Shown: positions 1 to 64,000 of the stretch, piece after piece
Position numbering within the stretch: position 1 is the stretch's first letter
How the letters are laid out: each line of letters opens with the position of its first letter
Source of the DNA: Candidatus Zipacnadum vermilionense
GTDB lineage: Bacteria; Armatimonadota; Zipacnadia; Zipacnadales; Zipacnadaceae
Assembly (NCBI GenBank): GCA_029821755.1
Contig: JALGSV010000002.1
Span: 82,591 to 146,590 of the forward strand
Length of the DNA: 64,000 nucleotides
Direction of reading: 5' to 3'
Made by a program: the position numbers and the translations under genes
Notes under the pieces: generated by a model
The model's database searches: none
Seen by the model: the letters and a program-made list of their open reading frames with translations, nothing else
Told to the model about the DNA's origin: nothing

Positions 1-591
1 GCCTATGATATGATGACTGTGCTGGAGAGGAGGGGGGCAGTGACGCGGGAGTACGCGCTCGCTAAGCATGCGTCCGACGGGGGACGCTCACGCGTACTGT
101 TCCGGCCCACGGACAGGGGAAGGACTATCCTAGCGGACCTGGCCAGTGGGCGCTTCGACGATAAGGAATGGGAGGAAACCAAGAGGAGGATACTTGCCGC
201 ACTCGAGGGATCTCCAGAGGGCGAGTACCGGGCTGTGGCAGAGGAACTGCTTCGGACGCTGGCTCCCCGGGCTTCAACGTTGGTGTACTGGGCAGTGACG
301 ATGACCGCGCTACTGCTGACGGTGAAGGAGGCCCGGCGTAGGGTCCAGGAGATTCCGCTGCTCCGGGACATTTTGGCGCGGGTGCGCTCGGTGCAGGCAC
401 GGCTCCTAGCGCTGGGTGAAGTCGTGGGGAGTCTACCAAGGAACGACTCTATCAGCGTTGAGTTGCGCGACAGGCTGGAAGAATTTCTTCGGCGGCATGA
501 TGCACTCATCGACCAGATGGAGGCAGTAAGGCAGCGGGCGTTGCTGGGTTTCCTTGGCATGGTATTGGAGCGGCTTGGAGGGACCGGGTAA
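1..591 (+). CDS. Partial winged-helix-like protein
   Basis: The frame is open to the first base, so the N-terminus lies upstream of the window; it ends at TAA. The visible N-terminal part resembles the wing of a MarR/PadR-like winged helix, with the pattern SRVLFRPTDRGRTIL. That matches the 'LTxKGR' strand and helix of such regulators. The recognition helix itself is not in view. The remainder has a short hydrophobic stretch (LVYWAVTMTALLLTV) followed by charged helical sequence likely to form a coiled coil. No enzymatic motif is visible. A DNA-binding regulator or a regulator-derived fusion is the best reading. The radical SAM gene starts 94 bases downstream on the same strand. Confidence 0.5.
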   Translation, partial: AYDMMTVLERRGAVTREYALAKHASDGGRSRVLFRPTDRGRTILADLASGRFDDKEWEETKRRILAALEGSPEGEYRAVAEELLRTLAPRASTLVYWAVTMTALLLTVKEARRRVQEIPLLRDILARVRSVQARLLALGEVVGSLPRNDSISVELRDRLEEFLRRHDALIDQMEAVRQRALLGFLGMVLERLGGTG

Positions 592-684
592 ACTAGCCTT
601 CCCTTTTTTGGACCGCTATTGGGTCTTTTGGGGATACCAGAGGAGTCCCCAATCCAGTGATTCTAACAAGAGGAGTTGACAACG

Positions 685-2088
685 ATGGACATCAGACAGT
701 CGGTGAAGCACTACCCGACCGTGCAAGCAGCACGGGCGGTGTCGAGCCTTTTGGCTAGGAGTTCGGACGCCAACCTGATCAGATTGACGCGGGTGTTGGA
801 AGGCATTGCGCCAGGTGAAGAACAGAAGGTGCAAATGCAGCAATTGCGCGCGCTGTTCGAGCAGAAGCATCCGGCTTTGGCCCTCGGGCGCAAAGTGCTG
901 CGAGAAATCAATCCCAACTGCAAGCGAAAACTTGTAGAGAACCTGGGTTTGAATGCCACGTACTTTGGCAGAACACGCCGCAATGAATTGATGGCCAAGG
1001 GTCAAGCTGCCCTTTCTCTTCTCGTGATCAGTCCGACCGAGAGATGCAACTTACGATGTCGCGGATGCTGGGCGGCCAACTACCCGAAGGACAGTGATAT
1101 GTCTCTGGAGCTGCTGGACAGGATAATCACTGAGGCTAAAGAGATGGGCATGTACTTCTTCACGATCACAGGGGGCGAGCCCTTCATTCGGGAAGACCTT
1201 GTTGACATTTATGCCAAGCACAATGACGCCTACTTCCAAGTTTACACCAACGGCACGCTGATCGACGGAAGCGTAGCTCGGAAGCTTGCGGAGCTGGGAA
1301 ACGTCGCACCGGCGATTAGCATCGAGGGCTTCGAAGAACAGACTGATGATCGCCGCGGGCGAGGTACGTTCGTACGACTTATGGGGGCGATGGATGCTCT
1401 CCGGCGAGAGCAAGTGCCTTTCGGCTTTTCCAGCATGGTGACCCGCAATAACGTAGACGTGGCGGCAAGCGATGAGTTTATTGATATGCTAATCGAGAAA
1501 GGGTGCCTCTTCGGGTGGTATTTCCTATATGTCCCCGTTGGTCTGAAGCCCGACCCCTCGCAGATGCTGACTCCGGCGGAGCGCGAATGTCACCGAGAAC
1601 GCGTCCAGCACATCAGGGCAACCAAGCCCCTCTTTGTTGCAGACTTCTGGAACGACGGACATCTCGTAAATGGGTGTATAGCTGCCCGGCTCTATGCACA
1701 CATTAACAATAATGGTGATGTGGAACCTTGCGCATTTGTTCACTTCGCCGTGGATAACATCAGGGAAAAGAGCTTAAGCGAAGCCCTCAATGGTTCTTTC
1801 TTCCAGGGAATCCGCAGTCGTTACCCCTGGACAGATAATCATCTCAAGCCCTGCATGTTCCTAGACAACCCCCATGTGCTTCGGGACGTTGTGGCAGAGT
1901 GTGGAGCTCACGCGACCCATGAGGGAGCGGATAGCCTCATCACCGAACTGGCTCCGACGCTGGACCGTTACGCTGGCGAGATGGAGTATCTCACGGGTCC
2001 TATGTGGGAGAAACTCCGGGGGCAAATGCGGTCACCTGGTCAGTTGCCGAAGGACGGACCACCGGTCCAGTCTCGCCGGGCGGACTAG
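685..2088 (+). CDS. Radical SAM enzyme with C-terminal cysteines
   Basis: The 467-residue product carries the radical SAM 4Fe-4S motif CNLRCRGC (C121, C125, C128) and a GGEP SAM-binding motif near 163-166. Four further cysteines near 331, 349, 390 and 406 sit in an arrangement like a SPASM-type auxiliary cluster region (NGC...EPCAF...KPC...ECG). Such enzymes cleave S-adenosylmethionine to start radical modification of peptides, cofactors or lipids. The substrate cannot be inferred because no precursor peptide is visible nearby. I chose ATG 685 over TTG 676 because AGGAG at 671-675 is 9 nt from ATG 685 but abuts the TTG. The 3' end overlaps the convergent gene at 2000-2575 by 89 bases. The stop is TAG, with a TGA four codons later. 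Confidence 0.85.
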   Translation: MDIRQSVKHYPTVQAARAVSSLLARSSDANLIRLTRVLEGIAPGEEQKVQMQQLRALFEQKHPALALGRKVLREINPNCKRKLVENLGLNATYFGRTRRNELMAKGQAALSLLVISPTERCNLRCRGCWAANYPKDSDMSLELLDRIITEAKEMGMYFFTITGGEPFIREDLVDIYAKHNDAYFQVYTNGTLIDGSVARKLAELGNVAPAISIEGFEEQTDDRRGRGTFVRLMGAMDALRREQVPFGFSSMVTRNNVDVAASDEFIDMLIEKGCLFGWYFLYVPVGLKPDPSQMLTPAERECHRERVQHIRATKPLFVADFWNDGHLVNGCIAARLYAHINNNGDVEPCAFVHFAVDNIREKSLSEALNGSFFQGIRSRYPWTDNHLKPCMFLDNPHVLRDVVAECGAHATHEGADSLITELAPTLDRYAGEMEYLTGPMWEKLRGQMRSPGQLPKDGPPVQSRRAD

Positions 2089-2575
2089 GCGCGCGATCGT
2101 TGACCTGCAGGGCAAGCTGGAAATACTCGCCCGCCTTCCCGGCGAGTCCCAGCGCGGCCAGAGGAACCCGGGCGTAGATCGCGTAGCCGTTGTCCAGGGG
2201 CCGCCAGTTGCCGCGCGGCAGAGCCACCGTTCGCCGGTACAGATAGTCCCAGCAAACCAGGTCGTCCGCCCTCGGTACCAGCGCGAACTGATGCCGCCCC
2301 ACCCAGAACTCCACCGAGTCGGCCATGTACGCCTCCCCCAGTGGCACTCCGGCCTGGTTGAGGAACACCGGCGTCCGATCCTGTACCCGCACGTTCACCA
2401 CCAAGTGCTCACTCCCCCACCCCAACGAGGCGGTCCCCAGCACCTCCGTGCCGGTGTCCAGGGCGAACACCACCGGCGCCCGGTCGGAGGGCTGGACGGG
2501 ATATGGCAGGCGATAGGCGCAGGCGGAGGAAGCGATGGTGAGCAGAAGGAGAAGAACGGAGTGTCTCATGGGCAC
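2000..2575 (-). CDS. Small exported beta-sandwich protein, CBM9-like
   Basis: The 191-residue protein begins with an export signal (MPMRHSVLLLLLTIASSAC). The cysteine suggests a lipoprotein, although the lipobox (SSA-C) is imperfect. The body has the strand pattern seen in CBM9/DOMON-like sugar-binding domains (LVVNVRVQDRTPVFLNQ, SVEFWVG, YAIYARVPLAALGL). It resembles the C-terminal module of the large protein encoded just upstream at 2645-7252 and is probably co-transcribed with it. GTG 2575 is preferred because an AAAGGTG sequence lies 8 nt upstream. ATG 2569 and GTG 2599 are alternatives. The stop is TAG with TGA three codons later. The gene overlaps the 3' end of the radical SAM gene tail to tail. 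Confidence 0.6.
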   Translation of the reverse strand: MPMRHSVLLLLLTIASSACAYRLPYPVQPSDRAPVVFALDTGTEVLGTASLGWGSEHLVVNVRVQDRTPVFLNQAGVPLGEAYMADSVEFWVGRHQFALVPRADDLVCWDYLYRRTVALPRGNWRPLDNGYAIYARVPLAALGLAGKAGEYFQLALQVNDRAPSPPGETGPVVRPSATDQVTAFAPGVSPT

Positions 2576-2644
2576 TGATTTGACACCTTTCGTCAGCACA
2601 ACGGTTTCGGCGCAGGATGGCCCGGGCCGGCCGCCTACCCCTCC

Positions 2645-5600
2645 TTATCCACTTCCCACTCCCCCCCACTCGTTCGGTGTCAGGGCAGCCTCCGTCGGAA
2701 CATCCGCTACCAGTCCCGTGTCCTGGTTGAAGCGGTAGATCCTCGCCACTCGCCGCCCCGTTTGGTCGGCCACGATAATCCCCGCGTCGCCCTGGAGCAC
2801 CTCTCCCCACCAGAGGAACCTCTTGAAGAGGTCGCGGTAGCAGAAGCCCGCCTCCACTATGTAGCCCTCGGCGGTGTCAACGATCTTGACCTCCGCATCC
2901 TTGATCTCCGCCACCTCATCGAAGACTACCTCGCGCACCGGCGAGCGGAAAGCCACCGGCTTCTTCGCGAAGGGGACCAGCGCCTTGTACAACACCGCCA
3001 CCGGCCTCTCCCCCACCTTGGAGATGATCAGCCGCTGGTCGCCCATGACGGGCGCCAGGCGCTGCGGGTCGGAGGTTACGTCGGTGCAGAACTGCAGGTC
3101 CACGCAGTCACCGGTCAGGAAGAGTTGTGTCGGGTCCTGCCCGGTGTTGAGGAACTTCCCGTTCTTGTAGACCCGGAAGGCCACGTAGAACCGTTCCTTG
3201 GCGCGGTCGGCCGTCATCATCACCTGCGCGCGCGGGACGCCCTCGCCGGGGCCGATGGTGGAGGCGGTGGTCAGGTCCCAGTCGTCCAGCTTGCCGTCCA
3301 CCGTGGGCGCCGTCTTCGCCCAAGTGACGCGTATGGGGGCACTGGCGGTGCGCTCGGCGGCGGCCTCCTGCCGGCGCTGGACCGCGCGGGCCGCCTGCTC
3401 GGGGGTGAGGGTGAAGCTGCCGGAGAAGCGCTTGACCGTGTCCAGGCCGGTTACCTGGAGCAGATTGTGCGTATTCTTGCCATGGCTCAGGATGATCCGG
3501 CCGTCGTTGAGGCGGACGAGATGCTGCAGGACCTCCGAGCGGTAGACGTCGGGACCGGGCGGGCCGCCCTCGGCGGGGTCGCGCAGGACTCGGTCGATAA
3601 ACAGCCCGTCGGTGGTCAGGAAGGGTACGTAGCAGCCGTGGTACTGTTGCAGAGCCAGCACCTCCCCCGCCTCTCCCCCGCTGGACACCGGGCCCATGAT
3701 CCCCTCGCCGTTGATGTTGCCCATCGGCTTGTAGTCCTTGTTGGTCTCATACGACCAGCGCAGCTTCCCGTCCGGGCCGTAGCAATTCAGCGCCGGGTGG
3801 ACGGTGGGGGTGCGCCACTCGCCGTTGTGGACGGTGAACAGATCGCCGGCCGCGCCGCGCCCCAGGGAACTCAGCGGGCCGGGGATGGGCTTGCCCACCA
3901 CCTCCACCTTGTTGAGGTCATACTTCGGCGCGCCGCTCGGAGTCAGGCCCTGCAGCGGGAAGCGCAGGAAGGCACTGTTCTGGTAGGAGCAGCCGACATA
4001 GACGTTGAGGTCCTTGTCTGCTGTCCCGGTACCCCAGTACAGGCCGATGAGCGGAAATTCCGGCGTCTGCTTGCGCCACTGCATCTCCTCGGCCTGGGGC
4101 ACGCCGTCGCCACTGTCATCGGTCCAGACGAAGTTGTCCCCGCCGTGGCCATACATGAACTCGGGGTAGATTACGTGGCGGAAGCCCAGCTTCTCCTTGG
4201 GCATGACCAGCGGATTGTCGCCGCGGTTGAGGATACCGCCGACCGCGGCGCGAGGGATGGTCGTGCCGTCCGGGCGCAGTTCGGCCAAGGCGACCTCAAA
4301 CATGCGGCCGGTGGTGAGCAGGAATCGCTTTCCCTTGTAGTCAAGGAAACGCACGGCGGCGGTACAGTTCTGCCCGCCGGCAGTGCCCACCCGGAAGCAG
4401 GCGTCCAGCGAGGTGCGCCGCCACATGGTGGTGAGCGGCCGGTAGGTGCCCTTGGCGAAGTCGAGGTCGTAAAGCGTGCCCAGCGATATGCCGTGGCGGG
4501 GGTTGGCCGGGTCGAGCACCCCGCCGGCCGCGCCGCCGTAGAGCGTGCCGCCGATGAACTCATTGAGGAACTTGCCACTGCGGGCCTCCCAGACGCTCAC
4601 CCGGCGCGGGAAGTTGTCGTCCTCGGTGACCCACAGCTTGTTGTCCTTGTCCACGGCGATGCCGCGGGGCTGGAGCATCCCCCCGGTCTGGTACGCCCCC
4701 AGGTAGGGCCTACCGCCTCGGGTGCCGATCGTGCGCAGAGGCTGACCCTCGGGCGAGAAGGCCTGCACGCACTGAGTCTTCCCCCACTGGGAGACGTACA
4801 GCGTGTCGTCCGGGCCGACGGCGAGACCGACCGGGTTGTCCAGACCAGTGGCGACCACGGGGGTCAGGGCGCCGGTGGTCAGGTCCAAGCGTACCGCCGA
4901 CCGGTAGCTGATGCCGTAGAGTTTGCCGTCGCGGGAGAAGGCCAGGCCGCCGGGCTTGCGGACGGGCCAGCGGTCTAGCTCGGTCATGTTGGCGGCGTCG
5001 TACACGACTACCTGGTTGCGGAGGCGCAGGCTGACGTACAACTTGCCCCCCCGGGCGGCTAAGCCAGTCAGGTTCGCCCCCAGGCACCGCTGCGTATAGA
5101 AGTAGTCGTCATGGATGCCACAGTTATCCAGGGAGAAGGACTTGTCCTGGTACAGCTCCCACCAGAAGCCGCTGCGGGTCTCGGAGATATCCCAGTTGTC
5201 CAGCTCGTTGTACGGCTGAGCCATGGAGAAGCTACGGCGCTGGCCGGTGGTGCGGTCCAGGCAGGACAGGATGGTCTTGAAGTAGGCTATCTGGGTCTGC
5301 CCGGCCTGGGGCCAGCGGATGGTGTCGGCGGCGTAGTACAGATACTGGCCGTCGCTGGCCAGGCAGACGGCGCCCGTGCTGACGGGTAGCGGGGTCTGGT
5401 AGAAGTGCCAGCGCTTCTTTCCCGAAAAGTCGCAGCCGATGATCCCGTCGCCGTCCTCCGCGGCGGGCCAGCCCAGGTAGAGGCCCCAGTTGTCGGCGGC
5501 CACGGCCTGCGGCGGGGAGTGGTCCCCGCCCCACTCGCCAGTGCCCTCCTGGCTCTGCCAGGGCGGCTGGCCTGGGTTGTTGTAGCTCATCAGGTACTTG

Positions 5601-7252
5601 AGGCCAAGACCGGTATGGGTCAGACCGCGGAAGCGGTACTTGCCGGCGGGTGCCGGCTCACCCTCCTGGTCCAGGCCGTCCCAGTCCGCGATCGGCTCGC
5701 CCTTGGTGACCTTGGCGCTGGCCAGCAGCCGTCGGACCACCTCCCCGCGTTCGTTCTCAACCACCACGGTGGCGTACCCCTCCCGGGTCGCCACCGGCGG
5801 GAGGACCACCACGCCGCTGGGCGGGGAGACCTTGACGGCCACGATGAAGGGCACGCGGTTGCCCTCCAGGCCGCTGTAGAACAGATCCAGTACCGCGTGG
5901 AAGCTATCGCCCTCCTTCAGCGGAGCCCCGGTGGTGGTGATGAGCTCCCAGGGGAGGAAGATCTCCTCGGTATACCCGCTGCCCGCGACGTTGGCCACGA
6001 CCACCTTGGCGCCCTCGGCCAGGGCGTCGCCCAGCTTGCCCTCCTCGAACTTCACACCGTAGACTATAGTGATAGCGGGGACGGGCTCCTTCCCCTCGGT
6101 GTAACGCCAGGCGTCAATGTGGCTGGCGCGGCTGGTGCCCAAGCGAATCTGTAGAGCGTCGCCGCCATCGTAGCCGTGGCCGAAGCGGGCAGGGTCGTTC
6201 ACGTTGAACTGCGGCCCGCCCGTATACCAGCGCAGGCCGACGTAGAGGCCCTCGACGGCGTACTGCCACATCACGCGGGTGGCGTAGCGGTCGGGGAAGA
6301 GCGTGGGCTCGTAGGCAATCAGCGTGCCGGTGGCGGTGTCCCATTCCCCAGGGTCCAGGCGCCCGTCCACGGTGACGCGCACCACCGGCGTGGCGATCAT
6401 CGCCGTGGTGCGGGTGATCTCGTTGCCCCTGTACCTCACCGGCGGGTTAGGCGGCGCCAGGGCGCCCGCAGGCCTCAGCTTGACCAGGGCGCCGCTGTAG
6501 GGGTCGAAGGTGGGCTGGAGATTCTCCAGCGAAGCGATCCCATCCATGAAGCCCCAGGCCATGCCTGCGCCCCAGCGGTTGCTGGAGCTAATGGACTTGG
6601 TGAGGTCCTTGACAAACTCGCGGTAGCCGGCGGCGGGGTCTAGCCCCCCGAAGCATAGGTCTACGCCGAAGCGCACCAACTTACCGGGAGCCGGGGCCTT
6701 CCCCAGCGCGGCCCAGGGGAGGCGGACCTCCTGGGTATAGGTGGTCTTGCCGGTGAGCTTGTAGCCCTGGGTGAGGCCGGGGACGGGGCGGGCCTCGGCC
6801 AGGACGTCCTCCACGGGAGCGATCGCGGAGCGCGTGTCTTCCTTACCCGGCACCCGCCACAGAGCCACGCGCTGGACCTTTTCCAGCGGGACGGTGAGTA
6901 TGAGTCCGTCGCCCGCCGGTGTGCAGTCGCGGTTGGTCTCCGGGCCCAGCGGCGTAGGATCATTCCACCACACGGCGACGTACAGCGCGTCGGCATCATA
7001 GCGGAAAGCGATCTTGGCGCTATAGCCGAAGAACACGCTGGCGCTGTCCCCCAGGGACATGGTATTGAGCAACAGGGAGGTAGCCTGGACCTCGTCCCAC
7101 TCGGCGAGGTCGCCGTCGGCCACGATCTTCCCGCGCACCGGCGCGAGGGTAAAGTCGCTCCCGGCCAGCCGGTTCCGCCCCCCCCCAGCGAAAGCGAAGG
7201 AGCAGGCGAGAAGGACGAGAAGGAGGGAGAAGGAAGTTGAGCGATGGAACAT
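2645..7252 (-). CDS. Giant secreted protein: three CBM9-like domains and a beta-propeller
   Basis: The 1535-residue protein has a signal peptide (MFHRSTSFSLLLVLLACSFAFA). Two CBM9/DOMON-like domains follow at roughly 30-245 and 290-480, each opening with the family's 'DGxLxxWD' pattern. Next comes a FlgD-like Ig segment near 500-560 (WDGLDQEGEPAPAGKYRFRG), then a long NHL/propeller region of about 570-1280. Propeller repeats include GLAVGPDDTLYVSQWG and GIAVDKDNKLWVTEDD. A third CBM9-like domain (TVDGKLDDWD) lies near 1335-1520. It is probably a surface or periplasmic carbohydrate-binding scaffold; no catalytic residues are evident. AGGAG lies 6 nt before the start, and the stop is TAA. A 12-bp palindrome of LacI-operator type lies about 190 bases upstream. 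Confidence 0.8.
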   Translation of the reverse strand: MFHRSTSFSLLLVLLACSFAFAGGGRNRLAGSDFTLAPVRGKIVADGDLAEWDEVQATSLLLNTMSLGDSASVFFGYSAKIAFRYDADALYVAVWWNDPTPLGPETNRDCTPAGDGLILTVPLEKVQRVALWRVPGKEDTRSAIAPVEDVLAEARPVPGLTQGYKLTGKTTYTQEVRLPWAALGKAPAPGKLVRFGVDLCFGGLDPAAGYREFVKDLTKSISSSNRWGAGMAWGFMDGIASLENLQPTFDPYSGALVKLRPAGALAPPNPPVRYRGNEITRTTAMIATPVVRVTVDGRLDPGEWDTATGTLIAYEPTLFPDRYATRVMWQYAVEGLYVGLRWYTGGPQFNVNDPARFGHGYDGGDALQIRLGTSRASHIDAWRYTEGKEPVPAITIVYGVKFEEGKLGDALAEGAKVVVANVAGSGYTEEIFLPWELITTTGAPLKEGDSFHAVLDLFYSGLEGNRVPFIVAVKVSPPSGVVVLPPVATREGYATVVVENERGEVVRRLLASAKVTKGEPIADWDGLDQEGEPAPAGKYRFRGLTHTGLGLKYLMSYNNPGQPPWQSQEGTGEWGGDHSPPQAVAADNWGLYLGWPAAEDGDGIIGCDFSGKKRWHFYQTPLPVSTGAVCLASDGQYLYYAADTIRWPQAGQTQIAYFKTILSCLDRTTGQRRSFSMAQPYNELDNWDISETRSGFWWELYQDKSFSLDNCGIHDDYFYTQRCLGANLTGLAARGGKLYVSLRLRNQVVVYDAANMTELDRWPVRKPGGLAFSRDGKLYGISYRSAVRLDLTTGALTPVVATGLDNPVGLAVGPDDTLYVSQWGKTQCVQAFSPEGQPLRTIGTRGGRPYLGAYQTGGMLQPRGIAVDKDNKLWVTEDDNFPRRVSVWEARSGKFLNEFIGGTLYGGAAGGVLDPANPRHGISLGTLYDLDFAKGTYRPLTTMWRRTSLDACFRVGTAGGQNCTAAVRFLDYKGKRFLLTTGRMFEVALAELRPDGTTIPRAAVGGILNRGDNPLVMPKEKLGFRHVIYPEFMYGHGGDNFVWTDDSGDGVPQAEEMQWRKQTPEFPLIGLYWGTGTADKDLNVYVGCSYQNSAFLRFPLQGLTPSGAPKYDLNKVEVVGKPIPGPLSSLGRGAAGDLFTVHNGEWRTPTVHPALNCYGPDGKLRWSYETNKDYKPMGNINGEGIMGPVSSGGEAGEVLALQQYHGCYVPFLTTDGLFIDRVLRDPAEGGPPGPDVYRSEVLQHLVRLNDGRIILSHGKNTHNLLQVTGLDTVKRFSGSFTLTPEQAARAVQRRQEAAAERTASAPIRVTWAKTAPTVDGKLDDWDLTTASTIGPGEGVPRAQVMMTADRAKERFYVAFRVYKNGKFLNTGQDPTQLFLTGDCVDLQFCTDVTSDPQRLAPVMGDQRLIISKVGERPVAVLYKALVPFAKKPVAFRSPVREVVFDEVAEIKDAEVKIVDTAEGYIVEAGFCYRDLFKRFLWWGEVLQGDAGIIVADQTGRRVARIYRFNQDTGLVADVPTEAALTPNEWGGVGSG

Positions 7253-7352
7253 AGGTTACTCCTGTCTGGCATGGAGGGTCTGGGCTGCCGCTCAACAAGG
7301 AGTGTACCACGGTCGCCACCTGGCGAACCCCCCTCCCTGTCTCAGGTCTGAT

Positions 7353-7405
7353 CTCGTAGGGGCGGATGTTCCACCGTCCACGGTGGAACATCCGCCCGTG
7401 ATCGA
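7353..7405. repeat. Dispersed palindromic element, family GTAGGGGCG, copy 1
   Basis: A near-perfect inverted repeat is built on arms GTAGGGGCGGATGTTCCACC and GGTGGAACATCCGCCC, flanked by ctcg/cgag. Related elements occur at 7465-7508, 10048-10096, 20179-20238 and 44624-44673. It lies upstream of the gene at 2645-7252. Confidence 0.85.
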
Positions 7406-7438
7406 GGTCAACCCTCGGGATTGCCGCTGGCCGGCTAC

Positions 7439-7450
7439 CGAAACGTTTCG
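7439..7450. promoter_or_regulatory. Operator-like palindrome CGAAACGTTTCG
   Basis: This is a perfect 12-bp palindrome with the central CG step and AACGTT core typical of LacI/GalR-family operators. It lies in the 250-bp intergenic stretch upstream of the large CBM9/propeller gene (minus strand). No matching regulator gene is in the window, so assignment is by motif shape only. Confidence 0.35.
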
Positions 7451-7464
7451 TTCCTCGCACCCGC

Positions 7465-7508
7465 GGGCGCATGTTGGGCGCTCAGAAGCGCCCAACATGC
7501 GCCCCTAC
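7465..7508. repeat. Dispersed palindromic element, family GTAGGGGCG, copy 2
   Basis: Inverted repeat with arms GTAGGGGCGCATGTTGGGCG (read on the minus strand) and CGCCCAACATGCGCCC. Its edge supplies the TAG stop of the glycosyltransferase gene ending at 7505, so insertion of the element may have set that gene's C-terminus. Confidence 0.85.
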
Positions 7509-9079
7509 ATGTCCCGCTCGTACTCGGAATACAGCGGGTCCCTTCCGGCGAGATAGTAGCCCCGGAGGAGTTTCTGCAGCCAGACGCGACGGGCGGGGGA
7601 TGCGGACTCCTGCTGGAAGAGTGGGTCGTTCTCTGGGACCAGGATGAACCGGGGGCGGGTGCGGCAGACGTCGGCGAGCAGAGCCTGGGAGGGTTCGGCC
7701 AGGGGGCCCAGCAGAGGGCGGAAGCGGGGGAGGTTGGACTCCAGGGCGCCGCTCCAATAGTGCTCCAGCACCAAGTAGCGCGAGGCGGCGCGGCGGCCAC
7801 TCCAGAACAGGACGGCGGGGTTGTGGGAGAGGACCAGGATGCGGTCCTCCGGCCCGGTCGCGGCGGCCAGACGGGCCCCGACCACGCGGCTGACCTCAGT
7901 CTCCTGCGAGGCGAAGACCCGGTCGCGCCACCGCCAGGCGGCTCCCCGTAGCGGCTCGCCCAGTCCCAGCGCCAACGCGACCATTACCACAGCCACGAAA
8001 TACCGACGCCAGGAGCGGTCTGGAACAGCCCTCAGGCCTCCGCGCAGACCCAGCGCCGCCAGTACCGCCACCGGCGCGGCCGCCTGGGTCATGTGGTAGG
8101 CCAGGGCCTGCCCGCCAGCCAGCAGACCGAATATCCCCGCTAGAAGCCAGAGAGAGACGATCTCACGCCCTGCCCCTTCTCCTTGCAGCACGGGCGGCGT
8201 TGCAGGGCGTCGGCTACCTTCCGCGCCCTGCACCGTGCGGCCCTCGCGCCAGACCCACACCGCCCCGACGAGCCCCAATGCCCAGATCAGCGCCACCGGA
8301 GGGATCATGGAGGTGAGGAGCGTGCTCCACGTCCCCAGGCGATCGGCCAGGCTCAGGTGCTGGCCGGCGGAGGGGATGATCCACGCCCAGGCGAGGTAAT
8401 CGTGGAAGGTACTGTAGCGCGCAATGAGCAGAGCGACGAGCGCCGCCCCGGCCAGCACGCCCAGCAACAGCGGCAAGCAGGCGCGGCGGGCGCGAGAGGC
8501 CAGGGCCGGCTGGCGGGTGAGCCATAGGCAAGCGAGCACCAGGGCGGCCAGGTCGAGCAGCGCCACTTGCTTGACCGAGATGGCCAGCACCAGCAGGACG
8601 CCGGAGAGTGCCGGGAGCAATCGGGAGGCGCGCTCGCCGCTGGTGAGGTAGCTCACCAGCGCCAAGTAGCCCGCGGCCGCCAGCGCCGCCATGATCAGGT
8701 CCATCTCCAGCGAGGGGCCCAGCGTCTGGGCCAGGAAAACCAGGGCGAGGGCCGCGGCGGGGAAGGCCGCCTCCCGCCCGCCTATCCGGCGCGCCAGACC
8801 GGCTACGCACCACAGCACCACCCCTACCAGCGCCAGGCCCAACAGGTGCAGGGCGACCAGGCTGTAGTGGGTCGGTCCCAGGACCGCAGCGTAGAGGAGG
8901 TAGCCCAGCGGGCCCTTCCAGTCGGCGGCGTCGGCGTAGAGGCGGGCGCCCTCCAGCACTTGCCGGGCGACGGTGCTGTTGATCGCCTCGTTGACGAAGA
9001 GGAAGCCCCGCGCCGGAGGCCAGAGCACCAGGGCCAGCAAGCCGAGCATCACCCACTTGACCCACGCGCGTGAGGTCAT
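7505..9079 (-). CDS. GT-C glycosyltransferase (ArnT/PMT-like, polytopic membrane)
   Basis: The 524-residue protein has about ten or more hydrophobic helices separated by short charged loops, then a soluble C-terminal tail. That is the usual architecture of GT39/GT83-type lipid-linked sugar transferases. The first loop (NEAINSTVARQVLEGARLYADAADWKG) follows the family layout 'acidic residue ... LLEGxxxYxDxxxxKxP'. Such enzymes use polyprenyl-phosphate sugars on the outer face of the inner membrane. The acceptor is unknown. Start ATG 9079 (MTSRAWVKW) is preferred over GTG/ATG options upstream because the extension is arginine-rich and not family-like. A weak GGAAAG lies 12 nt upstream. The gene is divergent from 9244-10032 across 164 bases. 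Confidence 0.72.
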   Translation of the reverse strand: MTSRAWVKWVMLGLLALVLWPPARGFLFVNEAINSTVARQVLEGARLYADAADWKGPLGYLLYAAVLGPTHYSLVALHLLGLALVGVVLWCVAGLARRIGGREAAFPAAALALVFLAQTLGPSLEMDLIMAALAAAGYLALVSYLTSGERASRLLPALSGVLLVLAISVKQVALLDLAALVLACLWLTRQPALASRARRACLPLLLGVLAGAALVALLIARYSTFHDYLAWAWIIPSAGQHLSLADRLGTWSTLLTSMIPPVALIWALGLVGAVWVWREGRTVQGAEGSRRPATPPVLQGEGAGREIVSLWLLAGIFGLLAGGQALAYHMTQAAAPVAVLAALGLRGGLRAVPDRSWRRYFVAVVMVALALGLGEPLRGAAWRWRDRVFASQETEVSRVVGARLAAATGPEDRILVLSHNPAVLFWSGRRAASRYLVLEHYWSGALESNLPRFRPLLGPLAEPSQALLADVCRTRPRFILVPENDPLFQQESASPARRVWLQKLLRGYYLAGRDPLYSEYERDM

Positions 9080-9243
9080 GGCGGACAGTCTTTCCGTGCG
9101 CGGCCGGCCGAAACCTCCCCGGCCCACCCGCCGCCGAGGCCGTTACCCTCCCGTATCCCCCTGCTTACAATACCGTTGCCCTCCTCAGGCCAGTGGCCGG
9201 CCTCGCGGGCCGAAAGCCTAGGTGACCGACCAAGGAGGTCCAC

Positions 9244-10032
9244 ATGTGCCGCTACCTATCCTTTGCTACTCTGACGCTACTAGTACTTCTCCTCGCCGCC
9301 CCCCTGCCCACCGCTGCCGCGGAGTCCGAGGCCTTGCGATCTCGTTGGGAACGGGAGGCGCTAAGCCTGGCCCAGTGGGCGCCGGATATCACCTATGACG
9401 CGGCTACGGGCCTCGTGGAGTTCACCGGCGCCGAGGGGCGGAGGCTACGGGCCAGCATCGTCTTCCCATCGGGCGGGGCCGCGGGGACCGCGCTGCACCT
9501 GGGCCGGCCCGCCGCGATGGCAGGCGATGACGGGCTAGCCCACATGTACCTCCCGACCGACATGATCAAGCCCCGGATAGCACTACTGGATGCCTACCGG
9601 GCGCTGTCGGTGCTGCTCTCCGCGCCGGGCGTGCTTGCCGGTAAGGTAGCGTTGGTGGGGCAGGGGGAGGGAGCGGCGCTAGCCGTGGCCCTGGCGGGCC
9701 TGCGACCCGGGGAGGTGGGGTGCGTGGTGGCCCTGGACCCGCAGTCGCCTGCCAGGGGCCGGGGGCGTTGGGACCTGGCCGGGTTCGCCACCCTGGTCCG
9801 CTGCCCGACGCTGCTGGTCGCAACCCGAAGCGGCGGGACGAGCGTAACCATGGCACTGCTGGCGCAGTCCCTGGCAGGGCCGGTGGAGGTGGCGGCGGTC
9901 GCCGACCGGCCTCAGGCAACCTGGCAGGGGTGGGTCGCCCAGGCCCTCGCGCAGCAGGCGCGCCCAGCGCGGCTAGTAGACCGCGAGACCGGCTACGCAC
10001 CTGGGCTTCCGGTGGACCTGAGCGACCAGTAG
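9244..10032 (+). CDS. Exported alpha/beta-hydrolase relative lacking the nucleophile
   Basis: The 262-residue protein starts 4 nt after a strong AAGGAGGT at 9232-9239. It has a signal peptide ending near AAA (MCRYLSFATLTLLVLLLAAPLPTAAA). The core looks like an alpha/beta hydrolase: the nucleophile-elbow strand reads VALVGQGEGAALAVALAGL, followed by CVVALDPQSPARG. The motif is GQGEG, so glycine replaces the serine of GxSxG. A binding or structural role is therefore more likely than esterase activity. The gene stands alone between divergent and convergent neighbours. It stops at TAG 16 bases before a palindromic element. Confidence 0.6.
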   Translation: MCRYLSFATLTLLVLLLAAPLPTAAAESEALRSRWEREALSLAQWAPDITYDAATGLVEFTGAEGRRLRASIVFPSGGAAGTALHLGRPAAMAGDDGLAHMYLPTDMIKPRIALLDAYRALSVLLSAPGVLAGKVALVGQGEGAALAVALAGLRPGEVGCVVALDPQSPARGRGRWDLAGFATLVRCPTLLVATRSGGTSVTMALLAQSLAGPVEVAAVADRPQATWQGWVAQALAQQARPARLVDRETGYAPGLPVDLSDQ

Positions 10033-10047
10033 GACAGGAGCGGCCCC

Positions 10048-10096
10048 GTAGGGGCAGGTGTTCCGCGGGGTCGCCCCCTGCGGAATATCCGCCCGC
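10048..10096. repeat. Dispersed palindromic element, family GTAGGGGCG, copy 3
   Basis: Arms GTAGGGGCAGGTGTTCCGCG and CGGAATATCCGCCCGCG form a degenerate inverted repeat in the 89-bp gap between convergent genes. It could act as a transcript-end hairpin. Confidence 0.7.
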
Positions 10097-10121
10097 GTCT
10101 GCTACTGCACTCGTACCTTCT

Positions 10122-11654
10122 TTACCGGAACGCCCCGTGCTGGTTGCTGGCCCAGAAGAAGCAGTTGCGCAGGACTGTCGCCCAGCCATTCCAGTCCCAG
10201 AAGGGGTTATCCTCCGGCCGGGGATCGCCCACGGGGGTGCCGGTGAAGCAGACCACGTAGCCCTTCTCATACTTACGGGCCACCAGGAAGGGCTTCCCTC
10301 CGTCCACCGTTAGCACCACCAGCGCGTCCGGTTTTGGCTGGACATCGTGGTAGTAGTAGCACTGGGGCTTGGAGGTCAGGTCCACGTCCGGCAGCAGGTC
10401 CTCCAGGACCGAGCCGTCCCAGCCCCCGGCGCCGTAGGCCACGTGCCCGCCGAAGATGAACAGTCCTCCCCCCGCGGCCACGTAGTCGCGGAGCTCGGCG
10501 CGCTCCACTACCACGTCGGCCAGCAGGCGCGGCGAGGTGCACTGCAGGCCCGAGAGCCCCCGGAAGGGCAGGGCGACGCTTTCCGCCTCCCACTCCTTGC
10601 CGGCAGGGACGTAGACATCCTCCGCCACCCACTCGGTGGTGTAGGAGGGACCGGCATTGTACAGGAAGCCCAGCACCCACGCGCCGCTATTCGGCGCAAT
10701 CGTGCTGCTCACCAGCGAGTTGCCCAGGACGGGGCGGTTGCCCTGGTCATCGCGCAGGAAGAGCGGGCCGCCGGTGGGGAGGCCCCACTTGCCTCCCAGA
10801 TACGCCTCTACCGCCTGGCGTTCCTCACGGCTCAGGGCCCGGTCGTAGACCAGCACCTCCGCCAGATCCCCGGTCAGGAACTGGTTACCACCCAGCCCGT
10901 GGGCTCCGAGCTTGTAGCGCCCCACTTTGGCGCCCTTGTCGAAAGCGCCCGTCCACTCGTTCTTCACCTGGAACTGATCGTCCATACCGCTGACGTAGCC
11001 CTCTACCGCTTCCCCGCCTGCCACCACGGAGAACACCGCGGGGCTGCCGGTATTGAGAGCATGGTCCTGGAAGCCGGGGTAGTTGCGGATGCGGAACGAC
11101 GTCCCGGAGCGCCCGCTACCACAGGCGGGACCGGACTTGTCGTCCTGGGGCGCCGGCGTCCCGTTGTCATTCTCGAACCACAGGAACACACCATTCTCAT
11201 CCCCGGCCTCCGGACAGGCCACGACGAAGATGGTGTGGGCGTGGGGCAGGGCCAGGTCCTGCGGCGTAGCCAGCCATTGCTTGCCGGCGAAGCGCACGGC
11301 GGGCTTGCCGTTCAGGCCGTCGGCGACCCAGACTGGCTGCCGGGCGGCGTCCGTCTGAGCAGCCGCCCGGTTGTGACCGCTACTGTCGGGCCAGGAGGCA
11401 AGAGCTGCCCCGCTCTGCGTACCGGTGATCGCGTCAGCCTTGAGCCAAAGCAGCAGCCCCTCTAGGGACGGAGCCTGGGCGGAGACCGCGGGACACAGGC
11501 AGACGAGGGCGGCGAGGATCACTGACTCTTGCGCTACCCTCTGCCACCCCCTCCCCTGCAAGGGGAGGGGGCAGGGGGTGAGGCTCCGCGGCCGGCGGCA
11601 CACATGCAGACATCCACAGATCAACCGCATGAGGGAAGCGATGTTGCGGACCAT
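10122..11654 (-). CDS. LamG plus glutaminase-fold (GATase1-like) exported protein
   Basis: The 510-residue protein has a LamG/concanavalin-like domain at about 60-290 (LLLWLKADAITG ... DLAEVLVYDRALSREERQAVEAYL). A GATase1/ThuA-like domain follows at about 300-510 (LRDYVAAGGGLFIFGG ... YVVCFTGTPVGDP). The amidotransferase cysteine position is not conserved (FGGHVAYG), so it is probably a binding or scaffold domain. Start ATG 11654 has GGAGG 9 nt upstream and overlaps the upstream stop as TAATG, implying coupled translation. The first 44 residues contain the translated hairpin repeat (SLTPCPLPLQGRG). The hydrophobic signal segment VILAALVCLCPAVSA lies only after it, so the repeat sits inside the signal-peptide n-region. 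GTG 11522 is an alternative start. Stop TAA. Confidence 0.72.
   Translation of the reverse strand: MVRNIASLMRLICGCLHVCRRPRSLTPCPLPLQGRGWQRVAQESVILAALVCLCPAVSAQAPSLEGLLLWLKADAITGTQSGAALASWPDSSGHNRAAAQTDAARQPVWVADGLNGKPAVRFAGKQWLATPQDLALPHAHTIFVVACPEAGDENGVFLWFENDNGTPAPQDDKSGPACGSGRSGTSFRIRNYPGFQDHALNTGSPAVFSVVAGGEAVEGYVSGMDDQFQVKNEWTGAFDKGAKVGRYKLGAHGLGGNQFLTGDLAEVLVYDRALSREERQAVEAYLGGKWGLPTGGPLFLRDDQGNRPVLGNSLVSSTIAPNSGAWVLGFLYNAGPSYTTEWVAEDVYVPAGKEWEAESVALPFRGLSGLQCTSPRLLADVVVERAELRDYVAAGGGLFIFGGHVAYGAGGWDGSVLEDLLPDVDLTSKPQCYYYHDVQPKPDALVVLTVDGGKPFLVARKYEKGYVVCFTGTPVGDPRPEDNPFWDWNGWATVLRNCFFWASNQHGAFR
11545..11600. repeat. Hairpin repeat, LTPCPLPLQGRG family, copy a (inside a coding region)
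   Basis: The core CCCCTCCCCTGCAAGGGGAG forms a strong stem and is followed by the shared tail GGGGGTGAGGCTC. Related copies lie at 16397, 24068, 41898, 55230, 56566 and 60692. This copy lies within the N-terminal coding part of the gene at 10122-11654. Confidence 0.85.
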
Positions 11655-14010
11655 TACCTACCACCTCCCGCCTGAGTGATCTCGAAAACAACCAGTTTCC
11701 AGTGGAAGACGCACGGCACGCGGACGGTAACCGAAGCCCCCTGGCGCTGCAGCCGCAGGGGCACATGCTGGGGTCGGGGGTCGGACTGCTCGTCCTGCGA
11801 CTCGAACATCACCAACCAAGCGCGGGACACCTGCCATCCCCCTTGTTCCCTAAGCCTCACCGCCACGTCCTTGGCCGGGGGCGGGAATTGGTCATGCGGC
11901 TCCTCGTTGATACCGGCTTTAGCCGGCGGGTTGATGAGGTTGACGACGAGTTGGCGCTCCTGGGGCGAGCGCTGCCGCTGGTAGACGACGTTCTCCCACC
12001 AGACCGGGCGCGCGGATTTCACCTCCAGCCACTTCCCCGCCTCGGCGAGACGCGAGCCGTCCTGCGCATAAACCAGGGCGGAGTACCGCGTGAGGAACTG
12101 CGCGTAGTTGCCGAAGCGCAGGCTGGAGTCATAGTAAGCCGACTGCACGTAGTTGCCGGAGCAGCCGCACAGGACGGTATCGTAGATGCGGTCCACCGCA
12201 TAGGGGCAACCCAGGCGCGTGGGTGAGTAGGGGTTGTAGTACCCGCCCCGCTGCCGGTGCCACTCCTGCAGGTCGGCGTTGTACTGTAGGTAGGCGGGCC
12301 ACATGCGGTAGGGGTTACTCGCTTGGTACGCCGCGTAGATGCATTCGTCCAGGATGTACCCCCGCCCTGATCGCGCAGCTCGTTGGTCAGCGGGTAGTTC
12401 TTGATGTCCTCGGTAGACCCCGCGTTGTAGCCCCAGTAGAAGCCGGGTATCGCCTTGTTGATCTTGGCCTTGAACCGCTTGAGCATCTTCGCGCTAATCT
12501 AGTCGGCCTCCGGGTAGTCGCGCGCTACAATCTTGCCCTGCCACTCAGCGTAGCCCGGCCACACCGTGACATGGAAGTCCCAGCGCAGGCCGGGGAATTG
12601 GAAGATATTGTGGGCCGCGATCACCTGCTGCGCCGCGTAGTTCACGGTGTCCTCACGGGCGTAGTTGGGCACGCCGTTGAAGGTGCCGATATCGGTCAAG
12701 TCCAGCCCATAGGCGCTGGCCTGCTTGTGCTTCCAGAGCTGGTAAGTGTCATAAGCCCCCAGCACGTCGCTGGTCAGCGAGTCGCACAGGAACCACTCCG
12801 GCTTGCGCTCCAGCCAGTACTCCATCCTCGTGGACCAGGAATACCCATCAAAGTACGGCGTCCACAGGATTCCCTGCTTGGCCATCTCCCGCCCTACCGC
12901 CAGAATCGTGTCCCGGAAGCCCCGGTGCCAGCCCCCGCCGTAGCTCATCCAGGCCCCGCGCGTGTCGTACTGGTCAAAACCCGCGCCCGGCGCGTACAGG
13001 CTGCTGGCCTCGGACTTGTTGCAGTAGTCCCGGCGCATCCAGGAGACCATCGCGGCCACCGTGCGACTGCTCATTGGGAGCTGCTGGAGGAACTGGGCGG
13101 TGTCATGCCGGTAGGCCATGTCGATAGCGCCCTCCACCGCTACCCGCTGGGCGTTGGCGTGGACCTGGCAGTACTCACGGTTCTCGTCCAGCTTCCGCCC
13201 GCCGCTCCAGGCCTCCCCGCGCACCTCCAGACCGTACTGGAGCCGCCCGGTTTTCCAGGGCAGCGCCACCTCGGCCCGCTCCCGCGCCTCGAGAGTGAAG
13301 GCCTGCTTGCCGATTGGCTTTGTATCGGTCAACTCGCCGTAGACAGCGCAACGGACCTCGCCGGTCTGGGGGGTGTCGGTGGTGTTCTGGAGGGTGACGG
13401 TGACGGTGGCCTGCTCGCCCGGCCGGGGGGCCTGGTCCGGGACGGGGTTGACCTTGATCCAGTCCACCGCTCTCGCCGGCGCCGGCCCGCTGGCCGGGGT
13501 GGTGCTGGACCAGTTGTGACCGCTGTCATTGCGGTGGATGTTCACGTCCACCTGTTTGGGGAAGCCGGTGATCTCGAAATCGAAGGGAAACTCGACCCAC
13601 CCGCCGTCATAGCCGGGGAAGCGCCAGCCGTAGGCATTGGCTACCGACACCAACTGGAACTGCGTCCCGAGCGTGTCGGCCAGGTCGACCACCCGCACGG
13701 AGAAGCACCGACCGATCGGGTCGAGCTGGTCCTAGCGGAAGCGCAGCACACCATGGTAGCGACCGGGCGCGGGCTTCTGCAAGACGGTCTCGATCAGGAG
13801 CAGACCTTCCTGTCCCTCGGGGACCGTGACGTACTTGCCGTCCCCGGCCTGGGCCTCGTCGGTGATGGTCAGCTTGTCGTGAGGCACTAGCGAACACTTC
13901 TCGGCCTCCAGCGTCTGCTCCCCCGGTGCCTGGGCCAGAGCCGGGACCAGACCCAGGAGGAGCAGCAGGACCGGCGCCAATATGCGCCAGGTACGCGTAC
14001 AGCTCAACAT
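11654..14010 (-). pseudogene. Exported barrel hydrolase-like protein, broken by two TAG codons and one frameshift
   Basis: Reading from ATG 14010 (GGAGG 10 nt upstream) gives a signal peptide ending ...LVPALA, a beta-sandwich region, an Ig-like domain (RPGEQATVTVTLQNTTDTPQ) and a (beta/alpha)8-type domain. The barrel resembles the one encoded at 16373-18376. In-frame TAG codons occur at 13732-13734 and 12499-12501, with family-like sequence continuing in the same frame past each. A single base is missing in the C5 run at 12359-12363. Restoring it joins QGGG to YILDECIYAAYQ and gives about 785 residues. The final TAA overlaps the next start (TAATG), showing that 11654 is the true end. The family is uncertain; a glycoside hydrolase-like (GHL or GH66-like) barrel is my best guess. 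It may be a real pseudogene, a recoded gene or sequence error. Confidence 0.65.
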
Positions 14011-14489
14011 CGGACATCAACCTCCTCAAGGTACCGGCGCTAGTGGTAGCTCCCCCCAGGGCGAGGGGAACCTCCCAGGCCTTCGCCGGAAACTTGCACT
14101 CAGGAGCCGGAGGGAGCGACCGCGGAGGAAGCGGGCCGTTGCCGGGCACCGCCGGGTCGGCGTTGATGGCGTGAACCAGGGCGGCATGAGCCAGGTCGGT
14201 TGGCCGGCTGCCAGGTGTGCCCGACGCGTACCTGGCGCCATATTCTCCCGTCGTCGGACAGCAGTACGCCCGAAGCTATCGGGCGTGACCTCCATTTGCC
14301 GGTAAGGGGCCAGGCGGTTTCAGGAGGGGCCGCGATGAGTTGCGCACGAAGTGCGCCGCGAATCCGGCCCGCTCCCGGCGGCCGCAGGGAGGAGGACCGC
14401 GAGACGGCCGCGAAGAAATCCTTGGTGGTCGTGTACCCCCGAGCCGGGCCGTCCACCCCCTTTCTTACCGAGCATCTTGGAGGCTGCTG
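14011..14489. other. Divergent intergenic region of the central locus
   Basis: This 479-base gap separates divergent genes starting at 14010 and 14490 and should hold both promoters. I see no convincing -35/-10 pair. It contains the 45-bp repeat at 14326-14370 and a GC-rich stretch with gcggccgc and cggccgcg half-repeats at 14378-14420. No conserved ORF is supported. Confidence 0.5.
14326..14370. repeat. 45-bp dispersed repeat, copy 1
   Basis: It runs from GGGGCCGCGATGAG to AATCCGGCCC with an internal TGCGCACGAAGTGCG hairpin. The copy at 48854-48898 differs at two positions by eye. The first bases resemble the ends of the MITE-like elements at 34556 and 38078. Confidence 0.8.
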
Positions 14490-16376
14490 ATGCTTCGTCA
14501 CCGAGGATTCACCGCGATAGCCATGAGCCTGCTGCTGGGTGCGGGCTTGGCCTACGCCGCGAGCGCCGCCCTGACGGTGGGCGGTACGGGACCCACCTTC
14601 ACCGTAGAGAACGCCTTCTACCGGCTGAAGATCGACACCACCCAGGGCGGGGTTATCCGCAGCTTCCGATACCTGGAGCAGCCGGACGGCGCTGACCGCG
14701 AGTGGATCTACCCCACCGGCGGCGGGCTGCTGGAGGATATGGTCTGGCAACAGCGCCACCCCGGGGAGCTGCAGAACGAGCCGTATGAGTACCAGGTGCT
14801 CCAGAACACGCCCTAGGTCTTCTCGATTGAGATGTGGCGAGCCCTGCGCGACCAGAGCGCCGACCTCAAGGGTCTGGTGATGCGCAAGGTCCTGACCTTA
14901 CGCGGCGACAGCCCCGCGCTACGAGTGAAGATGACGCTGGAGAACACCTCGGACGCTCCGCGCTTCCCGGGGGCGTGGATCCAGAACCGCTTCTACTGCG
15001 GCGGCGAGAAGGGCATCCAGGTAGCCTATCGCCCCTCCAACCTGGGGATACGCATGGTCTACGTGGAGAACGACCGACGCTATGGCGACGAGTTCGTGCG
15101 CCGGCCCTCCGCCGGGTGGGCCATGACCTTCGACCGCGACTCCGAGATAGGCCTGCTGGCGCTGGTGGACCACAACTACCTCAAGATGCACTACTCCTGC
15201 ATCACCATGTACACCACGGAGTGGTTCTACGACCGGGTGTTGATCCAGCCGGGCAAGTCCTGGACTACCGAGTACACGCTGGTGCCGGTGCAGAACGTCC
15301 ACAACTGCTACTACGCCGACGAGCAGGCAATCATCACCGCCGCGCAAGAGGGCGACACGCTCAGCCTTCAGTTCCGCGCCACCCAGGCCCCGGTGGCCGA
15401 ACTGCCCATCACGGTGAAGATCGAGAAGTCCGACCGCTCGGCGGTGCTGGCTGAGACGCGGGCGAAGCTGACCAACCTCACCCGCAACGACCGGCAGGCC
15501 CTGGAGTTCCCCCTCCCCGGCCTAGGTCGCGGAGCGGTGATCATCAGCCTGCAAGTGGGCGCCGGGGCCGGGCAGCGCTCCACGGAGTTCCTCTACTCCA
15601 GCGACGAGGACGCCTACTACGCCCCGGAGTCGGCCTCCCCCTACCGCGCTCCGCTGCCGAAGAAGATCAAGCCGGAGTTGATGGGCCAGCGCGACCTGAC
15701 GCTCACTCCCCATGAGGGCCTCTCGGTGCTGCATGGCGTGGGCCTCTGGTATGAGTACAACCGCATCAAGGAACTCCTGCGCAACCTCTCCCCCGGCGTC
15801 AGCTTCCGCGACTCCTTCTACACCTCCGGCGTCCTGGGTCCCGAGCTGACCTACCAGCCGCTGCTGGCCGAGGAGCTGATGGGCTACGACCTGATCGTGC
15901 TGGACAACGTCGGGGCCAACGCGCTGGGCGACGAAGGCGAGATCGCGGTCAAGCAGTACGTGGCGACCGGGGGACGTCTGCTGCTGACCGGCGGGCTGTG
16001 CACTCTCGGCAAGGGCCGCTTCCAGGAGAGCGCTTTGCAGGAGGCGCTGCCGGTGCAGCCGGACGGCTACTTCGACATAGTCCGCCTGCCCCAATTCGCG
16101 CCTGTGACCGGCGCCGCCTTCGACACCGGCGAGGTCCAGTGGATTCAGTCCGTGCAGGCTGTTCGCCCCGGCGCGCAAGTCCTGCTGACGGTTACCGACA
16201 AGCCGCTCCTGGTGCGAGGTCAGTACGGGAAGGGCCAGGTCCTGGTGTAGCTCGGCACTCCCATGGGCGACCCGCCTGCCGGTGTCACGCCCTACTGGGA
16301 GAGCCGCGGCTGGTTCCGGGAGATACGCGCGGTGTTGGGGGAGATGCTCACTGCGGGGGTGAGGCGAGAACCATGA
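14490..16376 (+). pseudogene. Mutarotase-like plus glutaminase-fold exported protein with two in-frame TAG codons
   Basis: ATG 14490 has GGAGG 6 nt upstream and a signal peptide (MLRHRGFTAIAMSLLLGAGLAYA). The N-terminal half resembles a galactose-mutarotase-like sandwich (GGVIRSFRYLEQPDG). The C-terminal part is a GATase1-like domain (YVATGGRLLLTGGLCTLGKG). TAG interrupts the frame at 14814-14816 and 16248-16250. After the second TAG the frame continues LGTPMGDP, aligning with GTPVGDP in the 10122-11654 protein and GPPLGEP in the 18400-20154 protein. Read through, the gene is exactly 629 codons and ends in a TGA that overlaps the next start as ATGA. That strongly implies 16376 is the original end. 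Nonsense decay, base-call error and amber recoding all remain possible. Confidence 0.7.
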
Positions 16377-18376
16377 GTAGGTCTCTCTCCCTTCCCTGGC
16401 CGCTCTGTCTCCCCCTCTCCTGCAAGGAGAGGGGGCAGGGGGTGAGGCTCGGCGGCCGCCTGCGCATATGCAACCATGCCACGGCCCACGGGACCCTCAC
16501 GCTGCTTCTCCTGCTCACCGCTTTGCTGGCGACCGCCGCCTCCGCCGACCTGGCCGTGCAGGTCTGGCCGGAGAAGCTGCAGGTCCGGCCTGGTGAGCCG
16601 GTGCAGTTGCAGGTAACGGTAACGGGCTTGCCCGCCGGGCAGACCGCCGCGGTGCACTGCCGGGTGGAGCGGCTCCTGGGCGCCGCAGCGGCCCAGTTCG
16701 ACGGCACCACCGACGCCGAAGGCAAGCTCGTCTTCACCTACAAGCCGGAAGCGGAGTTCGGCTATGAGGCAGTGGCCGAGGCTACGGCCGGTCAGGAGCG
16801 CGCCACCGGCCGGGAGGTCTTCGCCTGCGCTCAGAACCCCTGGGCGGCGTGCGTGTCCTATGGCGGCGACTCCTTCCGCTCCTGGAACCAGCCGCAGCCC
16901 GGCGAGGAGATCGACCCCTACCTCGCCCAGCGCCTGGCCGACTGGGTGGCCAATTGCCGCTTCTTCTACTCCTCGGTCTGCGAGATTCTGGGCATGGCCT
17001 ACGACCCCTTCAGCAGCGTCTTGCCGCCGCCGGGAGTGGACAACTACTTCTCCGGCCAGGGCGACACGGTCTACAAGGGCTCGGTCATCGGCCTGCGCCG
17101 GCTCATCGCCGACCTGCATGCAAGCGGCATCTACTCCACCATCTACGTCAACTCGTCGGTCTCCGGCGTAGGCGGGACCGAGTTTGCCCGCCGGCACCCG
17201 GAGTACCTGACCTTCAGCCGCGACGGCACGGTCTTCGGCGGCATCTCCACCACCACGCTGCCGCTGCTCCAACGCTTCTACTGTGAGTACCCCGCCAGCC
17301 TGACCAACCCGGACTTCCGGCCGATCATCGACAGCATCCGTCCCGGGGGGTTACACATCGCGCCGCTCAACTTCGAGGACCCGGCCCTGATTGACGTGGC
17401 CATCAAGTCGCTGACGGAGGGGCGCAAGGTGCTGGGGTACGACGGGGTACGCTACGATGGACACTACTGCGTCCCCGCCATCGGCGACCCGCTGGCGCCC
17501 TCCAGCATATTGACGGACTACACCGGTAAGCCGCAACCTTCGGTGCAGGCGGGAGACGCGCTCACCGCCCGCAACATGCGCAAGGCGATGGGCGAGGTGC
17601 GCAAGCAGTACCCGGACTTCCTCTTTGGCTTCAACTGGGCGGGCTTCCGGCCCGACCCGGGGGAGTGGGCACTGCAATCCCAGGAGGCCCAGGCCATCGC
17701 CCCCGGCAGCTACATCCTCGATGAGGTCGCCAAGGGCGCCGGGAACTCGGCCAGCCCGGACAACCGCTGGGAGGACTTCACCCGCAACATGTGCGAGCAG
17801 GGCGACCGGGCGCGCAAGTTCGGCGCCTTCCTCTTCGCCGGTTGGGGCGGTGGGCCCGGCTATAACGAGGTGGACACCCGCTGGATCAAGGCCTTCTCCT
17901 GGGCCTCGGGGGCGCGCTGGATTCCCGGCAGCGACCGCGAGAACCGCGAGGGCACCCGCCTGTACAACCAGTTTGCCTGCCGCTACAGCCAGTTCCTAAT
18001 CAGCAACGACCTGCAGCGTCTGCCGCAGGCGCAAGCCGCCCAACTGGTGCAGGTCTCCGCGAGCCGCCCGGTACTCTACGACCGCTTCGTCCAGCGCCTG
18101 GAGACCAAGCAAGGGAAGTACCTGGTCATCCACCTGATCAATTCGCCGCTGGAGGAACGCATCACCACCAAGGCGCAGGCGCCACCGCTCGCGGAGACGG
18201 TGCAGGTGACGCTGGCGGCGGAGCTATTCGCGGGCGGCCAGCCGCAGCTCGACCAGGTCCGCGTCCTCAACCCGGACGCCACTCCCCAGTGCCAGGTCGT
18301 GGCCGCCGAAGCCGCGCCGCTCGCGCTGCCGGTTCCCTCCTTCCAGTACTGGACTGTGCTGGTAGTTCCGTACTAG
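16373..18376 (+). CDS. Exported (beta/alpha)8-barrel protein, GH66-like
   Basis: The 667-residue protein starts at ATG 16373, overlapping the previous stop (ATGA), with GAGG 8 nt upstream. Residues 1-50 hold a translated hairpin repeat (PLCLPLSCKERGQGVRLGG); the real signal segment TLTLLLLLTALLATAASA comes after it. An Ig-like domain (PGEPVQLQVTVTGLPAGQ) and a barrel follow. Candidate catalytic asparates lie in VLGYDGVRYDGHY, laid out like GH66 or GHL barrels. The C-terminal beta domain includes YLVIHLINSPLEE. The related broken gene at 11654-14010 has the same order. GTG 16442, downstream of AAGGAG inside the repeat, is an alternative start that would give a normal signal peptide. The substrate is unknown, presumably an alpha-glucan or similar polysaccharide. 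Stop TAG. Confidence 0.68.
   Translation: MSRSLSLPWPLCLPLSCKERGQGVRLGGRLRICNHATAHGTLTLLLLLTALLATAASADLAVQVWPEKLQVRPGEPVQLQVTVTGLPAGQTAAVHCRVERLLGAAAAQFDGTTDAEGKLVFTYKPEAEFGYEAVAEATAGQERATGREVFACAQNPWAACVSYGGDSFRSWNQPQPGEEIDPYLAQRLADWVANCRFFYSSVCEILGMAYDPFSSVLPPPGVDNYFSGQGDTVYKGSVIGLRRLIADLHASGIYSTIYVNSSVSGVGGTEFARRHPEYLTFSRDGTVFGGISTTTLPLLQRFYCEYPASLTNPDFRPIIDSIRPGGLHIAPLNFEDPALIDVAIKSLTEGRKVLGYDGVRYDGHYCVPAIGDPLAPSSILTDYTGKPQPSVQAGDALTARNMRKAMGEVRKQYPDFLFGFNWAGFRPDPGEWALQSQEAQAIAPGSYILDEVAKGAGNSASPDNRWEDFTRNMCEQGDRARKFGAFLFAGWGGGPGYNEVDTRWIKAFSWASGARWIPGSDRENREGTRLYNQFACRYSQFLISNDLQRLPQAQAAQLVQVSASRPVLYDRFVQRLETKQGKYLVIHLINSPLEERITTKAQAPPLAETVQVTLAAELFAGGQPQLDQVRVLNPDATPQCQVVAAEAAPLALPVPSFQYWTVLVVPY
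16397..16470. repeat. Hairpin repeat, LTPCPLPLQGRG family, copy b (inside a coding region)
   Basis: Stem CCCCCTCTCC-TGCAA-GGAGAGGGGG plus the tail GGGTGAGGCTC, with homology to copy a continuing to about 16470. It is read in the orientation opposite to copy a relative to its gene, yet keeps the frame open. It carries AAGGAG followed 12 nt later by GTG. Confidence 0.85.
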
Positions 18377-18399
18377 TCCGTTTCTCAGGAGACGGCCCG

Positions 18400-20154
18400 A
18401 TGCGCACGGACCGCGCGTGGATCGCTGTTGTGTTGGTTGCCCTGCTGCTAGTCGGTCGCGGCGCGGCGGCGGTGGCCGCGCCTGCTCCTCTCTGGGGCCC
18501 CAACCTCATGCCCAATCCCAGCCTGGAGGAGGTGGACGACCAGGGCCGTGGTGCCGGTTGGGTCCTCGCTCATCACGGCGCGAAGGCGGGGACGCTAGGC
18601 GTCTCCGACGACGCCTGCGCCGGCCGGCGCTGCCTGCTGATGGAGTACCATGCCGAGGAGGGCCAGCCGGTAGAGCAGATCAGCAACCAGGCCTTTGGGC
18701 CGCTGGTCCCGACCGAGGAGGGCTGGTACGTGGTGCTCTTCTGGATGCGCGCCGACTACCCGGAGGGTGCCCAGCCGGAGGGGCCGGCCATGGTCTACCT
18801 CCGCCACCGCGGCGGGCCCGACAACCAGCAGGATGCCGGTCCGCCCGTGTACTTCTACTTCGGCAGCATGGCGGATATCGCCGGCCGCTGGCGCTACGCC
18901 TTTGCCCTCGTCCACCAGCGCCCCGGCCAGACGGCCCTGCAGATGCAGGTGCCCCAGGGCGGACAGTACCGCCTGCGGGTAGATGCCGTCCAGGTCCGCC
19001 GCCTGCTCGTGCCGGAGGTCAAGCAGCCCCTGAACGTCAACGAGATCCGCGATTCGTACTATGGCGGCGCGTCGGTCCGCGATCCCCAGGCCTCCACCGG
19101 CCTGGCCTGGAAGGTGACCGAGGGGCTTTTCCCTGCCGGCTCCAAGATCATGGGGCCGGAGCGTTCCAGCGAGCTGCCCGGCCTGTACCGGGCGACTTAC
19201 CGCTTCAAGCAGCAGGTCGCCGGCAAGCAGAGCCTGCTGCTAACCCTCTCCGGTGGGGGCGGACAGACGCTGGAAGACGTCATGCCCGGGGACTTCGCCG
19301 CCAACGACAAGTACCAAGGTACCGGGTACCAAGACTTCCCCGTCTACTTCCTCTACCCCTTCGGCAGTGGCAGCTTCTACTCGTGGGCATGGCGCGGGGA
19401 GGGCACCTACTTCTTCGACCGCCTCAAGCTGGAGCGTCTGCAGGGACTGACCTACCGCGAGGCCTGGGACCTGCTGTATGAGGGCGTGGACCCGGATAAG
19501 GTCCTCCCCAAGCCAGCCGTAGCCGCTGACCCGCCCGCCACTGCCCAGCCCCGAGCGTGGCTGGCGTACGGGCTGTACACGGACACGGCGAAGGTGGAGC
19601 AAGCCCTGGCCGGGGCCGGGGTGGAGACCAGCGTCTCGCATATCACCCCCCAACGCCAGCTGACTCCGCCTTTCCCGGACCTGGCCGGCTACCGCCTGGC
19701 CGTGTTGGCCGACGTCCCGGCGCGGCTAGTGGACCCCACCGGGCAGTACCTCCTGATGCGCTGGGTCAACCAGGGGGGCGGACTGGTGGTGCTGGGAGGA
19801 CCGCTGGGGTACGGCTATGGCGGGACGCCGGGTAGCTTTATCGGCAACCTACTCCCGGTGGACAACGACCAGACCTTCAACCTGTACCGCCTGGACCAGC
19901 CCGCGCCGGTTCTGCGCCCCAACGGTGAGAAGCTGGGCAACGCGCTCTGGCTGCACCGGGCCACCCCTCGGGACCAGGCCAAGGTCCTCCTCACCGCCGG
20001 AGGCCAGCCCTTCGCGGTAGGCTGGCAGTACGGTGAGGGGAAGGTCCTGGCGCTCCTCGGCCCGCCGCTAGGCGAGCCCGAACAGCCCTCCTGGGAGAGC
20101 CCGGCCTGGGTCGGGGAGTTGACCAACCTCATGAAGTGGACGGTGGGAATCTAG
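18400..20154 (+). CDS. Carbohydrate-binding-like plus glutaminase-fold exported protein
   Basis: The 584-residue protein starts 8 nt after CAGGAG, 24 bases behind the barrel gene, with signal peptide MRTDRAWIAVVLVALLLVGRGAAAVAA. The first half is a CBM4/9-like jelly roll beginning LMPNPSLEEVDDQGRGAGWV. The C-terminal third is a GATase1-like domain (YLLMRWVNQGGGLVVLGG ... KVLALLGPPLGEP) without a nucleophile cysteine. It is the third protein in this divergent locus to end in that fold. The domain probably binds or assembles rather than hydrolyses glutamine. Stop TAG; a palindromic element follows 24 bases later. Confidence 0.68.
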   Translation: MRTDRAWIAVVLVALLLVGRGAAAVAAPAPLWGPNLMPNPSLEEVDDQGRGAGWVLAHHGAKAGTLGVSDDACAGRRCLLMEYHAEEGQPVEQISNQAFGPLVPTEEGWYVVLFWMRADYPEGAQPEGPAMVYLRHRGGPDNQQDAGPPVYFYFGSMADIAGRWRYAFALVHQRPGQTALQMQVPQGGQYRLRVDAVQVRRLLVPEVKQPLNVNEIRDSYYGGASVRDPQASTGLAWKVTEGLFPAGSKIMGPERSSELPGLYRATYRFKQQVAGKQSLLLTLSGGGGQTLEDVMPGDFAANDKYQGTGYQDFPVYFLYPFGSGSFYSWAWRGEGTYFFDRLKLERLQGLTYREAWDLLYEGVDPDKVLPKPAVAADPPATAQPRAWLAYGLYTDTAKVEQALAGAGVETSVSHITPQRQLTPPFPDLAGYRLAVLADVPARLVDPTGQYLLMRWVNQGGGLVVLGGPLGYGYGGTPGSFIGNLLPVDNDQTFNLYRLDQPAPVLRPNGEKLGNALWLHRATPRDQAKVLLTAGGQPFAVGWQYGEGKVLALLGPPLGEPEQPSWESPAWVGELTNLMKWTVGI

Positions 20155-20178
20155 CGACCAACGCCCGTCACCGCGACC

Positions 20179-20238
20179 ATCTCGTAGGGGCGGATGTTGG
20201 GCGCTTCTGAGCGCCCAACATTCGCCCGCGACCGAGAT
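20179..20238. repeat. Dispersed palindromic element, family GTAGGGGCG, copy 4
   Basis: Long inverted repeat from atctcg to cgagat with arms GTAGGGGCGGATGTTGGGCG and CGCCCAACATTCGCCCGCG. It lies between 18400-20154 and 20308-24111 and is nearly the same as copy 2 in reverse orientation. Confidence 0.85.
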
Positions 20239-20307
20239 AGACGTAGCTGTTTCTCTGGATCTGACCCAGGCGCGGGCCGGCAGGGCCTTGAATCACAGGA
20301 GCACACC

Positions 20308-23300
20308 ATGACCCACCTACGTGCTTTCCTCACCAGCCTGACCGTGGCGCTGGCGATTTCGCCGTGCCTCGCCCAAGAGAACGCGACGGCCGCGCCCCGC
20401 TTCCAGCTCACCGAGTACCTGGGCGAGACCTGGACGCAGGAGCTAGTGACCTTCCCCATGACCCTTCCCGACGCTTTCCCGCCTGACCGGCTAGCCGTGC
20501 GTTCGGAGGAGGGGGACCTGCTTCCCGCGCAGTTTGCGCCGGAGACGCCCGGCCAGCGGCAGGGGCGCGTGTGCTTCGTCGTGGACCTGCCGCCTAACGC
20601 CCGACAGACCTGGACGCTCGTGCCACAGGCGACTGCGCCGAAAACCGACCTGCTCCTGCGGGAGGACGACGCGACCGCGTCGTTGGAGTTCGGCGCCAGC
20701 AAGCTTGCCGTGCGCTGCCCCTGGGGCCAGACGGAATGGCCGGGAGGAATTCCCGCCGCCGAGGCGCCGGCCCCGGTGCAGGCCGTACGGCTGTCGGAGG
20801 GGACCTGGGGCTGCTCGGCGCAGATGCACAGCCCCCGGCGGCTGCTGAGCCTGACGACCGAGGTTCTGCACAGTGGCCCCGTGGTGGCCGAGGTGCGCCT
20901 GCGCTATAGCTTCGAGGGTGACAAGACCTACACGGTGCAGCTGCGCGCCCTCGCCGGACAGGAGGTCCTCACCGTCACGGAGCGGTCAGACCTGGACGAG
21001 GGAGCCGGATTCTCCCGCCGGCCCCGAGCGGAAGGCTCTCCGGAGGGCAACTTTTTCTACGCCACCTACGACCAGGACCTAGTCGAGCGCGGCAGCTACT
21101 GGACCATGCGCTTCGACGCGGGCCTGGAGCCGGACCGCATGGCTTGGCAGCCCCGGCACCAAGTCTGGTCCAGCCTGGACAAACCGGGCACGCCGCACGG
21201 CAACTCCTGCGGCTACGTGGTGGGTGGGCGGGCCGACGGCAACACGGCTGAGCCGGGCGAGCCGCGCTGGACCTTCGCCCTACCCCCCGTTCCCGGCCCG
21301 CTGGTCACGCTCAATCCCACTCACGGGGAGTGGATCCTCAACGTCTCCAACTGGGCGGGCGTCTACTCCAGTCGCCCAGCCGCCAACTTCCTGGCGCTGA
21401 TGGCGCTGCACGCGAGCGCTTGGGACAACCCGCACGAGAACCTGATCGTCTTCGAGAACGACGCGCAGTCCCAGTTGCAGGCAGTCTTACCCATCAACAC
21501 CGGCTCGCGCGTTTGGGGGCTGTACGCCGGACCGCGTGATGACTCCATCGCCTACCCCGCCGACTGGCCCGAGGAACGCGACATTCCCCCCCGCCGCCGG
21601 GAGAACGATTCTCCTTCATCCACTACGCCCGGCCCCCACAGTTAGCCACCCTCAAGTACGGCTACCTGCCCCTGGATCTGGTCAAGGACTGGACTCTCGA
21701 GTTCCCCGACCCACCCGGCACGGTCTTCCCGCACCTGTTCGCCGATGGCCACGATCTTCCGGCCGTCCGCCGGCGCCTCGCTGACACGCCGCTCCTGAGT
21801 GATTTCGTCGGGCGCTTGCAGAAGACGTGGGACGACTACCGGGCCCAAGACGATCCCAACTACCCCTTCTACCCAGGACACTTCAACGGCCCCTGGACCA
21901 GCCTGCGGGGGCTCGACAACCTCTACCTCGCCACCGGCGACGAGACCTATGCGGAGGCACTAGCGCCGTTGCTGCTCGAGAGACTCCGCCGCTACACGCA
22001 CACCATCAAGGCGCACGAGGGCGTCAGCTTCGGGACCATCGAGCCCTACCTGGTCCGCGAGGCCGACCTGGCCCTGGCCTCTCCCAGCACCACCCCCGAG
22101 CAGCAGCAGGAGATCCGCGCGCTGCTGGCTTTCGCCGCCTCGCTCGCCACCAGTGCCGACCACGCGCCCCCCGGCTACAACATCCACGGCAACACCGACT
22201 TCGTGGCCATCTTCAACACCACCATCGGCCTGGTCGGCTGCCTGCTGAACGGGCATCCACAGGCGCGGCGCTGGGTGCAGGCGAGTATTGACTCCATCAA
22301 CAACTCTTTGGAGAAGAAGGACCACCTGCCCGGGGCCTCGCAGGACGAGTGGTATGGCGCCTACACGCTGGAGATTTGCCTGTATGCCGCGGTGCCCCTG
22401 GCCCAGGCGGAGTTTGCCGACTTCTTCCAGGACCAGCGCTTCCTCGATGGCTTGGAGTTCTACGGCCAGCTACTCACCCCGCCCGACCCGCGCGTCGACA
22501 ACGTCGGTTCCATCGTTCCCTTCGGCAATGGCCAGGGCCACTGGAACCGTTCGGTGATGTGGGCAGTGGCGGCTACTATGGTCGCCCAACGCGACCCGGC
22601 GCTGGCCTCACGCCTGATGTGGTACTGGGAGCGCGCCGGGAAACCGGGCGAGTTGCGTGTGCACGGCGACCGCGCCGATTTCGGCTGGTCCTCGCTGGGG
22701 TGGATAGACACCACCCTCCCCGCCGTCAATCCGCAGTTAACCAGCAGCTACCTCGAGGGCTGGGGGGCGCTCTTCCGCAGCGGTTACGGCACGGAGCGGG
22801 AGACCTTCATGGCCGTGCAGATGGGCAAGCCAGCCGGCCTGGGCGCCGGCGGCTACAACGCCGAGGGTGGCCTGCACTTGTACGCACTGGGCCAGCCGCT
22901 GTCGCTGATCGCCGGCCTCCGCTCCTACGACGTGACGGTCAACCAGGGGTACCCGATCTACACCCACACCCGCTGGATGGCCAACCGGCCCAGCTTCGAC
23001 AGAGCCAGCGAGATCGGCGAGGGGGAGGCGACCGGCAAGCTCTTGCAGTGGGCCGCCGCCTCCAGCGCGGACCTGGCCGCCGCAGAGTGGACCTTCGACC
23101 GCCTGAAGGCCTACCCCGACCCGCTCTGGACTGACCCGGCCGACCGTCTGGAGCTGTCCAAGCCACGCCCCTCGGTGCCCGGAGTCGCTCTTGGACGGCC
23201 CGTGGAGAAGCGGGTGGCCCCGATCACCTGGCGCCGCTACGTGATGTTCGTTAAGGACCCCACCCCCCCGGCCTCGACTACTTCGTCGTCCGCGACAGCG

Positions 23301-24111
23301 CGCAGACCGCGGTGCCTTGGGACTGGTCCCTCTCTTGTCTCGCCGGCGACCTGCAACTGCAAGCCGGGGGCGCCTCCTTTACCGGTAAGCTCGGCGTGGA
23401 CCTGGACATCGCGCTCCTCGCCCCTCCCCCCACGGTGGTCACCGGCACCTGGGGACCGGAGAAGTCCTTCGCGGGCGACTGGCGGCAGAACTGTTCCAGG
23501 TGCGATTGCCCGCCCAGCCGGGGACGGTAGCCGCGGTGTTCCTCCCTCGGAAGCACGGGCAAGCCCCGCCGGTGATCACTCCCTGGGCCAACGGCGCGGG
23601 GGCGAAGCTGGCTCTCGACGAGGGAACCGACTACGTCCTGCTCTCCGACCAGCCCACCGACCTCGCGACGGAGGGCCAGCTAGTGAGCGGACGGGCGGCC
23701 GTCATCCGCCTACGGGAGAAGACCACGGTGCTCACCCTTCTGTGGGGCACGTGCGTCGGCAGCGAGGGGGTAGCGCTGACCGCGACCGATGGCCAGGGGC
23801 AGGCGGCTTCGGGGGCCATCTCCGTGACGGTGGACCGGGCGACAGGGCGCTGCCAAGGCGAGGCCGACGGAGCTGCGCGAGTGGTGACCCTCCGACTCCC
23901 TGGGGCCGCGCGACCGGGAGCACTACAAGTGGACGGCAAACCGGTGAACGGCACCGTCAAAGACGGCGCCCTCACCTTCTCCCTCCCGGCGGGAAAGCAC
24001 ACCTTCAGCGCCTATCTGCTCTTCGCACAATACGCGATGTTTCTGGTCGAGGTGGTTCTCTCCTCTCCCTGGCGGCTCTGCCACCCCCTCTCCTGCCAGG
24101 AGAGGGGGTAG
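20308..24111 (+). pseudogene. Exported heparinase/alginate-lyase-like toroid protein with three frameshifts
   Basis: ATG 20308 follows CAGGAG by 7 nt, with signal peptide MTHLRAFLTSLTVALAISPCLA. Three single-base deletions break it: in a C7 run at 21586-21592, in a C7 run at 23263-23269, and near 23487. Adding one base at each gives 1269 codons, with joins such as PPGERFSFIHYA and DPTPPGLDYFVV. The product has an N-terminal beta region, an (alpha/alpha)6 toroid around residues 480-900, and C-terminal beta sheets. It is paralogous to 34760-38032; compare TQELVTFPMTLP with RNDLVTYPVSFP. The last residues (LCHPLSCQERG, then TAG) come from the hairpin repeat, so the native C-terminus may be lost. 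Homopolymer errors in the assembly are a likely cause. Confidence 0.68.
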
Positions 24112-24125
24112 GGGGTGAGGCCCCG
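24068..24125. repeat. Hairpin repeat, LTPCPLPLQGRG family, copy c
   Basis: Stem CCCCCTCTCCTG-CC-AGGAGAGGGGG at 24083-24108 lies at the junction of two convergent genes and overlaps the end of the plus-strand one. It may serve as a bidirectional transcript-end hairpin, but no T-run follows. Confidence 0.8.
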
Positions 24126-24137
24126 CCCGCACCCTTC

Positions 24138-26660
24138 CTACTTGACCGTCCACGCGTCCAGGAACAGTTGGCTTTCCTTCGGCGGCGTCGACTTGTCCGC
24201 GTTCACCGGCAAGGAGTAGGTGATCTCCAGCCCTACCGGTCCCGGCAGGCTCAGTCCAGCGACGGGAAGGATCCATTCCTGCACCTTGTTGGCCTCCTGC
24301 CCCGGCGCCAGCGTCACCGGCGGGGTGGTGCTACCGGCCACGGCAACCTGCCACGTCCCGCTGCCGGGCGCCAGGCTGCCGCTCAGGTGCAGCTCCTGCG
24401 GCTCTCCCACCTCCGACACGGCCAGGGCGGAAAGCATGGCCTGGCCGCCCTCGGTTCCGGCCAGCTTCAGCGCTCCCCAGCCCGACCACTCTACGCGACC
24501 GGTCAAAGGCAGAGACGCGGTCAGATCGCCCCCACAGGCAGGCAGCAGACCCTCCTCGAATTCATGCCACCCGGGGAGAGTCGGGGGCGGCTGGTAGAGC
24601 CAGAACTGATCGAAGCGGATCATGGTCGCCCCCGGCCCCCGCCGGACAAAGCGCATGACCCCCTCGCCCTCCGGAGCCGGGTTGAGCTGCGGCGCGTAGT
24701 GATCCACCACATCCCGCCGGTAGCCCTTGTTCCGGATGATGAACGCGCCCAGATTGGTGGGTGCGCCGCCCAGCACGCTGTAGGTGAAATCGGTGCCCGG
24801 GCGGGGCATAATCGGCGGCTGCTGGGCGGCCTCGCGGGAGAGGAAGCCCAGCTCGAAGTTGGTGTGGGTGTATCCCCCCACCGGGCCGGACAGACACACC
24901 TGCCCTAACGCAAAATAGCGGCTGGCCGGAAAGCTCAGGAGGAAATCGACATAGTCCCCGATCTTGTCGGCGCGGATCGTCAGGTACTTGCCGCCGCTGG
25001 CGTGGTAGTTATGGTCGGGGTCCTCCGCCACTGCCACCTCTCCCCCCTGCACCGTCGCCCAGTTCGCCAGGTCCTCGGCCTCGAGGGCCGCCACCTGTAT
25101 GGCTCCCTTGACCGGGGCCACCCGCTCCGGCTTGACATGCGTCACATACGGCAACGCCTCGGCGTGGGCGGGGAGGGCGGGAGCAGCGTAGGGGGCGTCT
25201 CCGTAGCGATACCACAGGGCGATCACGGTAGCCGAGGTCGGGGCGCCGGTGCAATCCTCGCCGGGGTCATAACCGAAAGCCGCCTCCCGCTCGAAGGGCA
25301 GCGGGTCGGCGACAAAGTCGCGTCTCACGCCCACGTAGCCGGGCTCCAGCCGGGCATGGTTCCAGACAGGCGCGAGCATGTACGGGCCGCCGTAGCCCCC
25401 GGCCATCCACAGCGGTACCAGGCCGACGCTGCGCAGCGGCGCGGCGCCGTCCAGCGCCACCCAGGAGGCGCCCTTGAGCTGGGCGGGTGGGTAGACAGCG
25501 CTGCCGGTGGTGAAGAGACCGAGTCCGACGATCTGCCCCGGCCCCGGCAGCGTGATCAGCGGCGCAGTACCTTCCCCGGTCAGGGGCACGACCAGACGCG
25601 TCCCGCAGAGTCTCCCCACGCCGGCTCCCTCCGGCGCCGGGGCCACCACCGCCCGCACCCAACCGGCGAACATTCGCTGGTCAGACCGATTCACCAAGTC
25701 CACCCGCAGTCCCCGGGCGAAGGGGAGAGGGAGATTGCAGTAGACCTGCGCCTCGGGATGATCCACCCGGCTGGGTTCCTGCCAGGGGTAGCGCAGGCCG
25801 GAGGCGAGGGTGCCGGAGAGGAAGTCCCAACGGCCGTTGGGCCACGGATGCGGCATTCCGGCCAGGTCGGTCACCGGCAGTCGCAGGGAGGGCTCCGCCG
25901 CGCCGTCGTAGTACACCTCCACCACCAGTTCACGCAGGGACCCGGTAAGCGGCGGGATCAGATGAAACTCCAGGTGGGTGATCTCCCCCGCGTCGGTCAG
26001 GTCAAGAGCGGTTGCTCGCCCGCCGGCGGGGGCCGTGAAGGCCCTCCGCTCCTCCCGGGCGGGAGGCGTGACCGTGGAGTTGTAGACATCGGTCGGCGCC
26101 TTCCAGGCCGCGGCCGCGGCCTGCAAGCCCTGGGCGTAGGTCCCCGTGGGGTCCGGATCAGCCGGCGTCACGGCCGCCGGGTCCGGGAAGCTCCGGTAGC
26201 TAACATACCGCCAGAGGTCCGCCTTGTCCGTCAGCACCAGCAGCGAGCTGCGGAAGCCCACCGGCGCCAGCAGATGGTAGAAGGAGGCTCCTGCACTGAA
26301 GATCGGTCCGGGAAAGAGTGGGGCGGTCCCCTCCGGCGAGGTCGCCAAGGAGCCCATCTTGCCCTCCCACAGGGGGCGGCCGTCCGCCACCAGCGACAGG
26401 GAGGCCTCTCCGTCGCGCAGGATCACATGGTCGAGCACCCCCGCCCCGGTCAGCGCCAGCAGCACGAACTTGCCGTCCCTCGCCTCCAGCTCCTCCTTGC
26501 CGGACAGCGTGACGCGAGACCCCTCCGGGGCGCGGGCCAACCAGCGCCAGTCCAGCAGACGCTCCGGCGACCCGGGCGCCGGTAGCGGCGCGGCCCGGAC
26601 CTGCCCCAGGCAGCAGGCCGCCATCATCACGACGAGCAGCGCCGCCGGCAGCTTCCACAT
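24138..26660 (-). CDS. DUF2961 (GH172-like) exported protein, copy 1
   Basis: The 840-residue protein starts at ATG 26660, 6 nt after AGGAGG, with signal peptide MWKLPAALLVVMMAACCLGQVRA. The DUF2961 double jelly-roll signature is visible near residues 215-420 (ITHLEFHLIPP, VVEVYYDGAAEPSLRLPV, LDLTDAGE). Relatives in GH172 cleave or rearrange fructofuranosyl and arabinofuranosyl linkages. I cannot place the catalytic glutamates with certainty. A second region near 545-640 repeats LEAEDLANWATVQGGEV, and a C-terminal sandwich begins RVEWSGWGALKLAG. Its closest relative in the window is 58095-60623 (842 residues), with the same order throughout. It lies 33 bases downstream of the CBM9-toroid gene, so one operon is likely. 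Stop TAG. Confidence 0.78.
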   Translation of the reverse strand: MWKLPAALLVVMMAACCLGQVRAAPLPAPGSPERLLDWRWLARAPEGSRVTLSGKEELEARDGKFVLLALTGAGVLDHVILRDGEASLSLVADGRPLWEGKMGSLATSPEGTAPLFPGPIFSAGASFYHLLAPVGFRSSLLVLTDKADLWRYVSYRSFPDPAAVTPADPDPTGTYAQGLQAAAAAWKAPTDVYNSTVTPPAREERRAFTAPAGGRATALDLTDAGEITHLEFHLIPPLTGSLRELVVEVYYDGAAEPSLRLPVTDLAGMPHPWPNGRWDFLSGTLASGLRYPWQEPSRVDHPEAQVYCNLPLPFARGLRVDLVNRSDQRMFAGWVRAVVAPAPEGAGVGRLCGTRLVVPLTGEGTAPLITLPGPGQIVGLGLFTTGSAVYPPAQLKGASWVALDGAAPLRSVGLVPLWMAGGYGGPYMLAPVWNHARLEPGYVGVRRDFVADPLPFEREAAFGYDPGEDCTGAPTSATVIALWYRYGDAPYAAPALPAHAEALPYVTHVKPERVAPVKGAIQVAALEAEDLANWATVQGGEVAVAEDPDHNYHASGGKYLTIRADKIGDYVDFLLSFPASRYFALGQVCLSGPVGGYTHTNFELGFLSREAAQQPPIMPRPGTDFTYSVLGGAPTNLGAFIIRNKGYRRDVVDHYAPQLNPAPEGEGVMRFVRRGPGATMIRFDQFWLYQPPPTLPGWHEFEEGLLPACGGDLTASLPLTGRVEWSGWGALKLAGTEGGQAMLSALAVSEVGEPQELHLSGSLAPGSGTWQVAVAGSTTPPVTLAPGQEANKVQEWILPVAGLSLPGPVGLEITYSLPVNADKSTPPKESQLFLDAWTVK

Positions 26661-26693
26661 TATCTTCCTCCTGGGCCACAGACCGGCCCCCAC

Positions 26694-29600
26694 CTACTTC
26701 AGGATAGCCGCCGGCGGCGTCGGCTCGGCCACCGCGACCTTGCGTGCCGTGGCCGAGAGGTCCACGCCGTTGACGCGTAGGACGGTCCCGCCGGTCATGG
26801 AGGGGTCGGCGACCGTCGTGCCGTCCGGGTTCATGCGCACCACGACCACCCAGGCGTCGCTCTCCAGCGGCCCGGCCTTGACCACCGCACCGGTATTGTT
26901 GATCATCACCCAGTATGGATACCCGAATCTGCCGTCCGTGTCGCTGACCACCTTGAGCACGGTCACGTTGTCGTCGTCCTGGACGACCTCAATGCGCGGC
27001 GCCTCCTCCGACTCCGGCGGCGGCTGCAGCAAGTCCTGCGGCGACAGCGTCGGCGCGTGCGGCAGCAGCACCGACGTGAAGGTGATCTCCTGCCCCGGCT
27101 TGGTCATCCCCGCCCAGGACTGTCTCATGCGGATGGGCGACTGGCGGTAGGGATTCTCCGCGTAGGTGTCAACTACGCTGTGCTGGCGGCCCGCCCGGGG
27201 TGAGAAGTACACCAGCAAATCCCAGGGCGGGGTCATGAACGACTGCACCCCACGCCCCAGGCCCAACCCGGTGAGATACATCTCCTCGTAGTAGGTGTTG
27301 AACCAGTTGTCCCCGCACTGGGGCCCGATGTCGCGAGTCTGGAAGCAGGGCCCCAGCCGCACCTTCATAGCCGAGTCGAACTTCGCCCGGTCCTTGACGA
27401 CGACAAAGCCGCCCTTACCGAACACGATATCTCGCGTGTAGGTGAGAGGCAACTCCTGGTAGGCAGTGGTGTGGACGCGCACGGCGGTGAACGCGGCGTC
27501 ATCCGCCAACCGGGGCACCGTCACCGTGACCGGCTGCGGGTTGGCGGCCAGGCCGTCCTGGTCCTCCGCCCACAGGATATTCTGGAAGTTGGGCGTCTGC
27601 TCGTAGTACCCCTGCCCGGCCATCAACACCGAGTCCTGCTGGAGCAGCGCAATCAGGTTGCCGGGCAGGGAGCCGCCATGTCCCCCGATCGGCAGCAGTT
27701 CGACCAGCCCCCACGGCGAGCGCGGGTTGTTGCCGCTGCTCAGGATCAGCTTGTCCGGGATCCACTGGGTCGCATCCATGGCCATTGCCATGCCCGGGTG
27801 AGCGCGCTGGTCCTCCGGAGTGGTGGGCACCAGCGGATGACGCCAGGTGAGGCGGCTATTGGCGGGGGCGGGCACCGGAGCCACGCCCTCGTCGGCGAAG
27901 AAGTAGCCCATGAGGAAGTTGTTCTTGATGTTGTCCGCCGGCAGGTGGTACTGGGTCGGATCGGCGCCGAGGTAGTTGTAGACATACTCGGCCACCCGGT
28001 GTGCGTTCCACCGGAACCGGCCGTCCTTGGTCAGAGACGCCATCAACTCGAAGGTCCAGATGCTCTGCCCCAGCGAGGGCCAGCCGCTGTCCGCCCCGAA
28101 GGTGGGCATCGCCCCGCTGGGGGAGATGGTCTCGGCGTAGCGGGTAATGGTCTTCACGAAGCCGGGGTTGTCCAGCACCGGCTGGAGGCTCCCCTGGTGG
28201 TAGTAGATGGCCAGGGCGTAGTAGAACCAGCCCCAGTTGTAGCCCGACGAGGCGTCGTCGTCATCCCCCGTAGCCTCCAGCAGCTTGGCATGGAAGTCGG
28301 TGTAGTCAATCACCCGCTGGTCTATCGGCTTGCCGTCCTCCTCCGCGATCTGCCGCGCGACCTTGAGCAGGCAGTAACGGTGCCAGATGCGGTTGTGGGT
28401 GCCGGACTCGGCGAAGAGGTCCTTGTCCGGCTTCTCGGCGATGGGGTAGAACATGGCCCGATAGCGCTTCTCCGCGTCCGGCGGCGCCCAGGGGCTGTTG
28501 GCATCCTGCAGCCAGGTGTAGTAGCGCAAGGCCGCGTAGCTGTACAGCCGGAAGCTGTCCACCGTATTCTCCACGGCGCGGGTCAACTCATAGTCCATCA
28601 GATCGCGGCCCAGCTTGACGTAGGCGTCGTCGCCCGTAGCCTTGTACAGCGCCAGGCACTGCAGCAGGAAGCCGTAGCCCCAAGGCCCCTTGGTGTCGAT
28701 CTGCCCGCGTACGGTAGTGATGAACCCCGGCTCGGCGTACTTCATGATAAAGGGCAGGTAGTCGTCCCGGCCCTTGACAAAATCGTGGCGAATCAGCTTG
28801 CGGTTGTGCAGGTCCACGGCGTTGTGAGCGACGCGGGAGGGGCGCATGTGGTGTATCTCCCCCGACGGGTTGCTGACCAGCGGCGGCGCCACCACCGGCT
28901 CCACCATGCGCAGCGGCTGCCGCACCAGCACCACCGGTCCGCCCGCGGTAGCCAGGACAGCCTCCACGGCGTAGGTGCCCAGTTTGGCGATCTCGCCGGC
29001 CTTGAAATCCACTACCTCAGTTCCGGTCTGGCCCTGGGGCGTCTCCATTGCCACTGTCCGCTCCAGCACGGCCTCGCCGGCACCGTCAACGATCTGTAGC
29101 TTCTCCAGCTTAGCTGGCCCCGTCCGCGCGTCTACCTCCACGCGGATGGCCCAGGGAGCGTTGACGGCCACCTCGTCGGCGGAGAACGTCAGCGAGCCGA
29201 TAGCGTCCCTCCGCTCCACCAGGCGGAAGACCGGATAGGATTTCATCGAGCCGCCCATCCCCCACCCCAGTTGCTTGAGGCTCTGGTCGGGGTCCACGTC
29301 AGGGAGCATGAGGGCCATGAAGATCCGCTCCCCGGGACGCGGCGTGTATTCCAGGTCCGCCCAGGGCATAGCGACCTCCACGTTCCAGCCGGTCGGGGTC
29401 TCCGTCACCGCCCACTGCGAGTGCTCGGTGATCTTGTAGTGCATGTCTATCGTGTCCAGGGCCTGGGCATTGGGGATCAGCCCCCCGCGTGGATTCGGGC
29501 CCATCGGCGCGTAGCGCAGTCCCAGGGTCACGTTGTTGCTATACGGATTGTTGCGTTTCATCGGCTGGCGGAAGGAGTTCATGTCCACCATCACTGAATC

Positions 29601-29975
29601 ACAGCCCCACGGGGCCGGCCCCTGGTTGGGCAGGCTGTCGGGCCTGACGCCCAGCAGGTGGTCGTCGCTGATGGCTCCGGCGAAGTAGAGGTACTGATCA
29701 TCCCAGGCCACCGCCACCCGGCCGCTGATGTCCTGGGCGTTCTTGATGGGATCGGTGGGGGCCACAAAGGCTTGCACCAGGGGGTTCCTAGTGTCCTCGG
29801 GGTTGATGACTGCCTGCGCGTTGGCCATGTCCCACTCCCCCAGCTTCCCATCCACCACAATCGCCGTCTTGATCTTCAGGACCAAATACTGCGTGGGTGT
29901 GGGGGCGAACTCGGCGGCGTGAGCGGCAGTACCGACAAGGAGCAGCAGGATGCAGAGGGCGCCTAGGCGTCGCAT
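26694..29975 (-). CDS. CBM9-like plus heparinase-type toroid exported protein, copy 1
   Basis: The 1093-residue protein starts at ATG 29975, 7 nt after AGGAGG, with signal peptide MRRLGALCILLLLVGTAAHA. A CBM9/DOMON-like domain follows at about 35-240 (VVDGKLGEWDMANAQAV ... VAVAWDDQYLYFAGAI). An (alpha/alpha)6 toroid spans about 350-700 and a heparinase-like beta-sandwich about 700-1080 (SVLLPHAPTLSP, DLLVYFSPRAG). It is probably an exported polysaccharide lyase or a debranching partner; the catalytic residues were not identified. The partial gene at 60788-64000 is a clear paralog (TPTQYLVLK and TPTQYLIFK at the mature N-termini). Both copies sit directly upstream of a DUF2961 gene. Stop TAG. 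Confidence 0.78.
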   Translation of the reverse strand: MRRLGALCILLLLVGTAAHAAEFAPTPTQYLVLKIKTAIVVDGKLGEWDMANAQAVINPEDTRNPLVQAFVAPTDPIKNAQDISGRVAVAWDDQYLYFAGAISDDHLLGVRPDSLPNQGPAPWGCDSVMVDMNSFRQPMKRNNPYSNNVTLGLRYAPMGPNPRGGLIPNAQALDTIDMHYKITEHSQWAVTETPTGWNVEVAMPWADLEYTPRPGERIFMALMLPDVDPDQSLKQLGWGMGGSMKSYPVFRLVERRDAIGSLTFSADEVAVNAPWAIRVEVDARTGPAKLEKLQIVDGAGEAVLERTVAMETPQGQTGTEVVDFKAGEIAKLGTYAVEAVLATAGGPVVLVRQPLRMVEPVVAPPLVSNPSGEIHHMRPSRVAHNAVDLHNRKLIRHDFVKGRDDYLPFIMKYAEPGFITTVRGQIDTKGPWGYGFLLQCLALYKATGDDAYVKLGRDLMDYELTRAVENTVDSFRLYSYAALRYYTWLQDANSPWAPPDAEKRYRAMFYPIAEKPDKDLFAESGTHNRIWHRYCLLKVARQIAEEDGKPIDQRVIDYTDFHAKLLEATGDDDDASSGYNWGWFYYALAIYYHQGSLQPVLDNPGFVKTITRYAETISPSGAMPTFGADSGWPSLGQSIWTFELMASLTKDGRFRWNAHRVAEYVYNYLGADPTQYHLPADNIKNNFLMGYFFADEGVAPVPAPANSRLTWRHPLVPTTPEDQRAHPGMAMAMDATQWIPDKLILSSGNNPRSPWGLVELLPIGGHGGSLPGNLIALLQQDSVLMAGQGYYEQTPNFQNILWAEDQDGLAANPQPVTVTVPRLADDAAFTAVRVHTTAYQELPLTYTRDIVFGKGGFVVVKDRAKFDSAMKVRLGPCFQTRDIGPQCGDNWFNTYYEEMYLTGLGLGRGVQSFMTPPWDLLVYFSPRAGRQHSVVDTYAENPYRQSPIRMRQSWAGMTKPGQEITFTSVLLPHAPTLSPQDLLQPPPESEEAPRIEVVQDDDNVTVLKVVSDTDGRFGYPYWVMINNTGAVVKAGPLESDAWVVVVRMNPDGTTVADPSMTGGTVLRVNGVDLSATARKVAVAEPTPPAAILK

Positions 29976-30129
29976 GGACAAGCCTCCTGGCCAGAACGGG
30001 AAATGTGCTGACAACCGGCCCTTCCTCGGCCCGACTCGCCATACCTCTCCCCCATTCCTCTCCTAGGGCAGGTCCCCGCCTCCTGGGCCGCGAAATGCCG
30101 CGTACCTGTCGCAGGTCTAGGAGGTTGCC

Positions 30130-33100
30130 ATGCACATCTCGCCCCGGTTGGTCCGAAGAAGCTTTGCCCCTCTGCTGCTGGTTGCGACGTTGGCCGTATG
30201 CGGACAGCCGCTGTACGCCCAGGCCGCCGCCCAGCCGGCGATCCTGATTATTGACGACTCTTACGGCGGTCGTAACTACTGGAACCCCCTCGGCCTGCAG
30301 GAGATGCTTGACGAGGGCTTCGCGGTGGGCATGATGCCCAGGGGCAAGACACCCACCGACGATGAACTCCAGCGCTTCAACGTCGCGTTGGTGATCAGCG
30401 TCCGAGACGACTTCGCCACCGACCTGCAGCCCAAGTTGGAGCGCTTCATGCGCCAGGGCGGCGGCGTGCTCGTCGTGCCTCCCGGTACCCAGGCGACGGT
30501 GCATGGTGGCCTGCGGCCGCTGCTGACTTGGCTCCAAAGACTGGGGGCGACCGAGAACCTGCAGGGCGTGCTGGACCCGGACCGCCGCCAAGTGGTGGAC
30601 TGGTGCAAATGGCCGGGATGGCCGGAGTACATCTGGACCAGCGAGATAGAGCCCTCGCCGATCACCGAGGGCGTCAAGAACCTGTGGTACCGCACCGGCC
30701 TGACCGCCTACGGCATGATGCTCTCCGCCCCTTTTGAGCTGGATGCGCAGTGGACGCCGCTGGTGCGCACCGGGCCGCAGAGCCGCGCCGTAAGCTGGCC
30801 GGAAGCTCCCGAAATGAAGGACTTCCTCAGCAAGGACCTGAAAGCCAGCCTGGGCGACTTCCTCCCCGCCCAGGGCAAGGGGGAGGGCCGCCTGCCGCTC
30901 TTGGCGGTGCGACCCTTTGACCAGGGCCGCCTCGCAGTCTTCGGCTGCAACCCCCAAGACTTCTTCTGGACGGGCTACATCCCCGCCCAGGGCGGCGTGA
31001 CCCTCCGCCGAGGCTTCGGTGACCGCCCCAGCGACGGCTGGCGTCTATTGGCCAACCTCTACCGTTACCTGGCCCAGCCCTCGCTGGCCAGTGACACGCT
31101 CGGCGGCTTCGTGACCGTCCCGGAGCAGCTCTTCCGCACCGTACCGGGACCGCCCCAGCCCTATGACTGGAAGAATGGTGCCGAAGCTGGTCTGGGCGGG
31201 TCTTTCGCCGGGGCCGACCCGCTCCTGACCGACAGCGTCTCATCCGCCAGCCAGGTGTCCGCGGGGGCGACCTTGCCCTCGGCGCCCCGGGGGCTGGTAG
31301 GCGCCCACACCGCGTACTCCACCGGCACGGGCACCGTGGCGGAATGGGCGCAGGCCGCCCGCGCCGCCGGGTTGGACTTCCTCGTCTTCCTCGACGACGT
31401 GGCTTATCTCAACCCCGACAAGTGGGAGCAACTCAAGGCCGACTGCGCCGCCGCTTCGGACGACAAGTTCCTCGCCTACCCCGGCTTTGAGTTCAAGCAC
31501 GAGCTAGGCAACCGCGGCTACTTCATCAGCCGCGAATGGGTGTGGCCGCAGGACCAGAAAATCTTCACCAAGCAGGGCAACAAGCTCAACACCAGCCGGT
31601 CCAACGGCCCGGATTCCGGATCCCTGCTGCTGTGGCTCGGCTACGACCAGCCGGTGAATCGCAGCACCCAATACACCTCCGGCTTCTTCTCGCACCGCAC
31701 CAACCCCACCCCGCCCTGGGCTCACCGTGCCTTCGGGTCGTTCGCGCTCTGGGCCCGCGAGGGCGACAAGCTGCTGGACAGCCAGGAGCAGACACTGCCG
31801 GTCTTCCTCAAGCTACAGAATCAGAAGCTGCACATCAGTCCCATGTCACTCTCCCTGATGTCCGACCCGGAGCAGATCGCCGGGGCGGTCAAGCGCGGCG
31901 GGCCCTTCGTGACCATGCTGGGCCAGCAGAAGGATGTTGCCAGCCTGCTGGACCGCGGGGGCACGTACTGCTACGCCGGCCGCGCCTCGGGGCTGGTGGC
32001 CACTACCGGCCCCAGCATCCTCACCTGGAACGGCAGCTACACCACGCCCTACGCCATCCCGCGCTGGAATGTCGCTAAGCGCGAGGAGGACTACTTCGTC
32101 CTCGACAACTACCGCTACCGCGTCCGCCTGGCGGCCGCCTCGCCGATCGGACTGAGCGAAGCCCTCATCTACGACGGCGACAAGGGCCTCTACCGCCGCT
32201 TCCTCCTGGACGGACGCCAGCAGTTCGAGGCCACCCTGGACCTGGAGAACGATCAGCACCGCCACCTGGTCCTGGTGGTCAAAGACACTGCCGGCGGCAT
32301 GGCGGTGACGCCGGAGATCCAGACCGAGACCTGGCTCAACCGCCACTACCTCTGCGCCGACCGCTGCAACTGGGCCACCGGCAACGCCGGCCAGGGCGCT
32401 TACTACCAGCATCCCGGCCCCTGGACTACCCAGGCAGGGCCCCAGACCATGCTGGTGGGCCGCTACGCCCGGCCTGTCATCTCCGACGACGTCCTGGCTC
32501 TGCGGGCTGACCTGGACATGCGCTTCGAGACCGCCGGGGCCTACGGGTATTGGTACGGCAACCCCTGGCATTGCTACTACCAGGCCTGGCCGGAGCCGGA
32601 GATGGAGTTACACCGCACCACCTTCTCCTGGAAGGGCCAGTACGGCGGAGACGTCTACTTCCTCGAGGAGTACTTCCCCGCCGCCATCGACACCATCTGG
32701 GACTTCCCCAAGCCCGACCAGCCCTTCTACCCCGAGTGCCGCTGGCCCCAGGATCCGCAAGCCGCGAAGCTCCTACAATGGAAACCCCTGCAACACACCC
32801 TGAACGAGACCCGGCTCCTCGCCGACGTGACCTTCCAGGAGCCCTTCGTGTACGCCCTCCAGGTCAACAAGGACTACACCCCGGGCCAGGCCTCCTTCGA
32901 CTTCCGCCTCGGCGGAGAGCGTCTGACCGGGCCGTTGCCGGACGAAGGCGCCCCGGCGCTGGTAAAAGAGGGGCCGGCTCCCGCCGGCGGGCTGTTCTGC
33001 CTGACCGGGGAGGCGGGCAAGTCGGGCTGGAGCTGGTTCGTCACCGGAGAGAACCTCGTCTACCGCCTGCGCGCGGAGGCGGGCAAGACGACGCTCGAGG

Positions 33101-33705
33101 TCGGCTGGTCCGCTCCCGCTCGCCAGGGGAAGAAGGGCACGGTCTACCGCGGGGAAGTCTACGGCCTGGAGGGTGAGCCCACCGAAGCGGCGTTGGCGGC
33201 GATGCTCGCCCCCGCTGGTCTGCAGGCCACGGTAGGGGAACTGCTGCCCGCGCGGGTGCCCTATACCGTCCAGGCCAAGCGCAACGCGGCGACCCTACGG
33301 GTGACCGACCTGAGCGCCCTTCCCTTCGAATGGATTCCCCTGGAGATCCGCGGCCTGCGCACCAACGCCACGTCCTACTACCTGGAGATCGGCTCGGACC
33401 GCATCCGTCCGGTGGGCGTAGACCCCGACGGGGTGGGCCGAGTGGTCCTGTGGCGGGGGAAGAAGCAGGTGGACCTGTTCATCGGCAACCCGCTGCTCTG
33501 CTCTGACCCCGATGTCGTCTACGACGCCGTGCGCATGGCCGACGGCCAGTGGTTGGTGGACGTCAACAACCCTACTGACCAGGGCCGCAGCGCCGTCTTC
33601 TTCTGGAACCCCGCCTGGCCCGCCCGGGGCCCGCTCCCCGGCAAGCTTAGCCTGCCCCCGGGCGGCCGCGCCCAGTTCACCTCTCAGGAGGAACCCCATG
33701 CTTAG
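30130..33705 (+). CDS. GATase-like plus degenerate PHP-like exported protein
   Basis: The 1191-residue protein starts 6 nt after AGGAGG and has a signal peptide (LLLVATLAVCGQPLYAQA). Residues about 35-320 resemble a GATase1/ThuA fold (PAILIIDDSYGG ... LERFMRQGGGVLVVPPG). Residues about 390-470 match the PHP phosphoesterase pattern (TGTVAEWAQAARAAGLDFLVFLDD), but the metal ligands are altered: HTA for HTH and LDD for TDH. The rest is beta-rich. It is probably not a working phosphoesterase. Its stop (TAG) overlaps the start of the SUMF1 gene by 8 nt, so the two are translated together. It is divergent from the CBM9-toroid gene at 29975 across 154 bases. Confidence 0.68.
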   Translation: MHISPRLVRRSFAPLLLVATLAVCGQPLYAQAAAQPAILIIDDSYGGRNYWNPLGLQEMLDEGFAVGMMPRGKTPTDDELQRFNVALVISVRDDFATDLQPKLERFMRQGGGVLVVPPGTQATVHGGLRPLLTWLQRLGATENLQGVLDPDRRQVVDWCKWPGWPEYIWTSEIEPSPITEGVKNLWYRTGLTAYGMMLSAPFELDAQWTPLVRTGPQSRAVSWPEAPEMKDFLSKDLKASLGDFLPAQGKGEGRLPLLAVRPFDQGRLAVFGCNPQDFFWTGYIPAQGGVTLRRGFGDRPSDGWRLLANLYRYLAQPSLASDTLGGFVTVPEQLFRTVPGPPQPYDWKNGAEAGLGGSFAGADPLLTDSVSSASQVSAGATLPSAPRGLVGAHTAYSTGTGTVAEWAQAARAAGLDFLVFLDDVAYLNPDKWEQLKADCAAASDDKFLAYPGFEFKHELGNRGYFISREWVWPQDQKIFTKQGNKLNTSRSNGPDSGSLLLWLGYDQPVNRSTQYTSGFFSHRTNPTPPWAHRAFGSFALWAREGDKLLDSQEQTLPVFLKLQNQKLHISPMSLSLMSDPEQIAGAVKRGGPFVTMLGQQKDVASLLDRGGTYCYAGRASGLVATTGPSILTWNGSYTTPYAIPRWNVAKREEDYFVLDNYRYRVRLAAASPIGLSEALIYDGDKGLYRRFLLDGRQQFEATLDLENDQHRHLVLVVKDTAGGMAVTPEIQTETWLNRHYLCADRCNWATGNAGQGAYYQHPGPWTTQAGPQTMLVGRYARPVISDDVLALRADLDMRFETAGAYGYWYGNPWHCYYQAWPEPEMELHRTTFSWKGQYGGDVYFLEEYFPAAIDTIWDFPKPDQPFYPECRWPQDPQAAKLLQWKPLQHTLNETRLLADVTFQEPFVYALQVNKDYTPGQASFDFRLGGERLTGPLPDEGAPALVKEGPAPAGGLFCLTGEAGKSGWSWFVTGENLVYRLRAEAGKTTLEVGWSAPARQGKKGTVYRGEVYGLEGEPTEAALAAMLAPAGLQATVGELLPARVPYTVQAKRNAATLRVTDLSALPFEWIPLEIRGLRTNATSYYLEIGSDRIRPVGVDPDGVGRVVLWRGKKQVDLFIGNPLLCSDPDVVYDAVRMADGQWLVDVNNPTDQGRSAVFFWNPAWPARGPLPGKLSLPPGGRAQFTSQEEPHA

Positions 33706-34546
33706 GAAGCTCTCCCTAGTCACCTCTGCCCTGCTCGCCGCCCTCCTGACCGCTGCCGTGTCGGCCCAGGCGCCAGCCCCAACGCCGCTGGTCAACTCCC
33801 TGGGCATGAAGTTCGCCCTAGTCCCCGCCGGCGCGTTCCTCTTCGCCGGCCAGCATATCGACAACCCCTTCATGTTCCCGCAGCCGGGGAGCTTCACGGT
33901 GACTATCGACCGCGACTACTACCTGGGTACGACCGAGGTGACGCAGGAGCAGTACCAGAAGGTCATGGGCGCCAACCCCTCCGCCTTCCCCGGCGAGAAC
34001 CACCCCGTGGACAGCGTAAGCTGGGAGGAAGCGATGGAGTTCTGCCGGCGGCTGACGGCCCTGGAGGCGGAGCAGCAGGCCGGTCGCACTTACTCCCTGC
34101 CCAGTGAGCGCGAGTGGCAGTACGCCGCTCGCGCCGGCAGCGAGTTCCTCTTCCCCTACGGCAGCGACGACGAGACCCGCGTTGCCACCGTCGCCGTCTG
34201 CCGCGATGGCTACACCGACACCCGCCCTGCTTCCCCCGCCGCGGTAGCTGGCCAGCAGCCCAACGCCTGGGGCCTGTATGATGTGCTGGGGAACGTCTGG
34301 GAGTGGTGTCTGGATGCCCAGCCGCTAGCGCGGGAGGACGGGGAGTGCATCGCCGCCGCGCTCACCAACACCTCCCCGGACAACGTCGTGGCCGATAAAG
34401 GCGAGGGGCAGGTGATCGTGGGGGGAGGCTGGGACAACGACTTCCGGGCTTGCAACCTCGCCGCTCGCTACGGGGAGTGGCCCACCCGCCAGTCGAGAGA
34501 CATCGGCTTCCGGGTGAGGTGTCTGGTGGACACGGCGGGAGGGTAG
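33698..34546 (+). CDS. SUMF1/formylglycine-generating-enzyme-like exported protein
   Basis: The 282-residue protein starts 6 nt after AGGAGG and has signal peptide MLRKLSLVTSALLAALLTAAVSAQA. The FGE-sulfatase fold is clear: LGMKFALVPAGAFLF, YYLGTTEVTQEQYQKVMG, HPVDSVSWEEAMEFC, LPSEREWQYAARAG, WGLYDVLGNVWEWCLD and IGFRVRC. Genuine formylglycine enzymes use a cysteine pair near the C-terminus. Here only one cysteine (RACNLAARY) is in that region, and no sulfatase is nearby. A non-catalytic or other SUMF1-type role is therefore likelier. It is coupled to the preceding gene by an 8-nt overlap. Stop TAG. Confidence 0.85.
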   Translation: MLRKLSLVTSALLAALLTAAVSAQAPAPTPLVNSLGMKFALVPAGAFLFAGQHIDNPFMFPQPGSFTVTIDRDYYLGTTEVTQEQYQKVMGANPSAFPGENHPVDSVSWEEAMEFCRRLTALEAEQQAGRTYSLPSEREWQYAARAGSEFLFPYGSDDETRVATVAVCRDGYTDTRPASPAAVAGQQPNAWGLYDVLGNVWEWCLDAQPLAREDGECIAAALTNTSPDNVVADKGEGQVIVGGGWDNDFRACNLAARYGEWPTRQSRDIGFRVRCLVDTAGG

Positions 34547-34555
34547 GGCGCGGGC

Positions 34556-34750
34556 GGAGGGGCCGCGTCGAGTCCCGCACGCCGTTTGTGCGGGAGGAGG
34601 CCGGCCCCCGCCTATCGCAAGACACCGCCTTACCGCCCTGGGACCGGACCCCCGGCGAGGGTCTTCTCCGAAACCGCTAAGGCGCCGCGGGCGTCGGGGC
34701 GGGGGCCGGCCTCCCGTCGCCCTCCGGGCGCCGCTCGACCCGGCCCCTCC
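34556..34750. mobile_element. MITE-like element, 195 bp, copy 1
   Basis: Terminal inverted repeats GGAGGGGCCGCGTCGAG (34556-34572) and CTCGACCCGGCCCCTCC (34734-34750) enclose a second inverted pair: GGAGGCCGGCCCCCGC near 34597 and GCGGGGGCCGGCCTCC near 34699. The whole could fold into one long nested hairpin. The same architecture recurs at 38078-38277. No ORF for a transposase is inside, and no target-site duplication is certain. Confidence 0.6.
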
Positions 34751-34759
34751 GCAGACCGG

Positions 34760-37700
34760 TCACTGCTCCCTCGCCTTGACCGCCTCCGTCACCGTCTCGC
34801 CGCCATACGACAGGCTGGTCCCCTCCACCAGCGTCACCGACCGCTCCCCGGGCATGTCCCGCACCACTCCCACCCGCCCGGTGAAGCTCACGCCCTCTCC
34901 CTCGTAAGTGAACGGCTTCTCCCCCAGGAAGACGTAGTCCTTGCCGCTCTGGTGCTCCACTAACGTAACGCCGGGCGCCAGTTGCGTGACCTTCGGCGGC
35001 TCCCAGCCGAAGGGCCGCGGATACATGATCGTCGCGAAGCTGCATCCCGGCGTCCCTGGCACATTCATGATCCAGTGCTCCTTCACGTTCCAGATGCCCA
35101 TGTATCCCGCGAAGGACTCCCCCTTGCGGAAGACCGGCTCCGGCTTCTCCGGCGTCAGGAAGATCAGGTCCAGCATCACCCGGTAGCCGGGCAGGTCGGT
35201 GCCGGGGTAGTTGATCCAGCGTGAGTCGCCCTGGAAGGCGGCGGTTGGCTGGACGGACTGCACGTCGAAGTCAAACCGTGGCGTCTCCGGGCCCTGTACG
35301 CGGTCCAGCATGGCGAAGTACTCCGGGCGCTCCGGGTCCTTGCTCTTGAGGAACAGCACCTCCCGGTCGTACTTGCTCTTTTCCGTCCCGCTGGGAATGG
35401 TCCCGATCGCGTAGTCCGCCGCGTCGCTCGTCACGAAGCGATGCCACTTGCCCGGCGGCAGGCCGTCCTTCTCCGGGTTGCCGAAGCTGAGGAAGCAATG
35501 CTCAAACTGCTGCGGGTTGACCGAACTCAGGTCAAACCCGTCCCCCGCCAGCAGCACACCCTTGCCGTACATGTGGAAGCTACCCTCGTCGCCGTGATGA
35601 TGCCCCCGCTCGTCCCCGCACTTGAGCAGGAAGTAACTCTCCTGGGGCTCACCCACATGATTGCGGAAGACCCAGCCGGAGGTATCCCAGGCCCTCGACG
35701 GCAGCGGCGGCTGCTGGGCCGGGTAGTCCAGTTTGCCGAACAGCAGGTTCAGCGGCAACGGCCGCGACATCCCGCCCATCTGCTTGCCGTTCTCCTCCCA
35801 GGCCCACTGGCAGTAGCCGGCCAGGGCCGGGTCCGACTCTGCCCACAACTGCGTCCCAAAGTGAATCTCCCCAAACCGCCGCACTCCCGCCCCGGGATGG
35901 TGCCCCACCGGCGGGAACATCCGGCAGTTGTCCATCCCCGGATCGGGCGGGGTCATCTGCTCGATCATGTACCTCACGGTGCGCTTGAAGCGCGGATCAT
36001 CGGCATAGCTGGGCAGGCCCGCCCGGCTCAGAGCGATCGCGTTCTTGACCCACAGTTGCCACGAGAAGGGATGATAGTTGCCGATGTTCTCCAGCCCCAC
36101 CCCGTCCGGGCTGATGGTCGTATCCAGCACAAACTGCCCGCCGCTCAGTGCCCGCTCGGCCCAGTACTTGGCCATGGGATGCTTCGGGAAGAAGGACGCT
36201 CCCACGCCCAGCGCCGAGAAGCCGATATCGTTGAAGTTGGCGAGGCAGACCTTCTCCCCCTGGTACTTCCAGTGGTCCCAGTCCCCGGCAATGTACAGCG
36301 CCGCCAGCACCCACTTGACCCAGTTGGCCCGCTCCGCCGGGGAGAGCTCGTCCAGATAGCCGTCGGCCAGCAGCATGGATTCGCGCGAGTAGTTGCCGGT
36401 GCTGTAGATATACACACTGGCCCCGTTGCCCACCTCCAGGTTATCCCGCACGAAACTCTCGATGCCGCAGAAATCCCAGTCGCGGCGGATGCCGTCCGGC
36501 TCCGGCGGGTAGTTGAGCCCGTGCTTGCCGGTCATCAGGAATTCCACCACCTGTCCCTCCTGGTGGAACTTGGCGAACTCCGGCACCTGCGCGAAGCGCT
36601 TCTGTATTTCCTCCAGCTTCTGGTCCACCGGGTCCCACAGCACCCGCGGGTGCATGTCCTGCATCGGGTCGTAGTCGAGCACCCAGTCCTTGATCTTGTT
36701 CAGCGGGAAGTCAGTGAGCTTGCTGCGCAGCTCCCAGATGTAGCAGGCGGGCGGGGTGATGCGCATCCCCGCGAACGACCCCATGGCCGTCCCCCAGTAG
36801 CGTACCTTGGACTGGGTCTCGGTAGCCTTGATCTCCTCCGGCGTGCGCACCACCTTCTCCCGCGTAGTGAAGATCAGATAGTAGTGCCGCTCCACCTGCA
36901 GGGGTAAGACCATTCGCGCATGCCCCGCCGCGTCGTCCAGCATCGCCAGGGGAGCCACGGCCGAGGACCAGTGCTCCGCCTCGGTAGCGGTCACGCCTAC
37001 GCAGTCGTGGATGTCGGGGTCGGAGGAGTAGATCGCGCCCCAGGCGTGGTGCCAATACGGGTGGATATGCCACGACAGGCAGTAGGCCCCCATCTCCTCA
37101 CCGTGGGGCAGCGTCGTCGTGTTCATCGCCCTGCTAAAGGTGTTGGGCCAATAGAAGGTATCCGGGTCGAAGTTCTCGCGCAGGCTGAAGATGAACTGTC
37201 CAGTTGACCCGGCGGGAACGGGCTGATTGCTGACAATCCGGGCCTCCCTCAGGAACTGCCCGTCCCGCCAGAGGGTCTCGATCTCGCCCTTGTAGGAGGA
37301 GCGTTCGCTGAAGCGGGCATAGTCGGTGTCAGGAAAGACCTTGACCGTCAGCTCATGCCAGTCGCCGTCCTCGAAGTCCGTGCGTTGCCGATACGTCTTC
37401 CACAGCGGGCCAGTCTCCACCACGGTCAGCGTCTGCTTCGCCACCGCACAGTCGGTGAGGAAGGCTCCCTTGCCCCGCCACACCCCGTCCGCCCCGCGAA
37501 ACGCCATCAGTGCTCCGGGAGCCTCCTCCGAGGCCAGCGCCGGCTTGTAGACGGCATTCCCCGCCAACCGCAGGCCGTACTGCTTGCCGACTACCTCCAC
37601 CTGCCCGTTGGGGAGGGTAGTCTCGGCCAGCGCCGCCTGCGGAAACGCCGCCGGCTGGCACCTGGCGTCCCTATCCCACCATAGCGTATAGGTCCGAGTC

Positions 37701-38032
37701 TCCCCGGTATCCAGCGAATCCACCCAGAAGGACACCGAGGCGCTGGTCAAGAGCCGGCCCCGCTCCTGCGCCTCGGTCACCTGGAAGGAAATAGCCGCAT
37801 CGGCCTTATCATCCCATACCCGCAGCGACACCGCTAGCGCCTGCCCGGCCGGGAAGCTCACGGGGTAGGTCACCAGGTCGTTACGGTACTTCTGGTCAAG
37901 TTGCTCCTTGAGCGTAAAGACCTTGGAGTAGCGCCGCGCCACCCCGTCGTCGAAAGCCGGCGCCGCGAGAGCCGCTCCGACGGCCGCCATCAGGATGAGC
38001 GCTGCAAGGAGGAAACGAGAGGCTAGGTTCAT
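34760..38032 (-). CDS. Exported heparinase II/III-like protein
   Basis: The 1090-residue protein starts at ATG 38032, chosen because AAGGA lies 8 nt upstream and a signal peptide begins there (MNLASRFLLAALILMAAVGAALA). An N-terminal beta region is followed by an (alpha/alpha)6 toroid at about 480-780. A heparinase-type C-terminal sandwich carries DERGHHHGDEGSFHMYGKG near 805-825, the motif expected in heparinase II/III-like polysaccharide lyases. It is the intact paralog of the broken gene at 20308-24111. It lies downstream of the esterase-like gene at 38323-39327, separated by a MITE-like element. Stop TGA. An acidic, uronate-containing polysaccharide is the likely substrate by family. Confidence 0.78.
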   Translation of the reverse strand: MNLASRFLLAALILMAAVGAALAAPAFDDGVARRYSKVFTLKEQLDQKYRNDLVTYPVSFPAGQALAVSLRVWDDKADAAISFQVTEAQERGRLLTSASVSFWVDSLDTGETRTYTLWWDRDARCQPAAFPQAALAETTLPNGQVEVVGKQYGLRLAGNAVYKPALASEEAPGALMAFRGADGVWRGKGAFLTDCAVAKQTLTVVETGPLWKTYRQRTDFEDGDWHELTVKVFPDTDYARFSERSSYKGEIETLWRDGQFLREARIVSNQPVPAGSTGQFIFSLRENFDPDTFYWPNTFSRAMNTTTLPHGEEMGAYCLSWHIHPYWHHAWGAIYSSDPDIHDCVGVTATEAEHWSSAVAPLAMLDDAAGHARMVLPLQVERHYYLIFTTREKVVRTPEEIKATETQSKVRYWGTAMGSFAGMRITPPACYIWELRSKLTDFPLNKIKDWVLDYDPMQDMHPRVLWDPVDQKLEEIQKRFAQVPEFAKFHQEGQVVEFLMTGKHGLNYPPEPDGIRRDWDFCGIESFVRDNLEVGNGASVYIYSTGNYSRESMLLADGYLDELSPAERANWVKWVLAALYIAGDWDHWKYQGEKVCLANFNDIGFSALGVGASFFPKHPMAKYWAERALSGGQFVLDTTISPDGVGLENIGNYHPFSWQLWVKNAIALSRAGLPSYADDPRFKRTVRYMIEQMTPPDPGMDNCRMFPPVGHHPGAGVRRFGEIHFGTQLWAESDPALAGYCQWAWEENGKQMGGMSRPLPLNLLFGKLDYPAQQPPLPSRAWDTSGWVFRNHVGEPQESYFLLKCGDERGHHHGDEGSFHMYGKGVLLAGDGFDLSSVNPQQFEHCFLSFGNPEKDGLPPGKWHRFVTSDAADYAIGTIPSGTEKSKYDREVLFLKSKDPERPEYFAMLDRVQGPETPRFDFDVQSVQPTAAFQGDSRWINYPGTDLPGYRVMLDLIFLTPEKPEPVFRKGESFAGYMGIWNVKEHWIMNVPGTPGCSFATIMYPRPFGWEPPKVTQLAPGVTLVEHQSGKDYVFLGEKPFTYEGEGVSFTGRVGVVRDMPGERSVTLVEGTSLSYGGETVTEAVKAREQ

Positions 38033-38077
38033 AATCATCATCCTTCGTGGGGGCAGCCTTGGCGGGGTCTGCCCCGC

Positions 38078-38277
38078 GGAGGGGCCGCGTCGAGCGGCGC
38101 TTGCGGAGTAAGCGCAGGGAGGCCGGCCCCCGCCCAAACAGCCGGCATCGCCCTGACGCCGTAGGGACGGACCCTCGCCGGGGGTCTGCTCCAGGACGAT
38201 ACGGCGGTGACTCGCGATACGCGGGGGCCGGCCTCCTGGGCGCGCAACGGCGCCCGCCCACTCGACACGGCCCCTCC
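38078..38277. mobile_element. MITE-like element, 200 bp, copy 2
   Basis: Terminal repeats GGAGGGGCCGCGTCGAG (38078-38094) and CTCGACACGGCCCCTCC (38261-38277) and internal repeats GGAGGCCGGCCCCCGC (38118-38133) and GCGGGGGCCGGCCTCC (38221-38236) match copy 1 in order and orientation. The central parts also share the pattern GGACCSTCGCCGGGGGTCT or GGACCCCCGGCGAGGGTCT. It lies between two genes transcribed leftward. Confidence 0.62.
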
Positions 38278-38322
38278 GGGGAGCCGCCTGCTGATTCTGG
38301 TCCCCCCGCGGACCATCCGTCC

Positions 38323-39327
38323 CTACCTGCCCAGCCACTTCTCGAAGAAGCCGTAGACCTTCCGGCCAGACCATTCGTGATGCCCCTCGAAGGTGTCCTG
38401 CTCCAGTCGTTCGGGGACGCCCTGGTCCCGGTATATCTGCTTCAGAGCCCGGTAGGCCCGGCGGAAGCTGGCGATCGGCGCCACGGTGTCCTCCGTGGCC
38501 GTGGTCACCAGCAGCGGCCGCGGACAGATCAGCGCCGCCACGTCCGGCTGCTCAAACCAGCGCAGCAGCCCCGGCACATAGTTGCAGTTGCAGTGCGTCA
38601 CGTCCACGATCTGGTCCCGCCAGTACGCGAAGTACCCCTGGTTGCAGGCCACCTCCACTCGCGTGTCCAGTGCCGCCACGAACTGTGTGGCATGCCCGCC
38701 TCCCGGCAGCCGCCGCTCCTCCGGCCGCGATTTGATCCAGTCTAACAGCCCCAGCACGTCCTGCACCCGCAGGCCGATATCGTTGCTGCCCAGCAGTGTC
38801 GCCCGGCTGTTGATGTCGAGGCAGCTATTGCCCGGCCCCCCGCGCTGATTGAAGCCCCGCTGGCAGGGCACATAGACCAGATAGCCACGCCGCGCGCACT
38901 CGGCCCCATAGTCGTAGTTGAAAAACTCGATCTCGTACGCCTCGTTCTCCCGGCCGAGGTTGACCCCGGCCACCGCATCGTTCGGATAGGTCCCGTGCCC
39001 GTGCAGTGCCACCATCACCCGCCCCGCCGCTTGCTCGGGCACTAGCCGGTACAGGAAGACATGGTCCCCCAGCGGCGACTCCAGCGCCCAGTGCTCGCGG
39101 GTGAACCCCTCCACCACCTCCCTCTCTATCAGCCAACTGCGCGGCGAGGAGACCTCGGCGGGGAGAAAACCCATCAACTCCCGCAGCTTCCGCCGCGCTC
39201 GCGTTTGCCACCCCCGGAAGTTCTCCGCGCCGCTCGTCTCCGCATACCCCAGCGCCTTCGGCATCGCCCGGGTAGCTTTCTGCAGGTATGGCACGGTGCC
39301 CTGGAAGTGGAAGTGGGGGGTGGTCAT
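38323..39327 (-). CDS. Alpha/beta hydrolase (acetyl-xylan-esterase-like) with the serine elbow missing
   Basis: The 334-residue protein starts at ATG 39327, 8 nt after AAGGAG, and has no signal peptide. The fold resembles Abhydrolase_7-type or acetyl-xylan-esterase-type hydrolases: VMVALHGHG, GYLVYVPCQRGF, DVLGLLDWIKSRPE, ICPRPLLVTTATEDTVAP and EGHHEWSG. The aspartate (ATEDTV) and histidine (GHHEW) of the triad are in place. Where GxSxGG should be, the protein reads RRLPGGGHATQFVAALD. The strand and serine appear deleted by about five or six residues. Activity is doubtful unless another residue substitutes. It sits between two lyase-like genes on the same strand. Stop TAG. Confidence 0.7.
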   Translation of the reverse strand: MTTPHFHFQGTVPYLQKATRAMPKALGYAETSGAENFRGWQTRARRKLRELMGFLPAEVSSPRSWLIEREVVEGFTREHWALESPLGDHVFLYRLVPEQAAGRVMVALHGHGTYPNDAVAGVNLGRENEAYEIEFFNYDYGAECARRGYLVYVPCQRGFNQRGGPGNSCLDINSRATLLGSNDIGLRVQDVLGLLDWIKSRPEERRLPGGGHATQFVAALDTRVEVACNQGYFAYWRDQIVDVTHCNCNYVPGLLRWFEQPDVAALICPRPLLVTTATEDTVAPIASFRRAYRALKQIYRDQGVPERLEQDTFEGHHEWSGRKVYGFFEKWLGR

Positions 39328-39363
39328 TTGGGGGGCTCCTTGGGGGAAGACTTCAGACTCCGC

Positions 39364-39433
39364 GTGGGGCGGGCTTCCAGCCCGCCACGGGAGCCGCACG
39401 TTTGTGGGAGGGCGGGCTGGAGGCCCGCCCCAC
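39364..39433. repeat. Inverted repeat between two operon genes
   Basis: Arms starting GTGGGGCGGGC (39364) and ending GCCCGCCCCAC (39433) enclose two smaller GGCGGGCT/AGCCCGCC hairpins. It could stabilise or end the upstream transcript. Confidence 0.75.
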
Positions 39434-39439
39434 CTGCGG

Positions 39440-41800
39440 TCACTTGACCGCCAAGTCCAGGTCCTGGGGCTCTTCCGTCCGCAGCAGGGACTTGCCCCGC
39501 AGCATCACCCGCGTCGCGTGCCAGGCTGACACGTGAGTGGACTTGCCTCTGACGGCAGTCAGCAACGCCGCCTCGGCCTCCAGTCGCCAGTTGCCGACCG
39601 CCACGGTACGTCCCCCACTACTCAACACGCAGGTGCGGGTGGTGTCCCCGTCCTGGACTTGCACGATGGTCGCCTCCGGCGTGTCCTTCACCAGTCTGAT
39701 CCGCTCGGCCAGTTTCGCCGGGTCCGCCACCGGCATGTGGGGCAGCAGCACGGTCGTGAAAGCCTGTGGCTCCCCGGCCGCCCAGTCCCCGGTGCGCGGG
39801 TACCATACCCGGTTCGGCAGGTTCTGGAAGTAGCTGCCGTACCAGGAGTAGCCGGCGCCCTCCACTAGCTGCATCATCCCGTCCCCCCGCGGCGCAAACC
39901 AAATCAGCAGATCGCGCTGCGCCGTGTGGATGGGGGCCAGGAAGCTCTTGCTCTCGGGGGGGAAGTAGTAGTACCCGCTCAGCGGGTTGCGCGTCCACAC
40001 GTTGACCCAGTTGGGACCGATGGTCGGCCCGAAGTTGCCCACCACCCAGTTCTGCCCGATCTGGGCCTTGACCGCCAGCGTCGGCGTCATCACATCCCGC
40101 ACCACGGAGAACTGGTTGTTGACGAACAGAATGGACCGGTCCAGTCGCACCGGCCAGTTCCGGTAGCCGCAGGAGCGGTTCGGCGCCCAGCCCCCTCCGC
40201 GCGCCTGCCAGTTCTGGGCTTTCGTCCAGGCCTCCTCCACGTTCACTCCCGGGTACTCCTGCAGGTGGATCCGTCCGTAGGCGCTGTCCGAGCTCGACCC
40301 GCTCACCGGGACGGAGTAGTCCTCGCCGGTGCGCGTCGCCTTCCACGGCCTGTCGGTGACGGGGTCGCGCAGGCAGAAGCCGTTCTGCTGCTCCATGTCG
40401 TCATCCAGGCGGGTGACTCCGAAAACCTGGTAGAAGGCATAATCCCCGGAGTATTGCAGAATGGCGCCGCTGTCCGGGTGGCCGTGACCGGACATGCCGC
40501 TGGCCTGGACCAGCATGTACTGGTCGGTTTCCTTCGGCCCGGAGCGGAAGATAAGCTTACTGGGGGCCGCGCGGTTCTCCAGCTTGAAGAAGACCGGACG
40601 CGGGCCCAGGTTGTTGAAATCGTTCATCAGGTGGTAGCGGCGCTGAGAGACCGTCAGCCCGGCCTGCGGTGGGATCTCCTTGACCGAGTCGTCGGCCAGA
40701 AGATAGGACAGGGCCAGGTAGACGTAGTTCATCGAACCGATCCCCGCGCACATCTGCTGGATGCGGTCGCGGCCGTTGAAGAAGGCGCGATGGGCGAACC
40801 ACTGCGCTTGGCCATCTTTGCAGCGCGCTACTGCGAACTCAGCCACGAACAGGCCCATGAAGTAGTTGCCGATCATCCCCGCGTCGCCGTAAGCCGGGTA
40901 GTTGCCGTCGTTGGCCATCAGCCGCGGGTAGAAAGTCCACAGGTTGCGCGCGTCCTGGTCCTCCCACGGCTTCACCCCGCGCACGATGGCCCACTGGTCC
41001 GCGACGCTCACGTCAATCGAGGTGTAGCTGGGGCAGTCCTCCTCCACGTCGCGGTAGGTCCACCAGTCGTTCCAGATGCCGTCCGCATAGGCCTTGAGTT
41101 CAGCGACCTTCGGGGTGGGGGGATCGGGGTTGTACTTCAGGGCGATGTCGTACCAAAAGGCCGAATCCATGGCGCGGTTCTGCGGCCCAGCCTCCCAGTA
41201 GATGGGCCAGGCCTCGGCCCGCGCGTACAGCGCCCGGCCCACCATCGCCTTGATCTGGTCGCACTCCGGCGTGCCCTTGATCGACTCCAGGGGAATGGTC
41301 AGGTAGACGTAGATGTGGGGCCAGTAGCGGCCGATCCCCGGGCGGCCATCGGCGGCCTTCGCCATCTCCGCTTCGCCCTCCTTGATCTCTTCCTCCACGA
41401 AGGCGCAGTACTCCTTGTAGCTATTGACCATCAGCTTCAGGTACTTGGGGTCCTTCGTCGCCTGGTAGAAGGCGGCGAATACGGGGATCGCCTCATAGGC
41501 ATACCCCTTGGGTTCGGCCGGCTCCTTGCCGTAGACGTTCTCCATGGCCGCTAGGTCCGGCTTCAGCGTCTCCAGATAATCGGCCTTGGTGATCTTACTG
41601 GGATCGCCGGCGGGCAGCGTCCACGGCCCCGGCCCGGCCAGCCGGTCGGCGTTGGACGTAAGCAGCGCCGCCAGGCCGGTAATCGACCCCGGCGCGGCCC
41701 CGGCCGGGATATTCACCACCGTCTTAGGCGGCGGCGTCTCCCCGGCACAGACAGCCATTCCCATACCGAGCAGCACGAACCATAGACAAGGCTTCCACAT
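39440..41800 (-). CDS. Exported heparinase-like toroid lyase
   Basis: The 786-residue protein starts 7 nt after GGAGG and has signal peptide MWKPCLWFVLLGMGMAVCAG. Residues about 45-375 are an (alpha/alpha)6 toroid with tryptophan- and tyrosine-rich helices (YAYEAIPVFAAFYQATKDPKY). A heparinase II/III-like C-terminal domain follows, with SGHGHPDSGAILQYSGDYAFY at 437-457; its HxHxD pattern is characteristic. The sandwich shares segments with the CBM9-toroid proteins (LLIWFAPRGD, TTVLLPHMPV) but it lacks a CBM9 domain. It is probably a uronan or alginate-type polysaccharide lyase. Stop TGA. The esterase-like and heparinase-like genes downstream may form one operon with it. Confidence 0.78.
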   Translation of the reverse strand: MWKPCLWFVLLGMGMAVCAGETPPPKTVVNIPAGAAPGSITGLAALLTSNADRLAGPGPWTLPAGDPSKITKADYLETLKPDLAAMENVYGKEPAEPKGYAYEAIPVFAAFYQATKDPKYLKLMVNSYKEYCAFVEEEIKEGEAEMAKAADGRPGIGRYWPHIYVYLTIPLESIKGTPECDQIKAMVGRALYARAEAWPIYWEAGPQNRAMDSAFWYDIALKYNPDPPTPKVAELKAYADGIWNDWWTYRDVEEDCPSYTSIDVSVADQWAIVRGVKPWEDQDARNLWTFYPRLMANDGNYPAYGDAGMIGNYFMGLFVAEFAVARCKDGQAQWFAHRAFFNGRDRIQQMCAGIGSMNYVYLALSYLLADDSVKEIPPQAGLTVSQRRYHLMNDFNNLGPRPVFFKLENRAAPSKLIFRSGPKETDQYMLVQASGMSGHGHPDSGAILQYSGDYAFYQVFGVTRLDDDMEQQNGFCLRDPVTDRPWKATRTGEDYSVPVSGSSSDSAYGRIHLQEYPGVNVEEAWTKAQNWQARGGGWAPNRSCGYRNWPVRLDRSILFVNNQFSVVRDVMTPTLAVKAQIGQNWVVGNFGPTIGPNWVNVWTRNPLSGYYYFPPESKSFLAPIHTAQRDLLIWFAPRGDGMMQLVEGAGYSWYGSYFQNLPNRVWYPRTGDWAAGEPQAFTTVLLPHMPVADPAKLAERIRLVKDTPEATIVQVQDGDTTRTCVLSSGGRTVAVGNWRLEAEAALLTAVRGKSTHVSAWHATRVMLRGKSLLRTEEPQDLDLAVK

Positions 41801-41897
41801 AAGAAGACCTCCTCAGCGATGGCGGAGATCCAGGCTCCGCGACCGAGGGCGAACGCCGTGCTCTCAGTCAGTATTTTGCGCGCTGAATCCGAGACCC

Positions 41898-41972
41898 GCT
41901 CCCCATCTCCGCAACCCCGTTTCCTTATCGCCCCCCTCTCCCGCAGGGAGGGAGGGCAGGGCGTAGGGCTCG
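41898..41972. repeat. Hairpin repeat, LTPCPLPLQGRG family, copy d
   Basis: A degenerate copy of the type with an upstream 'CCGATTTCCTCATCGCCCC' block, here in the form CCCCGTTTCCTTATCGCCCC. The stem CCCTCTCCCGCAGGGAGGG follows. It lies upstream of the lyase gene at 39440-41800. Confidence 0.65.
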
Positions 41973-42043
41973 CCGCCTCCAGCTTCGCTCCCCACCGATC
42001 CACGTACGGGGCCAGAAGTTTCTCCGTGGACTCCCCCCGCCCG

Positions 42044-42160
42044 CTAACGCTCACGTAACAGCACCCCGCCGGTCGGCTGCGCCCAGATCTGGCCACCTCC
42101 CAGCAAGCACAGTGCCACCAGTCCCATCCCGCGGAAGCCAGGGCCACGGTATCGTCGCAT
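42044..42160 (-). CDS. Possible 38-residue exported peptide or gene remnant
   Basis: ATG 42160 has GGAGG 8 nt upstream. The predicted sequence has a basic n-region, a hydrophobic stretch GMGLVALCLLGGG, and ends in a short tail (VLLRER) at TAG. It looks like a signal peptide with almost no mature part. That fits either a tiny secreted or membrane peptide or the stump of a truncated exported gene. It lies in the 535-bp gap before the lyase gene, on the same strand. Codons after the TAG run into repeat-derived sequence. Confidence 0.35.
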   Translation of the reverse strand: MRRYRGPGFRGMGLVALCLLGGGQIWAQPTGGVLLRER

Positions 42161-42262
42161 TTCTGACTCCTCCCTCTATCCGGCCAGGGGTTCCCGTAAG
42201 CGAGTCCCGTCTATAGCAGGTCTTCCTCATGGTCCTGCCCCGGACCTGCCCCTCCCTCCACC

Positions 42263-42291
42263 TTGAGCTACACCCGCCGTCGCTGTATAGT
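42263..42291 (+). promoter_or_regulatory. Predicted sigma70-type promoter for 42336-44597
   Basis: TTGAGC (42263-42268) and TATAGT (42286-42291) are spaced by 17 bp. A start near 42298 would leave a leader of about 40 bases before ATG 42336. Confidence 0.45.
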
Positions 42292-42335
42292 ATCCGCAGT
42301 CCGATTGCCAACTCCTCCCTCGAAGGGATCACCCT

Positions 42336-44597
42336 ATGCGCTACCACCTACCCCTGCTTCTCGCCGTGCTCTTCGCAACTTCCCTCCCCCCGGCCCTTCC
42401 TGGCGAGCCCCGGATTCCCGCCCTGCAATGGGAGCCCCGCTCCGACTGGATCAACGTCCAGGAGCTAGGGGCCCTTGGCGACGGCGTAGCCGACGACACT
42501 GCCCCTATCCAACAGGCCTTCGACCGGACCAGCGACTCCGCCGACTGGGCCGCTTGCCTGCGCGACCGCGTGGTCTACTTCCCCCCCGGCAGATACCGCA
42601 TCACCAAGACCCTCACCATCGCCAAGTCGCACGGGGCCTGGATTGTCGGCTGCGGCCGCGACACTGTCCTGCTCTGGGACGGCGACGAGGACGGTACCAT
42701 GTACCTAAGCAACGGCGCCACCTACGCCCGCTACGAGGGGATCACTTGGGACGGCCAGGGCAAGGCCGCCGTCGGGGTGGAGCACTCCTCCCAGTCCTAC
42801 TACGAGACCAGCCTCCGCTACGAGAACTGCGCCTTCCTGCGTCTGAAGGAACACGGTGTCCTCAACGGCCGTGGCCTGGAGAAGGCGGCTAGCGCCGAGA
42901 TCTGGTGGCAGAACTGCCTCTTCCAGGAGTGCGGAGCCGGGGTGTCGCTGCTCAACTTCAACGACTACGACAACACCTTCGACGGCTGCGAGTTCGTGGA
43001 CTGTGGCAGGGGCGTCAACAGCGCCAACGGAAACTTCTACATTCGCGCTTGCCGCTTCGTCCGCAGCAAGTCCGTGGACGTCCGCCAGCTCTCCCCCTCC
43101 CACGCCAGTTCGATTCGCCTGTCTACCTCCCAGGGCTCCCGGCGCTTTTTCGAGACCGGCGCTGGCATGCACTACTCCATGAAGATCCAGGACTGCCGCG
43201 TGGACGGCTGGACCGCCCCCGACGGCGCGATTGTAGTGAGCCACCGCGGACCCAGCACCATCTTTGACTGCGTCTTCACTAACCCGCCGGGGCCAGCTCC
43301 GCCGATTCGCCTGGGCAACCCGGCGGGCATCCAGCAGCTCCTGATCGTCTCCAACAACGCCAGCGCGCGGACGACCGCGGTCGTGGACAAAGGCCCCAAT
43401 TCCCGTATCACCGAGGTCCCCGCGGGCCAGCGCTCGCCCGTGCTCACCAGTCCTGAGCAGAGCTTCCTGCGCGACACCGCCGACCCCCGGGGCAAGATCT
43501 TCGACCTGGTCCGCGACTTCGGCGCCGACCCTACGGCGGCCACCGACGCCACGGACGCTCTCCAGCAGGCCCTGGACGCCGCCCGCGAGGCGGGCGGCGG
43601 CGCCGTGGTCTACCTGCCCGGCGGCCAATACAAGCTCACTCGCACCCTCCAGATCACCGGCGGCGATTACTCTCTCTGCGGCACCGGCTTCCGCACCATC
43701 CTCAACTGGGCCGGTCCTCTCGACGGCGAGATGATCCGCGTCCACCAACCGCAGGGCGTCCGCCTGGAGCACTTCAATCTGAGTGGGCCCAACGAGGTCA
43801 CGCGGATCCATCAGACCGCTGAGGTGGGCGCCTCCTCCGTCTTCTATGACGGCATCTACACCAACGGTTGCGACGAGGCCTCGACCAACACCAAAGGCCT
43901 CTGGTGCGATCATCTCCCCTCCGGCGCGGTGGTGAAGCTGGGCCACTTCATCGGCAATATCCACCTCGACGACTGCGGCCCGGCCCGCGTCCTGTGCGCC
44001 ATCCACTTCTATAGCCTCTGGCTCTACGGCGACACCCAACCCAAGACCGGGATCGCCGGCTTCATGTTCCACAACGACGCCGTCCACAACTACGCCCTCG
44101 ACGTGCAGGACAACCAGGACGTCCTCGTGGCCGACTTCTACTCCGAGTCCAACCGGCGCTACCTGCTGGCCGAGGGCAAGGAGGGCCAGGGCTCCGGCCG
44201 CATCACCATCGGCGCCTCCAAGCTCTGCACCACCGAGGACGAGGCCATCACCATCCAGAACTACCAGGGCCGCATCTTCCTCGGCGGCGGGGACAGCTAC
44301 AACCAGAGCCATTGGGGCCAACCGCTGATTATCGCCCACCAGGGCACCCGCCCGGTAGACTTCATCATCGCCGGCCATGCTTGGTGGGGGGTGCCGCCGA
44401 TCACCAAGTTCGGCCCCGGCATGCGCTTCGCCAACGTGGAAGACCTGCTGATGGAGAACAAGTACCCGGAGTACGCCGAGAAATCCCTGCCCAACATCCT
44501 GACGCCGACTACCATGCCCGCCCTAGTCGCCGCCTTCGACGACTTCCGCGAGTTGGCCGCGGCGTACATGAATGACTTCTTCCCGCCGGCGCAGTAG
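42336..44597 (+). CDS. Exported tandem Pectate_lyase_3 beta-helix protein
   Basis: The 753-residue protein has a signal peptide (MRYHLPLLLAVLFATSLPPALPG) and GAAGGG about 8 nt before ATG 42336. It carries two Pectate_lyase_3-type starts: one near 36 (WINVQELGALGDGVADDTAPIQQAF ... VYFPPGRYRITKTLTI) and one near 390 (FDLVRDFGADPTAATDATDALQQAL ... VYLPGGQYKLTRTLQI). Each is followed by parallel beta-helix rungs rich in N, G and D. Members of this superfamily include exo-polygalacturonases, rhamnogalacturonan-active enzymes and mannuronan epimerases. No definite catalytic set is apparent to me. A 17-bp-spaced promoter lies upstream. Stop TAG. The GH95-like gene follows in the same direction. Confidence 0.82.
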   Translation: MRYHLPLLLAVLFATSLPPALPGEPRIPALQWEPRSDWINVQELGALGDGVADDTAPIQQAFDRTSDSADWAACLRDRVVYFPPGRYRITKTLTIAKSHGAWIVGCGRDTVLLWDGDEDGTMYLSNGATYARYEGITWDGQGKAAVGVEHSSQSYYETSLRYENCAFLRLKEHGVLNGRGLEKAASAEIWWQNCLFQECGAGVSLLNFNDYDNTFDGCEFVDCGRGVNSANGNFYIRACRFVRSKSVDVRQLSPSHASSIRLSTSQGSRRFFETGAGMHYSMKIQDCRVDGWTAPDGAIVVSHRGPSTIFDCVFTNPPGPAPPIRLGNPAGIQQLLIVSNNASARTTAVVDKGPNSRITEVPAGQRSPVLTSPEQSFLRDTADPRGKIFDLVRDFGADPTAATDATDALQQALDAAREAGGGAVVYLPGGQYKLTRTLQITGGDYSLCGTGFRTILNWAGPLDGEMIRVHQPQGVRLEHFNLSGPNEVTRIHQTAEVGASSVFYDGIYTNGCDEASTNTKGLWCDHLPSGAVVKLGHFIGNIHLDDCGPARVLCAIHFYSLWLYGDTQPKTGIAGFMFHNDAVHNYALDVQDNQDVLVADFYSESNRRYLLAEGKEGQGSGRITIGASKLCTTEDEAITIQNYQGRIFLGGGDSYNQSHWGQPLIIAHQGTRPVDFIIAGHAWWGVPPITKFGPGMRFANVEDLLMENKYPEYAEKSLPNILTPTTMPALVAAFDDFRELAAAYMNDFFPPAQ

Positions 44598-44623
44598 GAG
44601 CGCCGGGGTAAGCCCTGGCGGAT

Positions 44624-44673
44624 TCGTAGGGGCGAATGTTTCGCGGGGCCGTATCCCGCGGAACATCCGCCCG
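44624..44673. repeat. Dispersed palindromic element, family GTAGGGGCG, copy 5
   Basis: Arms GTAGGGGCGAATGTTTCGCG and CGCGGAACATCCGCCCG lie between the beta-helix gene and the GH95-like gene. Confidence 0.82.
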
Positions 44674-44809
44674 TGCGTGCGGTGAACCCTCCGGATTGCC
44701 GGATGCCGACGCCCACGGTGCCTTGACTACCGCCTCCGCCCCTACGGAGCCGCCGGACGCTTCATCGACGCTCTTGCGGTACCCAAAACCCTCCCCGGGA
44801 GGCCAACCC

Positions 44810-47191
44810 ATGAACCTCATCGACTGGTGCACCCGCCAGCGCGTGCGCATGTCCTCCGCCGCCGCGCGCTTTGACACCGAGAGTCTGGAGCCCCTCCGCC
44901 GGCACAACCCCCGCTGGACCGGTCCCGACGGCCCCCCGGGCTTCTGGGCCCAAGGGGCGCCCCTGGGCAATGGTGACTTCGGCGCGCTGGTCTACGGTGG
45001 GCCAGAGAATCTCACCTTCGTCCTGGGCAAGCAGGACTTGTGGGTACGCCGCACCGAGCGCAGTTACGCTTTCCCCCCGGACGTGCACTTCTCTGACCTG
45101 CTCCGCGTCTACCGGGAGCAGGATCGAGAGACCTTCCAGCGCTGGACCACCGGCGACGGCCGCCGTCCCTACCAGTTCGCCGCCGGCCATCTGACCACCG
45201 CCGGCATGCTGCGCCTGCACCTCTCCGAGCCCGCGGGCCTGCAGTGCTTCGAGCAGGAGCTGGACCTGGCCGAGGCCACCTGCTACCACCGCTGGCTCGC
45301 CCCTTGCCAGGGCTATGGCTACATGGAAGCCCCCGACTGGGAGGTCCTCAGCTTCGTCTCCGCCCCGCATGAGGCCCTGGTCATCCGTGCATGCCGGGCG
45401 GCGCTCCCCCTCGGCTCGTTCACCTGGCGCCTGGGCCGCGAGCGCCATCCGGCCCTGCCCGAGTGTTTCCCCGGCGCCGATGGCGACCTCTGCTGGTTCG
45501 AGCAGGAGCTGCTGGAAGGCGACGCCTACGCCGTGGCCATGCTGGCGGCCGGGGCGCCCACCTCCTGCCACGTCGGGCAGAGAACCGTCCTGGGCGAAAG
45601 CCTGGATGACAACCAGCAGGAAGTCATCTTCTACCTGGCCGCCGCCAGCACCGCCGACGCGGCAGACCCCCTCTCTCTGGCGATGGACCGGGTGCGGCAG
45701 GCCGCGGCGACCGGGGTGGACCCCCTGCACGAAAGCCACCGCCGCTACTGGGCCGACTTCTGGAGCCGCTCGCGGGTCTACTGCGCCGACGAGCTGGCCG
45801 AGCGGGGCTGGTATCTCTCCAACTACCTGTGCGGAAGCCTGCTGCGGCCCGGCCGGGTCTCCCCGGGCCTGCAGGGAATGTGGGTCAAGGAGAACGTCCC
45901 CGCCTGGAACGCGGACTTCCACGGCAACATCAACATCCAGGCCGTCTATTGGGGCCTCTTCGGCGGCAACCGCTTGGACTTGCTGGAGCCCTACGTCGCC
46001 CTCTACCACCACATGCTCCCCCAGTGCCAGGCCGACACTGCCGCCTTCTACCAGACTGAGGGTGCCCGCTTGCCCCACGCCGGCGATCTCGACGGCCACG
46101 AGATGACCGACCACGACGCCTTCACCCTCGGCGTCTCCCTCGCCCCCAGCGGCTGGATCGCCCAATTGCTCTGGTGGGGCTACGAGTACAGCGACGACCG
46201 GGGATTCCTGGCGGAGGCCGCCTATCCGGTGCTCAGCGAGGTCGCCAAGTTCTACTGGGGCGTGCTGGAGCAGATGGGCCGCGGTCCCGACGGCTGCTAC
46301 CGGGTGGAACCGACCATTTTCATGGAGATCGCCTACCGCACCTTCGAGGGCTGGGGGACCAACTCGAGCTACGAGGTGCCCGTCATCCGCATGAACCTGG
46401 AGCAAGCCGTTGCCGCCGCCGCGCTGCTGGGGGTGGACGAGGAGTGGCAGGCCCGCTGGCGTCAGGCCCTGGCTGCCCTACCCGACCTGCCGGCCACGCC
46501 GGAGGGGGGCTGGGAAGCCTGGGCGGGGCGGGGAGGGCCGCAGGGCGGTCACGGAGATAGTGGCCCCTTCCTTACCCCCGTCTTCCCTTGCGAGCAGGTC
46601 AGCGCCTGGCACGGCCCCCCGGAGCTTCGTCAACACGTGGCTGCCAGCTACCAGCAGTTCCTCTCCCGCATCGAGTCCCCCTGGTGCGGCGGCTCGCCCG
46701 TCGCCACCTGCGCCCGGGTGGGAGACGCGGAGCACGCGCTGGCCCTGGCGCGCTTCCCCCAGCCCGAGGAACCACGCAACGGCCTCGTGAGCGACTGGCA
46801 AGGTGTCCACATGCAGGCCGACCACGGCCCCGGCATGGCCCTGGCCCTCAACAGCATGCTGCTGCTCGCCCCTGGCGGGACAATCCTCCTCTTCCCGGCC
46901 CTCCCGTCGCGGGTGGACGCCGGCTTCCACTCCTTGCGCGCCCCCGGCGCGATCCTGGTGAGCGCCGAACAGCGCAAGGGCCGCGTCCAGTATGCGTCCT
47001 TCCAGAGCCTCCCCGGCGGCCCAATCCGCCTGGCGAGTCCCTTCGGCTCCCCCGGTACCGGCCCAGTCTCCCTCCGCGCCACCCGCCTCGACACCGGCGC
47101 GACGGTCTGGGAGACCAACGCTGCCTACCGCGAGCCCCTAGCCTGGGAAGCGGAGCCCGGCGTGGTCTACGTCCTGGAGGAGACGGTCTGA
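44810..47191 (+). CDS. GH95-like glycoside hydrolase
   Basis: The 793-residue protein starts 7 nt after CGGGAGG; the in-frame codons upstream are repeat sequence. The N-terminal domain has GAPLGNGDFGALVYGGPENL at 49-68, the signature of GH95-type alpha-L-fucosidases/galactosidases. The (alpha/alpha)6 domain carries SPGLQGMWVKENVPAWNAD and HGNINIQAVYW; the N-x-N pair (N373, N375) corresponds to the asparagines that activate water in GH95. A C-terminal aspartate is available in MQADHGPGMALALNSMLLL. No signal peptide is visible, unlike most hydrolases here, which suggests intracellular trimming of imported oligosaccharides. Family membership is good; substrate is uncertain. Stop TGA. Confidence 0.78.
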   Translation: MNLIDWCTRQRVRMSSAAARFDTESLEPLRRHNPRWTGPDGPPGFWAQGAPLGNGDFGALVYGGPENLTFVLGKQDLWVRRTERSYAFPPDVHFSDLLRVYREQDRETFQRWTTGDGRRPYQFAAGHLTTAGMLRLHLSEPAGLQCFEQELDLAEATCYHRWLAPCQGYGYMEAPDWEVLSFVSAPHEALVIRACRAALPLGSFTWRLGRERHPALPECFPGADGDLCWFEQELLEGDAYAVAMLAAGAPTSCHVGQRTVLGESLDDNQQEVIFYLAAASTADAADPLSLAMDRVRQAAATGVDPLHESHRRYWADFWSRSRVYCADELAERGWYLSNYLCGSLLRPGRVSPGLQGMWVKENVPAWNADFHGNINIQAVYWGLFGGNRLDLLEPYVALYHHMLPQCQADTAAFYQTEGARLPHAGDLDGHEMTDHDAFTLGVSLAPSGWIAQLLWWGYEYSDDRGFLAEAAYPVLSEVAKFYWGVLEQMGRGPDGCYRVEPTIFMEIAYRTFEGWGTNSSYEVPVIRMNLEQAVAAAALLGVDEEWQARWRQALAALPDLPATPEGGWEAWAGRGGPQGGHGDSGPFLTPVFPCEQVSAWHGPPELRQHVAASYQQFLSRIESPWCGGSPVATCARVGDAEHALALARFPQPEEPRNGLVSDWQGVHMQADHGPGMALALNSMLLLAPGGTILLFPALPSRVDAGFHSLRAPGAILVSAEQRKGRVQYASFQSLPGGPIRLASPFGSPGTGPVSLRATRLDTGATVWETNAAYREPLAWEAEPGVVYVLEETV

Positions 47192-47265
47192 GGGCGCCCC
47201 CGCCCGCTGCTTTCCACCGTCTCCTGGTCAGCCCCGAGCGCTGGCTGCCGCAGACCCCCACAAAC

Positions 47266-47295
47266 CGAAAAACCCCATGAAAATGGGGTTTTCGG
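47266..47295 (-). terminator. Intrinsic terminator after tRNA-Lys
   Basis: On the minus strand the stem CCGAAAACCCCAT / ATGGGGTTTTTCGG with loop TTTC begins 5 bases beyond the tRNA CCA and is followed by TTTG. It may also stop plus-strand transcripts from the GH95-like gene. Confidence 0.75.
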
Positions 47296-47300
47296 AACTT

Positions 47301-47376
47301 TGGTGAGCCGTGTGGGGCTCGAACCCACGACCCTCGGATTAAAAGTCCGATGCTCTGCCAGCTGAGCTAACGGCTC
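47301..47376 (-). tRNA. tRNA-Lys (anticodon TTT), CCA encoded
   Basis: The 76-nt cloverleaf has acceptor stem GAGCCGT/ACGGCTC, D-arm TAGCTCAGCTGGCAGAGC, anticodon loop CTTTTAA, T-arm with GGTTCGAGCCC, and an encoded 3' CCA. Anticodon TTT reads AAA and AAG. Confidence 0.96.
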
Positions 47377-47459
47377 TCCTCTTCGCCTCCTCCGGCATCT
47401 GGGCGGCGGGTTCATACTACCCGGCGGTCAGAATACTGTCAATCGCGGGTCCCGCCCCC

Positions 47460-48737
47460 TCAGCACACCACTGTCTGGTGCCGCGCGTGTCCCACTGAAA
47501 CCAGGCTGATCGGCACCCCCGCTATCTCCGCCATTCGCTCCAGATACGATTGCGCTTGCGGCGGCAGGTCCGCCCACGTCTTCGCCTCGCACACCGGCTG
47601 CTGCCAGCCCTCCAACTCCTCATACACCGGCTCGGCCTGCTCCACGTCTCCCGGCCACGCCGGCACCGTGTCCACTACCTGCCCACCGATGCGGTACCCG
47701 ACGCATACGGGTATCGTCGCGAACCCATCCAGCACATCTAGCTTCGTAACGGCCACGTGCGTCGCTCCGTTCAGCAGCGCCGCACTGCGCAACATCGGCC
47801 CGTCCAGCCACCCACAGCGCCGGGGCCGGCCGGTAGTCGTGCCGAACTCCGCGCCCCGCTCCCGCATCGCCTCACCGGTCGCGTCCAGGCATTCGGTAGG
47901 GAAGATCCCCGCGCCCACGCGGGTAGTATAGGCCTTGCAGACTAGCGTCACGTCGTCAATCGCCGTCGGACCCACGCCGGTGCCCAGGCACGCTCCTCCC
48001 GCCACCGGGTGCGAGGAGGTGACGAAGGGGTACGTCCCGTAATCCAGGTCCAGGAAGGTCCCTTGCGCGCCCTCGAACACGACTCGCCGATCTGCGGTCA
48101 CGGCCTCTTGCACCAGCCGGCGGATGTCGGCCGCGTAACCGATCACCGCGCGTCCCGCCTCCCACACCTCCTCCAGTACGGCCTCCACCTCCAGCGGCTC
48201 GTGGTCATACAACGCCTTCAGCACTGGGTTCTTCAGCGCCAGTTGTCCCTTGATAAGGCTCCGCAGGCGCTCGGCGTCGCCCAGATCCCGGAAGCGCACC
48301 GGCTCCGGCAACCGCGCCACCTTGTCCGTGTAGGCCGGCCCGATCCCCCGCCGGGTGGTCCCGATGCTCCCCGCACCGCGCGCGTCCTCGGCCAGGCCAT
48401 CCAGCAGCCGGTGATACGGCATGATCACTCCCGCGTTGTAGCCCACGCGCAGGTTCTCACAGGCCACGCCCCGCGCCTGCAAGCTCGCGACCTCACCCCC
48501 CAACACTGCCGGATCGATGAGTGTCCCATCGCCCATCAGGCACTGGCAGTTCGGATGCAGAATCCCGGAGGGAATCAGGTGCAGCTTAAACTCCTGCCCC
48601 TCCACGACCACGGTATGCCCAGCGTTGTTCCCGCCCTGATAGCGCACAACCACCTCCGCGGTCTCGCAGAGCAGGTCCGTGATTTTACCTTTCCCCTCGT
48701 CACCCCACTGAGCGCCAACGACGACCACCGTGGCCAT
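47460..48737 (-). CDS. purA: Adenylosuccinate synthetase
   Basis: The 425-residue cytoplasmic enzyme joins IMP and aspartate with GTP hydrolysis to give adenylosuccinate, the first committed step to AMP. The N-terminus MATVVVVGAQWGDEGKGK contains the GTP-binding GDEGKGK loop. Other family blocks are NNAGHTVVVEGQ, GTTRRGIGPAYTDK, FEGAQGTFLDLDYGTYPFVTSSH, GVGPTAIDDV, TTTGRPRRCGW and TKLDVLDG. Length is normal for PurA. Start ATG 48737 follows AAGGAGG by 8 nt. The earlier in-frame codons are leader sequence that contains a terminator hairpin and a promoter. Stop TGA. Confidence 0.97.
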   Translation of the reverse strand: MATVVVVGAQWGDEGKGKITDLLCETAEVVVRYQGGNNAGHTVVVEGQEFKLHLIPSGILHPNCQCLMGDGTLIDPAVLGGEVASLQARGVACENLRVGYNAGVIMPYHRLLDGLAEDARGAGSIGTTRRGIGPAYTDKVARLPEPVRFRDLGDAERLRSLIKGQLALKNPVLKALYDHEPLEVEAVLEEVWEAGRAVIGYAADIRRLVQEAVTADRRVVFEGAQGTFLDLDYGTYPFVTSSHPVAGGACLGTGVGPTAIDDVTLVCKAYTTRVGAGIFPTECLDATGEAMRERGAEFGTTTGRPRRCGWLDGPMLRSAALLNGATHVAVTKLDVLDGFATIPVCVGYRIGGQVVDTVPAWPGDVEQAEPVYEELEGWQQPVCEAKTWADLPPQAQSYLERMAEIAGVPISLVSVGHARHQTVVC

Positions 48738-48758
48738 GGCTCCGTCCTCCTTAGACAC

Positions 48759-48781
48759 CAAAAAGGCCCACGCACGTGGGC
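48759..48781 (-). terminator. Terminator hairpin in the purA leader
   Basis: Minus-strand GGCCCAC-GTGC-GTGGGCC followed by TTTTT ends just before the purA ribosome-binding site. It lies downstream of the predicted promoter at 48815-48843, so it can act as an attenuator as well as ending transcripts from 48907-50076. Confidence 0.7.
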
Positions 48782-48814
48782 CCCGGGCCAGTCTCATGAT
48801 TCTCGGCCCGAGAG

Positions 48815-48843
48815 ACAATACCACACGGCGAGGGGGGTGTCAA
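48815..48843 (-). promoter_or_regulatory. Predicted sigma70 promoter of purA
   Basis: On the minus strand TTGACA (48843-48838) and TATTGT (48820-48815) are spaced by exactly 17 bp. Transcription would begin near 48808, giving a leader of about 71 nt containing the terminator hairpin. Confidence 0.65.
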
Positions 48844-48853
48844 ACGAAATGGC

Positions 48854-48898
48854 GGGGCCGCGATGAGCTGCGCACGAAGTGCGCGGCGAATCCGGCCC
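48854..48898. repeat. 45-bp dispersed repeat, copy 2
   Basis: Same 45-bp unit as 14326-14370, in the same strand sense, with two differences by eye. It lies between the URO-D-like gene and the purA promoter. Confidence 0.8.
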
Positions 48899-48906
48899 TG
48901 CGTCCC

Positions 48907-50076
48907 CTACCTCGCCAGCGGCTCCAGCCCAAAGTACTCCCGGTACGCCTCGATTACCGCGTAGTAGTTCTCCACCCGCACGTCCTCATGCACCGAATGG
49001 CTGTTGTGCAGGATATGCCCGCCGGGGCTCTGGCGGCCATAGTCCAGGGACTGGCGCACCTCCCGCTTGACCTCCTCCGGCGTCCCCAGGCACAGGCTGT
49101 ACCGGGCGTCGGTGTTACCCATGATGCAGACCTGCGTGTCGACGCCGTTCTCGATCAGCCACGGCCAGGTCATGCCCGCCGCCTGGTCCACTTCCTTGTA
49201 CCCCGCAATCCCCGAGTTGAAGAAAAAGTCGTCCTTGATCGCATGGTGGTTGCCGTCTGAGGTATAGACCGCCAGCGCTCCGTTCCTCTCGATAAGCGCC
49301 ACGTGCTCCTGGATCACCGGCAGCAGGAATTCGTGGTAGTGCCGTGGGGAAATGAACGGCCCCTTGTCACACGACACATCCCCGCCCATGGCCACCACGT
49401 CGTGGCCCAGGGAGATCAGGTACTCAGTCTGAGGGAAGCAGCCCGCCTGCTGTATCTCCAGCCACCGCCGGAACAACTGCGGCTCGGCGGCGATCCACAT
49501 CAGCATGAAGGGTGGGTAGAAAGCCGCCCCGGTCCCCGCGCCGATCTCGGCCATATAGAGCCAGTCCAGCCCCTCCGCCGCCGCCATCTCCTTCACGCGG
49601 CGCAGGATGTACAAGCTCTCCTCCCCAGGCGGCACGAAGGGCTTCGGCTCCCACCTCTCGATCATCCGGCGCACGCGCTCCTCGGACTGCCGGTGCGTAT
49701 AGGAGACCGGGACCACCGGGTTCACCAGGTGCGTCTTCTCGTTGTAGACGTAGTCCAGACCCTCTAACCGCCACGTCTTCGTCCCCGTCTTCTCCGGCCG
49801 GGGCAGGTCCCGCCCCCGGTTGCCCCCGGCACGGACCAGATCCACCTGGAAGAACTTGTGGATGGCGAAGACCGCCTGGGCCTGCATATCCACCAGCTCT
49901 TCCCAGGCAATCCCCTCGGCCAGCGCATCCCAGTACTGCACGGCGTCGGTAGCGGCATTGCGCCCGCAGATGTCCCAGTAGATGGGATGAAACTCGCAGA
50001 AGATCTCAAACAGCGGAGTCCGGTCGGGCTCCTCGTGGGCAAAGGCTTTCAGTACGCGTTCTCGTGATCCAGACAT
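48907..50076 (-). CDS. URO-D-like (uroporphyrinogen decarboxylase superfamily) protein 1
   Basis: The 389-residue cytoplasmic protein starts 6 nt after GGGAGG. It begins with SRERVLKAFAHEEPDRTPLFE, the typical opening of URO-D/MtaA-type barrels. The middle contains GHDVVAMGGDVSCDKGPFISPRHYHEFLLPVIQEH, a characteristic segment of the methyltransferase-like branch. It is probably a corrinoid-linked methyltransferase or an uncharacterised catabolic relative, not haem synthesis, since no haem genes are nearby. A second URO-D-like gene is at 55288-56385. It lies downstream of the GH26-like gene on the same strand. Stop TAG. Confidence 0.82.
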   Translation of the reverse strand: MSGSRERVLKAFAHEEPDRTPLFEIFCEFHPIYWDICGRNAATDAVQYWDALAEGIAWEELVDMQAQAVFAIHKFFQVDLVRAGGNRGRDLPRPEKTGTKTWRLEGLDYVYNEKTHLVNPVVPVSYTHRQSEERVRRMIERWEPKPFVPPGEESLYILRRVKEMAAAEGLDWLYMAEIGAGTGAAFYPPFMLMWIAAEPQLFRRWLEIQQAGCFPQTEYLISLGHDVVAMGGDVSCDKGPFISPRHYHEFLLPVIQEHVALIERNGALAVYTSDGNHHAIKDDFFFNSGIAGYKEVDQAAGMTWPWLIENGVDTQVCIMGNTDARYSLCLGTPEEVKREVRQSLDYGRQSPGGHILHNSHSVHEDVRVENYYAVIEAYREYFGLEPLAR

Positions 50077-50103
50077 GTGATTCCTCCCAGCTAAGATGCT
50101 CCA

Positions 50104-50166
50104 CTCTCTTCCCCCGCTTGCGGGGGAGAGTACCGGCTGCGCCGGCAGCCGGGGAGAGGGGGGCAG
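50104..50166. repeat. Tandem hairpins between operon genes
   Basis: TCTTCCCCCGC-TTG-CGGGGGAGA is followed by CCGGCTGC-GCC-GGCAGCCGG. It fills the 104-base gap between the GH26-like and URO-D-like genes; a transcript-processing role is possible. Confidence 0.65.
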
Positions 50167-50180
50167 CCGCTGCGCCGCCG

Positions 50181-51659
50181 TTACCTCGCCACCCTCACCG
50201 ACAGAGCCTTCCTCCCCGCCTCCCGCCCCTGCGAGTCCAGCGCCACCAGCGCCAGCGTATGCTCCCCCGGCGCCAGCGTCGTCGTGTCCAGGTCGTGGCG
50301 GTACACCCCCGGCGCGGTGAGGGTCACCATGGGCCTACCATCCAGCTTCCAGACCACCGTCGGCCGCAGCTCCCACGTCTTGACCCAGGCGGTCAGCGAC
50401 ACCGTCCCCCGCAGAACCGCCCCTGGCGTCAGCTCCTTCACGTGCGTCGGCAGGAAGCGCTGGTCTCCGCCCGTTACCGGCTGGGACAGGAAGTAGTCGG
50501 GCGCCACCGCCGTCCGGAAGCCCTCCAGCACCCGCCGACTGTCGGTCACGCAGTAGTTGTTGTACGGCCGACCGCTGTACTGGGAGTCGATGTTATTGCA
50601 GTTGAATAGGTCCACCATCTTCACCCGCCGGAACATGCGCGGCAGCGCGGCGAAAAGTTGGTGGTACTTCGCGACGGCAAAGTCTTCCTTCTCCACGCCC
50701 TTGTCCACGGTGTCACGATGGGTGGCGCCGTATTCACAGATAGCGATCGGCTTCCTCGCCGCATACTTGGCGTATACGTACTTCAGAAAGGCGGTCGGCG
50801 GCTCCCAGGAGCAGAGGCGATTCCGGTTATTGTCGTGGTAGTAGACGCTGTAGAAATTCACCCCTACCCAGTCCACGTACCCGTCGCCCGGATAGTATTG
50901 CTCGATGGGCCGCTCGGGGATGTGGTTGACGCACCAGATCATCGCCACGTTGGGTGCCAGCCGCTCCAGCACGTCGTGTACCAGCCGGAACTTGGCCTTG
51001 TACAGTTCCGGGCTCCCGTGGTAGGGCACCCAGTCGCCATTCATCTCCCCCGCGAAGCGCAGGAAGATCGGCCCCCCGCAAGCCGCCGCCTGCCGCGCCC
51101 ACTCCTGCAAGTAGCTGTCGTTCTCTACCCGCCGTAGGTCGTCCGGCTCCCAGGCAATCTGCGGCGCGATCCCCCGCGAGCGCAGGTCCCGCGCCCAACG
51201 GCTGGGGAAGGCGTCGCTATACCGCCCGTAGTTATACACCACCGCCAGCGACTTGCCCAGCAGGGCAGCGAAGGCCTCGTCGCGGCTACCTTCCTCCCCG
51301 CCCCGCAGCCGGTCGTCATACTCCAGACACGCCCCCAGGTAGCACCCGTATACCGGCTCATACTTCGCCCCGGAGTACAGCGGCACGACTTCCTCCCGCA
51401 CCGGCGGCAGATCCACGTACATGTCCAACTCCACGCCCCACCGCTCGGCCTTCATCGTCTCTACCTTGGCCGCATCCAAGTCCCCTATCGCCCGGTAAAT
51501 CTCCGCTTCCCGCCGATAGTAATCCGCCGCCGCCGTATACTCCCCCCGCGCCACCGCCTGATCCGCGAGCCGCCGGTAGGTAGCCGCATCGGCGGAAAAC
51601 ACCGGAGGCAGCACGGCGAGGAGGGCGAGGAGGGAGAGGGTGAAGCGCAGGAGCGTCAT
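50181..51659 (-). CDS. GH26-like exported glycoside hydrolase
   Basis: The 492-residue protein has signal peptide MTLLRFTLSLLALLAVLPPVFSADA. A TPR-like helical pair follows near 25-75 (ARGEYTAAADYYRREAEIYRAIGD), then a GH26-type barrel. LRFAGEMNGDWVPY supplies the acid/base Glu205 and AICEYGATH the nucleophile Glu309. YYPGDGYVDWVGVNFY is also typical of GH26. Such enzymes usually cleave beta-mannan or related beta-1,3/1,4 glycans. The ATG overlaps the stop of the HEPN gene (ATGA) and I see no Shine-Dalgarno sequence of its own. Its translation therefore probably depends on the toxin-antitoxin-like genes upstream. The C-terminus is a beta-sandwich. Stop TAA. Confidence 0.82.
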   Translation of the reverse strand: MTLLRFTLSLLALLAVLPPVFSADAATYRRLADQAVARGEYTAAADYYRREAEIYRAIGDLDAAKVETMKAERWGVELDMYVDLPPVREEVVPLYSGAKYEPVYGCYLGACLEYDDRLRGGEEGSRDEAFAALLGKSLAVVYNYGRYSDAFPSRWARDLRSRGIAPQIAWEPDDLRRVENDSYLQEWARQAAACGGPIFLRFAGEMNGDWVPYHGSPELYKAKFRLVHDVLERLAPNVAMIWCVNHIPERPIEQYYPGDGYVDWVGVNFYSVYYHDNNRNRLCSWEPPTAFLKYVYAKYAARKPIAICEYGATHRDTVDKGVEKEDFAVAKYHQLFAALPRMFRRVKMVDLFNCNNIDSQYSGRPYNNYCVTDSRRVLEGFRTAVAPDYFLSQPVTGGDQRFLPTHVKELTPGAVLRGTVSLTAWVKTWELRPTVVWKLDGRPMVTLTAPGVYRHDLDTTTLAPGEHTLALVALDSQGREAGRKALSVRVAR

Positions 51660-52081
51660 GAGACCGATGGTTCAGAGGGAGGCCAGGCAATACGAGCCTT
51701 CACGGCCTCGACGACCTCGCGGGCGATAGTGAGGGCCCGCTCGGCTTCCTCGCAGGAAGGTGGCGCCGCCCCCCCAGGATAGCGGAATTTCCATGCGTAG
51801 ACGGTGAGCGGCCTGGCGCGTTCCGCCAGCAGCGCTAGCGAGGGGTCAACCTCCCCGCACTGTGCCCCCACCTCGTTGAGATTGTGCGTCTTGCGGAAAG
51901 AGACTTCATGCCAGGTGAGGAAGGCCTTGAGCACCTTCTCGACCGCCTGCTGGCAGTGGAAAACCACATCCTCCAGGAGCGGTGGCTCGGCCGCCATGTC
52001 CACGGCCGCTCCCCGCAAGTCGAGGTCGACGTGACGCAGCCACTCCGAGGTCTCCGCCGCGACCGGCGAGTCAGGCCGCAT
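51656..52081 (-). CDS. HEPN-domain protein (partner of MNT)
   Basis: The 141-residue protein starts at ATG 52081, inside the end of the nucleotidyltransferase gene (11-nt overlap). The HEPN core is recognisable: FHCQQAVEKVLKAFLTWHEVSFRKTHNL, followed by helices ending LTIAREVVEAVKARI. HEPN/MNT pairs often act as toxin-antitoxin systems, where MNT adenylylates the HEPN RNase; others act as nucleotide-transfer pairs without toxicity. A full R-x4-6-H RNase motif is not clear here (RKTH is shorter). Its TGA overlaps the start of the GH26-like gene. Confidence 0.82.
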   Translation of the reverse strand: MRPDSPVAAETSEWLRHVDLDLRGAAVDMAAEPPLLEDVVFHCQQAVEKVLKAFLTWHEVSFRKTHNLNEVGAQCGEVDPSLALLAERARPLTVYAWKFRYPGGAAPPSCEEAERALTIAREVVEAVKARIAWPPSEPSVS

Positions 52082-52412
52082 AGAGCAACAACCCCTCGCG
52101 TACGACGGTCGACGGCAGGGACGCCCGTGCCCCCAAGCGGAACTGGAAGTCGCTGTCGGCGATGATGATCCGGTCCGACCAAGCCCTCGTCTCGCTCTCG
52201 GCGGCGAAGGCCGCCTCTTGCTGACCGGGCTCCTCCGGCGTCTCATCCGGCACCACCAACATCAAATCATAGTCGCTATCGGGCCCCCAGTCTCCGCGCG
52301 CCCGCGACCCGAACAGGTAGATGCGCAGCGGGTGGTAGATCTCCACCAGCCGCCGCACCAGCTCGGCCAGCGCCGGATCCTCTATCTGGGCTAGCTTGTC
52401 GGTAGTCGCCAT
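52071..52412 (-). CDS. MNT-family minimal nucleotidyltransferase
   Basis: The 113-residue protein has the DNA polymerase-beta-like signature LFGSRARGDWGPDSDYDLMLVV, with GSRARG at 35-40 and paired asparates D47 and D49. It also has a later acidic stretch (IIIADSDFQ) that may give the third metal ligand. Its partner is the overlapping HEPN gene. ATG 52412 is preferred because a predicted promoter (-10 at 52447-52452) would start transcription near 52440, downstream of the alternative GTG 52457. That GTG does have AAGAAGG 7 nt upstream. Stop TGA. Confidence 0.85.
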   Translation of the reverse strand: MATTDKLAQIEDPALAELVRRLVEIYHPLRIYLFGSRARGDWGPDSDYDLMLVVPDETPEEPGQQEAAFAAESETRAWSDRIIIADSDFQFRLGARASLPSTVVREGLLLYAA

Positions 52413-52446
52413 GGGAATCAGTCCCGCCGCCTGCCGGGACAGTCCA

Positions 52447-52475
52447 ATTGTACCCACTCTCTAGCCTTCTTACAA
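52447..52475 (-). promoter_or_regulatory. Predicted promoter of the MNT-HEPN-GH26 operon
   Basis: Minus-strand TTGTAA (52475-52470) and TACAAT (52452-52447) are spaced by 17 bp, directly upstream of the MNT start and downstream of the barrel gene stop. Confidence 0.45.
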
Positions 52476-52483
52476 CGCCGCCC

Positions 52484-53965
52484 CTACCTCTCCGCCTTCT
52501 CCTCCCGCACGATCACCCGCCGGCCCGCTCGGTGCCGCAGGCGGTAAGTCGCCCCTTCCGGCGGCGCCGTCAGCGTCACCGGCTCCGTGTCCTCCCAGGG
52601 CTGGATCGTGAAGCTGGCCGGCTTGGCGTCCTGCACAAAGGCCCGCACGACTGCCTCGTCCCCCAGCAGCAGCCCGGACCAGATCGGGCCCTTCTCCTGC
52701 AGGGCGGGAACGGGCGTGTTCATGGTTGTGCCGGCCTCCAGGAACTTGTAGTATCTCAGCATCTCGTCATAGATGGCCACCGCATCCTCGATCTCCTCGG
52801 TGGCGATGGACTCATGCCCCTTGCGCACTGGCTGGAATATCTGCATGCCGTCCGCCCCCCGCAGCCACAGGTGCCGCAGCACCTCTCGGTACCGCTCCCG
52901 ACTCATAATGGGCACCTGGGAGTCATCCTCGTCCGGACAGTACCGGTCCACCCACGGCAGAACCTGCTTCTCCGGCGCCCACCGCTGTTGATTAGCCTCA
53001 TTCTGGGAGACCTGGGCCAGCTCCACGCTGGTGTACAGGCGGTCCATGGTCTCCTGGTTAAGCGGCAGGTCCCCCAGCTTCTCCCAGTGCAGCTTGTACA
53101 GGTAGTCGTTCCCGTAGGCGATCGGGTTGCTCCCCGTCAGCAGCCCCAGTTGCTGCGGCGGCAGCGAGCGGCTCTGGGTCCACGACCATACTATCGTCTC
53201 CGGCGTGGAGACGACCGCCTCCCAGTTGGTGATAGAGCAGGCGGGGTAGATCTCCCGCACCGGCGCGGCCAGGTACGCGCTGAACAAGTCGGCCCGCAGC
53301 AGGGCGATGTACGCGCGGTAGCGCTCCCAATCATCCAGCACTCCCGGCGGGAACTGCTCCCGGCAGCGGGTGCACAGCTTGGCTTGCTCCCACCCGCGCT
53401 TGAGCGGCCAGGGCTCCCCTTCCCAGTCCATCCAGTAGCCCGTGACCTTCACCCCCGCGTCGCGGAACTTGCTCAGCGTCTCCCGCACCTTGTTGGCCCT
53501 GATATTCCATCCTTCCAGCATCAGCGGACAGACGTAATGCCTCCTGCCTTCGGGGAGCTCGTAGTCGGCGGGGAACTGGTGCAGCGCGTCGGGCGCCTCC
53601 CCGCCCGGCCCATTGCCGCCGTCGCCCTGCACGAAGATCACCTGCCCCCCCGCCTCCTGGATAGCCAGCGCCATCGGGATGTACTTCTCGTCCGGGAACA
53701 GCGCCTGGGTCAGCCCGCGCCGGGCCAGCTCCCGGTACATCTCCACCGGCAGCGGCTTGCCCTCCTCGAAGGACTTGTCCTCGGCGCTCATCCGGAAGCG
53801 CTGCCAGGTAACCATCGCCAGCCGCCCGCTCGCGTCATGCTGCAGCGGCGGCACGCGTTCGAACAGCGTGGGCAGGTCCCAGGGAATCGGGCTCTCCTCC
53901 GCGGCCAACACGGCCCCCCCGCCGCACAGCGTCAAAGCCAGACCGATCAGGATACTGATGCGCAT
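52484..53965 (-). CDS. Exported barrel protein, possible glycoside hydrolase-like
   Basis: The 493-residue protein has signal peptide MRISILIGLALTLCGGGAVLA and GAGGAG 11 nt upstream of its ATG. The sequence has alternating strands and helices of a (beta/alpha)8 barrel. A conserved-looking acidic segment VTGYWMDWEGEPWP is followed by CTRCREQFPPG, a CxxC arrangement often seen in uncharacterised glycoside-hydrolase-like barrels. The C-terminus is a small beta domain (PVTLTAPPEGATYRLRHRAGRRV). I do not recognise a defined family, so substrate is unknown. Neighbours are an MDR dehydrogenase upstream and the MNT/HEPN operon downstream. Stop TAG. Confidence 0.6.
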   Translation of the reverse strand: MRISILIGLALTLCGGGAVLAAEESPIPWDLPTLFERVPPLQHDASGRLAMVTWQRFRMSAEDKSFEEGKPLPVEMYRELARRGLTQALFPDEKYIPMALAIQEAGGQVIFVQGDGGNGPGGEAPDALHQFPADYELPEGRRHYVCPLMLEGWNIRANKVRETLSKFRDAGVKVTGYWMDWEGEPWPLKRGWEQAKLCTRCREQFPPGVLDDWERYRAYIALLRADLFSAYLAAPVREIYPACSITNWEAVVSTPETIVWSWTQSRSLPPQQLGLLTGSNPIAYGNDYLYKLHWEKLGDLPLNQETMDRLYTSVELAQVSQNEANQQRWAPEKQVLPWVDRYCPDEDDSQVPIMSRERYREVLRHLWLRGADGMQIFQPVRKGHESIATEEIEDAVAIYDEMLRYYKFLEAGTTMNTPVPALQEKGPIWSGLLLGDEAVVRAFVQDAKPASFTIQPWEDTEPVTLTAPPEGATYRLRHRAGRRVIVREEKAER

Positions 53966-54059
53966 CGGCCCGTCATCTCCTCAACTCGGGTGTCGCTGCT
54001 ATCCCCGCCTCCTGCTGCGTCCGCTGTATGATCATCTCCTGCCACTCCTGTCGCCCCCC

Positions 54060-55121
54060 TCACTCTCCCCACTCATACGCCACGGCACTCACCGCTCCCG
54101 GATTGTCGCGCAGCGTCCGGTACGCCTCCGGCGCCTCCTCGACGGGCGTGGGCGTGTCGATGATGTCCCCCACCGGCAGGTTCCCCGCCCGGATCTGGTC
54201 GACGGTCGCTAGCCGGTCGCCCACCGTGCGGTCGCCGGGCTTGAGCACCAGCACGCCCTCGCTCCCCGCCAGCCCTCCCGGCCCCATGGTCAACTGCTGC
54301 ATGTAAGTGGCCTGGAACACCAGGCGCGGCCAGACATTCGCGCACGAACGCAGCGCCGTCACCGGGTAGGCCGCGTGCAGCGTGCGATAGACCGGCTGTC
54401 GCAGCACCCCCGCCGCCAGGCGTGCCCCCTCTATGGTCGAGGACGACTCGATAGCGATGTCCGCTCCGCCCTCCGGGCAATGCGCCAGGATCTGCTCCCG
54501 GATATCCGCGTCCCGCCCGTTGAGGGTCGCGAGGGCGCCCCAGCGCCGTGCCCGCTCCAGGCGCGACTCCTCCAGGTCCACCACGATCACCCGCGCCCCC
54601 TGCACCAGCAGCCACCGAGCGTTGAAAGCCCCGATCAGGCCCTGGCCGATGACCACCGCCGTCTCGCCCGGCGCGGGGAAGGCGCAGCTCACCCCCCGCC
54701 AGCTAATCGCCGACACCTCGGCGGTAATGTAGTCCCAGGGGTCCGCCCCCGCCGGGAGCTTCACCAGACTGTCGTAACCCTCCACCACGCAGCGGTGGTG
54801 GCTGGCCTGCCCGCCCCACAGTTGCGTCACCCCCGGCACCGGCTGCGGATTCCGCCCGCTGACCAGATCCCCCACCCGCCAGCCCTTGACCGCACTCCCC
54901 AGTTCGATCAACCGCCCTACCCACGAGTACCCCGGAATCAGCGGAAACCGTCCCTTCGACTCGCCGGTCCCGGCCAGCACCCGAGTCTCCGTCCCCGGCG
55001 AGACGAAGCTGTAGATGGTCTCCGCCAGCACCTCCTGCTCGCCGCAGGGGGGCAATTCGAAGCCGGTGAACCCGATCTCCCCGGGCTCCCTGAACATGAT
55101 CGCTTTGGCGTCTATGGACAT
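54060..55121 (-). CDS. MDR-family NAD(P)-dependent dehydrogenase
   Basis: The 353-residue cytoplasmic protein starts 9 nt after AAGGAG. The N-terminal GroES-like domain reads YSFVSPGTETRVLAG: SPGTE (41-45) takes the place of the catalytic-zinc cysteine region, as in BchC-like and some sugar-dehydrogenase branches. The four-cysteine structural zinc loop is absent. The Rossmann motif VVIGQGLIG (156-164) is followed by an acidic residue (VVDLEESR), which favours NAD. It is likely a polyol, sugar or lactone oxidoreductase acting on imported products. A 15-bp palindrome lies about 30 bases upstream of the start. Stop TGA. Confidence 0.82.
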   Translation of the reverse strand: MSIDAKAIMFREPGEIGFTGFELPPCGEQEVLAETIYSFVSPGTETRVLAGTGESKGRFPLIPGYSWVGRLIELGSAVKGWRVGDLVSGRNPQPVPGVTQLWGGQASHHRCVVEGYDSLVKLPAGADPWDYITAEVSAISWRGVSCAFPAPGETAVVIGQGLIGAFNARWLLVQGARVIVVDLEESRLERARRWGALATLNGRDADIREQILAHCPEGGADIAIESSSTIEGARLAAGVLRQPVYRTLHAAYPVTALRSCANVWPRLVFQATYMQQLTMGPGGLAGSEGVLVLKPGDRTVGDRLATVDQIRAGNLPVGDIIDTPTPVEEAPEAYRTLRDNPGAVSAVAYEWGE

Positions 55122-55153
55122 GGGGTCTCTCTCCTTAGGAACAGTCAAAGGAC

Positions 55154-55168
55154 GACTGCACGGCAGTC
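55154..55168. promoter_or_regulatory. Palindrome GACTGC-ACG-GCAGTC, possible operator
   Basis: Perfect 6-bp arms with a 3-bp spacer lie just upstream of the ribosome-binding site of the MDR dehydrogenase gene. Position and size fit a dimeric regulator; no regulator is identified. Confidence 0.3.
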
Positions 55169-55229
55169 ATATGTCTGGCCTCGCGCTCCTCGACGCGGGA
55201 AGCGTCACCAGGAAGCGGAGGCCTTCGTC

Positions 55230-55280
55230 GGAACCCCCTCGCCTGAGCGAAGCGAGGGAGAGGGGGCAGGGGGTGAGGCC
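55230..55280. repeat. Hairpin repeat, LTPCPLPLQGRG family, copy e
   Basis: CCCCCTCGCC-TGAGCGAAGC-GAGGGAGAGGGGG with the shared tail GGCAGGGGGTGAGGC lies between the URO-D-like and MDR genes, ending 8 bases from the URO-D-like stop. Confidence 0.75.
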
Positions 55281-55287
55281 TCTCCCC

Positions 55288-56385
55288 TCAGTACCTTCCC
55301 TCCTCCTCCACCAGCCGCGTCACTAACCGCACCAGTTCCAGGTCCCCATTGGGCGGCACCTGATCCGCCACCCCCAGCATGAACCGCCCACTCCCCTTGT
55401 GCAGGCGCATGATCTCCCGCACGTGATTCGCCATATCCCGGGCAGTGAACGGCGGCGCGAACATCGCGCCCGGCAGCCCACCCAGAATCAGCACCTCCGG
55501 CCCCACCAGTGGCCGCAGATCCTCCAGCGCCACGTCCCCCACCGGTTTCGGCGTGACCGCATCCAGGCAGTCCACCCCGATGGTCGGCAGCTTCTCCGCC
55601 AGTCCTCGCAGCGTGCCGTCGATGTGGCACATCACCTTCTGCCCCGCCTGGTGGAAGACTGCAATCTTCTCCTGCAGGAAGTCGCGGAGGTAGCGCTCGA
55701 ACAGTCCCCCGTGGCTCTCAGCGGTGAAATTCTCACACAGCATGATATGGCGGCACGACGACTCCGCTGTAATCTCCCACATCGGCGCCTGCGCCGCGCC
55801 CATCACCGCCAGCGTCTCCTCGATCTCCCCCGGCGCGTCCACTAGCAGGTAGCTGAGCGTCATCACGCCCACCCAGGCCTTGTACAGGTCAGCCATCGGC
55901 GAGGCGCTCGTAGCGATCACCGGCAGCCCGTGCTCGGCCAACTCCGCGTCCATCCGCGCCACCCGCTCCGGGCAGGCCCGGTACCGCCGCCGCCCGCAGA
56001 TGAAGCGCACCACCGCCAGGTCCTCCGCCGTCTTCACTGGGAACTCCCGATGCCCCCAGGAGAAGGAGGGCGCGCTATACTCCCAGCGCTCGGTCAGCGT
56101 GCCCACCGGCGTGACCCACTCGAGAGTGCGCACGCCCCCCCCGCGCCGCTCCCGCCGGATTACCTCCGAGTCTTCCTCCATCTCAAAGGCGCAGCAGCCG
56201 GGCACGTACTCCCCTACGCCCAGCTCCTGGTGCATGCGGCTGCGCCCCTCGGCGCCCCGCCAGCGCTCCGGCAAGTCGCCGATCTGCTGATGGGCCGCAT
56301 ACCAGTACCCCAGATCACCATACCAGACCATGGCGTCGGGCAATTCGCCGCTGAACACGGCCTCGATGCGTTGCCGTAAGTTCAT
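55288..56385 (-). CDS. URO-D-like protein 2
   Basis: The 365-residue cytoplasmic protein starts at ATG 56385, 7 nt after AAGG; the longer upstream frame is repeat sequence. The URO-D superfamily is indicated by MNLRQRIEAVFSGELPD, a C-terminal half with VMCHIDGTLRGLAEKLPTIG, and GPEVLILGGLPGAMFAPPF. The last corresponds to the 'GNI/GGLxP..l' segment of the barrel. As with the protein at 48907-50076, a methyltransferase-like or catabolic role is more likely than porphyrin decarboxylation. The order URO-D-like, MDR dehydrogenase on one strand suggests a catabolic unit. Stop TGA. Confidence 0.78.
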   Translation of the reverse strand: MNLRQRIEAVFSGELPDAMVWYGDLGYWYAAHQQIGDLPERWRGAEGRSRMHQELGVGEYVPGCCAFEMEEDSEVIRRERRGGGVRTLEWVTPVGTLTERWEYSAPSFSWGHREFPVKTAEDLAVVRFICGRRRYRACPERVARMDAELAEHGLPVIATSASPMADLYKAWVGVMTLSYLLVDAPGEIEETLAVMGAAQAPMWEITAESSCRHIMLCENFTAESHGGLFERYLRDFLQEKIAVFHQAGQKVMCHIDGTLRGLAEKLPTIGVDCLDAVTPKPVGDVALEDLRPLVGPEVLILGGLPGAMFAPPFTARDMANHVREIMRLHKGSGRFMLGVADQVPPNGDLELVRLVTRLVEEEGRY

Positions 56386-56565
56386 CGCTCTACCTTCATT
56401 GCGGTAAACGCGCAGAGGGGGAACCACGCTAGTTTTGACCGCGGTTCCCCCGGTTGTGCTTTCCCCACAAGGCTCTGCTGCGCCGGTTCGGTCACCCACC
56501 GCGGCGAGCAGCAATTCCGAAGGCACACCGGCTGCAACCCGTCTCCCCTCTCCCGAACTCGGTTC

Positions 56566-56659
56566 TCCATCTCGGAACCCGATTTCTTCATCGCCCCTCC
56601 CCGCCAGGGGAGGGGTGCCCGAGCGCAGCGAGGGCGGGGTAGGGCGCAGGGGGTGAGGC
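56566..56659. repeat. Hairpin repeat, LTPCPLPLQGRG family, copy f
   Basis: It starts with CGGAACCCGATTTCTTCATC, then CCCCTCCCCGCCAGGGGAGG, then a GCCCGAGCGCAGCGAGGGCGGG hairpin and the tail AGGGGGTGAGGCT. Its first block is shared with copies d and g. Confidence 0.8.
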
Positions 56660-56663
56660 TCCC

Positions 56664-57896
56664 CTATCCAATCCTCCACAGCGTGACCGCATCCTGATCC
56701 TTCACGTAGATGCTGTTCCCCGCGACGACCGGATTCGCATAGGTCGCTGTCTCGGAGGCCTTGTACTTGACGACCTCCGTGAAGCCCTGGTCGCTGGGGT
56801 TGAATCCCACCAGCATCGAGTCACTCGCCAGGACGAACACCAGCGGCCCCGCCGCTACCATCGCCCCGAAGCCGCCGCGCCCACGCTGGGTCTCGTCCAC
56901 CCACGCCGTCTCCCCCGTATCGGCCTTCAGGCAGAACAGCTTGCTGCCGTTCGACAGGCCGAACAACAGGCCGTCGCGCAGCACCGGTGTACTGAACTGG
57001 CAGGCGACCTCCGCGTTGGTCCATAGCTCCGTGGCGGTGAAGGCCTCGCCCTGCTTCTCGATCTTCAGGGCCTTGGTACCCCGGCCGGAGCCGGTGAAGA
57101 TGACCGTCTGCCCGTCCACGATTGGCGTGGTGGCGCTGTACGCCCGCCGCTGCGGCACGAAGGGGACTTGCCACAGCAGTGCCCCCTCGGCCACCGCCAC
57201 CCCCACTAGGCTCGTCTCCGTCAGCGTGACCAGCATCTTCGTACCTTCCACCGTCATCAGCACCGGCGAGGAGTACTGCGGGGCCTCGCCCGCCCAGCGC
57301 CATTGCTCCTCCCCGGTAGCCAGGTCGTAGGCGATCAGCGCCCCGTTGCCCTTCCCACCCACGAACAGCACCGCCATGTTATCCACGATGATCGGCGACA
57401 TGGAGGTGAAGAACTGCGGGTATACGCCGGGAAAGGGGTCCTCGCGCCAGGCGACCGCCCCGGTGGCCGCATCCAGGCACGACACGATCCCGTTCACGCC
57501 CAGCGTAACGACTTTCCCCTCGGCCACCGCCGGCGTGCCCCGCGGACCGGGGTGCGACCCCGCCGCCCCGGTGACCGGCGTCGCCGCGTACTGGTCCTTC
57601 CACAGCTCCGCGCCATCGGCCACGTTTAGGCACGAGATGACCTCATTGTCGCCCTGCCGTGCAAAGACGTACACCTTGTCACCCACCAGCGCCGGCGTGG
57701 CGTCCCCCGTCCCGACCACAATACGCCAGGCCTGGGTCAGCGCCGCCGGCCACACCTCCGGCGGGGTGAACTCGGTCACCTTCCCATCCCGATCGAGACC
57801 CCGCCACTGCGGCCAGTCCTGCGCCAGAACGGTCCCCACGCTCAGCAGAAACAACATTCCTACCAGCACTGCGCTCCCGCGTCTCGTGCTTGTCAT
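56664..57896 (-). CDS. Exported PQQ-like (DWPQWRG) beta-propeller
   Basis: The 410-residue protein has signal peptide MTSTRRGSAVLVGMLFLLSVGTVLA. The mature start QDWPQWRGLDRDGKV is a hallmark of PQQ-like propellers common in Planctomycetota-type and related genomes. Blades carry ISCLNVADGAELWK, VSCLDAATGAVAWRE, IAYDLATGEEQWRW and LFCLKADTGETAWV. It probably acts as a periplasmic scaffold or binding protein and not a quinoprotein, since I see no calcium/PQQ ligand set. AAGG lies 10 nt before ATG 57896; the adjacent GTG 57899 is equally possible. Stop TAG. Confidence 0.85.
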   Translation of the reverse strand: MTSTRRGSAVLVGMLFLLSVGTVLAQDWPQWRGLDRDGKVTEFTPPEVWPAALTQAWRIVVGTGDATPALVGDKVYVFARQGDNEVISCLNVADGAELWKDQYAATPVTGAAGSHPGPRGTPAVAEGKVVTLGVNGIVSCLDAATGAVAWREDPFPGVYPQFFTSMSPIIVDNMAVLFVGGKGNGALIAYDLATGEEQWRWAGEAPQYSSPVLMTVEGTKMLVTLTETSLVGVAVAEGALLWQVPFVPQRRAYSATTPIVDGQTVIFTGSGRGTKALKIEKQGEAFTATELWTNAEVACQFSTPVLRDGLLFGLSNGSKLFCLKADTGETAWVDETQRGRGGFGAMVAAGPLVFVLASDSMLVGFNPSDQGFTEVVKYKASETATYANPVVAGNSIYVKDQDAVTLWRIG

Positions 57897-57953
57897 CACG
57901 GTTCCGCCTTGTTCCTGGACACTGAACTTGATCCGCCATCATTGGCGAACGAC

Positions 57954-58087
57954 GGGCGGCGCGGGCGCCGCCCCTACAGGAAGCGACGGCTGCGTGCGGC
58001 CCTGCGGAAGGGGCAGGCGGAGCCTGCCCCTTCCGCGTCTCCCGCACATGCGACGGCCACTGTGTACGGGCGGCGCCTGCGCCGCCC
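57954..58087. repeat. Three consecutive long hairpins
   Basis: GGGCGGCGC/GCGCCGCCC (57954-57973), a 14-bp perfect stem CGGAAGGGGCAGGC/GCCTGCCCCTTCCG (58005-58035), and GGGCGGCGC/GCGCCGCCC (58068-58087) occupy most of the 198-base gap between the second DUF2961 gene and the propeller gene. Confidence 0.8.
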
Positions 58088-58094
58088 CTCCCCC

Positions 58095-60623
58095 TCACTT
58101 CACCATCCAGCAGTCCAGCGCCAACTCCCCCGGCGGCGCTTGGCGCATGCCCTGCACCTGCTCACCGGGCGCGGTGCAGACCAGCTCCAGCGTCATCGGA
58201 CCCGGCAACGCCACTCCCTGCACCGGTATCGTCCACTCCACCAGCTCCTTCTCATCCTTCCCCGCCGTAAGCGGCACCAGCGCCCCCCCGTTGATGCGGG
58301 CAGACCAGCCGCCCTGCTGCGGCCCCAGATTGCCCTTCACATGCACCTGCGTCGGCGCGGCCGGTCCGGCCATCACCAGCGCCCGAATCGTGGCCCCGCC
58401 CTGCGGCGGCGCGGCCAGTTGCAACGCTCCCCACCCCGACCACTCAAAGCGCCCGTACTTGGGCAACCACGCCACCAGCTCCCCCGCCGCCTCCGGCGTG
58501 CCCTCGTCCTCAAATTCCCGCCAGCCCGCCGCCGTCAGCGGCGGCCTCTCCATCCGCACCTGGTCCAGCTTCATCTGCAGCGTGTTGGCCGTTGCTGCCT
58601 TTACCCGGCAAATGAAGCGGATTATACCCTCGTCATCCGGCGCGGGATTCAGGAAGGGCACCGGGTACTCCGTGGACGAGTCCCGGTGGTGGATCAGCCC
58701 ACGGCCCACCATGATCCGCGCCCTCATCGCCACTCCGCCGATCGCCCGGCCCAATATCAGGTCCAGGTCCTGCACGAAGCTCGGCGGCCGCGCCGCCTCG
58801 GCCCGGGAGAGCAGGTCCAGCTCGTAGCCCGAGCGATCCGGTCCCCACAGCGATGCCGTTCCCACCGCCACGTAGCGGCTCGTCGGGAAGGGCACCACGC
58901 AGTCCACGTAGTCGCCCACTTGGTCGGAGCCCACGTGGAGGTACTTGCCCGCGCTGGGATGGTAGTTGTGATCGACATCCTCAATGGCCCGCACCTCGCC
59001 CCCGTGGGCCGTGGCCACCCGCGCCAGGTCCTCCGCCTCGCTCACCCACGCCATCCGCGAATCGCGGCCGACACCGTTGGTCCCATAGCGCGAGTAGGGC
59101 AGGGGCTCCGCTTGCGGCGCCAGGCCCGGCGCGGCGTACGGCGTCTCGCCCATCCGGTACCACCACGCCAGCACTGTCGCTCCGGTCAGCATCCCTTCCG
59201 AGACCGGCCCCGGCGTATAGGCGAAGACCGTCTCTTGCTCGAAGGGCACTGGGTCGGTGAGGAAGTACCGCACCGCTCCACAGTACTGGTCCTCCATGCG
59301 CGGGTGCGACCACAGCGGCGACATCAGCGGCCCGCCGTACGCTCCCATGAACCACACCGGCAGCACCCCGTGCCCCCTAATCGGCGGCTGGCCATCCACC
59401 GCCAGCGACATCATGCTGGTGTGCGCGGCGGCCGGGAAAGTGGTGTTGCCGGTCATGTACAGCCCCAACCCTACCAGTTGCCCCGGCCCGGGAATCTGGA
59501 TCAGCGGCTGCGGATCCGGCCCCGGCGTCACCGTCGCCAACAGTCGCGTCCCGCACAGCCGCCCCGCTACCGCCGCTCCGGCCGCGCTCAGCGGCTCCAG
59601 CGTTGCCCGCGTGAACCCGGCGAAGCGCACATCCACCGAGCGATTCACCAGGTCAATCCGCAGCCCCCGCCCGAACGGCATGGGCAGGTTGGAGTGAAAG
59701 GTCGCCTCGGGGTAGTATACGCGTGGCGTGCGAATGTACCAGGGGAAGCGCATTCCGGCGGCGAGGGTGTTGAGACCAAACCCCCAGCGCCCGGTCGGCC
59801 AGGGGTGCGGCAGTCCCACGAAATCCGTCACCGGCATCCGCAGCGCCGGCTCCTTCTGCCCGTCGTAGAAAACCTCCACCACCACGTTCCGCAGTGTCCC
59901 GGTCAGCGCCGGGTTGAAGTGTAACTCCAGGTGCGTAATCTCACCGCTGCCCTTCACCTCCAGCGCGGTCACCCGGCTCTGGGCCTGCAGCACGAAATCG
60001 CCCCGCAGCCCCCCGCTCTCCGGCGGGGCCTGCCACTCCCAGGCCCCCTGCCTCCACACCTCCCCCGCCGCGCTCAGGCCCGCCGCATACTCCCCGCCCG
60101 CCGTCGCCGCTTGCACCGCCGTCCCCGGTGGCAGTACCCGGTAACTCAGGTAATGCGAGCACGCCGCCTTATCGGTCAGGATCTGCAGGCTGGTCTTGAA
60201 CCCGATCGGCGCCAGCAGGTGCCGAAACGGCCCCCGCCCGAAGATGATTGGACTGGGGAACAGCCCGCCCTTCTCCGACGCCGCGATTGCCTCATCCAGC
60301 TTCCCCTGCCACAGCAGCTGTCCGTCCACCTCCACGTTGAAAGCCGTCGCGCCCTCAGTGGACAGGAAGTGATCCAGTACCCCCGGTCCCTCCAGCTTAA
60401 GTAGCACGAAGCCCCCGCCAGGCGCCGCCGCCAGCTTCTCCTGGCCGCCCAGGTCCGCCACCACCGTTTGCTTCCCCGCCAGCGGCCGCGCGAGCCACCG
60501 CCAGTCGGTCAGCGCCTCCGGTGACCCCGGCACCAGCGCCCGGTATTCGTCGGCCCGAACCGCCGCCCGACAACTCAGCAGGCCCAGCGCGAGCAGGCAG
60601 AGTGCGAGGGTGCGTGTATTCAT
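58095..60623 (-). CDS. DUF2961 (GH172-like) exported protein, copy 2
   Basis: The 842-residue protein starts at ATG 60623 with GAGG 5 nt upstream and signal peptide MNTRTLALCLLALGLLSCRAAVRA. Segments match copy 1 in order: LTDWRWLARPL, VVVEVFYDGQKEPALRMPV, GFVGLPHPWP-type turn (DFVGLPHPWPTGRWGF), RLCGTRLLATVTPG and RFEWSGWGALQLAA. The DUF2961 core lies at about 215-420. It is preceded by the paralogous CBM9-toroid gene, as in copy 1, but with a 164-base gap holding repeat g instead of 33 bases. Stop TGA, at the alignment position where copy 1 has TAG. Confidence 0.78.
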   Translation of the reverse strand: MNTRTLALCLLALGLLSCRAAVRADEYRALVPGSPEALTDWRWLARPLAGKQTVVADLGGQEKLAAAPGGGFVLLKLEGPGVLDHFLSTEGATAFNVEVDGQLLWQGKLDEAIAASEKGGLFPSPIIFGRGPFRHLLAPIGFKTSLQILTDKAACSHYLSYRVLPPGTAVQAATAGGEYAAGLSAAGEVWRQGAWEWQAPPESGGLRGDFVLQAQSRVTALEVKGSGEITHLELHFNPALTGTLRNVVVEVFYDGQKEPALRMPVTDFVGLPHPWPTGRWGFGLNTLAAGMRFPWYIRTPRVYYPEATFHSNLPMPFGRGLRIDLVNRSVDVRFAGFTRATLEPLSAAGAAVAGRLCGTRLLATVTPGPDPQPLIQIPGPGQLVGLGLYMTGNTTFPAAAHTSMMSLAVDGQPPIRGHGVLPVWFMGAYGGPLMSPLWSHPRMEDQYCGAVRYFLTDPVPFEQETVFAYTPGPVSEGMLTGATVLAWWYRMGETPYAAPGLAPQAEPLPYSRYGTNGVGRDSRMAWVSEAEDLARVATAHGGEVRAIEDVDHNYHPSAGKYLHVGSDQVGDYVDCVVPFPTSRYVAVGTASLWGPDRSGYELDLLSRAEAARPPSFVQDLDLILGRAIGGVAMRARIMVGRGLIHHRDSSTEYPVPFLNPAPDDEGIIRFICRVKAATANTLQMKLDQVRMERPPLTAAGWREFEDEGTPEAAGELVAWLPKYGRFEWSGWGALQLAAPPQGGATIRALVMAGPAAPTQVHVKGNLGPQQGGWSARINGGALVPLTAGKDEKELVEWTIPVQGVALPGPMTLELVCTAPGEQVQGMRQAPPGELALDCWMVK

Positions 60624-60691
60624 AGACGCCTCATTTCTTCCAACACCCGGCGTAGGCCAATCCACCCGCGCCCCCGCGGACCCGGCGGAAC

Positions 60692-60780
60692 CCCATTTCC
60701 CATCCCCGAACCCGATTTCCTCATCGCCCCTCCCCGCAAGGGGAGGGGTGCCGGCCCCGGAACGGGGCCGGCGGGGTAGG
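60692..60780. repeat. Hairpin repeat, LTPCPLPLQGRG family, copy g
   Basis: CCGAACCCGATTTCCTCATC, then CCCCTCCCCGCAAGGGGAGG, then GCCGGCCCCGGAACGGGGCCGGC, a long second stem. It lies between the genes of the second DUF2961 pair. Confidence 0.82.
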
Positions 60781-60787
60781 TCCGGCC

Positions 60788-63700
60788 CTACTCCACCAAC
60801 TCCGCCGGCCTCACCAGCGGCGTCGGTTGCAGCTTCCGCGCCGTGGCCATCTCGTCGGCGTCCTTGTAGCGCAGCACCGAACCGCCCACCACCGCTCGGT
60901 TGATGATGTCCCCATTGGGTCCGTGACCGATGATCGCCACCAGCGCGTCGCTGGCTAGCCTCCCCGCCTCTGCGAGCTTGCCGGTATCGTTGATCATGAC
61001 CCACGTCTCGTAGCGAATCTTGTTCGTCGGGTCCATCTCCCCGATTACCTTCAGAACTGTCAGGTTGTCCTCGTCCCGGATGACCTCGATCCGCTTGGGA
61101 TCGGTGGAGTCCACCGGCGGGTTGAGCAAGCTCGACGGATTGATCATCGGAGCGTGCGGCAGCAGCACCGTAGTGAAGGTGATCTCTTGCCCGGCTCGCA
61201 CCATCCCCGACCACGCCTGCCGCAGCTGGATCGGCGAGTTGCGGTAGGGGTTCTCCAGGAAACGATCCAGTACCGTGTGCTTGCGATCCGGGCGCGGGCT
61301 GAAGTAGACCATCAGGTCCCACGCCGGGTTGCGGATGGCCTGCACGCCTCGGCCCAAGCCGAGACCCGTATAGTAGATCTGGTCGTAGTAGGCGTTGAAC
61401 CAGTTGGTGCCCGACTCCGGCCCCAGATTGCGCGCGTAGAAGCACGGCCCCAGCCGCACCTTCATCGTCGTATCGAACTTGGCCCGGTCCTTCACCACCA
61501 TGAAGCCGTTCTTGTAGAACAGGATGTCACGGGTGTAGGTCACCGGCAGGTGCTGGTACGGGGTGGTCACGATGCGCGCGAAGGTGAACGCCGGGTCCTC
61601 CACAAAGATCGCCACCTCCGTGGTCATCGGCCGCGGGTCCGCCGACAACCCATCCAGGTCCTCTATCCACAGCAGGTTCTGGAAGTCCGGAGTGTTCTCG
61701 TAGTACCCTTGCCCGGCGAACAACGCCGCGTCGTGGACCATCAGGCCCAGGATATTTCCCGGCAGCTCCCCGCTGTGCCCACCCCTCGGCAGCAATTCCA
61801 CCAGTCCCCACATCGCCTGCGCGTTGTTCCCGCTACTCAGCACCAGTTTGTCGGGAACCCACGTGCTCCCGTCCATCTCCCACGTCGGGGTTCCCGGATG
61901 CTCCTTCTGCCGCTCCAGGGACACCGCCGCCATCGGATGGCGCCACGTCACCCGGCTCGCGGTCGGCGGCGCCTGCGGTGCCACGTCATCGTCCGCGAAC
62001 AGGTAGGCGATGGCGAAGTTGTTCAGCGCCGTGTCATAGGGCCCATGGTACTGATTGGCCCGGTCGTCCAGGTGGTTGTAGTAGTACTCCGCGATGCGGT
62101 GGCTGGTCCAGCGATAGCGCCCGTCCTGGGTCAGCGCCGACATCAGTTCATACGCCCACATCGACTGGCCCACCTCCGGCCAGCCCGAGCACGATCCGAA
62201 GGTCGCGCACGCCCCGCTGGGGCTCACCATCTCTACGTAGCGCGACAGCGTCTTCTGAAAGCCCTTGTTGGCCAGAAACGCCGGCCAGTCGCCGGTGAAA
62301 AAGTAGATGCCGATGGCCGCGTCAAAGAAGACCCAGTGGTAGCCGGCGGAGTTGTCGTCCGAATCCCCGACCTCCCCGATCAGCTTGTCATGGTAATCGG
62401 TGTACTCGACGATGCGCTTGTCCAGCGGCGTCCCGTCCTCCTCGGCCACCATTCGGGCGATCTTCAGCAGCATGTACCGGTGCCACACCCGATTATGCGT
62501 ACCCCACTCGGCGAACAGGTCCGTGGAGGGATCGGCTGCTACCTTGGCCAGGTTCGCCCGCAGCCGCTTCTCCGCGTCGGGCGGAGCGAAAGGGCTATTG
62601 GGGTCCTTCATCCAGGTCAGATAGCGGTACTGCATGATCGCCGTGACCTGGAACCACTTCAGGTCACCCGAGGTGATCGTGTAGTCCATGATGTCGCGGG
62701 CCAGCGGGATATACTCGTCGTCGCCGGTGATCTTGTACATCGCCAGGCAGCGTAGGGCGGTGTGGTACCCGTAAGGGGACTTGATGTTGATGTAGTTCTT
62801 CGCCGCCGCCTTCAGCCCCGGCTTCAGATGCTTGTGCAGATAGCCGATGTAGTCTTCCTTACTGTTGACGAAGCCGTGCTTGTAGAAGCCCTCCCGGTGC
62901 TCCATCCACGCATTGTGGGCGACCCGGTCGGGCCCCATGTGGCTGATCTCGCCCGGCAGGTTCTTCACAATCGGCGGCGCAGCGACCGGCGCCACCATGG
63001 TGATCGGCGCCTGGGCAATTGCGACTCCGTTCGCCACCGCCTGCACTGTGTACCGCCCTGGCTCGGGGATCGCCCCCGCCGCGATCTCCTGCAGGTTGGT
63101 CCCCGTCATCCCCGCCGGCACCTCCATCGCCCCCGCCTGCTGCCACACCGTCTTGCCCGCCTCATCCACCACCCGCAGCCCTTCCAGCTTCGCCACTCCG
63201 ACGCGGGAGTCCAGCTCCACCCGCACTGTGCACGGCGCGTTAGTTGGCGCTTCATCCAGCCCCACCGTCAGCGTCGCCAGCAGGTCCTCCCGGTCCGCCA
63301 GCCGGAACATCGGGTAGGTCTTCACGTCACCGTTGAACCCCCAGCCCATTTGCCTCAGCGTCTTGCCCGGATCGGTGTCGGCCGCCAGGAAGCTCATGAA
63401 CAGCTTCTCCCCCGGGCGCGCCACGAAGTTCAGGTCCTTCCACGGAATCGCCGCTTCCACGATGTAGCCGTTGTCCGTATCGGCCGCCTTCCACTGGGAG
63501 TCTTCGGTGAGAATCCAGTACAGGTCCCGCTTGTCCAACACCGCGTCCCCCCCGGCCGCCAGCATCCCGCGGGCGTTCGCCCCTGTCGGCGCATAGCGGA
63601 GCCCCAGCACCGGCGTGGGGCTGAAAGGCGTGTTGGACTTCAGCGGCTGGCGGAACGAAGCCATGAATACCATCAGGCTGTCGCAGAACCACCCCGCCGG

Positions 63701-64000
63701 GCCCTGGTTGTTGTAGCTGGTGGGCTTCACGCCAATCAGTTGGTCGTCCACCATCTGCGCCGCCACGTAGAAGTAGGTGTCATCCCACGCCACCGCCACG
63801 CGCCCGGACAGATCGGCCTCGTCTTCCCAGGGGTGCACGTAGTCATCCGTGACCACCGCGCTCATCGGCTCCTCGCCGCTACCGGTCAGGACATACGGCG
63901 TTTGTGCCATGTCCCAATCATTGAGCTTGGCGTCGATGACGATGGGCGCCTGGGGCTTGAAGATGAGGTACTGGGTAGGCGTCTTAGCCAGTTCCGCGGC
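60788..64000 (-). CDS. CBM9-like plus toroid exported protein, copy 2 (partial)
   Basis: The frame is open to the window edge; 1070 residues are visible, starting AAELAKTPTQYLIFKPQ. That aligns with the mature start of copy 1 (AAEFAPTPTQYLVLKIK), so only the signal peptide is missing. The CBM9/DOMON-like domain (VIDAKLNDWDMAQTPYV ... VAVAWDDTYFYVAAQMV), toroid and heparinase-like sandwich (TVLLPHAPMINP, DLMVYFSPRPDRKH) occur in the same order as in 26694-29975. A likely polysaccharide lyase-type or binding protein acting outside the cytoplasm. Stop TAG. Confidence 0.8.
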   Translation of the reverse strand, partial: AAELAKTPTQYLIFKPQAPIVIDAKLNDWDMAQTPYVLTGSGEEPMSAVVTDDYVHPWEDEADLSGRVAVAWDDTYFYVAAQMVDDQLIGVKPTSYNNQGPAGWFCDSLMVFMASFRQPLKSNTPFSPTPVLGLRYAPTGANARGMLAAGGDAVLDKRDLYWILTEDSQWKAADTDNGYIVEAAIPWKDLNFVARPGEKLFMSFLAADTDPGKTLRQMGWGFNGDVKTYPMFRLADREDLLATLTVGLDEAPTNAPCTVRVELDSRVGVAKLEGLRVVDEAGKTVWQQAGAMEVPAGMTGTNLQEIAAGAIPEPGRYTVQAVANGVAIAQAPITMVAPVAAPPIVKNLPGEISHMGPDRVAHNAWMEHREGFYKHGFVNSKEDYIGYLHKHLKPGLKAAAKNYINIKSPYGYHTALRCLAMYKITGDDEYIPLARDIMDYTITSGDLKWFQVTAIMQYRYLTWMKDPNSPFAPPDAEKRLRANLAKVAADPSTDLFAEWGTHNRVWHRYMLLKIARMVAEEDGTPLDKRIVEYTDYHDKLIGEVGDSDDNSAGYHWVFFDAAIGIYFFTGDWPAFLANKGFQKTLSRYVEMVSPSGACATFGSCSGWPEVGQSMWAYELMSALTQDGRYRWTSHRIAEYYYNHLDDRANQYHGPYDTALNNFAIAYLFADDDVAPQAPPTASRVTWRHPMAAVSLERQKEHPGTPTWEMDGSTWVPDKLVLSSGNNAQAMWGLVELLPRGGHSGELPGNILGLMVHDAALFAGQGYYENTPDFQNLLWIEDLDGLSADPRPMTTEVAIFVEDPAFTFARIVTTPYQHLPVTYTRDILFYKNGFMVVKDRAKFDTTMKVRLGPCFYARNLGPESGTNWFNAYYDQIYYTGLGLGRGVQAIRNPAWDLMVYFSPRPDRKHTVLDRFLENPYRNSPIQLRQAWSGMVRAGQEITFTTVLLPHAPMINPSSLLNPPVDSTDPKRIEVIRDEDNLTVLKVIGEMDPTNKIRYETWVMINDTGKLAEAGRLASDALVAIIGHGPNGDIINRAVVGGSVLRYKDADEMATARKLQPTPLVRPAELVE

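Follow-up and report, generated by a model that had tools for sequence, protein, structure and literature searches.

Introduction

Belinky et al. 2021 (PMC7918605) proposed natural readthrough of in-frame stop codons in many prokaryotic genes, on the criterion of a dN/dS well below 1 both before and after the stop, and judged most such stops to be short-lived and deleterious. In-frame TAG codons also occur in pyrrolysine decoding. A further point of comparison is the bacterial pseudogene that arises in accessory paralogous families through recent nonsense, frameshift and deletion mutations; its features include multiple independent lesions per gene, an intact counterpart in a sister genome, damage to neighbouring genes and patchy presence in the genus.

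The locus described here lies in a 64,000-nucleotide stretch (hereafter, the window) of contig JALGSV010000002.1 of Candidatus Zipacnadum vermilionense (GCA_029821755.1). Two adjacent, divergent genes, termed A and B, contain two internal TAGs each. The locus resembles the cases of Belinky et al. in that in-frame stops occur in a gene whose sequence bears the mark of purifying selection; here, however, the stops come with a frameshift and with damage to neighbouring genes, and the one close relative that has the gene lacks these stops. The in-frame TAG is shared with pyrrolysine decoding, but neither a PylS above its cut-off, nor PylD, nor a tRNA with a CUA anticodon was found in searches of this genome, and proteins A and B are not methylamine methyltransferases. 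All of the pseudogene features named above are present, and nothing essential differs, although the open frame of a neighbour, gene C, survives its deletions. The internal TAGs are thus very probably a case of ordinary gene decay, with no evidence of an unusual genetic code.

Materials and Methods

The host genome is a 4.39-Mb draft in 115 contigs (95.4% complete), and lesions were read from this draft assembly. The census of terminators and internal stops covered 1.76 Mb, or 40% of the genome. For the detection of interrupted genes, a codon-phase Markov score was applied to a 596-kb sample; a stop was retained when coding signal lay to either side of it and no competing frame scored better. 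A first, loose threshold for coding signal gave 497 candidate stops and was dropped as uninformative. A stricter version of the scan was run over the 1.76 Mb. PylS and PylD were sought in the genome with profiles whose controls scored over the cut-off in one genome. The tRNAs in the Rfam list were read by ARAGORN, and a pattern search for CUA-anticodon tRNAs was added. The share of TAG among nonsense changes was calculated from the codons of genes A and B and of the sister gene.

Results

The interrupted genes

The four TAGs were present where the sequence-only reading had placed them (Table 1), and strong coding signal extended in frame across each one. In the 596-kb sample, coding signal flanked only 13 stops on both sides, and all four TAGs were among these; genes A and B are therefore interrupted genes rather than chance open frames. 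Three of the four passed the stricter scan, the TAG at 16248 failing on too short a tail.

Table 1. Positions of genes, lesions and the repeat copy in the window.
Feature	Position	Strand	Remarks
Gene C	10122..11654	-	510 aa, one open frame; directly downstream of gene A
Interspersed repeat copy	11557..11583	+	in gene C (5' part); the sister gene lacks this stretch
Gene A (broken)	11654..14010	-	secreted glycosidase-like protein; intact 851-aa ORF in sister genome
Gene A, one-base deletion	12358..12359	-	frameshift beside a G run; from sister alignment and coding-phase switch
Gene A, TAG 2	12499..12501	-	sister codon CAA (Gln)
Gene A, TAG 1	13732..13734	-	sister codon CAG (Gln)
Gene B (broken)	14490..16376	+	GATase1-like domain (PF07090); full-length intact paralogs in same genome
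Gene B, TAG 1	14814..14816	+	paralogs mostly E/Q/D, also G, A
Gene B, TAG 2	16248..16250	+	paralogs V/L/M/I/F
Gene D	20194 to about 24020	+	homologous to intact proteins of ca. 1,080-1,270 aa

Two earlier claims stood in part. The interruptions had been described as TAG only, which is accurate for the four internal stops, but gene A is also frameshifted by a deletion. The readthrough ends had been said to overlap the next genes exactly; the strings TAATG and ATGA are in place, but the readthrough of gene A misses TAATG. Its frame stops at 12019, short of 11654, because one base has been deleted relative to the sister gene, and the final part of gene A is read in a different frame. The coding-phase scan registered the switch at 12359, the same place as the one-base gap in the sister alignment. 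Gene A thus carries two nonsense mutations and one frameshift.

The sister gene (same-genus genome G001; L052 1886-4441) is uninterrupted and is 78% identical to gene A over the middle fragment. An ortholog comparison had been suggested as a check, and it found sense codons opposite both TAGs of gene A, as decay predicts. A further difference between the two genes, of 42 bp, is a multiple of three. The Pfam match of gene A to GH66 is weak, covering the C-terminal part (profile positions 405-546; 24.1 bits, cut-off 23.7). The gene A family has 12 matches in this genome. A close copy of gene A occurs in only one other of 101 genomes, a member of the same genus, and the other same-genus genome and the remaining sampled genomes of the family Zipacnadaceae gave no match. 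On this distribution, the genes are dispensable.

Gene B gave no close ortholog, and its lesions were judged against full-length paralogs alone (intact, 632-829 aa, in the same genome). The residues opposite its TAGs were read from these paralogs and from more distant relatives. The gene B family has 17 matches in this genome.

Neighbouring genes

The lesions cluster, but the cluster also takes in genes C and D, which were outside the original finding. Gene C lacks 525, 612 and 87 bp that are found in the sister gene (junctions near 10665, 10494 and 10388), and its dN/dS against that gene is 0.147. All three deletions are multiples of three; the chance of three in-frame deletions is ca. 1 in 27. 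In gene D, translated matches fall in frames 2, 1, 3 and 2 in turn (blastx), with changes near 21.6, 23.26 and 23.48 kb. Between B and D lie two apparently intact genes (16373-18376 and 18289-20154).

An interspersed, TGCAAGGAGAGGGGGCAGGGGGTGAGG-like repeat has copies in the window at 8161, 11557, 16421, 24094 and 55251. Copies stand at the edges of gene C, the gene after B and gene D. A total of 49 copies was counted over 1.76 Mb of this genome; 50 kb of the sister had none.

Decoding machinery and the stop census

The check for pylS and amber-suppressor tRNAs that had been proposed came out negative. The best PylS match in the genome reached 22.9 bits against a cut-off of 178, and PylD had no match. 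None of the 45 Rfam tRNAs read by ARAGORN has a CUA anticodon, and the pattern search returned three known tRNAs only; the tRNA search was not exhaustive, in that the draft is 95% complete, the Rfam list lacks one tRNA that ARAGORN found, and the pattern misses a non-canonical T loop or an archaeal-type pylT. RF1 is present (prfA, 462 bits, over the cut-off of 423). TAG is the commonest terminator, as had been noted, ending 441 of 862 long ORFs in the 1.76 Mb; with RF1, this upholds the earlier exclusion of a general reassignment. TAG as a general Gln codon was rejected on the same count of terminators. The codon for selenocysteine is TGA, and this candidate was rejected for that reason.

Coding signal was found on both sides of 32 stops in the 1.76 Mb (14 TAG, 13 TGA and 5 TAA), many of which merely separate adjacent genes that share one frame. 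Nothing sets TAG apart among them. A second gene with multiple lesions (L133 3217-5531, minus strand) lies near the end of contig 53 (380001-387189); three stops (TGA, TAG, TAG) share a frame in it, after which the frame switches and another TGA follows. Damage in this genome is therefore not specific to TAG. Single in-frame TGAs at L166 11142 and L153 8072 (both minus strand) apparently interrupt otherwise continuous coding frames.

Selection, timing and the share of TAG

Gene A has a dN/dS of 0.15 against its sister (dS about 1), and the value stays well below 1 before as well as after the stops; this ratio spans the whole time since the sister split, the interval after loss being too short to measure. 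Other ortholog pairs gave ca. 0.15-0.35, and genes A and C are at or below this range. In gene A, a random substitution has a chance of about 1 in 25 of being nonsense, such that two stops imply ca. 50 neutral substitutions since loss, a small number given a dS of about 1. The low dN/dS thus suggests that the damage to gene A is recent; on a rival reading, the lesions are errors.

TAG accounts for 63-69% of single-base nonsense changes, an estimate that held under every transition bias tried. The probability that four of four stops would be TAG by chance is therefore ca. 0.16-0.23, and the observed set is not above chance expectation.

Discussion

The locus is very probably a dispensable glycosidase-like cluster in which genes have recently become pseudogenes. 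Recent nonsense decay was among the options first listed, and it is well supported by the intact sister ortholog, the frameshift in gene A and the damaged neighbours. We infer true lesions, not base-call errors, and a loss of function. In the proposed course of events, an accessory cluster for secreted glycosidase-like proteins would be undergoing decay in this lineage. Nonsense mutations would have arisen in genes A and B, and in A also a one-base deletion, while gene C would have taken large internal deletions and gene D several frameshifts. All of the stops would be TAG because most single-base routes to a stop in GC-rich genes lead there. The TAGs would be expected to terminate translation via RF1, such that only truncated A and B products would be made. 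Some points weigh against decay. The strong coding signal and low dN/dS of gene A would also follow from function, the fact that the gene C deletions are all multiples of three is not predicted by purely neutral decay, and the genome is a draft.

Errors of assembly or base calling (from low coverage, mixed strains or uncorrected long reads), with the genes intact in the organism, are an unlikely cause. The draft state of the assembly is in keeping with such errors, as are the resemblance of the coding signal and dN/dS to those of working genes and the position of the gene A frameshift next to a G run. Errors would nonetheless have to account for four stop-making substitutions, at least one of which (14814 and 16248 aside) is two bases from the sister, and for the large deletions in gene C and the frameshifts in gene D, all within 14 kb; moreover, intact genes sit between B and D, and few such sites occur in most of the 1.76 Mb sampled. 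It is very improbable that the TAGs are short-lived, tolerated stops with some natural readthrough. Gene A does have the dN/dS pattern that Belinky et al. 2021 (PMC7918605) used, but selection later than the origin of the stops is not visible in that ratio, the loss is compounded by the second stop in each gene, a frameshift follows the stops in gene A, and the same study regards the majority of such stops as transient and harmful. Slightly less probable still is low-level decoding of the TAGs in A and B by a near-cognate or suppressor tRNA, giving a small supply of full-length protein; on that reading, the one-base deletion in gene A must reflect either an error of sequencing or programmed frameshifting.

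Local amber recoding, in which pyrrolysine or a dedicated suppressor tRNA decodes the TAGs, had also been offered as an option, and its probability is now minimal. The uniformity of the four stops and the strong coding signal beyond them are what it would predict, but chance alone would give a TAG-only outcome about one time in five. The negative pyl and CUA-tRNA searches (the latter not exhaustive), RF1 and the prevalence of TAG as a terminator all contradict it. No single amino acid fits the sites, where relatives have Q and Q in gene A and, in gene B, mostly E/Q/D at one and V/L/M/I/F at the other, and the frameshift in gene A is beyond repair by amber decoding. An apparent case of recoding is thereby closed with an ordinary cause. 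As a yardstick, about two thirds of chance nonsense changes in GC-rich genes like these yield TAG, and interruptions by TAG alone in such genes are weak evidence for amber decoding.

Members of the gene A and gene B families often occur as neighbouring pairs, i.e. a glycosidase-like protein next to a GATase1-like protein. Among the sampled members of the family Zipacnadaceae, the expansion of these gene families is common to only one same-genus relative.
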